Shown in pieces: positions 1 through 64,000 of a stretch of DNA of 64,000 nucleotides. Position 1 is the stretch's first letter, and each line of letters opens with the position of its first letter. The translations under genes and the position numbers were made by a program. The notes below the pieces were generated by a model that was not told where the DNA came from, did no database searches, and was given only the letters and a program-made list of their open reading frames with translations. Source of the stretch: Kitasatospora sp. CB01950 (GTDB taxonomy: Bacteria; Actinomycetota; Actinomycetes; Streptomycetales; Streptomycetaceae); contig NZ_LISX01000016.1 in the NCBI RefSeq assembly GCF_001905465.1, positions 62,001-126,000 of the forward strand, in the 5' to 3' direction.

Positions 1-1
1 A

Positions 2-280
2 CTGCACGGACTGCGCTGCGGCTCGTACCTGACGCTCACCCCGGCCGGTTGGCTGTCGCTCGGCGACGGCCGGCACGGGCGCAACCCGCACTCCGGATCG
101 TGGGCCCTCGGCCCGATCCACACCGTCACCGAACTGCCGCCGCGCACTCCGCCGGGCACCGGGCCCGAACGAGCTGCACCGACGGAGCCACCGGTCGCCC
201 CGGTCACCTCGCTGGACACGGTCCGCGCCCTGGAGAGCGGCCGTGACAGCCGGACGATCCGCCGAACTGCCGCCCGCTGA
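2..280 (+). CDS. 3' end of an unidentified protein (partial)
   Basis: An open frame runs in from the left edge and stops with TGA at 278-280, giving the last 92 residues of a protein. The visible part starts LHGLRCGSYLTLTPAGWLSL and becomes Pro/Thr/Ala-rich, ending in an Arg-rich tail (TIRRTAAR). It has GC-rich third positions, as expected for a real gene here. It converges on the minus-strand gene ending at 454, with a shared hairpin between them. I recognise no family from this fragment; the compact start followed by a low-complexity tail only says that we see the C terminus. The start and function lie outside the window. Confidence 0.6.
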   Translation: MHGLRCGSYLTLTPAGWLSLGDGRHGRNPHSGSWALGPIHTVTELPPRTPPGTGPERAAPTEPPVAPVTSLDTVRALESGRDSRTIRRTAAR

Positions 281-406
281 ACGGTCGTCCACCCACGACA
301 ACCCGCACACCGAAGCGACAGATCGACCGGTCGGCCGACTGACCGACCCGGCACCTCGCAGCCCCAACCCCGTTGCACCGGAACAGTATCGGCGCACGGC
401 AAGGCC

Positions 407-432
407 CCGGCTCCGCCCGTGGGCGGAGCCGG
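407..432. terminator. Perfect hairpin between convergent genes
   Basis: CCGGCTCCGCCC and GGGCGGAGCCGG form a perfect 12-bp stem with a 2-base loop. It sits between the plus-strand gene ending at 280 and the minus-strand gene ending at 454, so it can serve both as a bidirectional terminator. There is no U tract, which is usual in Streptomyces. Confidence 0.7.
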
Positions 433-453
433 ACCGGTGCGACGAACCGGCGG

Positions 454-1068
454 TCAGGCGAACAGCGGGGCGACGATGTCCGTCTCGCCGCAGACCACCA
501 GCAGCTTCGCGGCCCGCTCCAGCGCCTTGCGCGCCGCAGCGGCCGCCCGCTCCGCATGGTTCTCGTTGACCACCAGCACCACCACGTCACGGCGCAGCGT
601 CCGGTTCGTGGCGGCGTCGGCGTAGAACACGTCGCTGCTGTCGGCGAGTTGAGCCCAGTAGTGCTCCTCGCCGAAGCTGCGCTCGTGGTCCTGCCAGGGG
701 TGCGCGGCACCGACCGTCAGGACCAGCACGTCGCCGGGGCGACGGCCGGACTCCAGCAGCGCGTCGACTGCTTCCTCGGCCCGGTCGAGGGCCTCGGTCG
801 CGGCGACAGGCAGGAGTTGGACGGTCGGCCGGCCGGGGCGCGGCGCGGGGCCGGGCTTGGGCCGGGGTGCGGGCCGCTGACCGGGAATCGGGCGGTCCGC
901 GCGGGGCGGAACGGGGCGCGGCGGGCCGGGGCGAGGGCCCGGGACCTGAGCGGCAACGGCGGTGGAGGAAGGCATACGGGGGGCGGGTGCGTCCGACTTG
1001 TGAGGAAGGGGAACGCCGGGGCCCGGGATCGTCTCGTGAATCTCCGGCTCCTCGGGGAAGACAGGCAT
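454..1068 (-). CDS. Conserved actinomycete protein with Pro-rich N-terminal half
   Basis: Read as 204 residues from ATG at 1068 (MPVFPEEPEIHE), with AGGAA about 9 bases upstream; an in-frame extension to 1152 lacks a site and is compositionally odd. Residues ~20-90 are a Pro/Arg/Gly-rich, probably disordered stretch. Residues ~90-204 look like a folded alpha/beta domain (TVQLLPV, GDVLVLTVGAAHPWQDHE, DVVVLVVNENHAERAAAAARKALERAAKLLVVCGE). The alternation of hydrophobic strands with Asp-rich turns recalls the C-terminal half of SF1 helicases, but I cannot show any ATPase motif. It is transcribed away from rnhB's 3' side, across a 256-base gap. Function unknown. Confidence 0.6.
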   Translation of the reverse strand: MPVFPEEPEIHETIPGPGVPLPHKSDAPAPRMPSSTAVAAQVPGPRPGPPRPVPPRADRPIPGQRPAPRPKPGPAPRPGRPTVQLLPVAATEALDRAEEAVDALLESGRRPGDVLVLTVGAAHPWQDHERSFGEEHYWAQLADSSDVFYADAATNRTLRRDVVVLVVNENHAERAAAAARKALERAAKLLVVCGETDIVAPLFA

Positions 1069-1289
1069 ACCCGGATTCCTATCAAATGCCGGTCGGATGC
1101 GCACGGGCACCCCACCACTTGAAAGTCCGGCCGTTCGTGCACGGGCATGCAACAGCGCCCGAGCGACGGGTGGATGAATGATGACGAACCGTCAGAAACA
1201 GCGGATTTGGCAGCCCCCAGGACTCCCAGGGGTCGCTCGAAAGTCATGGCGAACCATCGGATTGTTCGACTGCGTGAGGGCGCGTTTCC

Positions 1290-1322
1290 GCCCCGAGGGC
1301 GCGTCGCGCGGCGCCGAGGGGC
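1290..1322 (-). terminator. Putative rnhB terminator hairpin
   Basis: Two nested stems, GCCCC/GGGGC outside and GGCGC/GCGCC inside with small bulges, lie 2 bases beyond the rnhB stop codon. Position and strength fit a terminator for rnhB; no U tract. Confidence 0.45.
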
Positions 1323-1324
1323 GC

Positions 1325-2008
1325 TCAGAATCCGAGCGAGAGCTGTTCGCCGGTGTCGGCCGAAGTGCGCTGCCGCTTGAGGTGGCTCCAGCGCGGCAGG
1401 GCGTCCATGTACGCCCAGGACAGGCGGTGGTGCTCGGTCGGGCCGAGCTCCTCCAGCGCCGCGCGGTGGGTCGGCGAGGGGTATCCGGCGTTCTCCTCGA
1501 ACGCGAACGCCGGGTGGTCCACGCCGAGTTCGGCCATCAGCGTATCCCGTCGGACCTTGGCCAGCACGGAGGCGGCGGAGACGCAGACGCACGACTGGTC
1601 GCCCTTGATCACCGTGCGGACCCGCCACGGGCCGCCCAGGTAGTCGTGCTTGCCGTCCAGGATCACCGCGTCGGGCTGCACCGGCAGCGCCTCCAGGGCG
1701 CGGACGGCGGCCAGCCGCAGCGCGGCGGTCATGCCGAGGTCGTCGCACTCCCGGGGCGAGGCGGCGCCGATCGCGTAGGCGGTCACCCAGTCCTCCAGGA
1801 TCGGGACGAGCGCCTCCCGGCGCCGCTCGGTGAGCAGCTTTGAGTCGGTGAGGCCCTCCGGGGGGCGGCGCAGCCCGGTGACGGCGGCGCCGACCATGAC
1901 CGGTCCGGCCCAGGCCCCGCGGCCCACCTCGTCCAGCCCGACCACCAGGCGGGCTCCGGCCCGGCGCAGGGAGCGCTCGACCGAGTGGGTCGGGGGGTCG
2001 TACGGCAT
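1325..2008 (-). CDS. rnhB: Ribonuclease HII
   Basis: 227 residues. RNase HII removes RNA from RNA-DNA hybrids and cleaves at single ribonucleotides embedded in DNA. The N-terminal signature GLDEVGRG gives the catalytic Asp26-Glu27 pair. Further acidic active-site candidates are Asp118 in ILDGKHDY and Asp155 in SVLAKVRRD, as expected for a DEDD nuclease. The YPSPTH segment and the C-terminal HRLSWAY block also match the family, and the length is normal. ATG at 2008 is preceded by AAGGAA at a good distance. The gene lies downstream of, and in the same direction as, the TetR gene, across 233 bases containing a short tandem repeat. No catalytic residue is missing. Confidence 0.95.
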
Positions 2009-2132
2009 CGGGGTTCCTTCGCTGGACAGGGCTTCGACCGAGCCCGCGCCCGAGGGCGCTCCCGGCTCCTTTCAGCGTACGCCGCCACCCGGACAGTCCA
2101 ACCCGCCCAGCCTGCCCGGACAGCCCTCCCGG

Positions 2133-2171
2133 CCCGCCCGCTCGACCCGCCCGCTCGACCCGCCCGCTCGA
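2133..2171. repeat. Three exact 13-bp tandem copies
   Basis: The unit CCCGCCCGCTCGA occurs three times head to tail between rnhB and the TetR gene. The longer motif CCCAGCCTGCCCG also flanks the array on both sides (about 2106 and 2176). This looks like local slippage in a non-coding gap; no function is visible. Confidence 0.85.
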
Positions 2172-2241
2172 CCTACCCAGCCTGCCCGAGCACCCCGCCG
2201 CGCCGGAGGCCGACCCGCACCGGGGCTCGCCCCGCGCAGCG

Positions 2242-2865
2242 CTACGGCCGGATCATCGGCAGCAGCACCTGTTCGAGCAGGTCCTCGCCGAACTCCTCGT
2301 CGAACGCCCCCGCGCAGAACTTGGCCCGGTACAGCAGCATCGCCGGCATCACATCGGCGACCGTCGCCACCGCGGCGCCGCGGCGGACGTCTCCCCGGGC
2401 CTCGCCGCGCCGGAGGATGCCGAGGATGCCGCCGGTGGTCGGCTCGACCACCCGCTCGTGCAGGAAGCCCTTGAAGAACTCGGCGCGCTCGTGGTCGAGT
2501 TCGCCCATCAGGCTCCGGACGGCGGCACCGATCCGGGAGTTCAGCACCACGATGTAGCCCTGGACGACGTGCCGCAGTTCGGCCTCCGCGGAGCCGAGGT
2601 CGGGGATGTCGGCGGGCGGCGGCATGGCGGCGACCAGGGCGTCCATCACCAGGTCGGCCTTGGAGGCCCAGCGCCGGTAGAGCGCGGCCTTGCCGGTCTG
2701 CGCAGCGCCGGCCACGCCCTCCATCGTCATCCGGGCGAACCCGCCGGACGTGAGCTGGTCGAGCGCGGCCTCGAGGATCGCGGTCTCCAGCGCCTTGCCA
2801 CGCCTGCGCAGCGGGGCTCCCTCCGCGGGGCCGTCGGCCGATCGTCGCAGGTCCGGCTGATCCAT
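2242..2865 (-). CDS. TetR-family repressor of the divergent efflux gene
   Basis: About 207 residues from ATG at 2865 (MDQPDLRR), six bases after AGGGTGG; an ATG at 2871 is possible but sits against the ribosome binding site. The N-terminal HTH runs through AILEAALDQLTSGGFARMTMEGVAGAAQTGKAALYRRWASKADLV, with the TetR recognition-helix pattern KAALYRRW. The C-terminal part is a helical ligand-binding domain with an acidic end (DEEFGEDLLEQVLLPMI). It is divergent from an MFS drug transporter, and the 143-base gap holds two near-identical operator-like palindromes, so it probably represses both genes and is released by a transported compound. The ligand cannot be read from the sequence. Confidence 0.9.
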   Translation of the reverse strand: MDQPDLRRSADGPAEGAPLRRRGKALETAILEAALDQLTSGGFARMTMEGVAGAAQTGKAALYRRWASKADLVMDALVAAMPPPADIPDLGSAEAELRHVVQGYIVVLNSRIGAAVRSLMGELDHERAEFFKGFLHERVVEPTTGGILGILRRGEARGDVRRGAAVATVADVMPAMLLYRAKFCAGAFDEEFGEDLLEQVLLPMIRP

Positions 2866-2880
2866 CGTCATCCACCCTAA

Positions 2881-2898
2881 AAAACGGTTGCGTTCACT
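2881..2898. promoter_or_regulatory. TetR operator copy 1 (imperfect)
   Basis: On the minus strand this reads AGTGAACGCAACCGTTTT. It matches operator copy 2 (AGTGAACG-NN-ACCGTT core) with a degenerate right arm. It lies 15 bases in front of the TetR start, fitting autorepression. Confidence 0.6.
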
Positions 2899-2923
2899 AT
2901 CGGCGCCGCCTAATGTCCCCCAC

Positions 2924-2943
2924 AGTGAACGGCACCGTTCACT
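2924..2943. promoter_or_regulatory. TetR operator copy 2 (perfect palindrome)
   Basis: AGTGAACGGCACCGTTCACT has 9-bp perfect arms around a 2-base centre (CA). It lies between the divergent TetR and MFS starts, about 65 bases before the transporter, and shares its core with the copy at 2881-2898. This is the expected form and position of a TetR-family operator. Confidence 0.75.
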
Positions 2944-3008
2944 ATTCGCACCATCGAGCACTTTACCGAGCCAGCAACCGATAGCAGTAGCCGGCAGGGG
3001 GCACAACA

Positions 3009-4562
3009 GTGGCTATCTCCGACATGCTCAGCAAGTCGGCTCCGGCGGGGGCCGGTCGCGACCAGCGCAAGGGCATCACGCTCACGGTCATCGCGGCCAC
3101 ACAGCTCATGGTCGTCCTCGACGCGACCATCGTGAACATCGCGCTTCCGCACATCCAGGACGCGTTGAAATTCTCCACCACCAACCTGTCCTGGGTGATC
3201 AACGCCTACACCCTGACGTTCGGCGGCCTGCTGCTGCTGGGCGGCCGGGCCGGCGACATCCTCGGCCGCCGCCGGGTGTTCGTCGTGGGCGTGCTGCTGT
3301 TCGGCCTGGCCTCGTTGCTCGGCGGTTTCGCGCAGAACGGCGGCATGCTGCTCGCCGCCCGTGCGCTGCAGGGCATCGGCGGCGCGATCTGTTCGCCGAC
3401 GGCGTTCGCGCTGATCGCCACCAACTTCCGGGAGGGGCCGGAGCGGAACCGGGCCTTCGGCGTCTTCTCGGCGGTGGCCGGGTCGGGCGCGGCGATAGGC
3501 CTGCTGGCCGGCGGTGTGCTCACGGAGTACCTGAACTGGCGCTGGGTGTTCTTCGTGAACGTGCCGATCGCCGTGCTGATCGCCGTCGCCGCGCCGCGCT
3601 GGATCAGCGAGTCCGAACGGCGCCCGGGCGCTTTCGACCTGCCCGGTGCCCTCACCTCCACCGTCGGCCTGCTCAGCCTGGTGTTCGGGTTCATCCACGC
3701 CGCGGATCCGAAGGCCGGCTGGGGCAACGGCGTGACGATCGCCTCGTTCGCCGTCGGCGCGGCCCTGCTGGTCGCGTTCACGGTCATCGAGCAGCGCACC
3801 GCGCAACCGATCACCCCGCTGCGGCTGCTGCGGAGCCGCAACCGCGCCGGCGGCCTGATCATGATGCTCTGCCTGACGGCGGCCATGTTCGGCATCTTCT
3901 TCTACGTCACGCTCTTCGTTCAGCGCGTGCTCGGCTACAGCGCGCTCAAGGCGGGTGTGGCCTTCCTGCCGATCAGCGCCGCGATCATCGTCGCCGCGCA
4001 GCTCGCCTCAGCCCTCCAGACCAGGTTCGGGCCCAAGCCGTTCCTCGCCACCGGCAGCGTCCTGGTGACGGTCGGGCTGAGCTGGCTGACCCGGACGGAC
4101 GTGCACAGCAGCTACCCGCTGGGCGTGCTCGGCCCGACGGTCACCTTCGGCTTCGGCATGGGCCTGATATTCGTCCCGGTGATGCTGATGGCGGTCTCCG
4201 GGGTCGCGGCACACGAGACGGGCGCCGCCTCGGGCCTGCTCAACTCGGTGCAGCAGATCGGCGGTTCGGTCGGCCTGTCGATACTCACCACGGTCTTCGC
4301 CAAGGCCGCCACCTCCGAGGGCAACCGCCGACAGCCGGACTTCCTCGCCCACGCAGGCCCGGCCGAGCTGCAGTACGCCCAGCAGCATCAGGCCTTCCCG
4401 CCCGGCAGCACGTGGGCCGACGAGGTGCTGGCGTACGCCGTCTCGCACGCCTTCGTGGTGGGCGTGGCGTTCTCGGTGGCCGCGCTGCTGTCCGCGCTGT
4501 TCGTGGTCAAGGCGAAGGCCTCGGACCTGCCCGCCGAGGCCCCTGCCGGAATGGCGATATGA
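3009..4562 (+). CDS. DHA2-family (EmrB/QacA type) MFS efflux transporter
   Basis: 517 residues with about 14 hydrophobic segments, the DHA2 number. The family signature LDATIVNIALPHIQ lies in the first segment at residues ~37-50, followed by WVINAYTLTFGGLLLLGGRAGDILGRRR, which contains motif A (GGRAGDILGRR) between helices 2 and 3. The helix-5 region is GSGAAIGLLAGGVLTEYLNWRWVFFVNVP, the antiporter motif C area. It probably exports a drug or self-made toxic compound by proton exchange. GTG at 3009 follows AGGGGG. The divergent TetR gene and its operators indicate inducible expression. The substrate is not predictable. Confidence 0.93.
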   Translation: MAISDMLSKSAPAGAGRDQRKGITLTVIAATQLMVVLDATIVNIALPHIQDALKFSTTNLSWVINAYTLTFGGLLLLGGRAGDILGRRRVFVVGVLLFGLASLLGGFAQNGGMLLAARALQGIGGAICSPTAFALIATNFREGPERNRAFGVFSAVAGSGAAIGLLAGGVLTEYLNWRWVFFVNVPIAVLIAVAAPRWISESERRPGAFDLPGALTSTVGLLSLVFGFIHAADPKAGWGNGVTIASFAVGAALLVAFTVIEQRTAQPITPLRLLRSRNRAGGLIMMLCLTAAMFGIFFYVTLFVQRVLGYSALKAGVAFLPISAAIIVAAQLASALQTRFGPKPFLATGSVLVTVGLSWLTRTDVHSSYPLGVLGPTVTFGFGMGLIFVPVMLMAVSGVAAHETGAASGLLNSVQQIGGSVGLSILTTVFAKAATSEGNRRQPDFLAHAGPAELQYAQQHQAFPPGSTWADEVLAYAVSHAFVVGVAFSVAALLSALFVVKAKASDLPAEAPAGMAI

Positions 4563-4589
4563 CGCCCCGCCGAGCGGGCTGACACACCC

Positions 4590-4617
4590 GGAGGGTGGAG
4601 GCGGGACCCCACCCTCC
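4590..4617 (+). terminator. Hairpin after the MFS gene
   Basis: GGAGGGTGG pairs perfectly with CCACCCTCC across a 10-base loop, 28 bases after the MFS stop. It lies between the convergent MFS and DUF4173-type genes and can terminate either. Confidence 0.65.
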
Positions 4618-4696
4618 CCCACCCTCCGCCAGCAACCAGCAACCAGCAACCAGCAGCAGCCGACCGCCAACGGCCGGCCGCCGCCGGAGCCAACGG

Positions 4697-6538
4697 TCAG
4701 CGGTACTCGCTCCGCCCGTCGAGCAGTCCGGCCCGCCGGCAGGCCTGGCCGCCGTCCCAGGTCACCGGGTGCGCCGCGAGGATCTCCCGGGCGCGGGCCT
4801 CGGCCCGGCTGATGGCGTACCAGGAGGGCGCGGGCTCGTTCGCCAGCTCGGCGGCGATGGGCTGGAGGGCACAGGTGCGCAGGTCGTCGGGCAGCCGGTC
4901 GAGGGCGGGCACGGCGTCGACGGAGAGGCCGCGCAGGTAGTTGATGTCGAGGTGGGCCGCAGAGGTGCGGTAGCGGTCGACGTTCTGCTCGGCGATCAGC
5001 CCGTCGGTCCGCAGCAGGCCGAACAGTGCCACGGCGAGGGCGGCGCTGAGCACCACCGCACGGGGCAGCCAGCGTCGGGTGGAGAGCACCGAACCGAACA
5101 GCACCATCAGGAAGACCAGCCCGAGCCAGATCTCCACGGCGGCGACGTTGACCCTCAGGCGGGTGAGTCCGAAGGCATCCATGTACAGGCTCATGCGGAC
5201 CAAGGCGGTGCCGACCACGACGAGGGTGAGGGTGCAGAGCATGCCGAGCATCACCTTGACCAGCCGCCGGTCCCCCGGAGTGCTGCGCGGCGCCCAGTAC
5301 TTGGCGAGCGCGACGACCAGGAGGGTGAGCACGGCGATCCAGAGCAGTTGCCAGAAGCCTTGGCGGGCGTACGCGGCGGGGGTCATCCCGGTGCGGCGCA
5401 TGATCGAGCCGTGGCCGCCGATCAGCACCACCAGCTGTACCACCACGAAGGTGCCGAACAGCAGGTTCATCACCGCCAGCGGCATCGCCCACTCCAGGCG
5501 TCCGCGTTCCTTGCCGGCGGACGTCCTGGTGCGGTCCCAGCGGCGCGGGGCGGCGGCGGTGTGCGCGGCGCCCAGCGCCAGTACCGCTCCGCCGACGAAG
5601 AACACGAAGCGCAGCGGGGTCTCCCCCGGCTCCACCGAGGGGACGAGGTGGCCCAGCAGGTCGGCGACGGTGGAGTCGGCGCCGGCGAACAGCGCGCCGA
5701 AGACCACCAGCAGCAGCAGCGAGACCCCGGCGGCCTTCACCACCTGTCCGAGGCGTGCCTTGGCCGGAAAGCGGCGGTCCTTCAGCGCCCGGAAACCCCA
5801 GGCGAGTCCGGGCAAGAAGTGCGCCCAGAGTCCTATCGATCCCATCGCGACGCCGACCCAGCGGGTGCCGCCGTGCAGGGTGAGCGAGCCGACGCAGATC
5901 GCGGCGATCACGGCGAGCGTCGCCGCCCCGCCCGAGCCGCTGACGGCCGGCACCAGGCAGAGCAGCAGCGCGGCCACGGCGAAGGTCAGGTGCCAGGGCT
6001 TGATCCGCCGCCCGGTGCCCAGCGCGGTCATCGCCGCACCGACGGCGGCCGCGAGGGCGCAGAGCAGCAGGTTGACGCCGATCCCGTCACCGAGCACGGC
6101 CGCGCTGACCAGCCCGGACACACCCGCCGCCGCCAGCACCCGCAGCCTGGCGGGCGCGGCGGCCCGGGCCTTGCTGGGCCGCAGCCACTCCGGTTCGGGC
6201 AGCGGCTGCTGCGGCCGGTACTGGTACGGGTTGGCACCCACCGGGCCCGCCGGGCCGGCCGGGCCCGCCGGTCCCGCCGGTCCCGACGCAGCGCCCCCCA
6301 CCGGCGTCCCCTTCCCGAACGCCCCCGGCCGCGCAGCCGTCCCCGTCACCCACGCCGTTCCTGCCGCTCCTGCCGCTCCCGGAGGGACCCTGAACGGGTC
6401 GGCCGGCGCCGACGCCCCGCTCGCACCCTGCCCCGCCGGGGGCGCCCCGTGCGCACCCGCCCCGGCCGGCGGCTGTCCGCCGGATCCGGCGGCGCCGCTG
6501 GTGTCGCTGGTGCCGCTGGAGTCGGACGACTGCGACAT
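4697..6538 (-). CDS. DUF4153/DUF4173-type polytopic membrane protein with collagen-like N terminus
   Basis: 613 residues. Residues 1-~125 are a soluble Ser/Gly/Pro/Ala-rich tail containing five Gly-Pro-Ala/Val triplets (GPAGPAGPAGPAGPVG), then PYQYRPQQPLPEPEW. From ~130 to ~520 there are roughly a dozen hydrophobic helices. The pattern WHLTF, LPGLAWGFRALKDRRFP, LNLLFGTFVVVQLVVLIGG and AAYARQGFWQLLWIAVLTLLVVALAKYWAP is typical of DUF4173 proteins. The last ~90 residues are a soluble domain (DINYLRGLSVDAVPALDRLPDDLRTCAL). ATG at 6538 follows GGGGG. Function is unknown for the family; the N-terminal tail would lie inside the cell unless the topology is reversed. The gene stands alone, with a terminator from the upstream gene before it. 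Confidence 0.8.
   Translation of the reverse strand: MSQSSDSSGTSDTSGAAGSGGQPPAGAGAHGAPPAGQGASGASAPADPFRVPPGAAGAAGTAWVTGTAARPGAFGKGTPVGGAASGPAGPAGPAGPAGPVGANPYQYRPQQPLPEPEWLRPSKARAAAPARLRVLAAAGVSGLVSAAVLGDGIGVNLLLCALAAAVGAAMTALGTGRRIKPWHLTFAVAALLLCLVPAVSGSGGAATLAVIAAICVGSLTLHGGTRWVGVAMGSIGLWAHFLPGLAWGFRALKDRRFPAKARLGQVVKAAGVSLLLLVVFGALFAGADSTVADLLGHLVPSVEPGETPLRFVFFVGGAVLALGAAHTAAAPRRWDRTRTSAGKERGRLEWAMPLAVMNLLFGTFVVVQLVVLIGGHGSIMRRTGMTPAAYARQGFWQLLWIAVLTLLVVALAKYWAPRSTPGDRRLVKVMLGMLCTLTLVVVGTALVRMSLYMDAFGLTRLRVNVAAVEIWLGLVFLMVLFGSVLSTRRWLPRAVVLSAALAVALFGLLRTDGLIAEQNVDRYRTSAAHLDINYLRGLSVDAVPALDRLPDDLRTCALQPIAAELANEPAPSWYAISRAEARAREILAAHPVTWDGGQACRRAGLLDGRSEYR
6239..6286 (-). repeat. 9-bp tandem repeat coding for Gly-Pro-Ala triplets
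   Basis: Near-identical 9-bp units of the GGGCCCGCC/GGTCCCGCC type encode consecutive Gly-Pro-X triplets in the N-terminal tail of the DUF4173-type protein. The units differ only at synonymous or single bases, so recent slippage expansion is likely. Confidence 0.75.
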
Positions 6539-6558
6539 GAAACCCCCTCAGAATGCGG

Positions 6559-6588
6559 GCATGCGAAGGTTTTCGGCCAGTCGCATGC
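6559..6588. promoter_or_regulatory. Perfect 8-bp inverted repeat upstream of the DUF4173-type gene
   Basis: GCATGCGA (6559-6566) and TCGCATGC (6581-6588) form perfect arms with a 14-base spacer, 20-50 bases before the start codon. It could be an operator or a leader hairpin; nothing identifies a regulator. Confidence 0.4.
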
Positions 6589-6641
6589 CTGGTCGTGCCG
6601 GTGACTCTAGAACCGTAGACCCATTTCTGAACAGGTTCAAA

Positions 6642-6659
6642 AAGCCGCCGGGGCGGCTT
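6642..6659 (-). terminator. Rho-independent terminator of the large secreted-protein gene
   Basis: Read on the minus strand, AAGCCGCC-CC-GGCGGCTT is an 8-bp perfect stem running straight into TTTTTG, a classical U-tract terminator that is rare in this genome type. It lies 109 bases beyond the stop of the 1038-residue protein and before the DUF4173-type gene, separating the two units. Confidence 0.85.
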
Positions 6660-6741
6660 GGTCACAGAGTTGTGACACAGACCGCCCCGGCAGGGGTGGA
6701 GCAGAGCCCGATCAAGCAGAGCCCGACCGGGCAGAACCGAT

Positions 6742-6768
6742 CAGGCCGACCAGGCCGACCAGGCCGAT
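6742..6768. repeat. Three tandem 9-bp units at the 3' end of the secreted-protein gene
   Basis: CAGGCCGAC, CAGGCCGAC and CAGGCCGAT lie head to tail and run just into the stop codon of the gene ending at 6768. No role is visible. Confidence 0.7.
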
Positions 6769-9700
6769 CAGTAGGCCCCGTACAGCGAGTACACGAGGTT
6801 GTCCTTCACAGCGGTTCCGAAGCTCGCGGGGAAGGTGCCGAACGGCACGCTCGCGCTGCTGTAGACGCCGGACCCGGCGGGTCCGGAGCTGTAGTGCATG
6901 TTGTTGACGGTGGAGCTGGTGCCGTTGGAGTTGTAGACCAGCCAGTACGTGGTGTTGGCGGCCAGGGTGTAGCTGATGGAGGCGGTGTTCCAGGCGTTGG
7001 CGCTCAGCGAGCCGACCGAGCTGGTGGCCAGCAGGGCGTCCGGCGAGCCGCCGTTGTCGCTGTAGACGGCGATCTGGAACTGATTGTTGGGCGAGGCGCT
7101 GGTCTGGCCGATGTGCACGTTCAGCGAGGTGAGCGCGATCGGCGCGGCCCCAGTGGTGATCTTCGAGCCGTTGAGGTGGTTGGAGTTGGTGTCGTCGAGC
7201 AGGGTGCCGACGGCGTTGTTGCCGATGGTCTGCGGCGGCGCGCCGGCGGTGGTGAAGGCCGCGGTGTAGGCCGCCGTCTGGGTGTTGCCCGCCAGGTCCT
7301 TCACGTTGGCGACGCTCAGCGTGTAGCCGGTGTTGAGCGAGAGCGCGGCGTTCGGGGTGAAGGTGACGGTGTTGGTCGCGGAGTCCAGCGCGACGGTGCC
7401 GGCCACCGCGGTGCCACCGGTGGTGGTCTTCAGGGTGACGTTGGCGGCGGTGACGGTTGCCGCCTGGACCGGCTCGCTGAAGGAGGCCTTCACCGGAGCG
7501 GTGGCGGCGACGCCGGTGGCACCGTTGGCCGGCACGGAGCCGGTGACGGTCGGCGCGACGGTGTCGGTGCCGTACGTGGCCGTGTAGGAGCCGACGTTGC
7601 CGTCGAAGAACGCGTAGGTGATGCCGTGGATGGTCTCGATCCGGTAGTTGACGGTGGTGGCGCCCTGCTTGATGCCGGTGAGGGTGCCGCCCGCCGAGTT
7701 GACCGGGACCATGGCCCGCAGGCCGTTGGCGCCGCCGGTGATGCTGAAGCTCAGCGTGTTCGCGCTCCACGCCATCCCGGAGAACGCCGAACCGTTGCGG
7801 AAGTCCAGCCAGTTCAGCAGCTGGCGGCCGGAGACCACGGGCGTGCCGTGCGCCTTGGCCGAGGCGACGACCTGGTCGGACGCGGTGGACGCCGCGTAGT
7901 CGGTGTGGATGTTGGCGGTCAGGACGGTGTAGTAGCCCTTGGCGTTGTACGCGTTGTCCAGCAGCGTGTTGACGGTGCTGGGCATGGACTGCCCGGACTC
8001 GTCGGTGAGTTGGGTGGTGGCCTGGTACTCGTTGATGGTCGCGCCGTTGGTGTCCGCGTACTTCATCGGCAGGCCGGTGCCGTTGAAGTAGCCGGGCCGG
8101 TCCTGCACGAAGCTGCCCGGGTAGTAGTAGTAATCGGTGTCCAGCCGGATGCCGTTGGCGAGCTTGGTCTTGGCCTGGGTGGCCCAGTCGTCCCACTCGA
8201 CGCAGTGGGTGCGGGTGCTGTCCGGGTTGGGCAGCGAGGGGTACTTGGCCTTCCAGGCGGCGAGCTGGGTGGTGTAGACGTTCGCCAGGTCGGTGGGGGC
8301 GCCCCACGGCGTGCAGTTGGTGGTGATGTGGGTGCTGATCTCGAAGCCCTGGTCGGAGTAGGCCTTGGCCTGGGCGTCGGTCATCGGCCCGCTGGCGTAG
8401 ACGTTGGACGAGGCGCGCACGCACTCCCAGTTGGCGACGTTGCAGCCGGTCGGGCTCTGCGCGATGTAGCCGTCGAAGCGCCCGGTGGTGCCGCCGATGC
8501 CGTGGTCGTCACCGGTCATCACGACGACGGCCTTGACGTCGCGGGGGAAGTACCAGAACTTCGGCAGCGGCTTCTTGGCGGCGTCCATGGTGGTGACCAG
8601 GTTGCCGAGCAGGCGCTGCTGCTCGTCGGCGATCGGGATCTGCGCCTTGTCGAGGTTGTTCCAGTTGAGCTGTCCGCCGGTGCCGAAGAACATCTCGCTG
8701 GCCTCGATGCCGTCCACGTTGTCGCGCTGCTGGCCGCCCCAGGCGATGTTGCCCTGGCGGGTCTGCACGACGGACCTGGCGAGGTCGAAGGTGAACGCGG
8801 CGGCCTGGCCGGTGCCGACGGTGCGCAGCGTGACGGCCGGGTTGGTGGTGGCGACGGCGGTGTCGCTGTACAGGGTGGCAACGGCGGTGGCGCCGTTCAG
8901 CGTGTACTTGTCCGCGGTGCCGTGGTAGCCCATGGTGTCGGAGGTCAGTCCGGTGCCGGGCGCGGCCGTGGTATCGATCTTCAGGTAGGAGTCGGCCAGC
9001 GTGTCGGTGGTGGCGGTGAGGCCGAGCAGCCCGGCGAGCTGCTTGTCGGGCCGCATCGCGACGAGCCGTCCGCCGCCGTTGACCCAGGTGGTGAACATGG
9101 TGGTCTGGGCGGCCGTCAGCTGGTTCTCCGCGAGCAGCACCACGTCGTACGAGGCGAGCGTGGTGGAGGTGACGGTGCTCAGGTCGGCGGTCTTGTAGTA
9201 GTTCAGGCCCTCGGCCTTGAGGATCTCGCCGTAGTACGAGGTGTACGGGTTGGCCGGGTCGGTGACCAGCAGGATCGGGCCTTCGTTGCCGGGGCCGCTG
9301 CCGGGCGTGGTGCTGCCGCCGCCGGACGGGGTGTAGGTGGCGTAGATGGAGTAGTTGAGGCTGCCGGTGGAGACGGCGCCGAAGCTGCTGGGCCAGGTGC
9401 CGAAGGCCTGGCCGCCGGTGGAGTAGCCGCTCTGGCCGCCGCTGGCGTAGTTGAGGTTGTTGACCGCCGCGGAGACGCCGTTGGAGTTGTACGCCAGCCA
9501 GTAGGGCGTGTTGGGCGCAAGGGTCGCGGTGACCGGCAGGGTGTTCCAGGAGTGCGCGGTGAGCGTGCCCGATGCGGAGGAGCCGAGCAGCGGGCCGGGC
9601 TTGCCGGCGACGTCGCCGTACACCGCGACCTGGTACTGGTCGTTGGGCGTGGCGCCGACGGCGCCCACGTACACGCTGACGCTGTTGACGGCTCCGCCGC

Positions 9701-9884
9701 TGGAGCCGGTCACGAAGCGCGAGGTGTTGATGTAGTTGGAGTCACCGGAGTCGGTGGCGGTGCCGGTCGTGTTGTTGCCGAGTACGGCGGTCGCCGCGTG
9801 TGCCGCGGGCGCCGCCATCAGTCCGGTGGATGCGAGCAGGGCAACGAGCAGCCCGGCGAGTCGTTTTCTGAACCTCAACGCCAA
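6768..9884 (-). CDS. Large secreted multidomain protein: duplicated flanking module, ThuA/GATase-like, deacetylase-like and Ig-like domains
   Basis: 1038 residues. A signal peptide occupies ~1-31 (Arg/Lys start, Leu-rich core, AAPAAHA). Two homologous modules bracket the protein at ~34-184 and ~886-1038; both start LGNNTTGT or IGNNAVGT and contain QYQVAVY/QFQIAVY, WNT, PYWLAYNSNG/TYWLVYNSNG and FGTWPSSFG/FGTFPASFG. Residues ~202-375 look like a ThuA/GATase-like domain (GPILLVTDP, YDVVLLAENQ, WVNGGGRLVAMRP). Residues ~450-700 resemble a NodB-type deacetylase fold (VVVMTGDDHG at ~454-463, GFEISTHITTNC) but lack a clear HxxxH. A Big_5-like Ig domain lies at ~776-879 (PTVTGSVPANGATGV...FTPNAALSLNTGYTL). 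A glycan-directed role outside the cell is likely; the substrate is unknown. It has its own terminator. Confidence 0.8.
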   Translation of the reverse strand: MALRFRKRLAGLLVALLASTGLMAAPAAHAATAVLGNNTTGTATDSGDSNYINTSRFVTGSSGGAVNSVSVYVGAVGATPNDQYQVAVYGDVAGKPGPLLGSSASGTLTAHSWNTLPVTATLAPNTPYWLAYNSNGVSAAVNNLNYASGGQSGYSTGGQAFGTWPSSFGAVSTGSLNYSIYATYTPSGGGSTTPGSGPGNEGPILLVTDPANPYTSYYGEILKAEGLNYYKTADLSTVTSTTLASYDVVLLAENQLTAAQTTMFTTWVNGGGRLVAMRPDKQLAGLLGLTATTDTLADSYLKIDTTAAPGTGLTSDTMGYHGTADKYTLNGATAVATLYSDTAVATTNPAVTLRTVGTGQAAAFTFDLARSVVQTRQGNIAWGGQQRDNVDGIEASEMFFGTGGQLNWNNLDKAQIPIADEQQRLLGNLVTTMDAAKKPLPKFWYFPRDVKAVVVMTGDDHGIGGTTGRFDGYIAQSPTGCNVANWECVRASSNVYASGPMTDAQAKAYSDQGFEISTHITTNCTPWGAPTDLANVYTTQLAAWKAKYPSLPNPDSTRTHCVEWDDWATQAKTKLANGIRLDTDYYYYPGSFVQDRPGYFNGTGLPMKYADTNGATINEYQATTQLTDESGQSMPSTVNTLLDNAYNAKGYYTVLTANIHTDYAASTASDQVVASAKAHGTPVVSGRQLLNWLDFRNGSAFSGMAWSANTLSFSITGGANGLRAMVPVNSAGGTLTGIKQGATTVNYRIETIHGITYAFFDGNVGSYTATYGTDTVAPTVTGSVPANGATGVAATAPVKASFSEPVQAATVTAANVTLKTTTGGTAVAGTVALDSATNTVTFTPNAALSLNTGYTLSVANVKDLAGNTQTAAYTAAFTTAGAPPQTIGNNAVGTLLDDTNSNHLNGSKITTGAAPIALTSLNVHIGQTSASPNNQFQIAVYSDNGGSPDALLATSSVGSLSANAWNTASISYTLAANTTYWLVYNSNGTSSTVNNMHYSSGPAGSGVYSSASVPFGTFPASFGTAVKDNLVYSLYGAY

Positions 9885-10145
9885 CCCCCCAAGGTCGGAT
9901 GACCGGATGAACGGCAGAAGTGCCGCCCTCCGTCCTATCGGCTCCGACCCCGGCGCGTCCGCAGAACCCTCACATCACAGCCACGACTTCCGGCCAACTC
10001 GAACGCGAATGCTCCGCATCCGACCGGTTTGTCTGCACACCTTCAACACACTCCGTCGTGTTCAACAGTTGAACGACCGCCCAGCCCTGTCCGACAGCCC
10101 TCCGACCGACCGCCCAACCCTGCCGAACAGCCCTTCACCGACCGC

Positions 10146-11102
10146 TCAGCCCTTCACCGATCCGGCGAGCAGCCCGCGGACGAAGTAGCGCTGGAGCGCG
10201 AAGAACACCGCCAGCGGCACGATGATCGACAGGAAGGCGCCCGCGGACAGCAGTTCCCAGCGGCTGCCGTTGGAGCCGGACAGCTGGGCGAGTCGGGAGG
10301 TCATCGGCGCGACCGTCGGGTTGCCGCCGGCGAAGGTGAGCGCAACCAGCAGGTCGTTCCACACCCACAGGAACTGGAAGATGGCGAACGAGGCCAGCGC
10401 GGGGGCGCTCAGCGGCAGCACGATCGAGCGGAAGATCTTGAAGTGCGAGGCGCCGTCCACCACGGCGGCCTCCATCAGGTCGCGGGGCAGCTGGGCGATG
10501 AAGTTGTGCAGCAGGAAGATCGCCAGCGGCAGCGCGAACATCGTGTGGGTCAGCCACACCGGCAGGTAGGTGTCCTTCAGGTTGAGCGCCGGGATCACCG
10601 TCACCGAGCCGAGGTGCGCACCGCCGGAGAACAGCCGCAGCAGCGGGATCAGCGCCATCTGCAGCGGCACGATCTGCAGCGCGAAGATCACGAAGAACAG
10701 CGTGTCGCTTCCCTTGAACCGCACCCAGGCCAGCGCGTACGCCGCCATCGCGGCCAGCACCAGCGGGAACACGGTGGCGGGGATGCTGATCGCCACCGAG
10801 TTGACCAGGTACGGCATCAGGCCGCCGGAGGTGCCGAAGGAGTTGTCGAACAGCACCGACCGGTAGTTCTCCAGCCCGAGGTCGGGGTGGACGAACGCCT
10901 CCCACCAGCCGGTGGAGGCGACGTCGCCCTTGGGTCGCAGCGAGGTGACCAGCAGGCCGACGGTCGGAAGCGTCCACAGCGCGGTGACGGCGACCACCAG
11001 GATGCTCGCCAGCGGGCTGCTGAAGGACCGTCGGACGGCCTTCGCGGGCGGCAGTTCGGGCTTCGCGGCCGTGGTGGGGGCGAGGGTGGGCTGGGCGCTC
11101 AT
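10146..11102 (-). CDS. Sugar ABC transporter permease (MalG/CUT1 type)
   Basis: 318 residues from ATG at 11102, which overlaps the upstream permease stop as ATGA, so translation is coupled. Six membrane segments are visible. The EAA loop that docks the ATPase reads EAAVVDGASHFKIFRSIVLPLSAPALAS at ~205-232, matching the CUT1 pattern EAAxxDGAxxxxxFxxIxLPL. The N-terminal ~35 residues are a polar Ala/Pro/Lys extension. Together with the upstream permease and binding lipoprotein it forms a carbohydrate importer. No ATP-binding subunit is encoded nearby; Streptomyces importers of this class usually share MsiK in trans. The substrate is unknown. Confidence 0.93.
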   Translation of the reverse strand: MSAQPTLAPTTAAKPELPPAKAVRRSFSSPLASILVVAVTALWTLPTVGLLVTSLRPKGDVASTGWWEAFVHPDLGLENYRSVLFDNSFGTSGGLMPYLVNSVAISIPATVFPLVLAAMAAYALAWVRFKGSDTLFFVIFALQIVPLQMALIPLLRLFSGGAHLGSVTVIPALNLKDTYLPVWLTHTMFALPLAIFLLHNFIAQLPRDLMEAAVVDGASHFKIFRSIVLPLSAPALASFAIFQFLWVWNDLLVALTFAGGNPTVAPMTSRLAQLSGSNGSRWELLSAGAFLSIIVPLAVFFALQRYFVRGLLAGSVKG

Positions 11103-12124
11103 CGGGTCGCACGCTCCTTGCGCAGCAGGGCGATGTTGTAGACCACCAGCGGGGCCACCGCGAGGAACAGGATCACCGCGAGGGCGCTGCCTCGGCCGTA
11201 GTTGTACTGCTCGAAGCTCTGCGAGTACATCTCGTTGGCGAGCACCTGGGTGCCGAAGTTGCCGCCGGTCATGGTGCGGACGATGTCGAAGGCCTTCAGT
11301 GTGATGATCATGATTGTGGTGAGCACCACCACCAGCGTGGTGCGGATCATCGGCACGGTGACGTGCCGGAACAGCCGCAGGCCGGTGGCCCCGTCGAGCC
11401 GGGCGGCCTCGGTGATCTCGTCCGGGATGGCCTTGATGGCGGCGGACAGCACCACCATGGCGAAGCCGGTCTGCACCCAGACCAGGACGGCCATCAGCAG
11501 GAAGCTGTTCAGCGGCTGGGACAGGATCCAGTTCGGCGGGTCGTCCCAGCCGACCGCGACGGCGAGTTGGCTGAGCAGGCCGACCTGGCTCTGCCCGCTG
11601 CCGCGCGACTCGTACACCAGCTTGAAGACGATCGAGGCGGCCACCAGGGAGACCGCCATCGGCATGAAGATCAGCGACTTCCAGACCGCCTGCCCGCGCA
11701 TCCGGTCCACCATCAGGGCCAGCGCGAGGCCGAGTCCGGTGGCCGTGAGGGGGGCGACGACCAGCCACAGCAGGGTGTTCAGCAGCACCCCGTGGATGGG
11801 TGAACTGGTCAGCGCCCAACCGTAGTTCTTCCCGCCGACGAACTTCGCGCCGTCGGCGTCCAGGAAGCTCAGCACGACGGTGCGCAGCAGCGGCACCACC
11901 AGGCCGGTGAGCAGCAGCACGATCGCCGGGCCGAGCATCAGCACGATCGCCAGCGGCCGGGAGAGGCGTCCGGTGGCGCGGCCGGCCGCGTAGAACACGG
12001 CCAGCAGGACGCCGACGAAGCCCAGCACGGCGGCACCGGTGTTGCCGAACTTGACTGCCGCGTCCTGCCAGAGCGAGTCCGCGAGCTGGAGCGCCGGCCC
12101 GGCGAGCCGGGTGTCGGTGGGCAT
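11099..12124 (-). CDS. Sugar ABC transporter permease (MalF/CUT1 type)
   Basis: 341 residues with about seven to eight membrane segments, including an extra N-terminal pair (VLGFVGVLLAVFYAAGRA, IVLMLGPAIVLLLTGLVVPLL) as in many MalF-type subunits. The cytoplasmic EAA loop is EAARLDGATGLRLFRHVTVPMIRTTLV at ~240-266. ATG at 12124 follows AGGAAGGA. It is the second gene of a three-gene operon (binding protein, this permease, MalG-type permease), 110 bases behind the binding protein with a strong hairpin in that gap, and it overlaps the next gene by 4 bases. It is the heterodimer partner of that permease. Confidence 0.93.
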   Translation of the reverse strand: MPTDTRLAGPALQLADSLWQDAAVKFGNTGAAVLGFVGVLLAVFYAAGRATGRLSRPLAIVLMLGPAIVLLLTGLVVPLLRTVVLSFLDADGAKFVGGKNYGWALTSSPIHGVLLNTLLWLVVAPLTATGLGLALALMVDRMRGQAVWKSLIFMPMAVSLVAASIVFKLVYESRGSGQSQVGLLSQLAVAVGWDDPPNWILSQPLNSFLLMAVLVWVQTGFAMVVLSAAIKAIPDEITEAARLDGATGLRLFRHVTVPMIRTTLVVVLTTIMIITLKAFDIVRTMTGGNFGTQVLANEMYSQSFEQYNYGRGSALAVILFLAVAPLVVYNIALLRKERATR

Positions 12125-12187
12125 GCGCAGGGGTCCTTCCTCAAGACCTGTGGGATCTCAGGACGTTGTGGCTCGGGGCATGGGGAG

Positions 12188-12221
12188 GGCAGCGCGGGCA
12201 GGACCGCCCGCCCGCGCTGCC
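12188..12221 (-). terminator. Intercistronic hairpin between binding protein and permeases
   Basis: GGCAGCGCGGGC and GCCCGCGCTGCC form a perfect 12-bp stem with a 10-base loop, directly after the binding-protein stop codon. Such structures commonly stabilise or partly terminate the first message so that the binding protein is made in excess over the permeases. Confidence 0.7.
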
Positions 12222-12234
12222 CGGGGGCCTCGGC

Positions 12235-13605
12235 CTACTGCGGCCAGGCGGCGTCGATGTCGGCGGCGGTCTTCTGGATCGACTGGCCCTCGGCGAACCA
12301 GGCGGTGAGCGCCTTCCATTCGGCGCCGGCGCCGACCGCGGCGGGCATCAGGTCGGACCCGTCGAAGCGGAAGGTGGCCGTCGGGTCGGTCAGCGACTCG
12401 GCCGACAGCTTGTCGATCGGGTCGGTGTAGAGGCTCTTGTCGACGCCCTGGTTGGCGGACACCCAGCCGGGCGAGACCTTGACCCGGCTGCTCGCCCAGT
12501 CGGAGCTGGACAGGTAGTTCTGCACGGCCTGCACCTCGGGCCGGTCGGAGAACGCGGCGGCGAACTCGCCGCCGCCCTCGACCGGGCTGGTGACCTGCGG
12601 GTTCACCGCGGGCAGGTGGAAGGCGAAGACGTCGCCGTCGGGGCCGATGGCGGTGCCCTTGGGCCACTGCGCCCGGTAGAAGGACGCCTGCTGGAGCATC
12701 GCGCACTTGTTGCTGAGGATCGGCGTGCCGGCGTCCTGGAAGGTGGTGGTGGCGATCGACTTGACGTCGCCGAAGCCGCCGTTGACCCAGGCCGGGTTCT
12801 GCATCCAGTCGGCGACGGTCTTCATCGCGGTGGTGATCTTCTCGTCGGAGAACTTCACCTTGTGGCTGACCCACTGGTCGTAGACGTCGCCGCCGTAGGA
12901 GCCGAGGACGACCTCCTCCAGCCAGTCGGTGGCCGGCCAGCCGGTGGCGGTGCCGGAGCCGATGCCACCGCACCAGGGCTTCGTCGTCCCGGCCTTGGCG
13001 ATCTTGTCGCTGAGCGCCATCAGGTCGGCCCAGGTCTTGGGGACTTCGTACCCGGCGGCCTTGAAGGCCTTCGGCGAGTACCAGACCAGGGACTTCATGT
13101 TGGCGCTCATCGGCGCGGCGTAGAAGGTGCCGTTGACCGACCCGTAGGTCTTCCAGATCGGCGACCACTTGTTCTCGTTGTCGACGGTCTGCTGGGCGGG
13201 CTTGACCACCTTGCCGGTCTTCACCATCTGGGCGAGCAGGCCGGGCTGCGGGATGATCGCCAGGTCGGGGGCGTTGCCGCCGGCCACCCGGACCGGCAGC
13301 TGCGACTCGAAGTCGTTGGAGCCCTCGTAGACGATCTTGATGCCGGTGCAGGAGCTGAAGTCGGCCCAGGACTTCTCCAGCGAGTCCGACTCGGGCGCCA
13401 GGATCGACGCGTACATCGACACCTTGGTACCCGAATGGCCCGCGTAGGGCTGGTACTTGGCGCAGTCACCGGTGAGCGCGGCGGCGGACGAGCCGCCCCC
13501 GCCGCCGGACGAGGAGCTGTTGGAGCAGGCGGCTGTCAGTGCCAGTGCCAGAACTGCCGGTACGGCCAGCAGCCTCCGGCGTCCAGTGGTCACGGGGGTG
13601 GTCAA
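12235..13605 (-). CDS. Sugar-binding lipoprotein of a CUT1 ABC importer
   Basis: 456 residues. A lipoprotein signal peptide ends in the lipobox LTAAC with Cys27, followed by a Ser/Gly linker. The mature part is a family 1 extracellular solute-binding protein: GTKVSMYASI strand, FESQLPVRVAGGNAPDLAIIPQPGLLAQM, YAAPMSANMKSLVWYSPKAF and PKTWADLMALSDKIA are characteristic blocks. The start is TTG at 13605, chosen because AAGGAGGA precedes it by five bases; no ATG lies nearby. It is the first gene of the importer operon. The 182-base upstream region probably holds the promoter and a LacI/ROK-type operator, but no cognate regulator gene is present in the window. Confidence 0.92.
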   Translation of the reverse strand: MTTPVTTGRRRLLAVPAVLALALTAACSNSSSSGGGGGSSAAALTGDCAKYQPYAGHSGTKVSMYASILAPESDSLEKSWADFSSCTGIKIVYEGSNDFESQLPVRVAGGNAPDLAIIPQPGLLAQMVKTGKVVKPAQQTVDNENKWSPIWKTYGSVNGTFYAAPMSANMKSLVWYSPKAFKAAGYEVPKTWADLMALSDKIAKAGTTKPWCGGIGSGTATGWPATDWLEEVVLGSYGGDVYDQWVSHKVKFSDEKITTAMKTVADWMQNPAWVNGGFGDVKSIATTTFQDAGTPILSNKCAMLQQASFYRAQWPKGTAIGPDGDVFAFHLPAVNPQVTSPVEGGGEFAAAFSDRPEVQAVQNYLSSSDWASSRVKVSPGWVSANQGVDKSLYTDPIDKLSAESLTDPTATFRFDGSDLMPAAVGAGAEWKALTAWFAEGQSIQKTAADIDAAWPQ

Positions 13606-13685
13606 TGCGGTCCTCCTTGCAAGGGCATGGACATGCCAGCCGTAAGACGAACAACACTGCGCTGTACCGGAGATGAAGGGTGTAC

Positions 13686-13700
13686 CCAGCCGATCGCTGG
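13686..13700. promoter_or_regulatory. Palindromic candidate operator upstream of the sugar importer
   Basis: CCAGC-CGATC-GCTGG has perfect 5-bp arms around a 5-base centre, 81 bases before the binding-protein start. Its size and position fit a sugar-responsive repressor site, but it is a single short palindrome. Confidence 0.3.
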
Positions 13701-13787
13701 CTCAAAGACGTTAACCCAGTGACCGACCCACGCCAAGGAGCGCGTTCGACCTTCATCCACCAGCACCCCAGTTGTGACCGCGCCGTG

Positions 13788-14354
13788 CTACGAGGCCGCC
13801 GCCCGGCCGTCGGTCGGCAGCGCCTCGGCGTCCCGCTCCAGGGCCGCCAGGTCGACGCCCCGCTCGCGCAGCAGTCGCACCGCCGTGCCGCCGCCCTCGC
13901 GGATCAGGCCGAGCAGCAGATGGCCGGTCTCGATCCGCCGCACCCGCCCGTCGGCCGCGGCGCGCAGCGACAGCGCCATCACCCGTTTGGCCCGGTCGGT
14001 GAACCGCGGCCCGCTCCACCGCGAGCGCCCGCCGGCCGGCGGGGCGTCCAGCGCGCCCGGGCCGAACGTCGACTCGACGGCCTCGCGCACCGCCGCCAGG
14101 TCGATGCCGATCGCCGCCAGCGCGGCGCCGTCATGCTCGGGGTCCGGGCCGCCCAGCGCGCGGGCCACCGCGAGCCGGCCGGCCTCCAGGTCCAGGCCGA
14201 AGCGGCCGAGCAGCCGGGCGGCCGGATCCTGCGGCTGGGCCAGCAGGCCGAGCAGCAGGTGCTCGGTGCCCAGGTGGCGGTGGCCCAGCCGCTGCGCCTC
14301 GTCGCCGGCCAGCGTCACCGTGCGACGGGCCTCCGTCGCGAATCGTTCGAACAT
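13788..14354 (-). CDS. Clp N-terminal-domain protein without ATPase domain
   Basis: 188 residues carrying two Clp N-type repeats. The first is at ~1-65 (FERFATEARRTVTLAGDEAQRLGHRHLGTEHLLLGLLAQ), the second at ~117-175 (FTDRAKRVMALSLRAAADGRVRRIETGHLLLGLIREGGGTAVRLL). In ClpC/ClpA this domain binds adaptors and substrates ahead of the AAA+ rings; here no Walker motifs follow, so it is a stand-alone N domain. It could compete for or deliver ClpC adaptors. It starts one base after the stop of the upstream HTH gene (TGA-A-ATG), so the two are almost surely translated together. Function is inferred only from domain content. Confidence 0.88.
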   Translation of the reverse strand: MFERFATEARRTVTLAGDEAQRLGHRHLGTEHLLLGLLAQPQDPAARLLGRFGLDLEAGRLAVARALGGPDPEHDGAALAAIGIDLAAVREAVESTFGPGALDAPPAGGRSRWSGPRFTDRAKRVMALSLRAAADGRVRRIETGHLLLGLIREGGGTAVRLLRERGVDLAALERDAEALPTDGRAAAS

Positions 14355-14355
14355 T

Positions 14356-14586
14356 TCAGTCCCCTCCCCGGGCGGTCGTCCGCCGCGCGTGCTTCTTGTG
14401 CACCGCCTGCCTGGTGACGCCCAGGCAGACCGCGATGTCGTGCCACGACCAGCCCTTGCCGCGGGCGTTGCCGACCTGGAGTTCCTCCAGCCGGTCGGCC
14501 AGATCGCGCAGGGCCCGGACGGCGCGCAGGCCGATGGCCGGGTCGCCGCTGCTCGCGTCGGCCGCGAGCTGTCTCGTCTCGCTCAT
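14356..14586 (-). CDS. Small helix-turn-helix protein, likely regulator of the Clp_N pair
   Basis: 76 residues from ATG at 14586 (MSETRQLAADA). The C-terminal half is a sigma-4/MerR-like HTH: GWSWHDIAVCLGVTRQAVHKKHARR at ~48-72, preceded by an amphipathic helix (ALRDLADRLEELQVGNARG) that may dimerise. No Shine-Dalgarno precedes the ATG. A -10 box, TATGTT, ends only six bases before it, which predicts a leaderless mRNA. Two GTCAAC-N4-GTTGAC palindromes overlap the -10 and -35, so the protein is probably an autorepressor of itself and the coupled Clp_N gene. The regulator role is inferred from size, motif and operator placement. Confidence 0.8.
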   Translation of the reverse strand: MSETRQLAADASSGDPAIGLRAVRALRDLADRLEELQVGNARGKGWSWHDIAVCLGVTRQAVHKKHARRTTARGGD

Positions 14587-14589
14587 GAT

Positions 14590-14605
14590 GTCAACATAGG
14601 TTGAC
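14590..14605. promoter_or_regulatory. Operator palindrome 1 of the HTH/Clp_N operon
   Basis: GTCAAC-ATAG-GTTGAC, perfect 6-bp arms with a 4-base spacer, covers the -10 box (TATGTT on the minus strand) and ends four bases from the start codon. It is identical in arms and spacing to the copy at 14618. Confidence 0.75.
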
Positions 14606-14622
14606 ACGATCGGGGCCGTCAA
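14593..14622 (-). promoter_or_regulatory. Promoter of the HTH/Clp_N operon, predicted leaderless
   Basis: On the minus strand -35 TTGACG (14617-14622) and -10 TATGTT (14593-14598) are separated by 18 bases. The start codon begins seven bases after the -10, so transcription should begin at or next to the A of ATG. Confidence 0.65.
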
Positions 14623-14633
14623 CCCCGGTTGAC
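14618..14633. promoter_or_regulatory. Operator palindrome 2 of the HTH/Clp_N operon
   Basis: GTCAAC-CCCG-GTTGAC, the same arms and spacer length as copy 1, overlaps the -35 box. The two centres are 28 bases apart, slightly under three helical turns. Confidence 0.75.
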
Positions 14634-14638
14634 AGAAA

Positions 14639-15391
14639 TCAGTACCGTTCCGCCAGGTACTCCGCGAAGGTGATCCGCCCGTCCGCGTGCTCCGGCACCA
14701 GGTTCCCGCCCGCCCGCAGCGCCTTCACCGCCCCGCCCGGCGTCGGCACCCGCAGGACCGGCCGACGGCGGCCCCTGGCCTGCAGGAACTCCTGCGCCAG
14801 CGCCTCCACCGGACGCACCTGCGGGCCGCCGAAGTCCGCCGCCCGGCCGACCGGCCCGGCCTCCGCGAGGTCCGCCAGCCGCTCGGCGACGTCCCGCACG
14901 TCCACCGGCTGGAACGCCACGCCGCGCGGCAGCAGCAGCACCGGCGCCTTCGACAGCCCGTCCAGCATGCGCACCAGCAGGTCGTGGAACTGGGTGGCCC
15001 GCAGCACCGTCCAGCCGAGACCGGAGTCGGCGACCAGCCGCTCGCACTCGGCCTTCGCCCGGTAGTAGCCGAGCGGCACCGCGTCCACGCCGACGATCGA
15101 CACGTACAGCAGGTGCGGGACGCCGGCCTCCCGGGCCGCCGCGACCAGCCGCCGGGTGGCGTCCACGTCCCGCTTGCCGTTGGTGGTCGCGCAGTGCACC
15201 ACCGTCCCGGCCCCCGCCAGCGCCGCCTCCACCCCGCGCCCGGTCACCAGGTCCGCGACCGCCCAGCCGTGCTCCCCCGGGGTGTGCGCCTGCCGGCTCA
15301 CCACCCGCACCGGGCACCCCCGCGCCAGCAGCCGGCGCACCACGGCCCGCCCCAGCGTCCCCGTCCCGCCCGTCACCACCAGCTGCCGCAT
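14639..15391 (-). CDS. NAD(P)-binding NmrA/SDR-like protein
   Basis: 250 residues from ATG at 15391 (MRQLVVTGG); a GTG nine bases upstream with GGAG in front is an equally possible start. The extended-SDR dinucleotide motif is TGGTGTLG at the N terminus, followed by RRLLARGCPVRVVSR and the AGAGTVVHCAT strand. There is no classical YxxxK: YYRAKAE is present in the right region and could supply Tyr and Lys. Later blocks (WTVLRATQFHDLLVRML, VDVRDVAERLADLAEAG) match NmrA-like and NDUFA9-like sugar/quinone-type proteins. A soluble oxidoreductase or redox-sensing protein is likely. Its 3' end lies beside the second operator palindrome of the next operon, but it has no visible functional link. Confidence 0.85.
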   Translation of the reverse strand: MRQLVVTGGTGTLGRAVVRRLLARGCPVRVVSRQAHTPGEHGWAVADLVTGRGVEAALAGAGTVVHCATTNGKRDVDATRRLVAAAREAGVPHLLYVSIVGVDAVPLGYYRAKAECERLVADSGLGWTVLRATQFHDLLVRMLDGLSKAPVLLLPRGVAFQPVDVRDVAERLADLAEAGPVGRAADFGGPQVRPVEALAQEFLQARGRRRPVLRVPTPGGAVKALRAGGNLVPEHADGRITFAEYLAERY

Positions 15392-15483
15392 CGCGCTCAC
15401 CCCATCTCCACCCCCAGCCTGCCCGCGCCGCCCGTCCCCGGCAGCCCGGCCCACGCACCCGGGGGAACGCGGTCACTCTGCGG

Positions 15484-16215
15484 TCACATGTCCTCCGGCC
15501 AGGGGTGGCCGAGCTGTTCCGCGTAGGCGGGGCTGCCGCCGCAGACCCGGCCCTGGGCGCACGGGTCCGCCGAGGTGAGACGGTCGACGAGGTCGGCGGC
15601 CAGTTCGACCGGGTCACCGGCGGGGACTGTCAGTTCGACCTGGAACTGCAGGTAGGGCGAATCGTCGAGGCGGTCCGGCACAGCCGGGCGCCAGAAGAAG
15701 GTCAGGTCGATCCGGTCAGGGCCCGAGGGCCAGGTCCACACGGCATCGAACTCGCACTCCCAGGCGGCCAACAGCTCCGGCCGGCGGACGAGTTGGGCCT
15801 GCACCAGGCGTCCGACGCCGCGTGCGGGCCAGTCCTCGACCCCGGTGCCGGCGCGGTCGAGCTCCGCCAGGTACTGCGCGGCGTCGAACCGGTACGCCGG
15901 GAGGTCGAGGTCCTTGAGGTCGGGGTTGCGCCAGCCGTCCCAGACCACGGCGCCACTCTCCTGACGCACCGTCATATACAGGGCGCCGCAGCAGTATTCA
16001 GTACACGCCGCCACATGGAGCCGCACCTCTCCGGGCTCGGGGCCGGGCAGCAGCGGGCTGTACGGCCCGAGCAGCGAGCGCGGGTCCGGGCCGATCGGGA
16101 GGGCGAACCCGGCGTCCAGCAGGTCGCGCCCGTCGACCAGCAGCCGGAGCTGGCGCCGGCCCTCCGAGGCGTCCTCGATGCGGAGTTCCAGCCGGCTGTT
16201 CGATGCGTCGTCCAT
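15484..16215 (-). CDS. Conserved hypothetical protein
   Basis: 243 residues read from ATG at 16215 (MDDASNSRLELRIEDA); a GTG or an ATG at 16236 would add seven residues. No signal peptide or membrane segment. Visible features are an N-terminal beta-rich region (LELRIEDA, RQLRLLVDGRDLLD), a Cys-rich turn CTEYCCGALYMTVRQESGAVVWDGWRNPDL at ~78-107, and the C-terminal CAQGRVCGGSPAYAEQLGHPWPEDM. The cysteines could bind metal or be chance. I recognise no family. It is the next gene downstream of nrdJ, but a strong terminator separates them, so it is probably independently expressed. Confidence 0.65.
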   Translation of the reverse strand: MDDASNSRLELRIEDASEGRRQLRLLVDGRDLLDAGFALPIGPDPRSLLGPYSPLLPGPEPGEVRLHVAACTEYCCGALYMTVRQESGAVVWDGWRNPDLKDLDLPAYRFDAAQYLAELDRAGTGVEDWPARGVGRLVQAQLVRRPELLAAWECEFDAVWTWPSGPDRIDLTFFWRPAVPDRLDDSPYLQFQVELTVPAGDPVELAADLVDRLTSADPCAQGRVCGGSPAYAEQLGHPWPEDM

Positions 16216-16239
16216 CCCGGCATTGTGTCCGCACACGAC

Positions 16240-16275
16240 GCAGGGCGCCGACCGAATTGACGGTCGACGCCCTGC
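16240..16275 (-). terminator. nrdRJ operon terminator
   Basis: GCAGGGCG-C-CGACCG pairs with CGGTCG-A-CGCCCTGC around a 6-base loop: a 14-bp stem with a single mismatch, starting 24 bases after the nrdJ stop. Confidence 0.85.
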
Positions 16276-16299
16276 TCGCTACTGCACGGTGACAGTGCG

Positions 16300-19179
16300 T
16301 CAGCTGCAGCCGCTGGTGGAGCCGCAGCCCTCGCAGAGGTAGCAGCTGCCGGCGCGGCGCATCTTGGTGCCGCAGGAGAAGCAGAGCGGCGCGTCGGCGT
16401 TCAGGCCGAGGCGGATCTCGGCGAGCTCCGTGGAGTTGTGCGCGGCGGCCGCGGGCTTGGGCTGCTCGACGACCGGGAGGGCGACGTGCGGCTTCTCGGC
16501 GGCGAGCGGCGCGGACTGGGCGAGGGACTCGACGTCGAGCTCCTCCTCGATCGGCTCGTAGGAGCCGGTCTCCAGGTGCCGGGTGCGCTCCTCGACGGAG
16601 TGGATGCCGAGCGCGGAACGGGTCTCGAACGGCAGGAAGTCGAGGGCCAGGCGGCGGAAGATGTAGTCCACGATGGACTGCGCCATCCGCACGTCCGGGT
16701 CGTCGGTCAGGCCGGCCGGCTCGAAGCGCATGTTGGTGAACTTGGCGACGTACGTCTCCAGCGGGACGCCGTACTGCAGGCCGACCGAGACGGCGATGGA
16801 GAAGGCGTCCATCATGCCCGCGAGGGTCGAACCCTGCTTGGACATCTTCAGGAAGACCTCGCCGAGACCGTCGTCCGGGTAGGAGTTGGCGGTCATGTAG
16901 CCCTCGGCGCCGCCGACCGTGAAGGAGGTGGTGATGCCGGGCCGGCCCTTGGGCAGGCGCTTGCGGGTCGGGCGGTACTCGACGACCTTCTCCACCGCGG
17001 GAGCGGGCGCGGCGACCGGCTTCGCGACGGGCGTCTTGGCCTTGGTCTTGGCCGAGAGCGGCTGACCGACCTTGCAGTTGTCGCGGTAGATCGCCAGCGC
17101 CTTGACGCCGAGCTTCCAGGCCTGGAAGTAGATCTCCTCGACCTCCTCGACGGTGGCGTTCTCCGGCATGTTGACGGTCTTGGAGATCGCGCCGGAGATC
17201 CAGGGCTGGATCGCGGCCATCATCCGCACGTGGCCCATCGGGGAGATCGACCGCTCGCCCATCGCGCAGTCGAACACCTCGTAGTGGGCGGCCTTCAGGC
17301 CGGGCGCGTCGATGACGTTCCCGTGCTCGGCGATGTGCGCGACGATCGCCTCGATCTGCTCGTCCTGGTAGCCGAGACGCTTCAGGGCACGCGGGACGGT
17401 GCCGTTGACGATCTGCATCGAGCCGCCGCCGACCAGCTTCTTGAACTTGACCAGGGCGAGGTCGGGTTCGACGCCGGTGGTGTCGCAGTCCATCATCAGG
17501 CCGATGGTGCCGGTCGGGGCGAGCACCGAGGCCTGCGCGTTGCGGAAGCCGTGCTGCGCGCCGAGCCGGACCACGTCCGACCAGGCGTCGTTGGCGACGG
17601 CCCACACCGGCGAGTCCAGGTCGTCCAGCGGGGCGACCGCGGCGGAGGCGTCCGCGTGCTGCTTCATCACCCGCTGGTGCGGGGCGGCGTTGCGGGCGTA
17701 GCCGTCGTACGGGCCGACCACGCCGGCGAGTTCGGCGGAGCGGCGGTAGGCGGTGCCGGTCATCAGGGAGGTGATCGCGCCGGCCAGGGCGCGGCCGCCC
17801 TCGGAGTCGTAGGCGTGGCCGGTCGCCATCAGCAGCGCGCCGAGGTTGGCGTAGCCGATGCCGAGCTGGCGGTAGGCGCGGGTGGTCTCGCCGATCTTCT
17901 CGGTCGGGAAGTCGGCGAAGCAGATGGAGATGTCCATCGCGGTGATGACCAGCTCGACGACCTTGGCGAAAGCCCCCGCGTCAAAGGTGTCGTCGTCGCG
18001 GAGGAACTTCATCAGGTTCAGCGAGGCCAGGTTGCAGCTGGAGTTGTCCAGGTGCATGTACTCGGAGCACGGGTTGGAGGCGTTGATCCGGCCCGACTCG
18101 GGGCAGGTGTGCCAGTGGTTGATCACCGAGTCGTACTGGATGCCCGGGTCGGCGCAGGCCCACGCGGCCTCGGCCATCTTGCGGAACAGGCCCTTGGCGT
18201 CGACGGTCTCGATGACCTCGCCGGTCATCCGGCCGCGCAGGCCGAAGCCGGTGCCGTTCTCGACCGCGGTCATGAACTCGTCGTTCACGCGCACCGAGTT
18301 GTTGGCGTTCTGGTACTGGACGGAGGCGATGTCGTCGCCGCCGAGGTCCATGTCGAACCCCGCGTCGCGCAGCGCGCGGATCTTCTCCTCCTCCTTCACC
18401 TTGGTCTCGATGAAGGCCTCGACGTCCGGGTGGTCGACGTCCAGGACGACCATCTTCGCGGCCCGGCGGGTCGCGCCGCCGGACTTGATGGTGCCGGCCG
18501 AGGCGTCGGCGCCGCGCATGAAGGAGACCGGGCCGGAGGCGTTGCCGCCGGAGGAGAGCAGTTCCTTGGAGGAGCGGATCCGGGAGAGGTTCAGGCCGGC
18601 GCCCGAGCCGCCCTTGAAGATCATGCCCTCTTCCTTGTACCAGTCGAGGATCGACTCCATGGAGTCGTCGACGGACAGGATGAAGCAGGCGGAGACCTGC
18701 TGCGGCTGCTGGGTGCCGACGTTGAACCAGACCGGCGAGTTGAAGCTGAACACCTGGTGGAGGAGGGCGTGCGTCAGCTCGTGCTCGAAGATCTCGGCGT
18801 CGTCCGGGGAGGCGAAGTAGCCGTGCTTCTCACCGGCGGCGCGGTAGGTCAGCACCACCCGGTCGATGATCTGCTTCAGGCTCCACTCGCGCTGCGGGGT
18901 GCCGACCGCGCCGCGGAAGTACTTGCTGGTGACGATGTTCACGGCGTTCACCGACCAGAAGTCGGGGAACTCGACGCCGCGCTGCTCGAAGTTGATCGAC
19001 CCGTCGCGCCAGTTGGTCATCACGACGTCGCGGCGCTCCCAGGTGACCGCGTCGTACGGGTGAACGCCAGGGGTGGTGTAGATCCGCTCCAGCCGCAGGC
19101 CGCCCTTCGCCGCCTTGGCGCCCTTCGCGGCCTTCTCCGACTTCGACCCGCGTGCGGAACCACTCGTGGTGTCTGTCAT
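16300..19179 (-). CDS. nrdJ: Class II (coenzyme B12-dependent) ribonucleotide reductase
   Basis: 959 residues from ATG at 19179, preceded by a run of GGAGGAG. Class II RNR reduces ribonucleotides to deoxyribonucleotides using adenosylcobalamin and needs no oxygen. Diagnostic parts are FSFNSPVWFNVG near the active-site N terminus, ACFILSVDDSMESI, GGSGAGLNLS, NPCSEYMHLDNSSCNLASLNL (active-site Cys and Glu loop) and APTGTIGLMMDCDTTGVEP. The C-terminal end, CFSCGTKMRRAGSCYLCEGCGSTSGCS, carries the zinc/redox cysteines that re-reduce the active site. A Lys/Ala-rich N-terminal tail precedes the core. It forms an operon with nrdR 155 bases upstream, and the NrdR-box-like sites in front of nrdR should repress both. 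No cobalamin riboswitch was seen. Confidence 0.97.
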   Translation of the reverse strand: MTDTTSGSARGSKSEKAAKGAKAAKGGLRLERIYTTPGVHPYDAVTWERRDVVMTNWRDGSINFEQRGVEFPDFWSVNAVNIVTSKYFRGAVGTPQREWSLKQIIDRVVLTYRAAGEKHGYFASPDDAEIFEHELTHALLHQVFSFNSPVWFNVGTQQPQQVSACFILSVDDSMESILDWYKEEGMIFKGGSGAGLNLSRIRSSKELLSSGGNASGPVSFMRGADASAGTIKSGGATRRAAKMVVLDVDHPDVEAFIETKVKEEEKIRALRDAGFDMDLGGDDIASVQYQNANNSVRVNDEFMTAVENGTGFGLRGRMTGEVIETVDAKGLFRKMAEAAWACADPGIQYDSVINHWHTCPESGRINASNPCSEYMHLDNSSCNLASLNLMKFLRDDDTFDAGAFAKVVELVITAMDISICFADFPTEKIGETTRAYRQLGIGYANLGALLMATGHAYDSEGGRALAGAITSLMTGTAYRRSAELAGVVGPYDGYARNAAPHQRVMKQHADASAAVAPLDDLDSPVWAVANDAWSDVVRLGAQHGFRNAQASVLAPTGTIGLMMDCDTTGVEPDLALVKFKKLVGGGSMQIVNGTVPRALKRLGYQDEQIEAIVAHIAEHGNVIDAPGLKAAHYEVFDCAMGERSISPMGHVRMMAAIQPWISGAISKTVNMPENATVEEVEEIYFQAWKLGVKALAIYRDNCKVGQPLSAKTKAKTPVAKPVAAPAPAVEKVVEYRPTRKRLPKGRPGITTSFTVGGAEGYMTANSYPDDGLGEVFLKMSKQGSTLAGMMDAFSIAVSVGLQYGVPLETYVAKFTNMRFEPAGLTDDPDVRMAQSIVDYIFRRLALDFLPFETRSALGIHSVEERTRHLETGSYEPIEEELDVESLAQSAPLAAEKPHVALPVVEQPKPAAAAHNSTELAEIRLGLNADAPLCFSCGTKMRRAGSCYLCEGCGSTSGCS

Positions 19180-19334
19180 GCCTTGCTCTCCTCCTCCTGG
19201 GCAAACGCCCGAAGTGCCCTGAAAAGTCCGGGCACGACTGGTTCGTTCTCCTGGTGCGCGGGCAGGCGGAAGCCCGACCACGGCACACGGGTACTGCGGT
19301 GATGTGAATGAAGAAACGTGAAAGGAACCCGGCC

Positions 19335-19811
19335 TTACGGCACGGGCACCGGAACGGGGGCCGCGGGCCGCTCGGAGCGCAGCTCCGCGATCGCGGCCTC
19401 GAAGTCCTCGAGGTTGTCGAACGCCCGGTAGACGGAGGCGAACCGCAGGTACGCCACCACATCGAGCTCCTTGAGCGGGCCGAGTATCGCCAGGCCCACG
19501 TCGTGCGTGGAGAGCTCGGCGCTGCCGCTGGCCCGCACGCACTCCTCGACCCGCTGCCCGAGCTGGGCGAGCGCGTCCTCGGTGACCGGGCGGCCCTGGC
19601 AGGCCTTGCGCACACCCGAGATCACCTTCTCGCGGGAGAAGGGCTCGGTGACACCACTGCGCTTGATCACCATCAAAGTGGCGGTCTCGACGGTGGTGAA
19701 CCGGCGGCTGCAGTCCGGGCACTGCCGACGGCGGCGGATCGAGCAGCCGTCGTCGCTGGCTCGGCTGTCCACGACTCGGCTGTCCGGATGCCGGCAGAAG
19801 GGGCAGTGCAC
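19335..19811 (-). CDS. nrdR: Transcriptional repressor NrdR
   Basis: 158 residues from GTG at 19811, six bases after GGGAGGGAG; this gives the standard NrdR start (V/M)HCPFC. A zinc ribbon with Cys3, Cys6, Cys31 and Cys34 (CPFC, CPDC) binds DNA, and an ATP-cone follows at ~49-138 ([29 protein letters not shown]). NrdR senses ATP/dATP and represses ribonucleotide reductase operons. It lies directly ahead of nrdJ and diverges from lexA. A -10 box (TAGAGT) and two palindromes resembling NrdR boxes lie upstream, so autoregulation is expected. Confidence 0.96.
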
Positions 19812-19854
19812 CTGGAACTCCCTCCCTGCGACCCGACGGCGTACGACTCGCACC

Positions 19855-19860
19855 ACTCTA
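19855..19860 (-). promoter_or_regulatory. nrdRJ -10 box
   Basis: TAGAGT on the minus strand fits TANNNT and lies 44 bases before the nrdR start. No good -35 is seen at 17-18 bases, and the proximal palindrome occupies that region, consistent with a repressible promoter. Confidence 0.5.
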
Positions 19861-19871
19861 CCCGAAGCGAA

Positions 19872-19886
19872 ACACAAGACCTGTGC
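19872..19886. promoter_or_regulatory. NrdR-box-like site, promoter-proximal
   Basis: The region contains CACA-AGACC-TGTG, a palindrome with 4-bp arms overlapping the -35 area of nrdR. Its centre lies about 32 bases (three turns) from the centre of the perfect palindrome at 19903. Paired boxes about three turns apart are the known NrdR arrangement in Streptomyces and E. coli. Confidence 0.55.
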
Positions 19887-19902
19887 CCGATCGAGGACAC
19901 TA

Positions 19903-19920
19903 GCCACTAGATCTAGTGGC
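19903..19920. promoter_or_regulatory. NrdR-box-like site, distal (18-bp perfect palindrome)
   Basis: GCCACTAGATCTAGTGGC is an 18-bp perfect palindrome with an AT-rich core, about 92 bases before nrdR. It is the strongest NrdR-box candidate in the shared nrdR/lexA region. Confidence 0.65.
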
Positions 19921-20025
19921 GGACGCTGCGCCACGCCGGGCGAACGGGTGAGAGCCGAGGACACCGCGCACCGGGACCCCATAGACTGTTCGAGTCGAAC
20001 ATGCAATCGACTTACACCCGGAGGC

Positions 20026-20055
20026 TTGATCACGTCAGGCAACCTCGAATAAATT
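20026..20055 (+). promoter_or_regulatory. lexA promoter
   Basis: -35 TTGATC (20026-20031) and -10 TAAATT (20050-20055) are 18 bases apart. Transcription should start near 20062, inside the SOS box that follows. Upstream at 19988-20000 GTTCGA-G-TCGAAC is a further palindrome. Confidence 0.6.
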
Positions 20056-20058
20056 CAC

Positions 20059-20074
20059 TCGAACGTGTGTTTGG
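20059..20074. promoter_or_regulatory. LexA-binding SOS box of lexA
   Basis: TCGAAC-GTGT-GTTTGG matches the actinobacterial SOS box TCGAAC-N4-GTTCGA with changes only in the right arm. It begins three bases after the -10, where bound LexA would block its own promoter. A weaker match, TCGAAC-ATGC-AATCGA, is at 19995-20010. Confidence 0.7.
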
Positions 20075-20142
20075 CGCAACCTTTCGATAGGGGTGCCAGT
20101 TGAGCTGGGCAGTTGGAGCACCAGTCGAGAGGGTCGCCCGCG

Positions 20143-20979
20143 ATGTCCACCCCCAGCGCCGCCAGCGTCATGCACACCGTCGAAGCCAAGACCGCCATCC
20201 CGGTGCAGGAGCGTTCCGCGCGCACCACTGACCAGGAGAGCATGGATCAGACCATGAGCCGTAGTCAGCCGATCGAGGAGTCCCCGCTCGGTGTGCCCAC
20301 CCCCGTCGTCCGCGCCCTCCCCGGCCGACCCCCCGGCATCCGCACCGACGAAGCGGGCCTGACGGATCGCCAGCGCCGCGTCATCGAGGTCATCCGGGAT
20401 TCCGTCCAGCGTCGCGGCTACCCGCCGTCCATGCGCGAGATCGGCCAGGCCGTCGGCCTCTCCTCCACCTCCTCGGTCGCCCACCAGCTGATGGCCCTCG
20501 AACGCAAGGGCTTCCTGCGCCGCGACCCGCACCGCCCGCGCGCCTACGAGGTCCGCGGCGTCGAGGTCGCCCGCCCCGCCGCGGCCGAGACCTCCGGCCG
20601 GCCCTCCACCTCCTACGTCCCGCTGGTCGGCCGGATCGCCGCCGGCGGGCCCATCCTGGCCGAACAGACCGTCGAGGACGTCTTCCCGCTGCCCCGTCAA
20701 CTGGTCGGCGAGGGCGAGCTGTTCGCGCTCACGGTCAAGGGCGACTCGATGATCGACGCCGCGATCTGCGACGGCGACTGGGTCACCGTCCGCCGCCAGC
20801 CGGTCGCCGAGAACGGGGACATCGTCGCGGCGATGATCGACGGCGAGGCGACGGTGAAGCGCCTGAAGCGCGAGGACGGGAAGATCTGGCTGATGCCGCA
20901 CAACATGGCGTACGAGCCGATTCCCGGCGACAACGCGACCATCCTCGGCAAGGTCGTGGCGGTCCTCCGCCGGCTTTGA
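20143..20979 (+). CDS. lexA: SOS repressor LexA
   Basis: 278 residues from ATG at 20143, with GAGAGGG nine bases upstream; a TTG at 20113 would add ten residues. The first ~70 residues are a variable tail. The winged HTH spans [55 protein letters not shown] (~73-127). The self-cleavage bond is Ala167-Gly168 in RIAAGGPI. Ser202 (KGDSM) and Lys239 (GEATVKRL) are the catalytic dyad. RecA filaments on damaged DNA trigger this cleavage and induce the SOS genes, here at least lexA itself and recA, both of which have boxes. A strong bidirectional terminator follows. Confidence 0.97.
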
Positions 20980-20988
20980 CCTTCTGCG

Positions 20989-21027
20989 GATCGGCCCGAG
21001 GAGAGAGGTTCTCTCCTCGGGCCGATC
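20989..21027. terminator. Very strong bidirectional terminator between lexA and the DinG-like gene
   Basis: Two perfect 18-base arms (20989-21006 and 21010-21027) fold around a 3-base loop. It lies 9 bases after lexA and 75 bases beyond the stop of the convergent helicase gene. Confidence 0.92.
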
Positions 21028-21101
21028 TCTGCGTTCGGGGGTGGTTGCCCGCGCAGTCTCCCGCGTCCCCGGTTGTGCGCCTCCTGCTCAGCGCCTCCTG
21101 C

Positions 21102-23183
21102 TCAGCGCGCCCTGACCGGCGGAGCCGAGGCGTCGATCGCGGAGAGCGACCTGCGGACCTGGTTGCGGTCGGTGGTGTACCAGAAGTCCGGCATGGAGGA
21201 GCGGAAGAAGCTCCCGTACCGCGCCGTCGCCAGGCGGGGGTCGAGGACGGCGACGACGCCGCGGTCGTCCGCCGCGCGGACGAGGCGGCCGGCGCCCTGG
21301 GCCATCAGCAGCGCGGCGTGGGTCGCGGCGACCGCCATGAACCCGTTGCCGCCGCGGGACTCGACGTCCTTCTGGCGGGCGCTCATCAGCGGGTCGTCGG
21401 GGCGTGGGAAGGGGATCCGGTCCATGACGACGAGCTGGCAGGCCGAGCCGGGGACGTCGACGCCCTGCCAGAGCGAGAGGGTGCCGAACAGGCAGGTCTT
21501 CGCGTCGGAGGCGAAGGCGCGGATGAGTTCGCCGAGGGTGTCCTCGCCCTGGAGCAGGATCGGCACGTCCAGCCGCTCGCGCAGCGCCTCCGCCGCGGCC
21601 TGCGCGGCCCGCATCGAGGAGAACAGGCCGAGGGTGCGGCCGCCCGAGGCGCCGATCAGCTCGGTGAGTTCGTCGAGCATCTCGGGCCGGTCGGGTTCCC
21701 GGCCGGGCGGCGGCAGGTGCTTGGCGACGTAGAGGATGCCCTGCTTGGGGTAGGTGAACGGGGAGCCGACGTCCAGCCCGCGCCAGTACGGCGGCGCGTC
21801 CTCGCCGGTCTCGGCGGTCGGCCCGTCGGGCGTGCGGTGGTCGGGCAGCCTGGTCTCGCCGGGCAGGCCGAGGGACGCGGCGACGCCGAGAAAGTCACCG
21901 CCGAGCTTGAGCGTGGCGGAGGTGAGGACGACCGAGCGGTCCTTGTACAGGTTCTCCCGCAGCAGCCCGGAGACGGACAGCGGCGCGACCCGCAGCGAGG
22001 CGGTGCCGAGGCCGAAGCGGTCGCTGCGTTCGATCCAGATGACGTCGTACTCGGAGCCGGTGAGCAGCCGGTCCGCCGTCTCGTGCAGGGTCTCCGCGGA
22101 GGCCATCGCCTGCTTGCGGACGGCGTCCTCGTCGCTGAGGCCCTTGTCGCGGGTCTCGCCGAGCGAGGTGATCACCTGGCGGCAGGCGTCCCGGATGCCG
22201 GCGACGGCGTAGCCGAGGTACTCGGGGAGTTCCTCGATCTGGCCGGGCTGCGCGGTCTCCATCAGGCCGTGGAAGTTCTCGGCGGCGGCCTGCAGCGCGT
22301 CCACCGCCTTCTCGTTGGCGAGTTTGGCCGCGCGCTTGACGGCCCGGTTGACCGCGCCGACGGTGAGTTCGGCGGTGGCGGCGCCGGTGACCCGGTTCAC
22401 CAGCTCGTGCGCCTCGTCGATGATCAGCAGGCCGTGTTCGGGGAGGACGGGCGCGCCCTCGATCGCGTCGATCGCCAGCATCGCGTGGTTGGTGACCACC
22501 ACGTCCGCCAACTTGGCGCGTTCGCGGGCCTGTTCGGCGAAGCACTCCTGGCCGTAGGCGCACCGGGAGGCGCCCAGGCACTCCTTGGAGGTGACGGACA
22601 GCTGGGCCCAGGCCTTGTCGGAGACGCCCGGGGTGAGGTCGTCGCGGTCGCCGGTCTCGCTCTCGCCGGCCCAGTCGCGCAGCCGCAGCACGTCCTGGCC
22701 GAGCTTGCCGGCGGGCCCGCCGAGCGCGTCGACCGGGTCGAACAGGCCCTCGCCCTCGTCGCTCGGGGTGCCCTCGTTGGCGCGATGCAGGCACAGGTAG
22801 TTGGAGCGGCCCTTGAGCATCGCGTACAGCGGGCGGCGGCGCAGCGTCGGGTGCAGGGCGTCGACGGTGCGTGGCAGGTCGCGTTCGACGAGCTGGCGCT
22901 GGAGGGCGAGCGTCGCGGTGGCGATCACCACGTTGTCGCCGTGGGCGAGGGCGGGCACCAGGTACGCGAGGGACTTTCCGGTGCCGGTGCCGGCCTGGAC
23001 GAGGAGGTGTTCGCCCTCGTCGACGGCGGCGGCGACCGCCTCGGCCATCCGGACCTGCCCGGGCCGCTCCACGCCGCCGACGGCGGTGACGGCGGCGTGC
23101 AGCAGCTCGGGGACGGGGGAGGCGGGGGCGGGAGGCGCCGATGCGTCCGGGCCGCCGGGCAGGGGTGCGGTGTCGTTCGTCAT
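21102..23183 (-). CDS. DinG/XPD-type iron-sulfur ATP-dependent DNA helicase
   Basis: 693 residues. Superfamily 2 helicase of the XPD/DinG/YoaA group, acting 5'->3' on DNA structures during repair. Walker A is AGTGTGKS at 64-71, the DEAH box is at ~256-259 (IIDEAHE) and VLTSATL is motif III. The C-terminal motor motifs include FGTLSLWQGVDVPG (V) and GAGRLVRAADDRGVVAVLDPR (VI). Cys131, Cys202, Cys208 and Cys214 are spaced as the four ligands of the 4Fe-4S cluster, so the cluster is probably present. It starts 12 bases after the stop of the siderophore operon and may be partly cotranscribed with it. No SOS box is visible in that short gap. Confidence 0.92.
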   Translation of the reverse strand: MTNDTAPLPGGPDASAPPAPASPVPELLHAAVTAVGGVERPGQVRMAEAVAAAVDEGEHLLVQAGTGTGKSLAYLVPALAHGDNVVIATATLALQRQLVERDLPRTVDALHPTLRRRPLYAMLKGRSNYLCLHRANEGTPSDEGEGLFDPVDALGGPAGKLGQDVLRLRDWAGESETGDRDDLTPGVSDKAWAQLSVTSKECLGASRCAYGQECFAEQARERAKLADVVVTNHAMLAIDAIEGAPVLPEHGLLIIDEAHELVNRVTGAATAELTVGAVNRAVKRAAKLANEKAVDALQAAAENFHGLMETAQPGQIEELPEYLGYAVAGIRDACRQVITSLGETRDKGLSDEDAVRKQAMASAETLHETADRLLTGSEYDVIWIERSDRFGLGTASLRVAPLSVSGLLRENLYKDRSVVLTSATLKLGGDFLGVAASLGLPGETRLPDHRTPDGPTAETGEDAPPYWRGLDVGSPFTYPKQGILYVAKHLPPPGREPDRPEMLDELTELIGASGGRTLGLFSSMRAAQAAAEALRERLDVPILLQGEDTLGELIRAFASDAKTCLFGTLSLWQGVDVPGSACQLVVMDRIPFPRPDDPLMSARQKDVESRGGNGFMAVAATHAALLMAQGAGRLVRAADDRGVVAVLDPRLATARYGSFFRSSMPDFWYTTDRNQVRRSLSAIDASAPPVRAR

Positions 23184-23195
23184 GACCTTCCCAGC

Positions 23196-24971
23196 CTACG
23201 GGGCCGGGGTGACAATCCGGTGCCCCTGGGCCGGGAGGTGCGCGGTGCTGTGCAGCGGGTTGTCGACCTGGCCGTGCACGGCGGCGTGCGGCCGGTCGGG
23301 CCGGTCGCGGTAGCCGTCGAGCAGCAGCCGGTTGCGGTTCAGGCAGAGCCGGTCGATCCGCGGCGCGAACAGGTCGAACAGCCGGTGCCGGTCGACGAGT
23401 TCCGGGAAGCGGCGCTGGCAGTCGAGCACCCGTTCGCGCAGCAGCTCCCAGAATTCGGCTTCGGGGAGGCCGAGGTGCTCCTCCAGCAGCGGCGCGAGGT
23501 AGCGGTAGACGCCGATGAACAGCCCGGAGTGCAGGAACTGGCACAGGTAGTCGGGGTTCTCCCGCAGCAGGACGTCGCCGATGCCGTCGGGCAGGTCGGC
23601 GAGTTCCGGCAGCGGCTGGTCGCTGATGTTGACGTCGTCGACGAAGTCCTTGACGGCGAGCCGGACGGGCACGTCCTGCCCGTCGAAGACGATGATCGCG
23701 TTCTCGCCGTGCGGGGAGAACACCAGGCCGTACCGGTACAGGAAGTGCAGCAGCGGCGGCAGCATCGCGGCGAACAGCCGGTCGACCCAGTCGCGGACGT
23801 CCAGGCCGGAGCGGGCGACGAGTTCGGCGGTCAGCGCGCGCCCGTCGGAGCCGGTCTGCAGCAGCGCGGCCAGGGTGCGGCCGCGTTCGCCCTCGTCGAG
23901 GTGGCGGCCGAGGGGTTCGCGCCAGATCGCGCCCAGCAGTTCCTTGTACTGGTAGGGCGCGTCGGGCAGGTCCCGGTACAGCGGGTGCTCGACGGTGACG
24001 GAGGCGATCTCGCCGAGCAGGACCACCCGGCATTCGTCGCGCAGGTACGGGTCCTGGTCGCGCAGCCGCCGGATCCAGGCGGTGACGGCGGGCGCGGCGA
24101 GGGCGCGTTCGGTGGGCAGGCCGCGCCAGACCAGGGTGTTGAGGATGGCGAGCGGCAGTTTGACGGTGCACCGGTCGGGGCGGCTGAGGTTGAAGAACGA
24201 ACGGATGGACTGCTGGGGCAGCCGCAGGTCGCCGTCGCTGGGCAGCGGGACGATCTCGCCGCTGGCGATCCACGGCGCGAACAGGCCGACCACGGTCTCG
24301 TCCCACTGCCAGGGGTGCACCGGCAGCAGCCAGAACTCGTCGGCGCGGTCGCCGAGTTGGGCGCGGAACGCGGGGTCGAGTTCGGTGTCGTAGATGGTCT
24401 CGTCGCCGCGGAAGGCGGCCAGGTTCTTGTGCACCGCGAGCCAGGGCAGGGTGCGCGGCAGCCGGGCCTCGGGGGCCCAGCCGGCCGCGTCGGTGGCGGA
24501 GAAGCCGATCCGGCCCTTGTTGGCGACGATCCACGGGTGCCCGGCCTGTCGGCCCTCCAGGGCGACGTGGTCGAGGTCGGCGAGTTCGGCTGCGGTCAGC
24601 GCGGTGGCCCGCAGGTGGGCGTCGGCGATCAGCGTGGCGGTGAGTTCGCGGACCAGGTGGCCGGTGGTGTCGCCGGTCAACTTCAGGGTGTGCCGGGCCT
24701 GTTGGAGGAAGCGCAGCGGATCGTCCCCACCGACTATCGAGGCCGGGTCGACCTGCCAGCTGCCGTAGGCGCCCCGGCGGGCGGTGAACCGGTAGGCGGC
24801 GTCGGGGAGTTCGAGCAGGTAATGGTCGCCCTCGGAACGGGGGTGCAGCAGCTCCTCGTAGGCGAACTCGCCGAGCAGCTTGGCCAGCATGGCGCGCGCG
24901 GCGGCCTGCCAGTGCCCGGTGGTGAGCTGGGGCGGCAGGTGGAGTGCGGGGTCAACGGCCGGCTGCGGCAC
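23196..24971 (-). CDS. IucA/IucC family NIS siderophore synthetase (distal gene)
   Basis: 591 residues. NIS synthetases adenylate a carboxylate and condense it with an amine or hydroxylamine. Characteristic blocks are GHPWIVANKGRIGFS (~145-159), LLPVHPWQWDETVV (~225), LPQQSIRSFF with the Ser/Arg ATP-site residues, KLPLAILNTLVWRGLP, SPHGENAIIVFDGQDVPVRLAVKDFVDDVNIS (the nucleotide/metal site near ~400) and the ferric-iron transporter-like C-terminal lobe. GTG at 24971 lies 20 bases inside the hydroxylase gene and follows AGGAAGGG. Its resemblance to DesD-type enzymes suggests coupling of N-hydroxy-N-acyl diamine or lysine units. The product is unknown. Confidence 0.93.
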   Translation of the reverse strand: MPQPAVDPALHLPPQLTTGHWQAAARAMLAKLLGEFAYEELLHPRSEGDHYLLELPDAAYRFTARRGAYGSWQVDPASIVGGDDPLRFLQQARHTLKLTGDTTGHLVRELTATLIADAHLRATALTAAELADLDHVALEGRQAGHPWIVANKGRIGFSATDAAGWAPEARLPRTLPWLAVHKNLAAFRGDETIYDTELDPAFRAQLGDRADEFWLLPVHPWQWDETVVGLFAPWIASGEIVPLPSDGDLRLPQQSIRSFFNLSRPDRCTVKLPLAILNTLVWRGLPTERALAAPAVTAWIRRLRDQDPYLRDECRVVLLGEIASVTVEHPLYRDLPDAPYQYKELLGAIWREPLGRHLDEGERGRTLAALLQTGSDGRALTAELVARSGLDVRDWVDRLFAAMLPPLLHFLYRYGLVFSPHGENAIIVFDGQDVPVRLAVKDFVDDVNISDQPLPELADLPDGIGDVLLRENPDYLCQFLHSGLFIGVYRYLAPLLEEHLGLPEAEFWELLRERVLDCQRRFPELVDRHRLFDLFAPRIDRLCLNRNRLLLDGYRDRPDRPHAAVHGQVDNPLHSTAHLPAQGHRIVTPAP

Positions 24972-26316
24972 GCTCGTTCCCTTCCTGGGGTCGCGGGAGC
25001 ACCGGGGCCGTGGCGGGCTCGGGTGCGAAGGTGGTCCAGGCGGTGCGGTGGGGCAGCGGGTGCAGGGTCTTGCCCGCGACGGCGTTCAGGATCACGGCGG
25101 CACGGTGCGCGCCGAGCCCGAGGTCCGGGGTGCCGACTCCGTGAGTGTGCAACTCGGCGTTCTGGACGTACAGACCCCCGGTGAGTTCCGGCCGGGTGGC
25201 GACCCGGTGGTCGAGGTCGACCCGGTAGCGGCCCTGTGCGTCCCAGTCGATCAGCCCGGCGATCGGGTCGAGCAGCGCGGGCCGGCGGGCCCGGTAGCCG
25301 GTGGCGAGCACCACGGCGTCGGTGCGGACCAGGTGGCGGCGGCCGGAGTCGGTGTGCCGGCAGTGCAGTTCGAGCCGGCCGCAGGGTCCGGGCCGGGCCT
25401 CGGTGACGGCGGTGCCGGGGAGGATCTCGACCGGTTCCGCGTCGATCGGGCGGCCCACGGTTCGCTCGTACAGGTGATCGTGGATCTCGGCGAGGGTCTC
25501 CGCGCTGGCCGCCTTGTGCAGCTGCCACTGGGCGGGCACCAGGGAGTCCCGGACGGGCTCGGACAGTCCGTGGAAGTAGCGGGTGTAGTCGGGGGTGAAC
25601 TGCTCCAGACCGAGCTTGGAGTACTCCATCGGCGCGAGCGCCCTGGTCCGGGTGAGCCAGCGCACCCGGGTGCCGTCGCCGGCGTGCCGGCGCAGCAGGT
25701 CGAGGAACACCTCGGCGCCGGACTGGCCGGAGCCGACCACGGTGACGTCCCGCGCGGGGTCGAGATCCTGCCGGTTCGTCAGATAGTCGGCCGAGTGCAG
25801 CACGGCGGGGTGGTGGCGCAGCGCCGCGAACGCCTCGGGCCGGGCGGGTTCGGTGCCGACGCCGAGCACCAGGTTCCGGGCGCGGTACTCCCGGCCGACC
25901 GCCTGCACCCGGTAGTGCCGCTCCTCGGCGTCCCAGTGGACGGCGTCGACGGGGCTGTCGAAGCGGCAGTTGGGGAGCCGGTCGGCGGCCCACCGGCAGT
26001 AGTGCTCGTACTCGCGGCGCGCCAGCTGGAAGCGTTCGCTGAAGTAGAACGGGAACAGCCGCTGCTGTTCGCGCAGGTAGTTGAGGAACGACCACGGGTT
26101 GGTGGGGTCGACCAGCGAGACCAGGTCGGCGAGGAACGGGACCTGCATCCGGGCGCCGTCCACGAGCATGCCGGGGTGCCAGCGGAACTCGGGCCGGGCG
26201 TCGAGGAACAGCGCGCCGACGGTGTCGGCCCGGTCGGCGAGCGCGGCCAGCGAGAGGTTGAACGGGCCGATGCCGACGCCGATCAGGTCGTACGGCTGGG
26301 GCTGCTGGGTGATCAT
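24952..26316 (-). CDS. FAD-dependent amine/lysine N-hydroxylase (IucD/SidA type)
   Basis: 454 residues. These flavoenzymes N-hydroxylate lysine, ornithine or a diamine with NADPH and oxygen to make the hydroxamate precursor. The FAD site is GVGIGPFNLSLAAL at ~14-27 (GxGPxN form typical of the family), the NADPH site is VVGSGQSGAEVFLDLL at ~206, and VLATGYRARRPALLDP is the conserved ATGY motif near ~345. The substrate-binding region WHPGMLVDGARMQVPFLADLVSLVDPTNPWSFLNYL is also typical. ATG at 26316, 6 bases after the acetyltransferase stop. The final ~35 residues are a poorly conserved tail overlapping the next gene. Confidence 0.94.
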   Translation of the reverse strand: MITQQPQPYDLIGVGIGPFNLSLAALADRADTVGALFLDARPEFRWHPGMLVDGARMQVPFLADLVSLVDPTNPWSFLNYLREQQRLFPFYFSERFQLARREYEHYCRWAADRLPNCRFDSPVDAVHWDAEERHYRVQAVGREYRARNLVLGVGTEPARPEAFAALRHHPAVLHSADYLTNRQDLDPARDVTVVGSGQSGAEVFLDLLRRHAGDGTRVRWLTRTRALAPMEYSKLGLEQFTPDYTRYFHGLSEPVRDSLVPAQWQLHKAASAETLAEIHDHLYERTVGRPIDAEPVEILPGTAVTEARPGPCGRLELHCRHTDSGRRHLVRTDAVVLATGYRARRPALLDPIAGLIDWDAQGRYRVDLDHRVATRPELTGGLYVQNAELHTHGVGTPDLGLGAHRAAVILNAVAGKTLHPLPHRTAWTTFAPEPATAPVLPRPQEGNERAAAGR

Positions 26317-26322
26317 GGCGTC

Positions 26323-26865
26323 CTAGCTCTCGGGCCGCGGTCGGATCATCAGGGCGGCGCGCTTGTCGGGGAGGTCGAGGTCGCCGGCGCGGGTGAATCC
26401 GGCGGCGGTGAACGCCCGGACGGAGGGCGTGTTGCGGACGTCGGGCTCGGCGAGCACCCGGGTGCAGCGGGGGTCGTCCCGCAGCAGCCGGGCGGCGATC
26501 GCGTCGAGCAGCAGGGCGCCGAGGCCCCGGCCGCGGGCGGCGGGGGCGAGCAGCAGGTGCACGCCGAGGTCGTGCGGACGGGCGGGGTAGTGCGCGGCCA
26601 GCGGGTCGAGGTCGGCGCGGTACAGCTCGAAGTAGCCGGTGGGTTCGCCGTCGAGCAGGGCGAGGACGGGCCGGCTGCGGCCGTCCCCGTCGAGTTGCCC
26701 GGCGAGGTGGGCGGCGGTGGTCTCGGGCGGCCCGGCCAGCGCCCACCAGCGGTGGGTCTCCGGGTCGTTCATCCAGTCCGTGAGCAGGCCGAGGTCGTCG
26801 GCCAACTGCACGGCGCGCAGGACGAGTTCACCGGCGGACGTGGGGATGCGGAGGTTCGCCGTCAC
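26323..26865 (-). CDS. GNAT acyltransferase of the siderophore pathway (IucB/RhbD-like)
   Basis: 180 residues from GTG at 26865, which overlaps the previous stop as GTGA, so it is coupled. It carries the GNAT core with VHLLLAPAARGRGLGALLLDAIAARLL at ~107-133 (acetyl-CoA binding Gly-rich turn RGRGLG), WWALAGPPETTAAHLAGQL upstream, and RVLAEPDVRNTPSVRAFTAAGFTRAGDLDLPDKRAALMI at the C terminus, typical of siderophore N6-hydroxylysine/diamine acyltransferases. It probably acylates the hydroxylamine made by the neighbouring hydroxylase, giving the hydroxamate that the two NIS synthetases join to citrate or succinate. Confidence 0.9.
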   Translation of the reverse strand: MTANLRIPTSAGELVLRAVQLADDLGLLTDWMNDPETHRWWALAGPPETTAAHLAGQLDGDGRSRPVLALLDGEPTGYFELYRADLDPLAAHYPARPHDLGVHLLLAPAARGRGLGALLLDAIAARLLRDDPRCTRVLAEPDVRNTPSVRAFTAAGFTRAGDLDLPDKRAALMIRPRPES

Positions 26866-28622
26866 GCCCGGGCCACCGGGTTGGCGATCTCCACGTACAC
26901 CGACTGGGTCTCCACCGGGCCGACCAGTTCGTCGAGGCCGTGCAGCCTGGTCAGCAGGTTGGCCTTGCAGCGCAGGGTGGGGGCGTCCAGCAGGTGGGCG
27001 GGCAGCGCGGAGCGGGTGGCGGTGGCGGCGGGGCCGGCCAGGAAGCGGCGCAGCGCGGCCAGCAGCAGGTGCTCGTCGGCGAGTTGCTGGGAGCCGAAGG
27101 CGCCGATCAGGCCGAGGACGTGGTTGATGCCGAGGTAGTAGGCGAAGCGTTCGTCGGCGACGGCGTCGGGGACGAAGGTGTCGCTGTGTGCGCCGAGGTC
27201 GGGCAGCAGCCGGTGCAGCCGGTCGGTGTGCGAGGTGCGGAAGTAGTAGCCCTGGTTGTCGCGGTAGCGGCCGCCGGTGGGCCAGCCCTGCGGGTCGAGC
27301 AGGACCAGGCTGTTCTGCTGGTGGGCCTCCAGCGCGATGCCGGCCTGTCCGTCCAGCCAGAGGATCGGCAGCACCACGGCGTCCAGGTAGCGCAGGAACC
27401 ACTCGGTGGCGACGGTGTGCACGGGTCGGCCGGTGCGGGCGGCGAGTTCGCCGAGCACCTGGGCGAGTTGCGAGCCGGCCGGGTCGGCGGGCTGTTCGGC
27501 GATCAGTCCGGCCACGCACAGGGCCCGGTCGCCGGGGCCGAACGGCAGCTGCCGGAGCACGGTGTCCAGGCCGTTCGGGTCGCCGAGCGCGGGGTGGTCG
27601 ACGCCGATCCAGGCCGGGTCGCGGACGATGTCGAAGCCGGGGTGGGCGGCCTGCCACTGCCGGGCCAGGCCGGCTTCCAGCAGCCGGTGCACCTCCGCGC
27701 CGCGGTGGAGTTCCTTGCGCAGGTTCTCCCGGCGGGAGTTGGTGATCCGCAGGCCCAGCGAGAGCTTGAGCATCCACGGGGTGCCGGGTCGGCAGACGGT
27801 GCGCACCGAGCTGGTGGGGTGCCAGGGCTCGCCGTGCTGGCCGAGGTCGGTGAGCAGGCCCTGTTCGAGCAGCTCGGCGACGGCCGGCCGGAGCGTCAGC
27901 TCGCGCGCCTGCCAGGGGTGCAGGGGCAGCGCCGCGGTGCCGTCGGGCAGCGGCCGGCCGTACAGCTCGGCGGTGATCCGCTCGGCGGGGATGCCGGTGG
28001 CGGAGTCGGCGGCGAGCAGGCCGCGGTCGACGGCCCACCAGTGCAGCCGGAACGAGCCGTGCAGCTCCGGCGAGTAGGCGGCGGACTGGGCGGGGCCGAG
28101 GCCGTCGCGGCTCTTCGGGGTGGGGTGCAGGGGGTGGCCGAGCAGCAGCGACTGCTCCGCGCGCAGGAACGGGTCGGTCGGGCCGGCGGGGCCGGTCCGG
28201 CGGTGGGCGAGGATCTCGGCGGTGCGGCCGACCGAGTCGGCCACCCGGGAGGTGAGGTCGGCGAGTTGGCCGGGTTCGGGGCGGCCGGTGGCACCGGCCA
28301 CCAGGGCGGCGACGGTGACGGCGTCCACCGGGTGTTCGGCGGCGCCGGTGGAGACGGTGGCGGGGCCGAAGCGGTGCCAGCCGCAGGCCGACCAGTGCCG
28401 GACGGGCGCGGAGAGCTGGGCGGCGCCGCCGAGGACGGGGATGCGCAGCAGGTCGCCGTCGGGGCGTTCGGCGGCGGTCTCCCGGGCCCAGCACCGCAAC
28501 AGGCTCTCGGTGGCGGCGTGTTCGGCGGCGACGGCCGGGTCGGGGTGGAGCAGCAGGTCCGAGCTGGGGTCTCCGGCCGACGGCCGGGCGACCGGGAGAA
28601 CGTCGGTGAGGATGGTGGCCAA
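26862..28622 (-). CDS. IucA/IucC family NIS siderophore synthetase (first gene)
   Basis: 586 residues, first gene of the operon. TTG start at 28622 is set by AAGGAG five bases upstream; no ATG fits. Diagnostic motifs: LLLGHPLHPTPKSRDG (HPxHPxxK ATP-site block, ~160-175), ALPLHPWQARELTL, HPTSSVRTVC, WMLKLSLGLRITNSRREN, ALEAHQQNSLVLLDPQGWPTGGRYRDNQGYYFR and the iron-reductase-like C-terminal domain. With its GNAT, hydroxylase and second synthetase this is the same gene set as aerobactin iucABCD, in the order A-B-D-C. There is no lysine decarboxylase in the cluster. An iron-box-like site lies upstream. Confidence 0.93.
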   Translation of the reverse strand: MATILTDVLPVARPSAGDPSSDLLLHPDPAVAAEHAATESLLRCWARETAAERPDGDLLRIPVLGGAAQLSAPVRHWSACGWHRFGPATVSTGAAEHPVDAVTVAALVAGATGRPEPGQLADLTSRVADSVGRTAEILAHRRTGPAGPTDPFLRAEQSLLLGHPLHPTPKSRDGLGPAQSAAYSPELHGSFRLHWWAVDRGLLAADSATGIPAERITAELYGRPLPDGTAALPLHPWQARELTLRPAVAELLEQGLLTDLGQHGEPWHPTSSVRTVCRPGTPWMLKLSLGLRITNSRRENLRKELHRGAEVHRLLEAGLARQWQAAHPGFDIVRDPAWIGVDHPALGDPNGLDTVLRQLPFGPGDRALCVAGLIAEQPADPAGSQLAQVLGELAARTGRPVHTVATEWFLRYLDAVVLPILWLDGQAGIALEAHQQNSLVLLDPQGWPTGGRYRDNQGYYFRTSHTDRLHRLLPDLGAHSDTFVPDAVADERFAYYLGINHVLGLIGAFGSQQLADEHLLLAALRRFLAGPAATATRSALPAHLLDAPTLRCKANLLTRLHGLDELVGPVETQSVYVEIANPVARA

Positions 28623-28652
28623 ATCCGCTCCTTGAGCCGCGCGATTGCCTTC

Positions 28653-28671
28653 GGGTAAGGGTTACCTATCC
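28653..28671 (-). promoter_or_regulatory. Iron box (DmdR/DtxR-type) upstream of the siderophore operon
   Basis: The 19-bp site contains GGTAA-GGG-TTACC and reads on the minus strand as GATAGGTAACCCTTACCC, similar to the actinobacterial iron-box consensus TTAGGTTAGGCTNACCTAA. It is 31 bases before the first synthetase, where an iron-loaded DmdR1-like repressor would block transcription. Confidence 0.7.
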
Positions 28672-28879
28672 CGACGGGGCCGGCACAAGATCGGCTCACT
28701 CGTTCCGGTGAGTTTCGCCCGATGATCCGCGTACCGGCAGCGTCGCTGGGATCCTGACGGACCGTCACCATCACGGTTCGATGACCGGACGCCAACAGGA
28801 CCGCACCGCCCGCCGGTGGCTCGCACCCGGATGAAAGACTGTCCCCCGGGGGAACGGACCGTTTCAGGGGGGTTGAGAG

Positions 28880-29974
28880 TTGAGGGCACGGGGGGTGCTG
28901 GCCGCGCTGACGGCGGCCGTACTGCTGGGCGGGGTGGCGGGCTGCGGCTCGGACGGCGGGCCGGACGGGGGCGAGAACCCGCGCAGCTTCGCCGAGTTGA
29001 AGCACTGGGGGTTCACCGAGTGGGACCGCTGGGCGCAGCGCCACGGCTTCCACAACCCCCCGGTGGCGGGCGTGTGGAGCGCCGAGACGATGGACCAGGC
29101 GCCGCCGCAACAGCCCGCGCCCGCCCCGGAGTCACCGGCCCCTTCGTCCCCCGCCGCTTCGTCCCCCGCCGCGCCCTCGCCGTCCACGGGCGGACCGACG
29201 GCGGCGGTCGCCGCGCAGCCGGTGCCGCGGCCGTACACCAGCTATCCGGCGTCCGGGAAGGTCTTCATGACGGCCCCGAACGGCGGCACCGGCCAGTGCT
29301 CGGCCACCGTGGTCGCCGATCCGGCGCACCCGGGGCACAGCAACCTGGTGTGGACGGCGGCGCACTGCGTCCACGAGGGCAAGGGCGGTGACTGGTACAG
29401 GAACCTGGTCTTCGTCCCGGCGTACAACAGCTCGGGCGCGGCCAGCGACCACCACCGGGCGGCGCTCGCCGATGTCGCCCCGCTCGGCCAGTGGTGGGCC
29501 GACCAGGTGATCACCTCGCCGCTGTGGACCACCGAGGGCACCCGGGGCGGGGACGCCGCCAACCAGTACGACTTCGCGGTGCTCAAGGTGCGCGGCCCGG
29601 AGGGTGAGACCCGCTCGCTGGAGGAGGTCATCGGCACCGCAGTGCCGGTGTGGTTCGACGCGCCGCGCGAGCAGTTGGCGATCCAGGCCTGGGGCTATCC
29701 GGCCGTCGCGCCGTTCGACGGGCAGGAGTTGGAGCGCTGCGACTCCGGCCGCCCGGGCTCGCGCAGCTTCGACGCGGCCCGCCCGGCGATGCTGGTGATC
29801 GGCTGCACGATGACGGCCGGCGCCTCGGGCGGCGGCTGGTTCGCGGACGGTCCGGACGGCCGTCAGCGGCTGGTCAGCAACACCTCGATCGGCACCTCGG
29901 CCCACACCGCCCTGAACGGCCCCTACTTGGAGGGCGTGGCCCGCCAGGCCCTCGACTACATCTCACGGAAGTGA
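28880..29974 (+). CDS. Secreted trypsin-like serine protease, lipoprotein (copy 1)
   Basis: 364 residues from TTG at 28880, seven bases after GGGGGG. The signal ends in GVAGC with lipidated Cys22. A short helical module follows at ~36-70 (FAELKHWGFTEWDRWAQRHGF) and a Pro/Ser/Ala linker at ~73-115. The chymotrypsin-fold domain (V8/trypsin-like) has His162 (TAAHC), Asp231 (QYDFAVLKV) and Ser316 (GASGGGW) as the catalytic triad, with Cys140/Cys163 and Cys287/Cys309 as likely disulfides. It is a surface-anchored protease of unknown target. It is followed 56 bases later by a close paralogue, so the pair arose by tandem duplication. Confidence 0.9.
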   Translation: MRARGVLAALTAAVLLGGVAGCGSDGGPDGGENPRSFAELKHWGFTEWDRWAQRHGFHNPPVAGVWSAETMDQAPPQQPAPAPESPAPSSPAASSPAAPSPSTGGPTAAVAAQPVPRPYTSYPASGKVFMTAPNGGTGQCSATVVADPAHPGHSNLVWTAAHCVHEGKGGDWYRNLVFVPAYNSSGAASDHHRAALADVAPLGQWWADQVITSPLWTTEGTRGGDAANQYDFAVLKVRGPEGETRSLEEVIGTAVPVWFDAPREQLAIQAWGYPAVAPFDGQELERCDSGRPGSRSFDAARPAMLVIGCTMTAGASGGGWFADGPDGRQRLVSNTSIGTSAHTALNGPYLEGVARQALDYISRK

Positions 29975-30030
29975 CCGTCCGTCACCTCCCGCCACTTTTC
30001 GACCGACCGACGACCACGGGGGAACTGCCC

Positions 30031-31179
30031 ATGACCACCCAGCATCGAACCGCCGCGCGCCGTGTCCGCACCATCGCTGCGGCCGCCCTGGTGACGGTGC
30101 TCGCCGTCACCACCGCCGCCTGCCAGAGCAGCGGCAAGCCGAACGCGGCCCCGCCGGCCGCCGGCGCCTCGAAGCCGGGCGTGGACGTGAAGGACATTCA
30201 GAACACGCTTGCCAAGGTCTCCAGCTGGACCGCCGACGACTGGTCCGACTGGGCCTCCAAGAACGGCTTCAAGCCGGAGGACCTGGAGAAGATCAAGAGC
30301 TTCTGGGACGGGAAGAAGCTCTCCGGCGCCCAGGGCGTCAAGGTCGACAAGCCGGACACCAAGCAGTTCCCGTCCATCGCGGACGTGGTCTTCCCGAAGA
30401 CCATCCCGGCGAAGGCGCAGCCGCACCCGTACAGCGCGGACTCCGCGGTGGTCGGCAAGATCTACTTCGAGAGCCCGGAGGGCGGCATGGTGTGTTCGGG
30501 CACCGTGGTGTCCGACCCGAGCCACCCCGGCAAGAGCAACCTGGTGTGGACGGCTGCGCACTGCGTGCACGGGGGCAAGAACGCCGACTACTACCAGAAG
30601 CTGATCTTCGTCCCCGGCTACAACAAGTCCGGCGCGAGCAGCAACGGCAAGGTCAAGAGCGCCACCCGTGAACAGCGGGCCCCGATGGGCGTCTGGGCGG
30701 CCCGCTCGCTGTACGTGATGCCGCAGTGGACGACCCAGAAGGAGGGGCACACCGGCAGCGCGATCAGCCAGTTCGACTTCGCGGTGATCCGGGTGGCCTC
30801 GGAGGACGGCTCCAGCCGTTCGCTGGAGGAGACCGTGGGCGGTTCGGTGCCGATCTGGTTCGGCGCCCAGCCGGGCGAGATCGCCTCGGCGTCGTCGTGG
30901 GGCTACCCGGCCGGGCCGCCCTTCGACGGCGAGGAGTTGGAGCATTGCGACTCCACCCTGAAGCCGACCCCGTTCGTCTTCGACTCCTCCCGGCCGCCGA
31001 TGCTCGCCATCGGCTGCGACATGACCGGCGGCTCCTCCGGCGGCGGCTGGTTCACCAAGCGCGACGGCAAGACGATGCTGTTCTCCGACAACTCGTTCGG
31101 TGACGACACCTGGATGGCCGGCCCCAACCTGGGTTCGGACGCCAAGAAGATGTTCGACGCGTTCCTCCAGGCCAAGTAG
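30031..31179 (+). CDS. Secreted trypsin-like serine protease, lipoprotein (copy 2)
   Basis: 382 residues from ATG at 30031 with GGGGGAA upstream. The lipobox AVTTAAC gives Cys31. A helical module at ~55-95 (VSSWTADDWSDWASKNGFKPEDLEKIKSFW) shares the W-x4-W-x2-WA-x3-GF pattern with copy 1. The protease domain has His177 (TAAHC), Asp249 (QFDFAVIRV) and Ser336 (GSSGGGW). Shared blocks with copy 1 include SNLVWTAAHCVH, RSLEE, VPxWF, WGYPAxxPFDGxELExCDS and MLxIGCxMT. Copy 2 is richer in Lys and lacks the Pro/Ser linker. Both are probably cotranscribed, ending at a strong terminator. Confidence 0.92.
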   Translation: MTTQHRTAARRVRTIAAAALVTVLAVTTAACQSSGKPNAAPPAAGASKPGVDVKDIQNTLAKVSSWTADDWSDWASKNGFKPEDLEKIKSFWDGKKLSGAQGVKVDKPDTKQFPSIADVVFPKTIPAKAQPHPYSADSAVVGKIYFESPEGGMVCSGTVVSDPSHPGKSNLVWTAAHCVHGGKNADYYQKLIFVPGYNKSGASSNGKVKSATREQRAPMGVWAARSLYVMPQWTTQKEGHTGSAISQFDFAVIRVASEDGSSRSLEETVGGSVPIWFGAQPGEIASASSWGYPAGPPFDGEELEHCDSTLKPTPFVFDSSRPPMLAIGCDMTGGSSGGGWFTKRDGKTMLFSDNSFGDDTWMAGPNLGSDAKKMFDAFLQAK

Positions 31180-31192
31180 CCCGGGACACGCG

Positions 31193-31228
31193 AACGGCCC
31201 GAGGAAGGGACTCCTTCCTCGGGCCGTT
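31193..31228. terminator. Strong bidirectional terminator between protease 2 and hflX
   Basis: Two perfect 16-base arms (31193-31208 and 31213-31228) fold around the loop GACT, 13 bases after the protease stop and 11 bases beyond the hflX stop. Confidence 0.92.
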
Positions 31229-31239
31229 CTGCGTACGGA

Positions 31240-32742
31240 CTACGCGGTGACGACCGCGTACCGCTCCAGCTCACTCGCGAGCACCGCCGCCACCTTGGCG
31301 TGCAGCAGCGTGCCCTCCGCGGTGTGCTCGGTGGAGAGCAGCTCGCCCTCCGCGTGCACCCGGGAGACCAGGTCGCCGCGGGTGTACGGCACCAGCACCT
31401 TGACCTCCACCGCCGGGCGCGGCAGTTCCTCGTCGATCAGGGCGAGGAGCTCGTCGATGCCCTGGCCGCTGCGGGCCGACACCACGATGGCGTGCGGCTC
31501 GCGGCGCAGCAGGCGCTGGAGCACCGCCGGGTCGGCGGCGTCCGCCTTGTTGATCACCACGATCTCGGGCACGTTCTGTGCGTCGACCGAGACGATCACC
31601 TCGCGGACGGCGGCGAGCTGCGTCTCCGGCTCCGGGTGGGAGCCGTCCACCACGTGCAGGATGAGGTCGGCGTCGGCGACCTCCTCCATGGTGGAGCGGA
31701 ACGCCTCGACCAGGTGGTGCGGCAGGTGCCGGACGAAGCCGACGGTGTCGGCCAGCGTGTACAGCCGGCCGCTCGGGGTCTGCGCCCGGCGGACCGTCGG
31801 GTCCAGGGTGGCGAACAGCGAGTTCTCCACCAGGACGCCGGCGCCGGTGAGCCGGTTGAGCAACGAGGACTTGCCGGCGTTGGTGTACCCGGCGATCGCC
31901 ACCGAGGGCACCTGGTGGCGCCGCCGCTCCTGCCGCTTGGTGTCGCGGCCCTTCTTCATGTCGGCGATCTCCTTGCGGAGCTTCGCCATCTTCTCGCGGA
32001 TCCGCCGACGGTCGGTCTCGATCTTGGTCTCACCGGGACCACGGGTGGCCATGCCGCCGCCCGAGGTGCCGGAGCCACCGCCACCCATCTGCCGGGACAG
32101 CGACGCACCCCAGCCGCGCAGTCGCGGCAGCATGTACTGCATCTGCGCGAGCGAGACCTGCGCCTTGCCCTCACGGGACTTGGCGTGCTGGGCGAAGATG
32201 TCCAGGATCAGGGCGGTGCGGTCGACGACCTTGACCTTGACCACGTCTTCCAGGTGGATCAGCTGGCCGGGCGTCAGCTCACCGTCGCAGACCACGGTGT
32301 CGGCGCCGGTGGAGGCGACCAGGTCGCGCAGCTGCTGAGCCTTGCCGGAGCCGATGTAGGTGGCCGCGTCGGGCTTGTCACGGCGCTGGATCACGCCGTC
32401 CAGGACTTCGGAGCCGGCCGTCTCGGCGAGGGCGGCGAGCTCGGCCATCGAGTTCTCCGCCTCCTCCAGCGTGCCGTCCGTCCACACGCCGACGAGTACC
32501 ACGCGCTCCAGACGGAGCTGGCGGTACTCGACTTCGGTGACGTCCTGCAGTTCGGTGGAGAGGCCGGCCACGCGTCGGAGCGCGGCGCGCTCGGAGCGGT
32601 CGTACTGCTCTCCGTCGTAGGTGTTGCCGAGGCCCTCGTCGATCGCCGCGAGGTCCTCGTCCATCAGGGCTTCCGCCTTGAGGTCGGCGAGGCGGCTGGC
32701 CGACTCGCTCGATCGGGTGCGGCTGTCGAACGTGGAGGTCAT
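31240..32742 (-). CDS. hflX: GTPase HflX
   Basis: 500 residues from ATG at 32742 (MTSTFDSRTRSSES). HflX binds the 50S subunit and splits stalled ribosomes. The N-terminal HflX domain includes RRDKPDAATYIGSGKAQQLRDLV and the glycine-rich linker LSRQMGGGGSGTSGGGMATRGPGETKIETDRRRIREKM. The G domain has G1 GYTNAGKSSLLN, G3 DTVGFVRHLPHHLVEAF, G4 NKAD and G5 SARSGQGI. The ~70-residue acidic N-terminal tail is actinomycete-typical. The start lies one base after the rshA stop (TGA-A-ATG), and its ribosome binding site AAGGAT is inside the rshA coding sequence, so the two stress genes are coupled. Confidence 0.95.
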   Translation of the reverse strand: MTSTFDSRTRSSESASRLADLKAEALMDEDLAAIDEGLGNTYDGEQYDRSERAALRRVAGLSTELQDVTEVEYRQLRLERVVLVGVWTDGTLEEAENSMAELAALAETAGSEVLDGVIQRRDKPDAATYIGSGKAQQLRDLVASTGADTVVCDGELTPGQLIHLEDVVKVKVVDRTALILDIFAQHAKSREGKAQVSLAQMQYMLPRLRGWGASLSRQMGGGGSGTSGGGMATRGPGETKIETDRRRIREKMAKLRKEIADMKKGRDTKRQERRRHQVPSVAIAGYTNAGKSSLLNRLTGAGVLVENSLFATLDPTVRRAQTPSGRLYTLADTVGFVRHLPHHLVEAFRSTMEEVADADLILHVVDGSHPEPETQLAAVREVIVSVDAQNVPEIVVINKADAADPAVLQRLLRREPHAIVVSARSGQGIDELLALIDEELPRPAVEVKVLVPYTRGDLVSRVHAEGELLSTEHTAEGTLLHAKVAAVLASELERYAVVTA

Positions 32743-32743
32743 T

Positions 32744-35041
32744 TCATCCTTGGGTCGGTCGGGTGATGCTCTCGGACAACACGGCGGAGCCGCCGTGAAT
32801 TCCCCACGATGGTCGCACGCCCGCTGTGCCCGAGTCATCCCTTTTACCAGCCGTCGCGGCGGCCCCCGCCACCGGCCCCGGTACGGCCGGCTCCGCCCCC
32901 GCCGCCGGCATCGCGGGCCGGGCCGGCAACTCCTCGGGCCCGCCCGGCCGGTAGACGTCGTACACGCCGGAGACCCGGAGCATCGCCCGCATCACGGCGG
33001 GCAGCACGGCGGCGTCGGCCAGTTCCAGGGTGTAGCTGTGCCGGACCCGCAGCTGGCGGGGCGGCTCGACGTCGGCGGAGAAGATCGACACGCCCTCGCC
33101 GGAGATCGCGGCGGTCAGGTCGGCCAGCAGCCGGGGCCGGTTCAGCGCCTCGGCGTGCAGCGTCGCCCGGTAGCCCCACTGCGGGGCACCGCCGGGCAGC
33201 CAGCGGACCTCCACCCGGCGGCGGCCGCCGCGCAGCATCCGGAGGCCGGTCGGACAGGGCGCCCGGTGCACCGCGACGACCTTGCCGCGCAGCACGATGC
33301 CGGTCACCTCGTCGGGCGGCACCGGCGTGCAGCAGCGCGCCAACCGGACGGCGGCGCCCGGCAGTTCGGGCACATCGGCGGGCGCTCCGGCGGCCGGCGC
33401 GGGCGGGGCGGCGGGCGTCGGGGCGCCGGGCGCGGGCGGCCGTTCGGCGGCGGGTGCGGGCAGCGGTCCGGCCGCCAGCCGGCGTTCGATGGCGAGCCGG
33501 GCGGCGGGGGTGCGGACGTACTCCAGCCACTCCGGGTCCGGTCCGCTGTCCTCGTCGACGGGGGCGGTGAGCAGGCCGAGCACGTCGCCGTCGCGCAGTT
33601 CGGTGGAGAGCGCGGTGAGCCGGCCGTTGACCCGGGCGCCGATGCACCGGTGCCCGGTGTCCTCGCCGATCAGGTAGGCGGCGTCCAGACAGCTGGCACC
33701 GGCGGGCAGGTGCAGGGTGGTGCCGTCCTCGGTGACGGCGGTGATCTCGCGGTCGTCGCGCAGGTCGGCGGTGAGCGCGGACCAGAAGGCGTCCGGGTCG
33801 GGGGTGCCCTGCTGCCATTCCAGCAGGCGGGCCAGCCAGCCGGGGCGGGCCGGGTCGGTGCGGTCCTCGGGGTCGTCGGCGGCGCCCTGCCGGTCGGTGC
33901 GCGGGTCGCCGAGCGCGACCACGCCGGTCTCGGCGACCTCGTGCATCCGCCGGGTGCGTACCAGGACCTCGACCACCTCGCCGCCGGGCAGCGCCACCGC
34001 GGTGTGCAGCGACTGGTACAGGTTGAACTTGGGGGCGGCCACGAAGTCCTTGAACTCGCCGGGCAGCGGCGTCCAGCAGGTGTGCAGTTCGCCGAGCACC
34101 GCGTAGCAGTCGGCGTTCTCCTCGACCACCACCAGCAGCCGGCCGAAGTCGGCGGGCCGCAGCCCCGCGCTGTCCGGGCCGGCCTCGCGCTTGATCATCA
34201 CCCGGTGCAGCGAGACCAGGTGCCGGGGGCGGACGGTCACGGTGGAGGAGATCCCGGCCTCGGCGAGCTGGCGGCCGAGTTCGGCGGCGAACGGGGCGAG
34301 CACGCCGTCCGTCCAGCCGCCGGCCACCGCGTCGGTGCGCGCGTACTCCTCGGGGTGCAGGGTGGCGAAGACGATGTCCTCCAGCTCCGCCTTCACCACC
34401 TGGATGCCGAGCCGTTCGGCGAGCGGGATCAGCACGTCCCGGGTGACCTTGGCGATCCGCACCTGGCTTGCCGGCTTCATGTGCCGGATGGTGCGCATGT
34501 TGTGCAGCCGGTCGGCGAGTTTGACCACCATCACCCGGACGTCGTCGCCGGTGGCGACCAGCATCTTGCGGAAGGTCTCGGGTTCGGCCGCCGCGCCGAA
34601 GTCGACCTTCTCCAACTTGGTGACGCCGTCCACCAGGTACGCGACCTCCGGCCCGAAGTGCTCGGCGACCTGATCGAGCGTCACCTCGGTGTCCTCGACG
34701 GTGTCGTGCAGCAGCGAGGCGACCAGCGTGGTGGTGTCCGCGCCGAGTTGGGCGAGGATCATGGTGACCGCGAGCGGGTGGGTGATGTACGGCTCGCCGC
34801 TCTTGCGGGTCTGCCCGCGGTGGCTCGCCTCGGCGACCCGGTAGGCCCGGGCCAGCAGCGCCAGGTCGGCCTGCGGGTGGTGCACCCGGTGCGCCTGCAC
34901 GATCGGTTCGATGGCGTCGGGGACGGGCGTCCGCCCGGTGGCGAGCAGCGCCGCCCGGCCGGCCCGGCCGAGCGCCGCACGGCTGAAGCGGCTCGCCTGC
35001 TGCTTGGACGGCGAGCCCGCCAACTCGGAGCGGATGGTCAT
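32744..35041 (-). CDS. rshA: RelA/SpoT homologue RshA with degenerate synthetase motifs
   Basis: 765 residues from ATG at 35041, five bases after GGAGG. Hydrolase motifs are intact: GQTRKSGEPYITHP (~76-89), LLHDTVEDT with His112-Asp113, and KLADRLHNMRTI. The synthetase region keeps DCYAVLGELHTCWTPLPGEFKDFVAAPKFNLYQSLHTA (~311-348). However, the G-loop-like stretch is VRPRHLVSLHRVM instead of the usual RxKHxYSIxxKM, EIQIRT is EVLVRT, and the AHWxYK block is absent. TGS (~470-530) and a C-terminal ACT domain follow, with a Pro/Ala linker at ~560-600. In S. coelicolor two homologues exist, relA and rshA; this corresponds to rshA. (p)ppGpp hydrolysis is the safer prediction. Confidence 0.9.
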   Translation of the reverse strand: MTIRSELAGSPSKQQASRFSRAALGRAGRAALLATGRTPVPDAIEPIVQAHRVHHPQADLALLARAYRVAEASHRGQTRKSGEPYITHPLAVTMILAQLGADTTTLVASLLHDTVEDTEVTLDQVAEHFGPEVAYLVDGVTKLEKVDFGAAAEPETFRKMLVATGDDVRVMVVKLADRLHNMRTIRHMKPASQVRIAKVTRDVLIPLAERLGIQVVKAELEDIVFATLHPEEYARTDAVAGGWTDGVLAPFAAELGRQLAEAGISSTVTVRPRHLVSLHRVMIKREAGPDSAGLRPADFGRLLVVVEENADCYAVLGELHTCWTPLPGEFKDFVAAPKFNLYQSLHTAVALPGGEVVEVLVRTRRMHEVAETGVVALGDPRTDRQGAADDPEDRTDPARPGWLARLLEWQQGTPDPDAFWSALTADLRDDREITAVTEDGTTLHLPAGASCLDAAYLIGEDTGHRCIGARVNGRLTALSTELRDGDVLGLLTAPVDEDSGPDPEWLEYVRTPAARLAIERRLAAGPLPAPAAERPPAPGAPTPAAPPAPAAGAPADVPELPGAAVRLARCCTPVPPDEVTGIVLRGKVVAVHRAPCPTGLRMLRGGRRRVEVRWLPGGAPQWGYRATLHAEALNRPRLLADLTAAISGEGVSIFSADVEPPRQLRVRHSYTLELADAAVLPAVMRAMLRVSGVYDVYRPGGPEELPARPAMPAAGAEPAVPGPVAGAAATAGKRDDSGTAGVRPSWGIHGGSAVLSESITRPTQG

Positions 35042-35217
35042 CTGCACCTCCGGCAGCAACACCGGAGCGACGGCCGACCCGGTGGTCCATGCTACCGAGC
35101 ACAGCACGTTCGGCGAGCCCCCGCTTCGACTCCGCCACCGGCCTCACCCGAACGGGGGGATTAGCCGGATACCGGCCTGGGAAGCGGGAGCTGACGATTC
35201 GTCCGCCTGACCTGCCG

Positions 35218-36096
35218 TTACAGCAGCACGCCCTCGGCGACGATCACGGCGGGGCCGGTCATCTCGATCCGGCCGTCGGGGAACTCCTCGATCACCAGCC
35301 GGCCGCCGGGCAGGTCGACCGTCCAGCTGACGGCCCGTCCGGTCGCCGCCGGGTCCAGTCCGGCCCGGCGGATCGAAGCCACCGCCACCGCGCAGGCGCC
35401 CGTCCCGCACGAGCGGGTCTCGCCGGAGCCGCGCTCGTGCACCCGCATCGCCACCTGCCGCTCGCCGCGGTCCACCACGAACTCCACGTTCACGCCCTGG
35501 GGGTACACGCCCTCCGGCGCGGTGGCGGGCGCGTCGTACAGGTGCCCGGCGTGCGCGAGGTCCGCCACGAACGCGACCGCGTGCGGGTTGCCCATGTTGA
35601 CGTTCAGCGCGGGCCAGCTGCGCCCGTCGACGGTGACGGTGATGTCGTCCGGGCCGGGCAGCACCGCGCGGCCCATGTCCACGGTGATCTCGCCGGGGGT
35701 GCCGTCGGCGGCGTCCTCGGCGACCCGCACCTTCTTCACCCCGCCGCGGGTGGCGACCGCCAGTTCGCCCGGCTTCGCGTGCCCGGCGTGCACCAGGTAG
35801 CGGGCGAAGACCCGCACGCCGTTGCCGCACATCTCGGCGATCGAGCCGTCCGCGTTCCGGTAGTCCATGAACCACTCGGCCTGCCCGGCCATCGCCGCCG
35901 CGTCCGGCTCGGCGGCCGACCGCACCACCCGCAGCACCCCGTCCGCGCCGATCCCGGCCCGCCGATCGCACAGTTCGGCGACGGTGGCCGCCGACAGCTC
36001 CAGCTCGCCGTCCGGGTCGGGGACGATCACGAAGTCGTTCTGGGTGCCGTGCCCCTTGAGGAAGGCCGTTCCGCTGATACCGCTGTGCTCGCTCAC
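35218..36096 (-). CDS. dapF: Diaminopimelate epimerase
   Basis: 292 residues. It converts LL- to meso-diaminopimelate for lysine synthesis; Streptomyces also needs LL-DAP for its cell wall, so this enzyme balances the two. The two catalytic cysteines are Cys90 (EMCGNGVR) and Cys230 (RSCGTGACAVAVAS). Substrate-loop motifs FLKGHGTQNDFV, RAGIGADGVL and NMGNPHAV are intact and the length is normal. GTG at 36096 has only a weak upstream GGCGGT. It is followed by rshA 176 bases downstream and preceded by a small membrane-protein gene 27 bases upstream. Confidence 0.96.
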   Translation of the reverse strand: MSEHSGISGTAFLKGHGTQNDFVIVPDPDGELELSAATVAELCDRRAGIGADGVLRVVRSAAEPDAAAMAGQAEWFMDYRNADGSIAEMCGNGVRVFARYLVHAGHAKPGELAVATRGGVKKVRVAEDAADGTPGEITVDMGRAVLPGPDDITVTVDGRSWPALNVNMGNPHAVAFVADLAHAGHLYDAPATAPEGVYPQGVNVEFVVDRGERQVAMRVHERGSGETRSCGTGACAVAVASIRRAGLDPAATGRAVSWTVDLPGGRLVIEEFPDGRIEMTGPAVIVAEGVLL

Positions 36097-36123
36097 ACCG
36101 CCGATGGTAACGGCCGGGGAGTG

Positions 36124-36600
36124 TCAACCACGCAGGTGGACGACCCGCCAGACGGCCAGCGCCAGGGCCACGGCCACCAGCAGGGTGTAGACCACGATGG
36201 CCTTCCAGCCGGCCCGCTCGGAGCTGCCCCGGCGCGGCACGCCCGGCCACTTGTAACCGGCCCGGCGGGCGGCCATCGCGCCCCAGCCGACCGAAGCGGC
36301 GGTGATCAGCAGGCCGAGCATCCCGATCATCGCGGTCGCGCCCTCGCTGCCGAAGGCCAGCGGGAAGGCGAACATCAGCGAGCCGAGCATCACCGTTCCG
36401 GCGATCGGCAGGATCTGCCACCAGCGCAGCCGACGCCGCGGCCGGATGTCCCGCACGTGCACCACGCCCGGCGCGGCGGCCAGGTCGTCGATCGCGGGCA
36501 GGGCCACCGCGTACGAGGTGGTGGGGACGGCGAGCTCGGGCAGCGTCTCGGATCCGTCGCCCAGCAGCTCATCGGTTTCGGGGCCGGTACCCGTTGACAC
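36124..36600 (-). CDS. Conserved small membrane protein
   Basis: 158 residues from GTG at 36600, four bases after GGGGAGG. The first ~60 residues are polar and acidic, followed by an Arg-rich patch (RPRRRLRWW) and three hydrophobic helices (ILPIAGTVMLGSLMFAFPLAF, ATAMIGMLGLLITAASVGWGAMAA, AIVVYTLLVAVALALAVWRVV). With positive charges flanking the first helix inside, the N terminus is probably cytoplasmic. It lies between miaA and dapF and is likely cotranscribed with dapF (27-base gap). No family recognised and no enzymatic motif. In the 254-base gap to miaA, an inverted repeat GTGATCCGG (36752) / CCGGATCAC (36820) is the only visible structure. Confidence 0.75.
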   Translation of the reverse strand: MSTGTGPETDELLGDGSETLPELAVPTTSYAVALPAIDDLAAAPGVVHVRDIRPRRRLRWWQILPIAGTVMLGSLMFAFPLAFGSEGATAMIGMLGLLITAASVGWGAMAARRAGYKWPGVPRRGSSERAGWKAIVVYTLLVAVALALAVWRVVHLRG

Positions 36601-36854
36601 GCGGCCTCCCCAGATGGCTCGACGCGGGCTCCGGGAGCTCGCGGGCAGTGAGGCCGGCCCGCGTGCCGGGCCTCGGTGCTACCGATGATGGCACGTGGCA
36701 AGACCCCGACAGGGCGTCCACCGGGTTGATCGGGTGATCCGATGCCAGGACGTGATCCGGTCGTGACCGCCGGTGCCTTCTGCACCTGCGTCTGCCGGTG
36801 CAGCTGCCCGGGCGACTGGCCGGATCACGCCCCCGGAGAGCCGAAATCCGCCGG

Positions 36855-37832
36855 TCAGCCGGTGTCGCCGGAACGTTCCGGGCAGTCGATCAGTTCCATT
36901 GCGCGGCCCAGGAGTTCGACCGGATCGGCGCCCTCCGGACGGTCCAGCCAGTGGATCCGCGCGTCCCGCCGGAACCACGACTCCTGGCGCCGGGCGAACC
37001 GCCGGGTGGCCCGCACGGTCTCCTCCCGCGCCTCGTCCTCGGTGCACTCGCCGGCGAAGAACGCCAGCACCTGCTGGTAGCCCAGCGCCCGGCTCGCGGT
37101 CAGCCCCTCGCGCAGCCCGACCCGCTCCAGCTCCCGTACCTCGTCCAGCAGACCGGCCTCCCACATCCGGTCCACCCGCAGCTCGATCCGCCGGTCCAGC
37201 TCCGGACGCGGCACCTGCACGCCGATCTGCACCGCCTCGTACACGGCCCGCTGGGTCGGCAGGTTCGCGGTGAACGGCTGCCCGGTGATCTCGATGACCT
37301 CCAGCGCCCGGACGATCCGCCGCCCGTTGCTGGTCAGGATCGCCGCCGCGGCCGCCCGGTCCAGCTCGGCCAGCCGCCGGTGCAGCACCCCCGGCCCGAC
37401 CCGCTCCAGCTCCTCCTCCAGCCGGGCCCGCACCTCGGGGTCCGTACCGGGGAACTCCATCTCGTCGATCGCCGCCCGCACGTACAGCCCCGAGCCGCCC
37501 ACCAGCACCGGCACCTTGCCCACCGCCAGCAGCCGGTCCATCTCGGCCCGGGCCAGGCGCTGGTACTCGGCGACCGAGGCGGCCTCGGTCACCTCCCAGA
37601 TGTCCATCAGGTGGTGCGGGATGCCGCCGCGCTCGGCCTCGGTCAGCTTGGCGGTGCCGATGTCCATGCCCTTGTACAGCTGCATCGAGTCGGTGTTCAC
37701 CACCTCCCCGCCGAGCTCACGGGCTATCGCCACCGCCAGGTCCGACTTGCCGGCCGCCGTCGAACCGACGACCGACACCACCCGGCGCGGGCGTGCGGAG
37801 GACACAGAAGAAGAGGAAGAGGAACCGCTCAC
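36855..37832 (-). CDS. miaA: tRNA dimethylallyltransferase
   Basis: About 325 residues. MiaA adds a dimethylallyl group to A37 of tRNAs reading UNN codons; the miaB product nearby then methylthiolates it. The P-loop is VVGSTAAGKSDLA, followed by the substrate-gripping VNTDSMQLYKGMDIGTAKLT, then PHHLMDIWEV, VLVGGSGLYVRAAIDEMEFPGTDP and the tRNA-binding end with RRFARRQESWFRRD. The start is uncertain: GTG at 37832 (VSGSSSSSS) is chosen here, but GTG at 37859 or a start closer to ARPRRVVSVVG are possible because no clear ribosome binding site separates them. The N-terminal poly-Ser is unusual. Confidence 0.93.
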   Translation of the reverse strand: MSGSSSSSSVSSARPRRVVSVVGSTAAGKSDLAVAIARELGGEVVNTDSMQLYKGMDIGTAKLTEAERGGIPHHLMDIWEVTEAASVAEYQRLARAEMDRLLAVGKVPVLVGGSGLYVRAAIDEMEFPGTDPEVRARLEEELERVGPGVLHRRLAELDRAAAAAILTSNGRRIVRALEVIEITGQPFTANLPTQRAVYEAVQIGVQVPRPELDRRIELRVDRMWEAGLLDEVRELERVGLREGLTASRALGYQQVLAFFAGECTEDEAREETVRATRRFARRQESWFRRDARIHWLDRPEGADPVELLGRAMELIDCPERSGDTG

Positions 37833-37941
37833 CCCACCAGTCTCGCAAAACCCGGGCACCTCCCGTGTCGCACCCTCGTTGACCGGGGAAGATCAGCTAT
37901 GTCTGGTACCGATCTGATGCGAAAAGCGAGGAACGCACTTC

Positions 37942-38163
37942 ATGGGCCTGATGGACAACCTCAAGGGCAAGGCCGAGGAACTCAAGGACAAGGCCAGCGA
38001 GCTGGCCGGAAAGCACGGCGACAAGATCGACAACATGGTGGACAAGGCCGGCGAGACCATCGACAAGGCCACCAAGCACAAGTACAGCGAAAAGATCGAC
38101 AAGAGCACGTCGGCCGCCAAGCACGCCCGCGACGATTTCGCCGCGAAGCCGAAGGACGACTGA
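37942..38163 (+). CDS. Small charged antitoxin-like protein (MT0933/Rv0909 type)
   Basis: 73 residues, very rich in Lys, Asp and Ala with no Cys, Trp or Pro except near the end. The sequence MGLMDNLKGKAEELKDKASELAGKHGDKIDNMVDKAGETIDKATKHKYSEKIDK is repetitive amphipathic helix, resembling both the actinobacterial antitoxin family around Rv0909 and CsbD-like stress proteins. It is preceded by GAGG 11 bases from ATG. No toxin partner lies next to it: the flanking genes are miaA (divergent) and an extradiol-dioxygenase-like protein (convergent). A solitary stress or DNA-associated protein is as likely as an antitoxin. Confidence 0.75.
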   Translation: MGLMDNLKGKAEELKDKASELAGKHGDKIDNMVDKAGETIDKATKHKYSEKIDKSTSAAKHARDDFAAKPKDD

Positions 38164-38193
38164 CCCCGTAGCGCCGCGGTGGCCTGCTGGCGC

Positions 38194-38886
38194 TCAGCGC
38201 CAGGAGGCCACCAGGTAGCCGACGCCGTACGGGGCGTCCTCGTACCGCAGCTCGCCGCGCATCGCGGTGCCCTCCGCCGCACCCGCCAGCACCTGCCACG
38301 GGGCCCGGCCCTCCGCGAGCAGCTCCGCCGAGAGGTCCGCGTCCAGCGCGGCCAACGCCGCCGCGTCCGCGGCGGCCAGCGCCGCCGCCACCGCGCGGTC
38401 GTGGCCCTCGGCCCGCTCGTCCAGATACCCCGGGGCCTTCACCGAACGCCGGGCACTGCCGTCGCCCATCACCAACAGGCCCACCCGGTCGGCGAGTTCG
38501 GCCAGCCCCCGACCCAGCCCCAGCAGCCGCTCGGCGGCCGTGTCCGCCCGCACCGCGACGGCGTGCGTCGGCACCTGGACGCCCGCCTCCTCCAGCAGCC
38601 ACGCCCCCACCGTCAACGCCGGCGACAGCTCCGGGCCGTCCACCCCGCCCAGCGGCAGCTTCACCGCCTTCGGCACCCCGTACCGACGGAACGACCCCGC
38701 CCCGCCCTCCGTCCACACCCCGGCCTTCTCGCCCGTCCCCACCACGACGACGAGATCCACGCCCCCGAGCTCCCGCACGGCCTCCAGGCACGCCGCCCGC
38801 AACACCTCCGCCTCCCCCGCAGCCCCGGTCGCGACCTCGGGCACGAGCAACGGCGGACAGGGGCACACGGCGGCGGCAACAAGCAT
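38194..38886 (-). CDS. Class III extradiol ring-cleavage dioxygenase B-subunit-like protein
   Basis: 230 residues from ATG at 38886 (MLVAAAVCPCPPLLVPEV); the upstream extension is encoded by a dispersed repeat and is not used. The N-terminal CPCPPLLVPEV and the strand DLVVVVGTGEKAGVW are typical of the LigB-like fold found next to miaA/miaB in actinomycetes. Of the metal ligands expected in true LigB enzymes, only scattered His residues are seen (H in VPTHAVAVRAD, GHDRAVAAAL), and no clear second His/Glu pair. It may bind a metal without being a ring-cleaving enzyme. It converges on the small antitoxin-like gene. Confidence 0.75.
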   Translation of the reverse strand: MLVAAAVCPCPPLLVPEVATGAAGEAEVLRAACLEAVRELGGVDLVVVVGTGEKAGVWTEGGAGSFRRYGVPKAVKLPLGGVDGPELSPALTVGAWLLEEAGVQVPTHAVAVRADTAAERLLGLGRGLAELADRVGLLVMGDGSARRSVKAPGYLDERAEGHDRAVAAALAAADAAALAALDADLSAELLAEGRAPWQVLAGAAEGTAMRGELRYEDAPYGVGYLVASWR

Positions 38887-38936
38887 GTCGATCACTCTAC
38901 GGTGCAGGCGCGGGGACCTGCGAGGGTGCGAACCCG

Positions 38937-39018
38937 GGGGCGCGGGGAACTGCGCGAAGCGGAAGGCACCCCACCGCAAGAGCGCTACGCAGGACAATGA
39001 CCTGCACGTGATCGCGAC
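38937..39018 (+). repeat. Dispersed ~82-bp repeat, copy 1
   Basis: It contains GCGGGGAACTG, CGGAAG, CACCCCACCGCAAGA, CGCAGG and AATGACCTGCACGTGATCGCG, aligned without gaps to copies at 49309 (same strand) and 62725 (opposite strand). Here it lies between the extradiol-like gene's start and the miaB stop and is not part of a gene, yet the frame RGELREAEGTPPQERYAGQ-stop stays open. Confidence 0.85.
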
Positions 39019-39117
39019 CTTACGGACGTGACCTGCGCTTGTCGCGCAGTTCTCCCCCAGCCCTGGCGGGCCGGGAGGTACCCCCACGCGCCCCTGTTCT
39101 CGCGCCCGCCAGCGCTC

Positions 39118-40596
39118 TCAGCCGCAGCCCCCCGGCGCCGCAGGCAGGGGCGCCGGGACGCCGACCGACGGGAGGCCGAGCATGACGCCGGCCGGCTTCG
39201 CGGGCGCAGCCTGTCGCTTCTCCCACGCGTCGCCCGCGCGGGTGCGGCGCACGCCGAGGACGGGGCCCTCCGCGAGGAGGTGGTGCGGGGCGGCGTAGGT
39301 GATCTCGACGGTCACCATGTCGCCGGGCCGCACGCCCCCCTCGGGCCGGGTGAAGTGGACCAGCCGGTTGTCGGGCGCACGCCCGGAGAGGCGGTCCGTC
39401 CGGTCGTCCTTCTTGCCTTCGCCCTCGGCGACGAGGATCTCCAGCTTGCGGCCGACCTGCTTCTTGTTCTCCTCCCAGGAGATCCCCTCCTGGAGGGCGA
39501 TCAGCCGGTCGTAGCGCTCCTGCACCACGGCCTTGGGGATCTGGTTCTCCATCTCGGCGGCGGGCGTCCCGGGCCGCTTGGAGTACTGGAAGGTGAAGGC
39601 GTTGGCGAACCGGGCCTCGCGGACGACGTGCAGGGTCTGCTCGAAGTCCTCGTCGGTCTCGCCGGGGAAGCCGACGATGATGTCGGTGGAGATCGCGGCG
39701 TCGGGCATCGCGGCGCGGACCTTCTCGATGATGCCGAGGAAGCGTTCCTGCCGGTAGGAGCGTCGCATCGCGCGCAGCACGGTGTCGGAGCCGGACTGCA
39801 GCGGCATGTGCAGCTGGTGCATCACGTTCGGCGTCCCGGCCATCGCCGCGATCACGTCGTCGGTGAAGTCCTTCGGGTGCGGCGAGGTGAAGCGGACCCG
39901 CTCCAGCCCCTCGATCTCCCCGCAGGCACGCAGCAGCTTGGAGAACGCCTGCCGGTCGCCGAGGTCCGAGCCGTAGGCGTTGACGTTCTGGCCGAGCAGG
40001 GTGACCTCGACGACGCCCTCGGCGACCAGTGCTTCGACCTCGGCGAGGATGTCGCCGGGGCGGCGGTCCTCCTCCTTGCCGCGCAGGGCGGGGACGATGC
40101 AGAAGGTGCAGGTGTTGTTGCAGCCGACCGAGATGGCGACCCAGGCGGCGTACGCGGACTCGCGCCGGGTGGGCAGGGTGGAGGGGAAGGTCTCCAGCGA
40201 GTCCAGGATCTCGACCTGCGCGGAGCGTTCGATCGCGGCGCGCTCCAGCAGGGCGGGCAGGTGGCCGATGTTGTGGGTGCCGAAGACCACGTCGACCCAG
40301 GGGGCCTTGCGGACGATGGTCTCGCGGTCCTTCTGGGCGAGGCACCCGCCGACGGCGATCTGCATGCCGCTGTTGGCCTGCTTGGCGGGGGCGAGCCGGC
40401 CGAGGTTGCCGTACAGCTTGTTGTCGGCGTTCTCGCGGACCGCGCAGGTGTTGAAGACCACCAGGTCGGGGTCGCCGTCGCCGGCGGCCTTGGTGTAGCC
40501 GGCCTCCTCCAGCAGCCCGGACAGGCGCTCGGAGTCGTGGACGTTCATCTGGCAGCCGTACGTGACGACTTTGTAAGTTCGCAAGCTCTCCTCCAT
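39118..40596 (-). CDS. miaB: tRNA-2-methylthio-N6-dimethylallyladenosine synthase
   Basis: 492 residues. A radical-SAM methylthiotransferase that completes ms2i6A37 after MiaA. The N-terminal UPF0004 domain carries Cys15, Cys51 and Cys85 for the auxiliary 4Fe-4S cluster ([29 protein letters not shown]). The radical-SAM motif is Cys159-x3-Cys163-x2-Cys166 (GCNNTCTFC). [15 protein letters not shown] and the C-terminal TRAM domain follow. ATG at 40596 is used. The codons right behind it (GGAGGAG) form a perfect ribosome binding site for TTG at 40584, which may be the real start and would drop four residues. The C terminus ends in an extra Pro/Gly-rich tail. Confidence 0.96.
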
Positions 40597-40668
40597 ACCC
40601 ACAGAGCAAGGGTACGGGCACCTGCCGGGGCCTCCCGCCGGGCGGTCGGGGCTGGCAGTATCCCTGCC

Positions 40669-41694
40669 ATGGCTGCTTCGACCCGTCCGCCCCGTGCCGG
40701 TGCCGCGCTGCGTTCCGCGGCGCGCAGTCCGCTGGTGCGGGTGGCGGCCGTGCTGCTGCTGGTGGTGGGGGGTGTGGGCGGCTGGTGGGTGTCGTCGGCG
40801 CGGGCCGGGTCTGGGCTGCACGGGGAGGCGGCGTTCGCGACGGGTGTGCAGCGCGGGGTGTACGACCGGTACGGGGTGCTGCTGAAGGAGTCGATGCGTT
40901 CGGCGATGCCCGGGGTGAAGGTCCGGCTGGACAACTCCCAGGGTTCGTTGGACAACCTGGAGCGGGTGCTGTCGGGCCAGGACGACTTCGCGATCGCCAC
41001 GGCGGACTCGGTGGCGAGTTTCACGAATCCGCAGAAGTCGCAGCTGCGGGCGATCGCCCGGCTGTACGACGACTACATGCAGCTGGTGGTGCCGGCGGAC
41101 TCGCCGGTGCACAAGGTGTCGGACCTGCGCGGGCTGCGGGTCGGGGTCGGCCAGCAGATGTCGGGCGTGAACCTGGTGGCCCGGCGGCTGCTGGAGGCGG
41201 CGGGGCTGGACCCGGACCAGGACGTGCGCTCGTCGATGCTGGGCGTGGGCGACGCGGCGGACCGGTTGCGCGACAAGGACCTGGACGCGTTCTTCTGGTC
41301 GGGCGGTCTGCCGACGGCGGCGCTGACCGACCTGTCGGAGCACACCCCGATCCGGATCGTGCCGATGGGTGAACTGTCGGACCCGCTGCACCAGTTGGAG
41401 GGCTACGGGATGGACGCCTACCGGGCGGCGACCATTCCGGCGGACGCCTATCCGCTGGTGGAGCCGCAGCGCACGCCGGTGTCGACGGTGGCGGTGCCGA
41501 ACCTGCTGGTGACCCGGGCGGACGTGGACCCGGCGCTGGTGGAGGCGGTGACCCGGGTGGTGATCGACAGCCGCGACCGGATCGGCGGCCAGGTGCACGC
41601 GGCGCAGCTGGTGGACCTGCGCAGCGCGGTGTACACCGATCCGCTGCCGCTGCACGACGGCGCGAAGCGCTACTACCAGTCGGTGAAGCCCTGA
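40669..41694 (+). CDS. Membrane-anchored TAXI-family solute-binding protein (orphan)
   Basis: 341 residues from ATG at 40669; no obvious ribosome binding site, and CAGTAT lies 7 bases upstream, so a leaderless message is possible. After an Arg-rich start there is one hydrophobic segment ([21 protein letters not shown], ~24-44) with no lipobox or clear cleavage site, so it is probably anchored. The rest is a TAXI-type TRAP binding domain: [89 protein letters not shown]. No TRAP membrane subunits are nearby. It ends four bases from the convergent histidine kinase, suggesting a ligand-sensing role. Confidence 0.88.
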
Positions 41695-41698
41695 CGGG

Positions 41699-43129
41699 TC
41701 AACTCCACTGACGCCGCGGCACGGTGAGCAGCACGCAGAGCCCGTTGGGTTCGGCGGGCGCGAAGCCGAGGCTGCCGCCGCCGGCCAGCAGCAGGGTGCG
41801 GGCGATGGAGAGGCCGAGGCCGGAGCCGTCGACGTTCTGGTGCCGGGAGGAGCGCCAGAACCGGTCGCCGACGCGGGCGAGTTCCTCCTCGGTGAGGCCG
41901 GGTCCGGCGTCGGTGACGGTGGCGGTGACCTCGTCCTTGGTGATGGTGAGGCCGACCCGGACGTCGCTGCCGGCCGGGGAGAACTTGAGGGCGTTGTCGA
42001 GGACGGCGTCGAGGGCGCTGCCGAAGCCGATCGGGTCGGCCCAGGCGTGCGCCATCGGCGGTCCCTGCCACTGGAGTCGGACCTGTCGCCGGTCGGCGAG
42101 CGGCCGCCAGGCGTCGGCGCGGGTGCGGACCAGTTCGGCGAGGTCGACGGGTTCGGGTTCGGGCCGGGAGCCTTCGGCGGTGGCGAGTCCGAGCAGGTCG
42201 TCGAGGACGCGGGCGAGCCGGGCGCCCTCCTCGCGGACGGCGGCGATCTCCTCCTCGCGGCCCTCGGGGAGTTCCAGGCCGATCAGTTCGACCCGCAGCA
42301 GCAGCGCGGCCAGCGGGTTGCGCAGTTGGTGGGAGGCGTCGGCGACGAAGGCCCGCTGCTGGTCGATGGCGAGCACCACGTGGTCGGCCATGTCGTTGAA
42401 CGAGCGGGCCAGGCGGCGCAGTTCGGGCGGCCCGCCGCTGGGGGCGACCCGGGCGCCGAGCCGGCCGGTGGCGATGTCGTGGGTGGCCCGGTCGAGGGTG
42501 CGGACGGGGCGCAGCACCCAGCCGGTGAGGCGGACGGCCAGCAGGATGGCGACCATCATGGCGAGCGCCTCGCCGCCGGCCAGCACCAGCCAGCGGTGCA
42601 GGATCCGGGCGCGCAGCGGGCCGGTGGGCGATTCGGTGAGGACGACGGCGACCACGTCGCCGTCCCGGACCACGGGCAGGGCGACGGTGAGGGTGCGGTC
42701 GGAGGTCCAGGGCCACACCTGGGGCGGGTTGTGGCTGCGGCGGCCGGCCAGCGCCTCCCGGTAGGCCTGGCCGCCGGGTCCGTCGGCGGGGGCGCGCCAG
42801 CCGTCGGGGGCGACGGCGACGGCGCTGCCGTCGCGTTCGAAGACGCCGATCCGGGCGCCGTACAGCTCGTGGTAGCGGGCGGCCTCGCTGGTCAGGGCGT
42901 GCAGGCGGCCGCCGTCGCCGGGGCCGGGTTCGGGTTCGCCCTTGACGGCGGTGGTGCTGGCGCGGCCCTGGGTGGGGAGGTCCTGGGCGAAGCGGGCGGC
43001 GTCGTCGATCCGGTCGACGACGACCTCGGACTGCTCGGACGAGGCGATCAGGTAGGCCAGCGGCGCCCCGAGGGCGGCGAGGACGCAGGCCATCAGGGCG
43101 ATCAGGATGCCGAGCAGGCGGTTGCGCAC
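41699..43129 (-). CDS. Two-component sensor histidine kinase
   Basis: 476 residues from GTG at 43129. Two membrane segments ([25 protein letters not shown] at ~4-28 and [25 protein letters not shown] near ~180-205) bracket an extracellular sensor domain of ~150 residues. A HAMP linker is followed by the dimerisation helix with the phospho-acceptor His in [22 protein letters not shown]. The ATPase domain has the N box [13 protein letters not shown]1 [13 protein letters not shown], and G2 [14 protein letters not shown]. It follows its response regulator by 6 bases. The signal is unknown; the convergent TAXI protein is a candidate accessory sensor. Confidence 0.93.
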
Positions 43130-43135
43130 GGGACG

Positions 43136-43867
43136 TCAGCGCTCCGCGGCGTCGTCGGCGGGCGGGCTGTCGGGGCTGTCGGAGGTGAGCCGGTAGCCGA
43201 CGCCGCGGACGGCCTCGACCAGGCCGGGCAGGCCGAGCTTGGTGCGCAGCGAACCGATGTGGACTTCCAGGGTGCGGCCGTTGCCCTCCCAGCCGGAGCG
43301 CCAGACCTCGCTGAAGATCTGTTCGCGGCGGTAGACCACGCCGGGGCTCTGGGCGAGCAGCGCCAGCAGGTCGAACTCCTTGCGGGTGAGTGGCACGTCG
43401 CGCCCGTTGACGCTGACCCGGCGGCGTTCGCGGTCGATCTCGACGCCGCGGGAGGCCAGCGGGCCGTCCGGCTCGGGGCCGCTGTCCTCGGCGCTCCTGG
43501 GGGTGCCGCGGCGGGCCACCGCGTGGATGCGGGCGAGCAGTTCGCCCATGTCGTACGGCTTGACGACGTAGTCGTCGGCGCCGAGGTTGAGGCCGTGGAT
43601 CCGGGAGCGGATGTCGGCGCGGGCGGTCACCATGATGACCGGGACGGCGCTGCCGGCCCGGATCCGGCTGCACACCTCGAAGCCGTCGCGGTCGGGCAGT
43701 CCGAGGTCGAGCAGCACCACCCGGTAGGGCTCGCTGCCGTCCGGGACGAGCGCGTCCAGGGCCTCGTGTCCGCTGCGGGCGTGTCGGACCTGGAAGCCGT
43801 GTCGGCCCAGCACCGCGACCAGGGCGGCGGCCACGCGGTCGTCGTCCTCGACCAGGAGCAGGCGCAT
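43136..43867 (-). CDS. OmpR-family response regulator
   Basis: 243 residues from ATG at 43867 (MRLLLVEDD), four bases after AGGAAGGAG. The receiver domain has the acidic pocket VEDDD at the N terminus, the phospho-acceptor Asp in VVLLDLGLPDRDG, Thr in MVTAR and Lys in VVKPYD. The C-terminal winged-helix domain includes LTRKEFDLLALLAQSPGVVYRREQIFSEVW and TLEVHIGSLRTKLG...VRGVGYRL. It is the first gene of the pair with the sensor kinase. The 381-base region upstream, shared with gluA, is a likely target area, but no repeated motif is obvious there. Confidence 0.95.
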   Translation of the reverse strand: MRLLLVEDDDRVAAALVAVLGRHGFQVRHARSGHEALDALVPDGSEPYRVVLLDLGLPDRDGFEVCSRIRAGSAVPVIMVTARADIRSRIHGLNLGADDYVVKPYDMGELLARIHAVARRGTPRSAEDSGPEPDGPLASRGVEIDRERRRVSVNGRDVPLTRKEFDLLALLAQSPGVVYRREQIFSEVWRSGWEGNGRTLEVHIGSLRTKLGLPGLVEAVRGVGYRLTSDSPDSPPADDAAER

Positions 43868-44086
43868 CGGGCTCCTTCCTGTGCGTTCGTCGGTATGCGT
43901 GCGGGCCGGTGGCGCGGTCGCCGTCGGCATGGCGCGGTCCCACTCGGAACCGGGCCATCCTGGCATCCACTCCCATCCGACGTCACCAGGTCAACCGCAT
44001 CGGCCGGTCCGTTACCGCTCCGGTATTCGCGGTGCTCGACTACCCGGCGTCACCGAACCGTGATGCTCAAGTTCAGCTCAGATCGG

Positions 44087-44116
44087 CTGACGGGACGTCG
44101 TGTACCTGCCTAAAGT
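44087..44116 (+). promoter_or_regulatory. Promoter of the gluABCD operon
   Basis: -35 CTGACG (44087-44092) and -10 TAAAGT (44111-44116) are 18 bases apart, giving a predicted start near 44123 and a 126-base leader before gluA. The rest of the 381-base gap back to the response regulator (43868-44086) shows no other clear element. Confidence 0.55.
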
Positions 44117-44126
44117 CGCCCCGTTC

Positions 44127-44159
44127 GGGGGTCCCGGAGCTCCGCCGGCTCCGGCCCCC
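44127..44159 (+). promoter_or_regulatory. Leader hairpin of the gluABCD mRNA
   Basis: GGGGG-tc-CCGGAGC pairs with GCTCCGG-CCCCC around a 7-base loop, right at the predicted 5' end of the message. It could act as an attenuator or as a 5' stabiliser; no antiterminator partner was found. Confidence 0.45.
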
Positions 44160-44248
44160 GGACATCGAAGGACATCGAACGGACCATCACCGGCTCTGCG
44201 GACCACGCGAGTTGGCCCCGGGTTCGGAGGACGAGGGAGCGGACGGCG

Positions 44249-45016
44249 ATGACCGAGAACAGTGCCGAGCTGCGCGATGCCGCGCCGCTGGTGGCCCTTC
44301 GCGGGGTGAACAAGCACTACGGCGCCCTGCACGTGCTGCAGGACATCGACCTGGAGATAGCCCAGGGCGAGGTCGTCGTACTGATCGGCCCGTCCGGCTC
44401 CGGCAAGTCGACGCTGTGCCGCACCATCAACCGGCTGGAGACCATCGACTCCGGCTCGATCGAGGTGGACGGCAAGCCGCTGCCCGCCGAGGGCCGCGAA
44501 CTGGCCAAGCTGCGTGCCCAGGTGGGCATGGTGTTCCAGTCGTTCAACCTGTTCTCGCACAAGACCGTGCTGGAGAACGTGGTGCTCGCCCAGGTGAAGG
44601 TGGGCAAGGTCGCCAAGGCGGAGGCCGAGTCGACGGCCCGCGAGCTGCTGGAGCGGGTGGGCGTCGGCGCCCAGGCCGACAAGTACCCCTCGCAGCTGTC
44701 CGGCGGCCAGCAGCAGCGCGTGGCGATCGCCCGTGCGCTGGCGATGAACCCGAAGGTGATGCTCTTCGACGAGCCGACCTCCGCCCTCGACCCGGAGATG
44801 GTCAACGAGGTGCTGGAGGTGATGCGTTCGCTCGCCGCGCGGGGCATGACCATGGTCGTGGTCACCCACGAGATGGGCTTCGCCCGCTCCGCGGCCAACC
44901 GTGTGCTGTTCATGGCGGACGGCCGGATCGTCGAGGAGAACACCCCCGACGCCTTCTTCACCGCGCCGCGCACCGACCGTGCCAAGGACTTCCTGTCCAA
45001 GATCCTGCAGCACTGA
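44249..45016 (+). CDS. gluA: Glutamate/polar amino-acid ABC transporter ATPase
   Basis: 255 residues. Walker A is GPSGSGKST, the Q-loop is [10 protein letters not shown], the ABC signature is [15 protein letters not shown], Walker B is [12 protein letters not shown], and the H-loop is [16 protein letters not shown] after the His is typical of GlnQ-type polar amino-acid importers. ATG at 44249 follows GAGGGAGC. It is the first of four genes arranged ATPase, binding protein, two permeases, the same order as the Corynebacterium gluABCD glutamate importer and the S. coelicolor homologue. It powers import through GluC and GluD. Confidence 0.95.
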
Positions 45017-45101
45017 CTCCCGCTGTCGATCAAGCGTCAGTAGCGTCAATTCGCAGTGGCCCGGACCCCGCCGTGGCCCCTATCGAGGAGAAGAACGACC
45101 G

Positions 45102-46022
45102 ATGAAGGCCCGTCGTACCGTTGCCGCCGCCCTGTCCGTGCTCGCCCTGACGGCGGTCGCCGCCTGTGGCAAGGACGGCTCCCCGAGCGACACCCCCACC
45201 GCCGCCGGCGGCTCGGCCGCCCCGCAGCTGCCGACCTACACCGTCAAGACCGACGCGAAGCTGGACGGCTCCCCGGTGTGGACCGAGGCCAAGAAGCGCG
45301 GCAAGCTGAAGATCGGCGCCAAGGCCGACCAGCCGTTCCTCGGCTTCGAGGACGTGCAGACCGGCAAGCGCAGCGGCTTCGACATCGAGATCGCCAAGAT
45401 GGTCGCCGCCGACCTGGGCTTCTCGGCCGACCAGATCGAGTGGCAGACCGTCACCTCCACCAACCGTGAGACCTCCATCACCGGTGGCCAGGTCGACTAC
45501 TACGTCGGCACCTACTCGATCACCCCGGCCCGCAAGGACAAGGGCGTCGCGTTCGGCGGCCCGTACTACATCGCCGGCCAGTCGCTGCTGGTGAACAAGG
45601 ACAACACCGACATCACCGGCCCCGAGACCGTCAAGGACAAGTCGGTCTGCACCGCCACCGGCTCGACCTCGATCGCCAACATCCAGAAGTACGGCGCCAA
45701 GGTCACCCAGTTCGACAACTACTCGCTCTGCGTGGAGAAGCTGCTGACCAAGGAGGTCGACGCGGTCACCACCGACGACTCGATCCTCAAGGGCTACGCC
45801 GCGAAGAACCAGGGCAAGCTCAAGGTCGTCGGCAGCCCCTTCTCCGAGGAGCGCTACGGCGTCGGCCTGAACAAGACCGACGCGGCGCTGCAGAAGGCGA
45901 TCAACGACGCCCTGAAGGCGCACGAGGACAACGGCGACTGGAAGAAGGCGTACGACGCCACCCTGGGCCTGTCCGGCTCCGCCGCGCCGAGCATCCCGGC
46001 CCTGGACCCGATCGCCGGCTGA
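45102..46022 (+). CDS. gluB: Glutamate-binding lipoprotein
   Basis: 306 residues from ATG at 45102 with GAGGAG upstream. The lipobox LTAVAAC gives Cys22. The mature protein is a family 3 solute-binding domain: GKLKIGAKADQPFLGFEDVQTGKRSGFDIEIAKMVAADLGF, VTSTNRETSITGGQVDYYVGTYSITPARKDKGVAFGGPYYIAGQSLLV, and the Arg in NRET plus Asp in VTTDDSIL are probable ligand contacts. The sequence is strongly enriched in Lys and Asp, as expected for a surface protein. It delivers glutamate (or a related amino acid) to GluC/GluD; 85 bases separate it from gluA. Confidence 0.94.
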   Translation: MKARRTVAAALSVLALTAVAACGKDGSPSDTPTAAGGSAAPQLPTYTVKTDAKLDGSPVWTEAKKRGKLKIGAKADQPFLGFEDVQTGKRSGFDIEIAKMVAADLGFSADQIEWQTVTSTNRETSITGGQVDYYVGTYSITPARKDKGVAFGGPYYIAGQSLLVNKDNTDITGPETVKDKSVCTATGSTSIANIQKYGAKVTQFDNYSLCVEKLLTKEVDAVTTDDSILKGYAAKNQGKLKVVGSPFSEERYGVGLNKTDAALQKAINDALKAHEDNGDWKKAYDATLGLSGSAAPSIPALDPIAG

Positions 46023-46063
46023 CGTCCGGTCAGACCCACTACTGAGAAAGGAGGGCCGCCGGC

Positions 46064-46714
46064 ATGGGACTGATATTCGAGGACGGCAACCTCTCCGCAT
46101 TCGCCGAAGGCTTCCTGCGGACGATCGAACTGAGCGCGCTCAGCGCCCTGTTCTCGCTGCTGCTGGGCTTCGTGCTGGCGGCCTTCCGGGTCTCGCCCGT
46201 TCCCGTCCTGCGGTACTTCGGCACCGCCTGGGTGACGGTGTTCCGCAACACCCCGCTGACCTTGCTGTTCTTCGCGGTGACGTTCATGCTGCCCTCGCTG
46301 AACGTGCACATCGACAGCTTCACGGCCGCAGTGATCGCGCTCAGCGCCTACACCGGCAGCTTCATCTGCGAGGTGGTGCGCGCCGGTATCAACACCGTTC
46401 CGCTCGGCCAGGCCGAGGCGGCCCGCTCGCTCGGCATGGGCTTCGGCCAGACCCTCGGTCTGGTGGTGCTGCCGCAGGCGACCCGCTCGGTGATCTCCCC
46501 GCTGGGCTCGGTGTTCATCGCCCTGCCCCGCAACTCGGCCATCGCGGGCGCCTTCAACGTGCCCGAACTGTTCAGCTTCCAGAAGGTCCTGAGCGAGGAG
46601 GCCTACGACATCTTCGCCATCTTCTTCTGGATCGCGCTCGCCTACCTGGCAATCAGCTTCAGCATCAATGCTGTCTTCTCCATCCTGGAGCGTCGCATGG
46701 CGGTGGCCCGATGA
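46064..46714 (+). CDS. gluC: Glutamate ABC transporter permease 1
   Basis: 216 residues with five membrane helices. The HisM-type permease core includes TIELSALSALFSLLLGFVLAAFR, VFRNTPLTLLFF and the coupling loop AGINTVPLGQAEAARSLGMGFGQTLGLVVLPQATRSVI, which fits the polar amino-acid EAA motif. AGGAGG lies 7 bases before ATG at 46064, 41 bases after gluB. Its last four bases overlap the gluD start (ATGA). It forms the membrane channel with GluD. Confidence 0.94.
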   Translation: MGLIFEDGNLSAFAEGFLRTIELSALSALFSLLLGFVLAAFRVSPVPVLRYFGTAWVTVFRNTPLTLLFFAVTFMLPSLNVHIDSFTAAVIALSAYTGSFICEVVRAGINTVPLGQAEAARSLGMGFGQTLGLVVLPQATRSVISPLGSVFIALPRNSAIAGAFNVPELFSFQKVLSEEAYDIFAIFFWIALAYLAISFSINAVFSILERRMAVAR

Positions 46715-47538
46715 GCACTCGCACCGCCTCCGTCCTGTACGACGTCCCCGGCCCCCGGGCCCGGGCCCGCAACCTGACCCTCGGGCTGCTCGGCCTGGCC
46801 GGCATCGCAGGCCTGCTCTGGTACGTCATCAGCAGCTTCGCCGACGCCGGCCAGTTCGACCCCCTGCTCTGGTCGCCGTTCGAGTACACGGCCGTCCAGC
46901 AGCGTTTCGTCGACGGCGCGCTGGACACCCTGAAGGCCTTCGGCCTGGCCGCGATCGGCTCGCTGGTGCTCGGCTCGCTGCTCGCCGTCGGCCGGCTCTC
47001 CGACCACTTCCCGGTGCGCATCGTGTCCACCGTCGTGGTCCAGTTCTTCCGGGCCATGCCGCTGGTGATCATGATCTTCGCGCTGTACCGCGCGGCGTTC
47101 GGCGCCCAGCCGATGTGGGCCCTGGTGATCGGCCTGGCCCTCTACAACGGCGCCGTGCAGGCCGAGATCATCCGCTCCGGCATCAACGCCGTCCCGCACG
47201 GCCAGGCCGAGGCCGCCTACGCCCTGGGCCTGCGCAAGACCCAGGTGATGGCCATCGTGCTGATACCGCAGGCCGTCCGCTCGATGCTCCCGGCGATCAT
47301 CGGCCAGCTGGTGGTCACCCTCAAGGACACCTCGCTCGGCTACATCATCACCTACCCCGAGCTGCTGAACCAGATGCGGCTCGTCGCCTCCAACTCGGAC
47401 GGCTACCCGTACATCCCGGTCGTCCTGGTCGGTGCCCCGATCTACATCGGCATGTGCCTCGCCCTCGACGGCCTCGCCCGCTGGATCGAGTCCCGCAGCC
47501 GCCGCGGCGCGAGCCGCCGCAGCACAACCGCTGCTTGA
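46711..47538 (+). CDS. gluD: Glutamate ABC transporter permease 2
   Basis: 275 residues, starting inside the gluC stop. It has the same permease fold with a longer, Arg-rich N terminus and C terminus. The coupling loop is SGINAVPHGQAEAAYALGLRKTQVMAIVLIPQAVRSMLP at ~153-191, and QFFRAMPLVIMIFALYRAAF is the conserved second segment. The C-terminal tail (ESRSRRGASRRSTTAA) is positively charged and cytoplasmic. It is the last gene of the operon; after it lie an inverted repeat CCCAGGTG (47545) / CACCTGGG (47579) and a GC-rich hairpin. Confidence 0.94.
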   Translation: MSTRTASVLYDVPGPRARARNLTLGLLGLAGIAGLLWYVISSFADAGQFDPLLWSPFEYTAVQQRFVDGALDTLKAFGLAAIGSLVLGSLLAVGRLSDHFPVRIVSTVVVQFFRAMPLVIMIFALYRAAFGAQPMWALVIGLALYNGAVQAEIIRSGINAVPHGQAEAAYALGLRKTQVMAIVLIPQAVRSMLPAIIGQLVVTLKDTSLGYIITYPELLNQMRLVASNSDGYPYIPVVLVGAPIYIGMCLALDGLARWIESRSRRGASRRSTTAA

Positions 47539-47564
47539 CGGACACCCAGGTGATCTGTTGCATT
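47535..47564 (+). promoter_or_regulatory. Weak promoter candidate before the FAD monooxygenase
   Basis: -35 TTGACG (47535-47540, overlapping the gluD stop) and TGCATT (47559-47564) are 18 bases apart. The -10 is poor. Confidence 0.3.
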
Positions 47565-47614
47565 GCTCTTCGTGACACCACCTGGGAGCTCCCGCCCGGC
47601 AACTGACGGAACAA

Positions 47615-47633
47615 CGGCCGGCCCCGCCGGCCG
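47615..47633 (+). terminator. GC hairpin between gluD and the FAD monooxygenase
   Basis: CGGCCGGC-CCC-GCCGGCCG, a perfect 8-bp stem. Its 3' arm touches the GGAAGG ribosome binding site of the next gene, so it could end the glu transcript or partly mask that site. Confidence 0.5.
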
Positions 47634-47645
47634 GAAGGCCCCGAC

Positions 47646-49373
47646 ATGGATCCAGTGATCATCGTCGGGGCCGGGCCGGTCGGCCTCGCCCTCGCCCTCG
47701 CCCTCGCCCGCAACGACGTTCCCAGCGTGGTCCTCGACGAGGGCGCCGGCGTCTGCCCGGAAAGCCCCCGCACCGTCGTCCTCGGCCCCGACACCGCCGC
47801 CTTCCTCGCCCGCATCGGCTACACCCTGGTCGGCTCCGACGCCGCCCGCTGGGACGCCTTCACCGTCTGGCGCCGCCGCGCCGAGGTGCTGCGCCTGCCG
47901 CTCGACGACAACCCGGTCCTGCACCTCGCCCAGCACCGCCTCCAGCGCGGCCTGCGCGACGCCGCCACCGCCACCCCGCTGATCCGCCTCACCCCGCGAC
48001 ACCGGGTGGTCGAACTCACCCAGGACCGCGACGGCGTGACCGTCCGCACCACCTCCGCCGCCGACGGCGGGACCAGCTGGCGCGGCAGCCACCTGGTCGG
48101 CTGCGACGGCGCCCGGTCCACCGTCCGCAAACTCCTCAAGGTCCGCTTCCCCGGCCGGCCCGCCGTCGACCGGCACGCCGTCGCCACCGTCCGCGTCGAC
48201 CTGCCGTTCCCCGGCGAGGCCCGGCTGCACCGCGAACCCCCGTGGCGCGGCGACCGCGAAGCCTCCGCCCGCCCGCTGCCCGACGGCCTGTGGCGACTCG
48301 ACTGGCGACTGCCCCCCGGCCGCCCCCAGCCCACCGAACCCGTCGACCCGCACGCCACCTGGCCCGGCATCGTCACCGGCGACACCCTGCTCACCCGGGT
48401 CACCTCCGCGCTCACCGGCTGGTGCGGCGAACTCCCGCCCCATCAACTGCTCGCCGCCGCCGACCACACCTACCAGCAGCGCCTCGCCGGCCGCTTCCGC
48501 GCCGGCCGCTGCTTCCTCGCCGGCGACGCAGCCCACCTGCACGGCGCCCTCGGCATGCAGAACCTCGCCGACGGCCTGCGCGACGCCGACAACCTCGCCT
48601 GGCGACTCGCCCTCGCCTGGCACCTGCCGCCCACCGACGCCCCCGCCGAGAGCGCCCTGCTCGACGGCTACGAGAACGAACGCCGCGGCGCGGTCGGCGC
48701 CCGCCTGCGCGCCGTCGACCAGACCATGCCGCTGCTCCGCCCGCTGCGCGGCTGGGCCCAGACCCGGCGCTCGCTCATCTCCGGTTCCTTCCGCAAGCAC
48801 GCCCCGCTGCTCGCCGACGGCCACCTCGGCACCGGCCGCTTCGGCGGCGCCCCCGCCTACCCCGCGACGCCCTCCGGCGTCGCCCCCCGCGTCCCCGAGC
48901 AGCGCGGCAGCCGCGGCACCTCACTCACCGAACAGCTCGCCCCGACCGCCCCCGGCGTCCTCGTCCCCGACCTGCCCGTGGTCACCGCCGACGGCACCGC
49001 GGACACCCTCCGGGCCCGCCTCGGCACCGCGTTCCTGCTCGTCCTGGTCGCCCCCGGCACCACCGTCTGGTCCGCCGAACACTGGCTCGGCGCCGGCCTG
49101 ATGCCCCGCCTCACCGAACTCGCCGACGCCCTCCCCGTCCCCACCGAAGTCCTGGTCACCGACACCTACCCCGGCGCCACCCCCCACACCGTCCTCCTCA
49201 TCCGCCCCGACGGCCACCTCCTCGGCACCACCCCCGGCCTCCACCCCGAAAAACTCCACACCCTGACAGCCCCGTTCGGAGCCGGCGCGCAGGAGACGGT
49301 ACGAAGCGGGGGGCGCGGGGAACTGGACGAATCGGAAGTCACCCCACCGCAAGATCGCGACGCAGGCCAATGA
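47646..49373 (+). CDS. FAD-dependent aromatic-type monooxygenase with a repeat-derived C-terminal tail
   Basis: 575 residues from ATG at 47646. It is a class A flavoprotein hydroxylase like PgaE/RdmE/MhpA. The FAD site is VIIVGAGPVGLALALALARNDVPSVVLDE at the N terminus, the DG motif is LVGCDGARSTVRKLL, and the GD motif is CFLAGDAAHLHGALGMQNLADGLRDADNLAWRLA. The C-terminal ~170 residues form the thioredoxin-like third domain of this group. The final ~22 residues (SGGRGELDESEVTPPQDRDAGQ) and the stop codon are encoded by the dispersed repeat at 49309. The hydroxylated substrate is unknown; polyketide-like or phenolic compounds are usual. No biosynthetic neighbours are present. Confidence 0.9.
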   Translation: MDPVIIVGAGPVGLALALALARNDVPSVVLDEGAGVCPESPRTVVLGPDTAAFLARIGYTLVGSDAARWDAFTVWRRRAEVLRLPLDDNPVLHLAQHRLQRGLRDAATATPLIRLTPRHRVVELTQDRDGVTVRTTSAADGGTSWRGSHLVGCDGARSTVRKLLKVRFPGRPAVDRHAVATVRVDLPFPGEARLHREPPWRGDREASARPLPDGLWRLDWRLPPGRPQPTEPVDPHATWPGIVTGDTLLTRVTSALTGWCGELPPHQLLAAADHTYQQRLAGRFRAGRCFLAGDAAHLHGALGMQNLADGLRDADNLAWRLALAWHLPPTDAPAESALLDGYENERRGAVGARLRAVDQTMPLLRPLRGWAQTRRSLISGSFRKHAPLLADGHLGTGRFGGAPAYPATPSGVAPRVPEQRGSRGTSLTEQLAPTAPGVLVPDLPVVTADGTADTLRARLGTAFLLVLVAPGTTVWSAEHWLGAGLMPRLTELADALPVPTEVLVTDTYPGATPHTVLLIRPDGHLLGTTPGLHPEKLHTLTAPFGAGAQETVRSGGRGELDESEVTPPQDRDAGQ

Positions 49374-49389
49374 CCTGCACGTGATCGCG
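49309..49389 (+). repeat. Dispersed ~82-bp repeat, copy 2
   Basis: It aligns base for base with copy 1 without gaps; differences include GACGAATCGG for CGCGAAGCGG and GATCGCGACG for GAGCGCTACG. It supplies the last codons and stop of the FAD monooxygenase and ends 12 bases before the rny stop on the other strand. Confidence 0.85.
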
Positions 49390-49400
49390 CCCCGACGGAG

Positions 49401-50810
49401 CTAGCGCGCGAACTCCGTCGCGCGCGACTCCCGCACCACCGTGATCCTGATCTGCCCCGGGTACGTCAGTTCCTCCCGCACCTGACGGGCCACCTCCCGC
49501 GCGATCTCCTGCGCGCGCACGTCGTCGACCATCTCCGGCTGCACCATGACCCGGACCTCCCGTCCGGCCTGCATCGCGTAGACCTTGGTGACCCCGTCGT
49601 GCGCCCGCGCGATCTCCTCCAGCCGCTCCAGCCGCCGGACGTACGCCTCCACGGATTCCTTCCGCGCGCCGGGTCGCCCCGCCGAGCAGGCGTCCGCGGC
49701 CTGGGTGAGCACCGCCTCGACGGTCTTGGCCTCCACTTCGCCGTGGTGGGCCGCTATCGCGTGGACGACCTCCGCCGACTCCCCGTGCCGGCGGGCGAAT
49801 TCCGCGCCGATCAGGGCGTGGCTGCCCGCCACCTGGTGGCTGAGGGCTTTGCCGATGTCGTGCAGCAGCGCGGCGCGGCGCACCGGCTCCGGGTCGACGC
49901 CGAGCTCCGCGGCCATCATCCCGGCCAGGTGCGCGGACTCCACCAGGTGCCCGAGCACGTTCTGCCCGTAGGAGGTGCGGTAGCGCAACGTCCCCAGGGT
50001 GCGGACCAGTTCGGGCTCCATCTCGCCGACGGCGCCGATGCCGACGGTGAGCAGCGCGTCCTCCCCCGCCCGGATGCAGAGCCGCTGGACCTCGCTGCGG
50101 CTGCGCTCGTGCGCCTCCTCGATCCGCGCAGGGTGGATCCGCCCGTCGGTGAGCAGCGATTCGAGGGTGAGCCGGGCGCTCTCCCGCCGGACGGGGTCGA
50201 AGCAGGAGAGCTGGACCAGCCCGGGGGTGTCGTCGACGATCAGGTTGACGCCGGTGACGGCCTCGAAGGCCCGGATGTTGCGCCCCTCCCGGCCGATCAC
50301 CCGGCCCTTCATGTCCTCGCTGGGCAGCCGGAGCGTGGTGACGACGGTCTCGGCGGTGTGTTCGGCGGCCAGCCGCTGGACGGACGAGGCGATGATCTCG
50401 CGGGCCCGGCCCTCGCCCTCGACGACCGCCTGCCGTTCGATCTCCCGGACGGTCAGCGCGGCGTCCCGACGGGCCTCGGCCTCGGCGGTGCGGACCACTT
50501 CGTCGCGGGCCTGGGCGGACGTCAGCCCGGCGGTGCGCTCCAGCAGCAGCCGGTTCTCCGTGGTCTGTTCGGCGAGTTCGGCGCGCACCCGCTCCGCTTC
50601 GGCGGCCCGCCCGGCGAGTTCGTCCTCGTGCAGGTGCAGGCGGTGGAGTTCGGCGGTCAACCACGCCTCGCGCCGGTCGAGTTCGGCACGGCGCCGACGC
50701 AGCGCCCGGAGCGCGCCGACCACTGCCAGGGCGAGTGCGCCGATCAGCACGCCGGCCGCCAGCAGCAGGAGCAAGGAGGAACCCGTTCCGGTGTCCTGAG
50801 CGATCCCCAT
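49401..50810 (-). CDS. rny: Ribonuclease Y-type endoribonuclease
   Basis: 469 residues from ATG at 50810, six bases after GGGAG; a GTG at 50834 would add eight. One membrane helix is at ~8-35 (SSLLLLLAAGVLIGALALAVVGALRAL), then an ~110-residue Arg/Glu-rich coiled coil. The KH domain carries MKGRVIGREGRNIRAFEAVTGVNLIVDDTPG, and the HD domain has ALLHDIGKALSH and HAIAAHHGEVE for metal binding. RNase Y starts mRNA decay at the membrane. The length is slightly shorter than Bacillus RNase Y, the coiled coil being reduced. It has a good HrdB-type promoter of its own upstream. Confidence 0.93.
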   Translation of the reverse strand: MGIAQDTGTGSSLLLLLAAGVLIGALALAVVGALRALRRRRAELDRREAWLTAELHRLHLHEDELAGRAAEAERVRAELAEQTTENRLLLERTAGLTSAQARDEVVRTAEAEARRDAALTVREIERQAVVEGEGRAREIIASSVQRLAAEHTAETVVTTLRLPSEDMKGRVIGREGRNIRAFEAVTGVNLIVDDTPGLVQLSCFDPVRRESARLTLESLLTDGRIHPARIEEAHERSRSEVQRLCIRAGEDALLTVGIGAVGEMEPELVRTLGTLRYRTSYGQNVLGHLVESAHLAGMMAAELGVDPEPVRRAALLHDIGKALSHQVAGSHALIGAEFARRHGESAEVVHAIAAHHGEVEAKTVEAVLTQAADACSAGRPGARKESVEAYVRRLERLEEIARAHDGVTKVYAMQAGREVRVMVQPEMVDDVRAQEIAREVARQVREELTYPGQIRITVVRESRATEFAR

Positions 50811-50879
50811 CCGGCCACTCCCCGTCCTGCGCACGCTGCCGCTGCGGTGACCTCCGCGATCGTCCAGCCACTGAGTGCG

Positions 50880-50908
50880 AGGCTAGGCGGAGGTTACGAA
50901 ACGGTCAA
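50880..50908 (-). promoter_or_regulatory. Promoter of rny
   Basis: On the minus strand -35 TTGACC and -10 TAGCCT are separated by 17 bases, a near-consensus vegetative promoter. The start would be near 50873, giving a leader of about 63 bases. Confidence 0.7.
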
Positions 50909-50968
50909 GATGCGATCGAGAATTGACTCCGATGATCTGATCGCCAGTCATCATGTCCGTTTGTCCGC

Positions 50969-51880
50969 CTACCAGTTGTCGTCCTCGCCGTCCTCCGGCT
51001 CCGCGTCCAGCGCCTCCCGGACCACCCGGAACGCGAGGCCCTCCGAGTAGCCGCGCCGGGCCAGCACCCCGACCAGGCGGCGCATCCGCACGTCCCGGTC
51101 CAGCCCGGCGGTGGAGCGCAACTTCCGTGCCACCAGTGCCCGGGCGGCCTCCGACTCGTCGTCGGCGTCGACCTGGAGCAAGGCCCGTTCCGCGCTCTCC
51201 CCGGTGACGCCCTTGGTGCGCAACTCCTGGGCCAGCGCCCGCCGGGAGAGCCCGCGCACCGCGTGCCGGGACTCCACCCACGCCTCGGCGAAGGCGGCGT
51301 CGTCGATCAGCCCGACCTCCTCCAGCCGGGTCAGCACCTGCTCGGCGACCTCGTCCGGGATCTCCTTGCGGCGCAGCGCATCGGCCAGCTGCTTGCGGGA
51401 CTTGGCGGCTCCGGTGAGCAGCCGCAGACAGATGTCCCGGGCCCGCTCCGCCGGATCCCCCTGCTCGGCAGCGGCTCCCCGCCCACGCCGCCCGCCCGCA
51501 CCGCCCTCCGAGCGCTCACCCTCCGAACGCCCGCCCTCCGAACGCCCAGAACTCGCCCGCCCGGACTTCACCCGCTCGGTCTTCGCCCGCCGCTTCGGCC
51601 TCGCCGGCACCTCCGCCAGCACCTCCGCCGGTGCGGCGGCCGGCAGTTCACCCAGCGCGCTGCGCCGCCGACGCCGCCCCCCGGCCAGCTCGGACGCCCG
51701 CATCATCTCGGGCAGCTCCCCCGCAGGAAGCTCTGCGGGAAGCTCCGCCGACGGCTCCTCGGCCACCGCCGCGAACCAGTCCGGCGGGCCGGAGGCGTCG
51801 TTCTGTTCGTCTCCCCATACGCCCGCACCGGGCCCGTCCTCGGACGGACCCGGTGCCGGGTGGTCAGTGCGGCGTGTCAA
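50969..51880 (-). CDS. recX: RecX, modulator of RecA, with long low-complexity N terminus
   Basis: 303 residues from TTG at 51880, four bases after the recA stop, with AAGGG eight bases upstream. The RecX core begins at ~145 (ARDICLRLLTGAAKSRKQLADALRRKEIPDEVAEQVLTRLEEVGLIDDAAFAEAWVESR) and ends in three-helix repeats (DRDVRMRRLVGVLARRGYSEGLAFRVV). RecX binds RecA filaments and limits their growth. The first ~140 residues are a disordered Ala/Glu/Ser/Gly-rich tail with SEGGRSEGERSEGG repeats; E. coli RecX lacks it. Coupling to recA ensures co-induction in SOS. TTG would keep RecX lower than RecA. Confidence 0.93.
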   Translation of the reverse strand: MTRRTDHPAPGPSEDGPGAGVWGDEQNDASGPPDWFAAVAEEPSAELPAELPAGELPEMMRASELAGGRRRRRSALGELPAAAPAEVLAEVPARPKRRAKTERVKSGRASSGRSEGGRSEGERSEGGAGGRRGRGAAAEQGDPAERARDICLRLLTGAAKSRKQLADALRRKEIPDEVAEQVLTRLEEVGLIDDAAFAEAWVESRHAVRGLSRRALAQELRTKGVTGESAERALLQVDADDESEAARALVARKLRSTAGLDRDVRMRRLVGVLARRGYSEGLAFRVVREALDAEPEDGEDDNW

Positions 51881-51884
51881 CGGT

Positions 51885-53018
51885 TCAGCCCTTGGCGGCG
51901 GCCGCCGTCTCCTTGGAGGCAGCCGCTGTCTCCTTGGATGCAGCCGCCGTCTTCTTGGCGGCGGCCTTGGCGGGCGCGGCCGCAGCCGGGATCTCCACCG
52001 CGGGGGCGTCGCCCTCGGCGGGCTTCGGGCCGATGCCCAGCTTGCCCTTGATCTTGGCCTCGATCTCGTCGGCCAGCTGCGGGTTGTCCCGCAGGAAGTT
52101 GCGGGCGTTCTCCTTGCCCTGGCCGAGCTGGTCGCCCTCGTAGGTGTACCAGGCGCCGGACTTCCGGATGAAGCCGTGCTCGACGCCCATGTCGATCAGG
52201 CCGCCCTCGCGGCTGATGCCCACGCCGTAGAGGATGTCGAACTCGGCCTGCTTGAACGGCGCGGCGACCTTGTTCTTGACCACCTTGACGCGGGTGCGGT
52301 TGCCGACCGCCTCGGTGCCGTCCTTCAGGGTCTCGATGCGCCGGATGTCGAGGCGGACCGAGGCGTAGAACTTCAGCGCCCGACCACCGGTGGTGGTCTC
52401 GGGGGAGCCGAACATCACACCGATCTTCTCGCGCAGCTGGTTGATGAAGATCGCGGTGGTGTTCGACTGGTTCAGCGCACCGGCGATCTTGCGCAGCGCC
52501 TGGCTCATCAGACGGGCCTGCAGACCGACGTGCGAGTCGCCCATCTCACCCTCGATCTCGGCGCGCGGCACCAGCGCGGCCACCGAGTCGATGATCACCA
52601 GGTCGACCGCGCCGGAGCGGATCAGCATGTCGGTGATCTCCAGTGCCTGCTCACCGGTGTCCGGCTGGCTGACCAGCAGAGCGTCGGTGTCCACACCGAG
52701 CTTCTTGGCGTACTCGGGGTCGAGCGCGTGCTCGGCGTCGACGAAGGCGACGGTGCCGCCGGCCTTCTGGGCGTTGGCGGCCAGGTGCAGGGTCAGGGTG
52801 GTCTTGCCGGAGGACTCGGGGCCGTAGATCTCGACCACTCGGCCGCGCGGGATGCCGCCCACGCCCAGCGCCACGTCGAGGGCGGTGGACCCGGTCGGGA
52901 TCACCTCGATCGGCTCGTTCGCCTTCTCGCCGAGGCGCATCACCGAGCCCTTGCCGAACTGCCGTTCGATCTGGGCGAGCGCGGCCTCCAGGGCCTTCTC
53001 GCGATCCGTTCCTGCCAT
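51885..53018 (-). CDS. recA: Recombinase RecA
   Basis: 377 residues from ATG at 53018 ([30 protein letters not shown]), after GAGGGTGGAAG. Walker A is GPESSGKTT, Walker B is [25 protein letters not shown]1 and L2 loops are present ([24 protein letters not shown]), and the C-terminal domain ends in an Ala/Lys/Thr-rich tail with KETAAAS repeats instead of the acidic tail of E. coli RecA. It catalyses strand exchange and triggers LexA cleavage. An SOS box lies within its promoter. recX follows at four bases. Confidence 0.98.
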
Positions 53019-53127
53019 GGCTTCCACCCTCGGGTTCTGTGCGTTGCGCTTCATCGTCATCGACGCTAGCGCGTCCCACCGACAATCGGGCCCGGGCGGG
53101 CTCGGCCTGTGGAAAACTCTGCGCCGA

Positions 53128-53157
53128 AGAGTACAAAGAACATACGTTCGAATCCAA
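53128..53157 (-). promoter_or_regulatory. recA promoter with SOS box in the spacer
   Basis: -35 TTGGAT (53152-53157) and -10 TACTCT (53128-53133) on the minus strand have an 18-base spacer. GAACATACGTTC at 53138-53149 is a perfect GAAC-N4-GTTC LexA site inside that spacer. The message would begin ~105 bases before the start codon. Confidence 0.85.
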
Positions 53158-53229
53158 TCGAAGACCCCGACACGCCACGGCCCCGCCCCGGACGACCGGG
53201 AACGGGGCCGCAGGAACCGCTTCGGGCGC

Positions 53230-54159
53230 CTACTCGCTCAGCAGCCTGGTGCCGGCGTTCGGCAGCTCGACGCCGTTCTTGTCGAAGAACCGCCACGAGC
53301 CGACCTTGAGGCCGGGCCGCTCCGGGACCACCACCATGCGGTACGGGGAGTCCTCGACGACGACCGGCGTCGGCTCGGCGACACCGCCGTCCGACCAGTC
53401 CACCACCACCTTGCCGACGTCCGGGCCGATGGCCAGCACCGCGAGCCTGATCGGCAGCGGACCGGACGTGCCGGACTTGGCCGAGGGCCCGAGGACGCCG
53501 CCGCTGAAGGTGTCCGCCATCCGCGGGTCGAGGTGCCCGGGCGCCGGGTAGCCGCCCTGCGTGTCGTACTTCTGCCGGGCCCCGTCCAGGGTGGCATAGG
53601 TGTTGACGACGTCCTCGGTGGGCTGCCAGAACTGCTGGACGTACGCCTCCGTCGGCTTCTCCAGCGAGGGGTCGACGGCGTGGCGCTCCTCCCAGACCGC
53701 CACCGCCTGCGCGTACGCCTGCTCCTTCGGGGCGAGCGGCCAGAGCGCCTCCCAGAGCTGCCACTGCTTGCCGTCTGCGGTGCCGTGGCCGATCATCACC
53801 CGGACCGGCTTGAGCGGGTCCCGCGCGCCGGTCTTCGTCGCCGCGGCACCGGGGTCGGCGGACGCCTCCGCGCCCGGCACCAGCGGGAGGAACCCGCCGT
53901 CGCCGGCCTGCAGGGCCTGCGCGGTCGGGCCGTTCCCGGCGAATCCGTTCAGGCCCGCCACGGTGCCGCTGCCCAGGGCCACCACCGAGGCCAGCGTGAG
54001 CGCGCCGACCACCGTGCGGCGACGGTTCCGGATCCGCCGTCCGCCGACCAGGATGCCCTCGACCGGCACCGAGCCGATCTTCACGTCCGCCGCTGCCGCC
54101 GCGAGCCCGAGCTCGACCGCCATGTCCCCGCCCGGCACTTCGTTGTTCCCCGCAGTCAT
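53230..54159 (-). CDS. Membrane-anchored partner protein of the adjacent sigma factor
   Basis: 309 residues, starting inside the stop of the sigma-factor gene (4-base overlap). A ~48-residue cytoplasmic N terminus precedes one membrane helix ([30 protein letters not shown]), then a ~230-residue extracellular domain with [46 protein letters not shown] and [19 protein letters not shown]. This layout matches the anti-sigma-like proteins that follow SigE-family ECF genes in Streptomyces, but the usual zinc-binding HxxxCxxC motif is absent, so it is not a ZAS-type anti-sigma factor. Its role is inferred from position and topology. Confidence 0.75.
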
Positions 54160-54689
54160 ACCGCACCCCCCACATGTGTCATGTCCGTCAGTTCCTTCAG
54201 CCCCGCGGTGTGCCGCAGTCTCGCTATCCCCTTGGCCGCGTGGCTGCGTACGGCCCCTGTCGAGCAGCCCATCGCGGCGGCCGCCTGGCTGTCGGTCAGG
54301 TCCTCCCAGTGCCGCAGCACCACGGCCTGGCGCTGCCGGCGCGGCAGCGTCGCGAGTGCCGCCATCAGCACCCGGCGCTGGTCGGAGCGGGCGTACCCGT
54401 CCTCCGGCCCGGCCGTGTCCGGCACGGACTCCACCAGCACCTCGGGTGCCCGGCGCCGCCAGCGGCGGGCGTGCTGGTTGATCATGATCCGGCGCACGTA
54501 GCTGTGCGCGTCGTCGGCGCGGCGCACCTTCGACCAGGCCGCGCAGGTCCGCTCCGCGGCCGACTGGGCCAGGTCCTCGGCCGCGTGCTGGTCACCGGTC
54601 AGCAGGTACGCCGTGCGCAGCAGCCAGGGCCAGGCCCCGACGATGAACGCCCGGAACTCGTCGTCCGGGCCGAGCTGTTTGTCCCCCAT
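54156..54689 (-). CDS. SigE-family (SigE-like ECF) RNA polymerase sigma factor
   Basis: 177 residues from ATG at 54689, six bases after AGGAGG. Region 2 is at ~15-75 (FIVGAWPWLLRTAYLLTGDQHAAEDLAQSAAERTCAAW, VRRIMINQHARRWRRR). Region 4 is at ~110-165 (LPRRQRQAVVLRHWEDLTDSQAAAAMGCSTGAVRSHAAKGIARLRH). It belongs to the actinomycete SigE group (subfamily ending in SHAAKGIARLR). It probably controls its own operon with the membrane partner; no obvious autoregulatory -10/-35 could be read in the 102-base gap upstream. Confidence 0.92.
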   Translation of the reverse strand: MGDKQLGPDDEFRAFIVGAWPWLLRTAYLLTGDQHAAEDLAQSAAERTCAAWSKVRRADDAHSYVRRIMINQHARRWRRRAPEVLVESVPDTAGPEDGYARSDQRRVLMAALATLPRRQRQAVVLRHWEDLTDSQAAAAMGCSTGAVRSHAAKGIARLRHTAGLKELTDMTHVGGAV

Positions 54690-54739
54690 GAGCACCTCCT
54701 CACCCATCAAGAGCCCGGCGACGGGGGAAACCGCTTACT

Positions 54740-54762
54740 CCCGCCGGAAGAACCACGGCGGG
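54740..54762 (-). terminator. Hairpin after the AI-2E family gene
   Basis: CCCGCC and GGCGGG pair around an 11-base loop, 30 bases beyond the stop of the AI-2E family gene. Confidence 0.4.
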
Positions 54763-54791
54763 GGCCGGGAGACGGGTGAGGAGGTGGCCGG

Positions 54792-56072
54792 TCAGCGGTC
54801 GGAGCGCGGCGTCTCCGTCGATTCCCCGCCGGAGACCATCTGCCGCAGTCGCCGCACGGCCTCCCGTCGCCGGCTGCGGCGCTCCTCGCCGCGGTCGATC
54901 CGCGGGTCGTCCTCGACCTCGTAGCGGCGCACGTAGGTGCCGACGAAGCCCTGCAGGGTGGCGGCGGCCGGGATGGCGATCAGCGCGCCGACCGCGCCGA
55001 GCAGCGCGGCGCCGGCGATCACCGCGCCGAAGGCGACGGCGGGGTGCACGTCGACGGTCTTGGCGGTGATCCGCGGGTGCAGCAGGTAGTTCTCGATCTG
55101 CTGGTAGACGGTCACGAAGACGAGCACCCACAGGGCGTCCACCGGCCGGCCGGTGAGCGCGACCAGGACGGGCAGCGCGCCCGCCAGGTAGGTGCCGATG
55201 GTGGGCACGAACTGCGACATGACGCCGACCCAGACTGCGAGCGCGGCGGCGTACGGCAGTCCGATGATCTCGAAGAAGGCCCAGTGCCCGAGGCTGGAGA
55301 CCAGCGCGAGCACCGCGCGGGAGTACAGGTAGCCGCCGGTCTTGGCGAGGGCGATCTCCCAGGCGCGCAGCACCTCGGCCTGCTTGGTGGGCGGCAGCAT
55401 CGAGCAGACGGTGCGCCGCACTCGGGGGCCCTCGGCGGTGAAGTAGAAGGTGAACAGGCCGACGGTGAAGGCCTGGAAGAGTCCGCCGACGACGGTGCCG
55501 GTGACGCCCCAGACGTTGTCGGCGGCCTGCTGGGCGTACTTCTCGATGGTGCCGGAGTCCTTGAGCACCTGGTGCTGGAGCTGGTCGAGGGACAGCTCGG
55601 TGTGGAAGGTGTGGTTGATCCAGTCGATCAGGTCGTGCAGCATCTGCGGCAGCTTCCCGGCGACCTGGGTGACCTGGTCGACGAGCAGTGTGCCGAGCGC
55701 GGTGACGAAGCCGGCGACGGCCAGGCCGACGCCGATGAACACCAGGAAGGTGCCGAGGCCGCGGCGCACGCCGCGGGCGGCCATCCGGTCCACGGCGGGT
55801 TCCATGGCGAGCGACAGGAAGAACGCCACCAGCAGCATCACGAGCAGGTTGATCAGCTGGTGGAAGGCCCAGTCGGCGAGCTGGAAGAGGCCGACGCAGA
55901 CCAGCGCGAGCAGCATCGCCCGGGGCAGCCAGCGCGGCATCGAGCGGCTGCTCCAGTCGCCGCGGCGCGGCTGCGGGTCGGCGGTGTCGCCGCCGTTGCG
56001 CCGGCCCGGTGGGGTGCTCGCGGGGAGGTCTTCTTCGGACATCAGGTCGGGGGTCTCTGCACTGCTGGACAC
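54792..56072 (-). CDS. AI-2E family (PerM/YdiK-type) membrane transporter
   Basis: 426 residues from GTG at 56072; GTG at 56090 would add six. About eight helices follow a charged N terminus: AMLLALVCVGLFQLADWAFHQLINLLVMLLVAFFLSLAMEP, GTFLVFIGVGLAVAGFVTALGTLLVDQV, and the long amphipathic section with SLDQLQHQVLKDSGTIEKY. The conserved core is GLPYAAALAVWVGVMSQFVPTIGTYLAGALPVLVAL and QQIENYLLHPRITAKTVDVHPAVAFGAVIAGAALLGAVGALIAIPAAATLQ. The C-terminal tail is charged. Members transport small molecules or ions; despite the name, AI-2 export is shown for few of them. Confidence 0.92.
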   Translation of the reverse strand: MSSSAETPDLMSEEDLPASTPPGRRNGGDTADPQPRRGDWSSRSMPRWLPRAMLLALVCVGLFQLADWAFHQLINLLVMLLVAFFLSLAMEPAVDRMAARGVRRGLGTFLVFIGVGLAVAGFVTALGTLLVDQVTQVAGKLPQMLHDLIDWINHTFHTELSLDQLQHQVLKDSGTIEKYAQQAADNVWGVTGTVVGGLFQAFTVGLFTFYFTAEGPRVRRTVCSMLPPTKQAEVLRAWEIALAKTGGYLYSRAVLALVSSLGHWAFFEIIGLPYAAALAVWVGVMSQFVPTIGTYLAGALPVLVALTGRPVDALWVLVFVTVYQQIENYLLHPRITAKTVDVHPAVAFGAVIAGAALLGAVGALIAIPAAATLQGFVGTYVRRYEVEDDPRIDRGEERRSRRREAVRRLRQMVSGGESTETPRSDR

Positions 56073-56106
56073 CGAGCAAGTCTCACCCACCGGCGGGCTA
56101 ATCGGG

Positions 56107-56301
56107 TCATCGCAGCCGGGATGACACTCCCTGGGTGACGCAGACCACGCGCCACACGTCCTTGGCCTCCCAGCCGTCGTCCAGGGCCTGGCGCACGGTG
56201 CGGCCGCCGAGTTCGGCCATCACATGGTCCTGTGCGAAGGACTCCGCGTACGTCTCGCCGAAGTGCAGGTACATCCGTCGCCAGAACTCGGTCAGCCTCA
56301 T
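56107..56301 (-). CDS. DUF3046 protein
   Basis: 64 residues from ATG at 56301 (MRLTEFWRRMYLHFGETYAESFAQDHVMAEL). This short, highly conserved actinobacterial family always lies near recA; the sequence pattern FGETYAESFAQDHVMAELGGRTVRQALDDGWEAKDVWRVVC is full length. Function is unknown. No ribosome binding site is seen in front; a possible -10 (GATACTT) ends 8 bases before the ATG, so it may be leaderless. Confidence 0.85.
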   Translation of the reverse strand: MRLTEFWRRMYLHFGETYAESFAQDHVMAELGGRTVRQALDDGWEAKDVWRVVCVTQGVSSRLR

Positions 56302-56313
56302 GCGCCAAGTATC

Positions 56314-56402
56314 GGGCACCGGTCGGTCGGTGCGGCGGCCGTCGCACACCGGCCGGCCTGCGCCGCAGCCGTCGCGCACCGGCCGGTCAGTGCGGCAGCG
56401 CG
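56314..56402. repeat. 30-bp tandem repeat (about 2.5 copies) at the 3' end of the S8 protease gene
   Basis: Units at 56330-56359 and 56360-56389, with partial units on both sides, share CGTCGC-CACCGGCCGG and GCGGC/GCCGC parts. The last units overlap the stop codon of the protease gene. This looks like slippage; no spacers or partner genes suggest a CRISPR. Confidence 0.7.
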
Positions 56403-57925
56403 AGGATGCCGGCGCCGTAGTAGTCGTGGTCCTGGCAGCCGACGGGCAAGGTCTGCACGCAGTTGCCGTCGGCGGCGCGGGCGAGCGCGGCGGTGATCTT
56501 GTCGGGGCCCCAGTCGGGGTGCTGGGCGGCGGTGACGGCGACGGCGCCGGTGACGTGGGCGGCGGACATCGAGGTGCCGGCCAGGGCGGCGTACTTGCCG
56601 TCGGGCCAGTCGGAGACGACGGCGCCGTCGGTGCCGCTGTCGGGGTCGCCGCCGGGTGCGGCGAGGGAGATCCGGCCGCGGCCGTAGTTGCTGTAGGAGG
56701 CGGGCAGGCCGTTGCGGTCGACGGCGCCGACGGTGACCACGCCGGGCAGTTCGCCGGGCAGCCGGATGCATTCGGTGCCGAGTTCGCGGTCCTGCGGGGG
56801 GCCGGTGGTGCGGTCGTTGGGGCTGCGGTGGTCGGGGCGGGCGGCGGTGAGGTCCTGGCCGTCGTTGCCGGCCGAGGCGACCACGACGGCGCCCTTGCGC
56901 TGGGCGTAGGCGACGGCCCGGCCGACGGCGGCGATCAGCGCGGCCTGGTCGGCGTCCTCGGGGCAGTTGTACTTCCACGGGTCGGCGAAGTAGCTGTCGT
57001 TGATGGCGCGGGCGCCGTGGTCGGCGGCCCAGAGCATGCCGCAGACGATGTTCTCGGCGTAGTACTGGCCGAGCGAGCCGAGCAGCCGGACGGCGGCGAT
57101 CCGCACGCCGGGGGCGACGCCGGTGACGCCGTGCCCGTCGCGGGCGGCGCCGACGATGCCGGCGACGTGGGTGCCGTGGCCGCTCTCGTTGATGGCCGCG
57201 TCGGGCCGCCAGGAGCCGCTGCGCGAGTCGGGGCGGCCGTCGGCGCAGGACGCGGAGGCGGCGGGGTCGACGGCGGCGCGCAGGTCGGGGTGGGTGTCGT
57301 CGACGCCGGAGTCGAGCACCGCGACGGTGACCTGGGCCAGCTGCTGGGCGGTGGGGACGGCGCCGGTGCGGTCGGCGGAGCGGTCGGCCGGGCGGTCGAG
57401 CGGCGGGTGCAGCAGCGCGGCGTGTCCGGCGGGGCGCTCGACGGCGCCGATCATGACGAGGTTCCAGTCGCTGTGCTCGCCGGGGTCGGGAACGGTGGCG
57501 GTGCTGTCGTCCTGGCGTTCGACGGCGTCGGCGGTCGGCCGCCCGGGGTCGAACGCGGTGCCGGCCAGCGGCCTCGGCGGCGAGGGCACCGGGACGGTGC
57601 GGGTGGCGCCGACGGCGGCGGTCCCGGGCCGGCCGCGGAGCTTCTCGGCGAACCGGCCGCCGGCGTAGGCGAGCACGGCCCCGATCTGCGGGTACTCCTG
57701 GACGACCTGCCCGCCGGCCGACCGGACCTGGTCGGCGGCGTGCGCGGCGCCCTCGGCGTCGATGCGATCGTCCAGCACCAGGTAGCTGAGGTAGCTGCCG
57801 TCGGTGCCGGTGACGTAGGGGACGGCGCCGCCGATCAGCAGCCCGGAGAGCAGGGTCGCGCCGAGCATGCGGACGCTGCGGCGACGCCGGGGGGTGTTGT
57901 CGGGAGCCTGGTTCACCTGCTCCAT
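56387..57925 (-). CDS. Secreted S8 (subtilisin-like) serine protease
   Basis: 512 residues. An Arg-rich start (PRRRRSVRM) and one hydrophobic segment (LGATLLSGLLIGGAVPYVTG, ~21-40) form a signal or anchor. The prodomain is at ~45-115 (LSYLVLDDRIDAEGAAHAADQVRSAGGQVVQEYPQIGAVLAYA). The catalytic triad is Asp205 (AVLDSGVD), His250 (GHGTHVAG) and Ser452 (GTSMSAAH), with Asn354 (SAGND) in the oxyanion hole. Cys pairs are likely in C227/C295 and C321/C386. No C-terminal P domain or LPXTG. ATG at 57925 follows GGAGAA. The gene is divergent from lhr across 149 bases; its substrate is unknown. Confidence 0.93.
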   Translation of the reverse strand: MEQVNQAPDNTPRRRRSVRMLGATLLSGLLIGGAVPYVTGTDGSYLSYLVLDDRIDAEGAAHAADQVRSAGGQVVQEYPQIGAVLAYAGGRFAEKLRGRPGTAAVGATRTVPVPSPPRPLAGTAFDPGRPTADAVERQDDSTATVPDPGEHSDWNLVMIGAVERPAGHAALLHPPLDRPADRSADRTGAVPTAQQLAQVTVAVLDSGVDDTHPDLRAAVDPAASASCADGRPDSRSGSWRPDAAINESGHGTHVAGIVGAARDGHGVTGVAPGVRIAAVRLLGSLGQYYAENIVCGMLWAADHGARAINDSYFADPWKYNCPEDADQAALIAAVGRAVAYAQRKGAVVVASAGNDGQDLTAARPDHRSPNDRTTGPPQDRELGTECIRLPGELPGVVTVGAVDRNGLPASYSNYGRGRISLAAPGGDPDSGTDGAVVSDWPDGKYAALAGTSMSAAHVTGAVAVTAAQHPDWGPDKITAALARAADGNCVQTLPVGCQDHDYYGAGILALPH

Positions 57926-58074
57926 CGCGCGTTCTCCGCTCGTCGGCCGGGCCGGGTTCCGGTGGGGCTGGTCCGGTTCATCACCATATGGGCGATTTGT
58001 ACGACTTGCCGGGCGGGTTGCGGCAGACGGTGACCGCCCCGTGACCTGTCAGCCCGTCGGGGCACCATGGGTGC

Positions 58075-61000
58075 ATGGCCACCTCCGCCCCCGACGCGCC
58101 CGGCACCCCGAACCCGCTGGACGGCTTCGCCCCCGCCACCCGGTCCTGGTTCACCGGCGCGTTCGCCGCCCCCACCGAGGCGCAGGCGCGGGCCTGGGCG
58201 GCGATCCGGCTGGAGACGGACGTGCTGGTGGTCGCCCCGACCGGCTCCGGCAAGACCCTGGCAGCGTTCCTGTCCGCGCTGGACCGGCTGAGCTCCACCC
58301 CGCCCCCGGCCGACCCCAAGCGCCGCTGCCGGGTGCTCTACATCTCCCCGCTGAAGGCCCTCGCGGTCGACGTCGAGCGCAATCTGCGCGCCCCGCTGGC
58401 GGGCCTGCGGCAGGCCGGCGTCCGGCTCGGCCTGCCCGAGCCCGAGGTGCAGGTCGGCATCCGCTCCGGCGACACCCCCGCCGCCGACCGGCGCAAGTTC
58501 GCCACCCACCCGCCGGACATCCTGATCACCACCCCCGAGTCGCTGTTCCTGCTGCTCACCTCCGCCTCCCGGGAGGCGCTGCGCGGCATCGACACGGTGA
58601 TCCTGGACGAGGTGCACGCGGTGGCCGGCACCAAGCGCGGCGCGCACCTGGCGCTCAGCCTGGAACGGCTGGACGAACTGCTGGACCGTCCGGCCCGCCG
58701 GATCGGCCTGTCCGCGACCGTCCGCCCGGTCGAGGAGGTCGCCCGTTACCTCAGCCCGCAGCGCGGCGCGGCGATCGTCCAGCCCGGCAGCGACAAGCGC
58801 TTCGACCTGTCCGTGGTGGTGCCCGTCCCCGACCTCGACGACCTGCCCGCCACGCCCGCCGAAGAGTCCGACCCGCAGCGGCAGTCCTCGATCTGGCCGC
58901 ACGTCGAGGAGCGGATCGTCGACCTGGTGCAGGCGCACCGCTCGACCATCGTGTTCGCCAACTCCCGCCGACTCGCCGAGCGGCTGTGCAACCGCCTGAA
59001 CGAGATCGCCTACGAGCGGGCCACCGGCGCCCCGCTGCCCGAGTCGCACGCCCCCGCCGAGCTGATGGGCGGCTCCGGCGCGGCCGCCGGCGCCCCGCCG
59101 CTGCTCGCCCGCGCCCACCACGGCTCCGTCTCCAAGGAGCAACGCGCCCTGGTGGAGGAGGAGTTGAAGGCCGGCCGGCTGCCCGCCGTGGTCGCCACCT
59201 CCAGCCTGGAGCTGGGCATCGACATGGGCGCGGTCGACCTGGTGGTGCAGGTCGAGTCACCGCCGTCGGTCGCCTCCGGCCTGCAGCGCGTCGGCCGGGC
59301 CGGCCACCAGGTCGGCGCGGTCTCCACCGGCATGGTCTTTCCCAAGTACCGGGGCGACCTGGTGCAGTCCGCCGTGGTCACCGAACGGATGCGCTCCGGC
59401 GGCATCGAGGCCCTGCGCATCCCCCGCAACCCGCTGGACGTGCTCGCCCAGCAAATCGTCGCGACGACCGCCCTGGACACCTGGGACGTGGACGAGCTGC
59501 TCGCGCTCTGCCGCCGCGCCGCGCCGTTCGCCACCCTCCCGCAGTCCGCGTTCGACGGCGTCCTCGACATGCTGGCCGGCCGCTACCCGTCCGACGCCTT
59601 CGCCGAACTCCGCCCCCGCCTGGTCTGGGACCGCGTCGCCGGCACCGTCACCGGCCGCCCCGGCGCCCAGCGCCTCGCCGTCACCTCCGGCGGCACCATC
59701 CCCGACCGCGGCCTGTTCGGCGTCTTCATCGCCGGCGCCACCGGGTCCGATTCGAAGACGGGGAAGAAGGGCGGCGGCCGGGTCGGAGAGCTCGACGAGG
59801 AGATGGTCTACGAGTCCCGCGTCGGCGACGTGTTCACCCTCGGCACCACCTCCTGGCGGATCGAGGACATCACCCACGACAAGGTGCTGGTCACCCCCGC
59901 CCCCGGCATCCCCGGCCGGCTCCCGTTCTGGAAGGGCGACTCGCTCGGCCGCCCCCTCGAACTCGGCCGCGCCGTCGGTGCGTTCGTCCGCGAGGTCGGC
60001 GCGATGGAACCCGCCGCCGCCACCGCCCGCCTGCGCGAGGCCGGCCTGGACGACTGGGCGTCCGCGAACGTGCTGTCCTACCTCGCCGAACAGCGCGAGG
60101 CCTGCGGCCACCTGCCCGACGACCGCACCATCGTCGTCGAGCGCTTCCGCGACGAGCTCGGCGACTGGCGGATCGTCGTCCACTCCCCCTTCGGCGCCCA
60201 GGTGCACGCCCCGTGGGCCCTCGCCATCGGCGCCCGCCTGCGCGAGAAGCACGGCCTGGACCCGCAGGTGATGCACGCCGACGACGGCATCGTGCTGCGC
60301 CTGCCGGACGCCGACCTGCTCGCCGACTTCCCCTCGGCCACCACCTCGCATGGCAGTGCGGCACCGCCCGCCGACGAGGCCCCGGTCGGCGCCGACGCCG
60401 CCGTCTTCGACTCCGCCGACATCGAACAGCTCGTCACCGACCAGGTCGGCGGCTCCGCCCTGTTCGCCGCCCGCTTCCGCGAGTGCGCCGGCCGCGCCCT
60501 GCTGCTGCCCCGCCGCAGCCCCGGCAAGCGCACCCCGCTCTGGCAGCAGCGCCAGCGCGCCTCCCAACTCCTCGAAGTGGCGGCCGAGTACGGCTCCTTC
60601 CCGATCGTGCTGGAAGCCGTCCGCGAATGCCTCCAGGACGTCTTCGACGTCCCCGGCCTGGTCGAGCTGATGCGCGACCTCGAATCCCGCGCCGTCCGCC
60701 TGGTCGAGGTCACCACCCCCGAACCGTCCCCGTTCGCCCGCTCCCTGCTGTTCGGCTACGTCGCCCAGTTCCTGTACGAGGGCGACTCCCCGATCGCCGA
60801 ACGCCGCGCCGCCGCCCTGGCCCTCGACTCCCGGCTGCTGTCCGAACTCCTCGGCCAGGCCGAACTGCGCGAACTCCTCGACCCCAAGGTGCTCGCCGAC
60901 CTGGAGGCCGAACTCCAGCGCCGCACCCCCGAACGCCGCATCAGGGACGCCGAGGGCGTCGCCGACGCCCTGCGCCTGCTCGGCCCGCTCAGCGAGACCG

Positions 61001-62724
61001 AACTCGGCGAACGCGGCGCCGAACCGCTCTGGGCCCTGGAACTCGAATCCGCCCGCCGCGTCATCCAGGTCCGGATCGGCGGCGAACTCCGCTGGTCCGC
61101 CATCGAGGACGCCGGCCGGCTCCGCGACGCCCTCGGCACCCCGCTGCCCGTCGGCGTCCCCGAGGCCTTCACCGAACCCGTCAAGGACCCCCTCGGCGAC
61201 CTGCTCGCCCGCCACGCCCGCACCCACGGCCCGTTCACCGCCCACGACGCCGCCGAACGCTTCGGTCTCGGCACCGCCGTCGTCACCGGCACCCTGCACC
61301 GCCTCACGGCCGCCGGCCGCCTGGTCCAGGGCGAGTTCCGGCCCGAAGCCACCGGCACCGCCCCCGAGTGGTGCGACGCCGACGTCCTGCGCCGCCTGCG
61401 CCGCCGCTCCCTCGCCGCCCTCCGCCACGAGGTCGAGGCCGTCCCCCCGAAAGCCCTCGCCGCCTTCCTCCCGCAGTGGCAGCACCTCGCCGGCCACCGG
61501 CTGCGCGGTGCCGACGGCCTCTACCGCGTCGTCGAGCAGCTCCAGGGCACCGCCCTGCCCGCCTCCGCCCTCGAAAAGCTCGTCCTCCCCGCCCGCCTCA
61601 CCGACTACTCCCCCGGCCTGCTGGACGAACTGATGGCCGCCGGCGAAATCGGCTGGTCCGGCGCGGGCGCCCTGCCCGGCAAGGACGGCTGGATCAGCCT
61701 CCACCTCCCGGAGAACGCCCACCTGCTGCGCCCCGAACCGCTCCCGCTCACCCCCGGCCCGGTCCACACCGCGCTGCTGGAGGCCCTCACCGGCGGCTAC
61801 GGCGCGTTCTTCCGCCAGCTCGCCGAACGCGTCCCCGACACCCCGGACGCCGAGATCGTCGACGCCCTGTGGGATCTGGTCTGGGCCGGCTACGTCACCA
61901 ACGACACCCTCGCCCCGCTGCGCAACCTGCTCGGCTCCGGCCGCACCGCCGGCGCGACCGCCCACCGGGCGCCGCGCTCCACCCCGCGCGGCCGCTACGG
62001 CGGCGCGGCCCGCGGCCTGGCCCGCCCGAGTTCCCGTTCCGGCCCGCCGACGGCCGCCGGCCGCTGGTCACTGCTGCCCTCCTTCGGCGGCGACCCCACC
62101 GTCCGGGCCGCCGCCCAGGCGCAGGCCCTGCTCGACCGGCACGGCATCCTGACCCGAGGCACCGTCGCAGCCGAACGCGTCCCCGGTGGCTTCGCGGGCG
62201 TCTACCGGGTGCTGGCCGCCTTCGAGGAACGCGGCAAGGCCCGCCGCGGCTACTTCGTGGAGGGCCTCGGCGGCGCGCAGTTCGCCATGGAGGGCGCGGC
62301 GGACCGCCTGCGCTCGGTCAACTCCCGCCTGGAGCGGACGAACGGCGACTGGTCCGCGACCTCCCCCGCGGACGCCCCGCAGGCCGTCGTCCTGGCCGCC
62401 GCCGACCCCGCCAACGCGTACGGCGCGGCACTGTCCTGGCCCGAACCCCCCGAGGACACCACCGGCGCCCACCGCCCCGCCCGCAAGGCCGGCTCCCTGG
62501 TCGCCCTGGTCGACGGCGAACTTGTCCTCTACCTCGAACGCGGCGGCAAGTCCCTGCTCACCTGGTCCACCGAGGGCCCCGCCCTGACCGCCGCCCTCGC
62601 CGCCCTGACCAAGCCCCTCACCATCGAACGCATCAACGGCCACCCCGCCCTCACCAGCCCCCTGGGCCCCCACCTGGAAACGGCCGGATTCCACCCCACC
62701 CCCAAGGGCTACCGCATCAGATGA
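58075..62724 (+). CDS. lhr: Large ATP-dependent helicase Lhr
   Basis: 1549 residues, the usual actinobacterial size. Lhr is a 3'->5' SF2 helicase acting on DNA and DNA:RNA hybrids. Walker A is APTGSGKT at ~54-61, the DEVH box is at ~182 (ILDEVHAVAG), SATVRP is motif III, and LGIDMGAVDLVVQVESPPSVASGLQRVGRAGHQVG carries motifs V and VI. Then come the winged-helix, beta-barrel and DEAD/H-associated domains (~600-850), and the long C-terminal Lhr-specific region with tandem winged-helix units. ATG at 58075. The Ala-rich linker around residue 1310 (GRTAGATAHRAP) separates domains. It ends one base before copy 3 of the dispersed repeat. Confidence 0.95.
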   Translation: MATSAPDAPGTPNPLDGFAPATRSWFTGAFAAPTEAQARAWAAIRLETDVLVVAPTGSGKTLAAFLSALDRLSSTPPPADPKRRCRVLYISPLKALAVDVERNLRAPLAGLRQAGVRLGLPEPEVQVGIRSGDTPAADRRKFATHPPDILITTPESLFLLLTSASREALRGIDTVILDEVHAVAGTKRGAHLALSLERLDELLDRPARRIGLSATVRPVEEVARYLSPQRGAAIVQPGSDKRFDLSVVVPVPDLDDLPATPAEESDPQRQSSIWPHVEERIVDLVQAHRSTIVFANSRRLAERLCNRLNEIAYERATGAPLPESHAPAELMGGSGAAAGAPPLLARAHHGSVSKEQRALVEEELKAGRLPAVVATSSLELGIDMGAVDLVVQVESPPSVASGLQRVGRAGHQVGAVSTGMVFPKYRGDLVQSAVVTERMRSGGIEALRIPRNPLDVLAQQIVATTALDTWDVDELLALCRRAAPFATLPQSAFDGVLDMLAGRYPSDAFAELRPRLVWDRVAGTVTGRPGAQRLAVTSGGTIPDRGLFGVFIAGATGSDSKTGKKGGGRVGELDEEMVYESRVGDVFTLGTTSWRIEDITHDKVLVTPAPGIPGRLPFWKGDSLGRPLELGRAVGAFVREVGAMEPAAATARLREAGLDDWASANVLSYLAEQREACGHLPDDRTIVVERFRDELGDWRIVVHSPFGAQVHAPWALAIGARLREKHGLDPQVMHADDGIVLRLPDADLLADFPSATTSHGSAAPPADEAPVGADAAVFDSADIEQLVTDQVGGSALFAARFRECAGRALLLPRRSPGKRTPLWQQRQRASQLLEVAAEYGSFPIVLEAVRECLQDVFDVPGLVELMRDLESRAVRLVEVTTPEPSPFARSLLFGYVAQFLYEGDSPIAERRAAALALDSRLLSELLGQAELRELLDPKVLADLEAELQRRTPERRIRDAEGVADALRLLGPLSETELGERGAEPLWALELESARRVIQVRIGGELRWSAIEDAGRLRDALGTPLPVGVPEAFTEPVKDPLGDLLARHARTHGPFTAHDAAERFGLGTAVVTGTLHRLTAAGRLVQGEFRPEATGTAPEWCDADVLRRLRRRSLAALRHEVEAVPPKALAAFLPQWQHLAGHRLRGADGLYRVVEQLQGTALPASALEKLVLPARLTDYSPGLLDELMAAGEIGWSGAGALPGKDGWISLHLPENAHLLRPEPLPLTPGPVHTALLEALTGGYGAFFRQLAERVPDTPDAEIVDALWDLVWAGYVTNDTLAPLRNLLGSGRTAGATAHRAPRSTPRGRYGGAARGLARPSSRSGPPTAAGRWSLLPSFGGDPTVRAAAQAQALLDRHGILTRGTVAAERVPGGFAGVYRVLAAFEERGKARRGYFVEGLGGAQFAMEGAADRLRSVNSRLERTNGDWSATSPADAPQAVVLAAADPANAYGAALSWPEPPEDTTGAHRPARKAGSLVALVDGELVLYLERGGKSLLTWSTEGPALTAALAALTKPLTIERINGHPALTSPLGPHLETAGFHPTPKGYRIR

Positions 62725-62808
62725 GGGCGCGAACACGTGCGAGTCATTGCCCTGCGTCGCGATCCTGCGGCTGGGCGCGTTCCCCTTCGCGCAGTTCCCC
62801 GCGTCCCT
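62725..62808 (-). repeat. Dispersed ~82-bp repeat, copy 3 (opposite orientation)
   Basis: Read on the minus strand it aligns without gaps to copies 1 and 2: GCGGGGAACTGCGCGAA, GGATCGCGACGCAGGGCAATGA and a CACGTG end. It begins directly after the lhr stop and supplies the C-terminal tail and stop codon of the small membrane protein at 62744-62980. Confidence 0.85.
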
Positions 62809-62980
62809 GACGGTGCTCTCCCCGCGTGCGTGCGTGCACCGGAATGAGCCCGATCCCCCACCAGCCCGCCGCGAGTACGCCAAGGGCGGCACCGCCGGAA
62901 ATCGCGGTGCCGCCCGTAAGCAGCAGTATCAGACCCAGGCCCACCAGTGCCGTCGCACCCAGCAGTAGCGCCTTTCGCAT
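62744..62980 (-). CDS. Small membrane protein with repeat-derived C-terminal tail
   Basis: 78 residues from ATG at 62980, six bases after AAGGAGG, a perfect ribosome binding site. Two hydrophobic helices (ALLLGATALVGLGLILLLTGG and GGAALGVLAAGWWGIGLIPV) form a hairpin in the membrane. The last ~22 residues (QGRGELREGERAQPQDRDAGQ) come from dispersed repeat copy 3 and match the tail of the FAD monooxygenase (GRGELDESEVTPPQDRDAGQ). Without the repeat the core would be ~56 residues. Function unknown. Confidence 0.75.
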   Translation of the reverse strand: MRKALLLGATALVGLGLILLLTGGTAISGGAALGVLAAGWWGIGLIPVHARTRGEHRQGRGELREGERAQPQDRDAGQ

Positions 62981-63035
62981 CGCGGCCCTCCTTCACTCGC
63001 CGCCCCCGGGAACGGAGGGCGGAATCGAGGTCCGG

Positions 63036-63404
63036 TCAGGCCGCCACCACGTCCATCGCCGCCTTGGGCGAGATGGAACCGGACCGGTCGACGCCGGGGG
63101 CCGGCAGCGGAACCGGTTCGAGCACCGGCCTCAGCAGATCACCCTCGGAGAGGGTGGCCATCGCCGCAAGTTCGGCGAGCGACAGTTCGTCGCTGACCTC
63201 GCGCATGACCTCCGACATCCGGACGTCGAGCGCGTCGCAGATGGCGGAGAGCAACTCGGAGGACGCCTCCTTCTGACCCCGCTCGACCTCGGAGAGGTAT
63301 CCGAGCGAAACCCTGGCGGCTGCCGACACCTCGCGGAGTGTGCGGCCCTGGCGCTGGCGCTGCCGACGCAGCACATCGCCCAGCAGGCGACGGAGCAGAA
63401 TCAT
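63036..63404 (-). CDS. clgR: Transcriptional activator ClgR
   Basis: 122 residues from ATG at 63404, five bases after GGAGG. The XRE-type HTH is [71 protein letters not shown] (~4-75), nearly identical to known ClgR proteins. ClgR activates clp protease and lon genes in Streptomyces and Corynebacterium. The C terminus ends VVAA; a C-terminal Ala-Ala is the known ClpP-dependent degron that makes ClgR unstable. It lies downstream of cinA and, at longer range, next to recA, a conserved neighbourhood. ClgR operator sites (CGCYNANRGCG-like) were not found upstream here. Confidence 0.94.
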
Positions 63405-63719
63405 CGGTGCCTCCCTCCTCGGACTGCGGATCGAGATGTCACGACCCCACCGTACCGCCTTGTCCGTGTCCCGTGCGGGGACCGGGGTCGTGTTCACTCT
63501 GGGCTGCAAGGCGTCCCCTCCCCTGTTCTTCCCCTTCCGGGCCGTCGAACCACCCGTGACGGGCAGATGTCCGGCTCCGGACGTCCGGTCGACTCCTGGT
63601 CGACGCGGGGGCGGTCCGGCCGGGTTCGGCCCGACCGGAGCATCCGGTCTAACACGTTCCTCCATCGGGTGCGGCGGGTTCGTGGGATTCCACCCGACCC
63701 GCCCGTTCGTCGGTCATGA
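63405..63719. promoter_or_regulatory. 315-base gap between cinA and clgR
   Basis: It must hold the clgR promoter. The only clear structure is GTCGAC-TCCTG-GTCGAC at 63588-63604, a repeat of two self-palindromic hexamers. No terminator for cinA with a strong stem was found, and no open frame with a ribosome binding site. Confidence 0.3.
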
Positions 63720-64000
63720 TCAGCGGTCGGCGTCCGTGCCGGTCAGCCGACTCAGCAGCAGGTCGAGCGCGGCCTCCACCGACCCTTGCCGGATCGTGTC
63801 ACGCGCACCCGACAACCGGAGCGGGAGCGCTTCTGTTCCCCGGGGCCCGGCGAGGGCGACGTACACGGTGCCGACGGGCTGCCCGTCCTGCGGGTCGGGC
63901 CCGGCGACGCCGGTGGTGGCCAGCGCCCAGTCGGCGCCGAGCAGCCGCCGGACGCCTTCGGCCATCTGCCGGGCCACCACGGGGTGGACCGGGCCGCGCA
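63720..64000 (-). CDS. cinA: CinA C-terminal domain (nicotinamide-nucleotide amidase type), 5' end cut off
   Basis: The last 93 residues of a CinA-type protein; the frame is open to the right edge of the window ([51 protein letters not shown]). [28 protein letters not shown] is the hallmark of the PncC/CinA C-terminal amidase domain, which deamidates NMN in pyridine nucleotide recycling. In many actinomycetes the gene is next to clgR and recA, as here. The N-terminal start lies outside the window; whether the MoCF-like N domain is present cannot be told. Confidence 0.92.

Follow-up and report, generated by a model that had tools for sequence, protein, structure and literature searches.

A probable two-protein form of the mycobacterial ClpC2 autorepressor in Kitasatospora and related actinomycetes

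Two adjoining genes of Kitasatospora sp. CB01950, one for a small HTH protein and one for a stand-alone Clp_N protein, probably constitute a two-protein form of the ClpC2 autorepressor and drug sponge of mycobacteria; we would put the probability of this reading at roughly 60%. The genes were examined in a window of 64,000 nucleotides of contig NZ_LISX01000016.1, the whole stretch of DNA that was analysed. The organism stands nearest to Kitasatospora (K. griseola, 95% identical) and not to Streptomyces. That the HTH protein regulates its own operon is very likely, while the complete account, in which the Clp_N protein acts as both sensor and sponge, is favored only by somewhat better than even odds. 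The principle is known from ClpC2; what appears to be new is the two-protein form, its breadth, a rule that links operator spacing to gene structure (split pairs have N4, fused genes N5) and a recognition code.

Promoter, operators and the two proteins

On the minus strand, from 14633 to 13788, the layout is a distal operator, 12 bases, a proximal operator, 3 bases and the HTH ATG, followed by the two coupled genes:

14618..14633, minus: distal operator GTCAAC-CGGG-GTTGAC, overlapping the -35; kept 5' of orthologues
14617..14622, minus: -35 hexamer TTGACG, the second arm of the distal palindrome
14590..14605, minus: proximal operator GTCAAC-CTAT-GTTGAC, overlapping the -10 and ending 3 nt before the ATG
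14593..14598, minus: -10 hexamer TATGTT, in the spacer and second arm of the proximal palindrome
14356..14586, minus: 76-aa HTH protein (P0001), predicted leaderless start at 14586, recognition helix GVTRQAVHKK; related to the ClpC2 N-terminal HTH and to RelI
about 14361..14367, minus: Shine-Dalgarno (SD) sequence GGAGGGG of the Clp_N gene, inside the 3' end of the HTH gene
13788..14354, minus: 188-aa stand-alone double Clp_N protein (P0002), ClpC N-terminal domain fold with an extra helix pair (72-97), no ATPase

The preliminary description had reported two GTCAAC-N4-GTTGAC palindromes 28 bases apart, centre to centre, and both are where it placed them, with identical arms and different spacers. 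It had also put one palindrome on the -35 and one on the -10 of a near-consensus promoter, and indeed the two hexamers, 18 bases apart, match the consensus at 9 of 12 positions (0.0 expected in shuffles). The sequence agrees, too, that the -10 ends six bases before the ATG at 14586; a Shine-Dalgarno sequence was looked for upstream of the HTH gene in the window, and none was seen. Since there is no room for a leader, the proposal of a leaderless HTH message is well founded as a prediction from layout and from the SD counts over 84 pairs given below. The exact palindrome has just 3 sites in the whole 7.65-Mb genome, against about 0.13 predicted from base composition. (The third site, G000:C1:761085-761100, has the spacer ACTT and lies just upstream of rplN; the same 16-mer recurs in several close relatives and may represent chance conservation within the ribosomal operon.) A gene for an NmrA/SDR-type oxidoreductase (window 14639-15394, same strand) ends 5 bp upstream of the distal operator, and adjoins the pair mainly in near relatives.

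A single base separates the HTH stop codon (14358-14356) from the Clp_N ATG at 14354. The Clp_N protein consists of two Clp_N repeats (Pfam PF02861, 5e-25); in the Clp ATPases ClpC and ClpB, AAA+ domains follow the N domain, whereas none is present in these 188 residues. Sequence and Pfam thus bear out the earlier claim of a 76-residue HTH protein coupled by a one-base gap to a free Clp N domain lacking the ATPase. An AlphaFold model (pLDDT 90.5) predicts a ClpC N-domain with the extra helix pair. In the PDB it is matched best by N-domains of ClpC, chiefly that of M. tuberculosis ClpC1 with rufomycin, lassomycin or ecumicin; complexes with MecA and phospho-arginine are also among the matches. 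The modelled protein thus resembles the ClpC N-terminal domain, the target of cyclomarin, rufomycin, ecumicin and lassomycin, in its fold (TM 0.70-0.87 by target length for isolated N-domains) and in its F2/F80 pocket, but differs in standing alone and in having an additional segment between the repeats, which looks like a partial duplication. Conservation of the Clp_N protein is among its highest at F2 and F118 (equivalent to ClpC1 F80), the counterparts of the two principal contacts of cyclomarin. On the other hand, the equivalent of ClpC1 E89 is Ala and that of H77 is Gly in the window's protein, so the range of ligands may differ. The genome's own ClpC has the same pocket residues in its N-domain, so a target for such protection exists in this organism. 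Among the split Clp_N proteins, conservation is best in segment 78-103; that it forms the face that binds the HTH protein is a guess.

The HTH profile of the split pair matches RelI (9sdc, E 1e-5) and the solved ClpC2 N-domain (8ADA), a construct that stops just short of the recognition helix; no significant match was obtained when the HTH model was compared with known folds. A phage search with the Clp_N protein gave no match, nor did PADLOC for the pair.

Likeness to and difference from mycobacterial ClpC2

Is there a known precedent for such an operon? The preliminary description considered that there was no described mechanism, but this view has to be abandoned. Mycobacterial ClpC2 (Rv2667) is a fusion of an HTH of the same family with a ClpC-NTD-like domain. 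The site that it binds in its own promoter, CGTCAAC-n5-GTTGACG, comes in tandem over the -35 and -10, and the leaderless start lies just past the proximal operator (PMC10030653). ClpC2 has been proven to repress itself; cyclomarin A relieves this repression, and ClpC2 serves as a sponge for the drug (PMC10030653, 2023). Not every ligand is an inducer: ClpC2 of M. tuberculosis also binds ilamycin and ecumicin, yet neither induces it (PMC12913811). (The "ClpC2" of the Streptomyces literature is a different gene, for a Clp ATPase; PMC12607617.) The operon in the window shares the half-sites, their tandem arrangement over the promoter and the leaderless layout, but it consists of two reading frames, with a stop codon and one base between them, where ClpC2 is one polypeptide. 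Furthermore, the spacer is N4 rather than N5, the recognition helix reads QAVHKK rather than QAAQKR, and the Clp_N protein has the extra helix pair. Compared with the cyclomarin contacts F96, F172 and E181 of ClpC2, it has both Phe, but Ala in place of Glu; the Glu is present in 60 of 83 split relatives.

In a Clp_N tree, the split Clp_N proteins did not group with the ClpC2 C-terminal domain, and the tree did not decide whether split pairs arose from fused ClpC2, the reverse, or from ClpC, nor did it fix their place relative to ClpC; the function of ClpC2 therefore cannot simply be carried over to the split pairs. No account of the two-protein form, of its breadth, of the N4/N5 rule or of the recognition code turned up in the papers searched, which came largely from outside the subscription journals, so that a prior description is possible. 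One earlier paper that combined the terms Clp_N, HTH and Streptomyces proved unrelated.

Conservation and recognition of the operator

The genus was searched for orthologous pairs lacking the palindromes, which would have spoken against the preliminary description, and its account withstood this check: the exact tandem was found in 49 of the 52 genomes with an orthologous HTH gene and in 0 of the 18 without. Two of the three exceptions (G020 and G043) depart from it by a single mismatch, confined to one of the sites; in the third (G053), the distal site is lost and the HTH protein has an L-to-P change. Across the family, the tandem N4 pattern occurs in 107 of 299 genomes, with 0 matches to a reversed control pattern. 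Most of 31 sampled genomes have none or one further exact N4 site, which suggests that the operon itself is the main target. When loci were instead collected starting from the protein, HTH and Clp_N genes were adjacent in 106 of 107 (103 called automatically and 3 by reading). The promoter is also well kept among the 84 N4 split promoters: the -35 is TTGACA/G in 83, the -35/-10 spacing is 17-18 (19 in 3 promoters), and the TA of the proximal spacer, which belongs to the -10, is conserved (T 87%, A 94%) whereas the distal spacer is not. In 83 of the 84 split pairs, the start codon lies 2-4 nt past the operator, and SD-like sequences stand ahead of the Clp_N gene in 81 pairs and ahead of the HTH gene in 1. 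These comparisons of sequence support the conclusion that operator, pair and recognition helix have been conserved together across the actinomycetes.

Some variants were also encountered. Three loci of one family (L170, L171 and L172, in genomes G491, G483 and G394, family f19) have the tandem N4 operator and the HTH gene, but the coupled downstream gene encodes a beta-lactamase-family protein (PF00144) of 327-334 aa in place of Clp_N; the assignment is from a Pfam scan of the L170 protein, the other two being judged alike by reading. Further paralogous HTH and Clp_N pairs occur in genus genomes (L075-L078) with the outer half-sites AGCAAC/GTTGCT, and the Clp_N-like protein of L075 is a divergent one of 163 aa.

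Spacer length follows gene structure. There were 134 distinct tandem operators, of which 93 are N4: 84 before HTH and Clp_N pairs, 9 before HTH genes without a detected Clp_N, and 0 before fused genes. (The 9 include one divergent Clp_N, one contig end and three with the beta-lactamase-family neighbour.) The N5 operators precede fused genes in 41 of 41 cases. A control starting from the proteins gave N4 for 52 of 55 split loci (the other three being two divergent paralogues and one mis-assigned start) and N5 for all 22 fused loci scored. The recognition helix follows the same division, with QA[V/A]HKK in N4 split pairs, almost without exception, and QA[A/V]QKR with N5. The genome studied here carries both systems. 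Its fused ClpC2-like gene (P0003, 243 aa, G000:C23:201037-201768) encodes counterparts of both solved domains of ClpC2, with matches to 8ADA (N-domain, E 8e-26) and 8AD9 (C-domain, E 5e-40), and has N5 operators, GTCAAC-CGATG-GTTGAC and GTCAAC-CTAGG-GTTGCC, directly 5' of the ATG. Spacer and matching helix (QAVHKK versus QAAQKR) probably keep the two systems of one genome from cross-regulating. Two imperfect relatives were seen as well: a fused ClpC2 in two pieces in different frames (G012:C1:887130-887851), either a broken gene or a sequencing error, and a 220-aa frame containing Clp_N in the present genome (L021, G000:C18:34594-35256), with no clear HTH upstream, possibly a degenerate ClpC2 relative.

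Which of the two proteins reads the operator? The recognition helix was compared with the operator over the same 107 protein-first loci, which come from both the genus and the class; the counts use the three half-sites that lie clear of the -35. Because GTCA...TGAC served as the anchor for finding sites, an operator of a wholly different kind would escape, and 25 HTH rows failed the filter, several of them with AGCAAC or CGCAAC arms. With Ala as helix residue 61, directly after the Gln, 94 of 94 operators have the half-site GTCAA, and GTCAG was found in 0 of 95; where it is Ser or Thr (QS/QT), base 5 is G (GTCAG) in 12 of 12. Residue 64 varies along with the next base, with E64 accompanying GTCAGG and T64 GTCAGT. 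A natural specificity change of this kind is seen in a paralogous pair on the megaplasmid pSCAT of Streptantibioticus cattleyicolor (S. cattleyicolor; L227, NC_016113.1 near 431057-431281), with helix QSVHEK and operator GTCAGG-GCAT-CCTGAC, and in a similar pair (L074) with the same helix and GTCAGG-N4-CCTGAC. The tree needs only about 3 changes of each trait, one of them on a strongly supported branch, which limits the independence of the covariation, and independent-pairs tests were not significant, with too few events. Helix and operator bases change together, and the comparison thus points to the HTH protein as the one that reads the operator.

A sensor and sponge in two proteins, and its alternatives

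The preliminary description had proposed an autoregulated operon. Layout, conservation and the covariation of HTH and operator agree with this; repression itself we infer. A dimer of the HTH protein would bind each operator and obstruct RNA polymerase at both elements, -35 and -10, of the leaderless promoter that drives its own gene. The Clp_N protein, made from the same message, would mimic the N-terminal domain of ClpC and, judging by its modelled fold and pocket, may sense and soak up ligands of that domain, such as cyclic peptides of the cyclomarin class or unfolded client proteins. By analogy with ClpC2, unliganded Clp_N would support the repressor, presumably through contact between the two proteins, and ligand binding would lift repression, leading to more decoy that shields ClpC.

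In mycobacterial ClpC2, the DNA contact has been assigned to R185 and R189 of the C-terminal domain: R185A/R189A weakens DNA binding, the equivalent M. smegmatis mutant expresses clpC2 2-fold more, and R57A in the N-domain raises expression 4.6-fold (PMC10030653). By extension, the Clp_N domain might itself contact the operator, with the HTH serving mainly for dimerisation, and the R185 equivalent is Arg in 78 of 83 split Clp_N proteins. However, the R189 equivalent is Arg in 31/31 fused but only 29/83 split proteins (Asp in the window), operator bases track the residues of the HTH recognition helix, and L170-L172 have the operator but no Clp_N gene; this reading is accordingly improbable, and the HTH is the better candidate for DNA contact, apparently for ClpC2 too. 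The HTH carries the specificity, and an HTH of this type serves other cargo in L170-L172; regulation could be plain autoregulation by the HTH alone, with Clp_N a regulated passenger making no contact with the repressor. This seems unlikely, if slightly less so, since pairing and coupling are almost invariant, a ligand on the Clp_N domain controls DNA binding in the fused relatives, and a loop without a sensor would have no input.

Least probable of all is a toxin-antitoxin-like module with Clp_N as the effector, despite the coupled, HTH-first operon and the match to the RelI antitoxin (Rv2664), a member of the same small actinobacterial HTH family that has been linked to the HTH of ClpC2 (PMC13284704). 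The partner of RelI is the toxin RelS (PMC13284704), whereas no RelS-like gene is found here and the partner is Clp_N, a mimic of a ClpC domain and not a nuclease, in all but one of the protein-first loci; together with the PADLOC result, this leaves any defence or toxin-antitoxin reading with low weight. The most serious competitor, although still rather unlikely, makes Clp_N a trans modulator of ClpC, either as a decoy for adaptors or substrates or as an adaptor delivering the HTH repressor to ClpCP, in a proteostasis feedback without any antibiotic role. The ClpC N-domain, which Clp_N equals in fold and pocket, docks adaptors and substrates too (MecA and phospho-arginine complexes appear among the matches), and the near-universal presence of the pair in many genera fits a housekeeping stress loop. 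The preliminary description had thought that a free N domain might intercept ClpC adaptors; for ClpC2, its own investigators raised the possibilities that it competes with ClpC1 for substrates or adaptors and that it acts as a holdase (PMC10030653). No adaptor gene adjoins the pairs examined, however. The two conserved cyclomarin-contact Phe residues do not separate the readings, as the pocket may serve clients.

There is about an even chance that these operons make up a large undescribed family of target mimics. In such a family, the DNA would be read by a separate HTH repressor, and a free decoy of the ClpC N-domain would detect antibiotics that bind ClpC, or its clients, and signal to the repressor in trans; a single base of operator spacing, together with the recognition helix that goes with it, would insulate the system from the fused ClpC2 paralogue of the same cell. 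DNA recognition by ClpC2 would then also lie in its N-terminal HTH, against the published C-terminal assignment, a site that the comparative data call into question. The natural specificity changes and the N4/N5 rule offer ready-made candidates for orthogonal repressor-operator pairs. Among antitubercular targets ClpC is a leading one, and ClpC2 is known to cause tolerance to cyclomarin; a split homologue in antibiotic-producing actinomycetes separates the sensor from the DNA reader, so that the lifting of repression by a ligand can be tested protein by protein.
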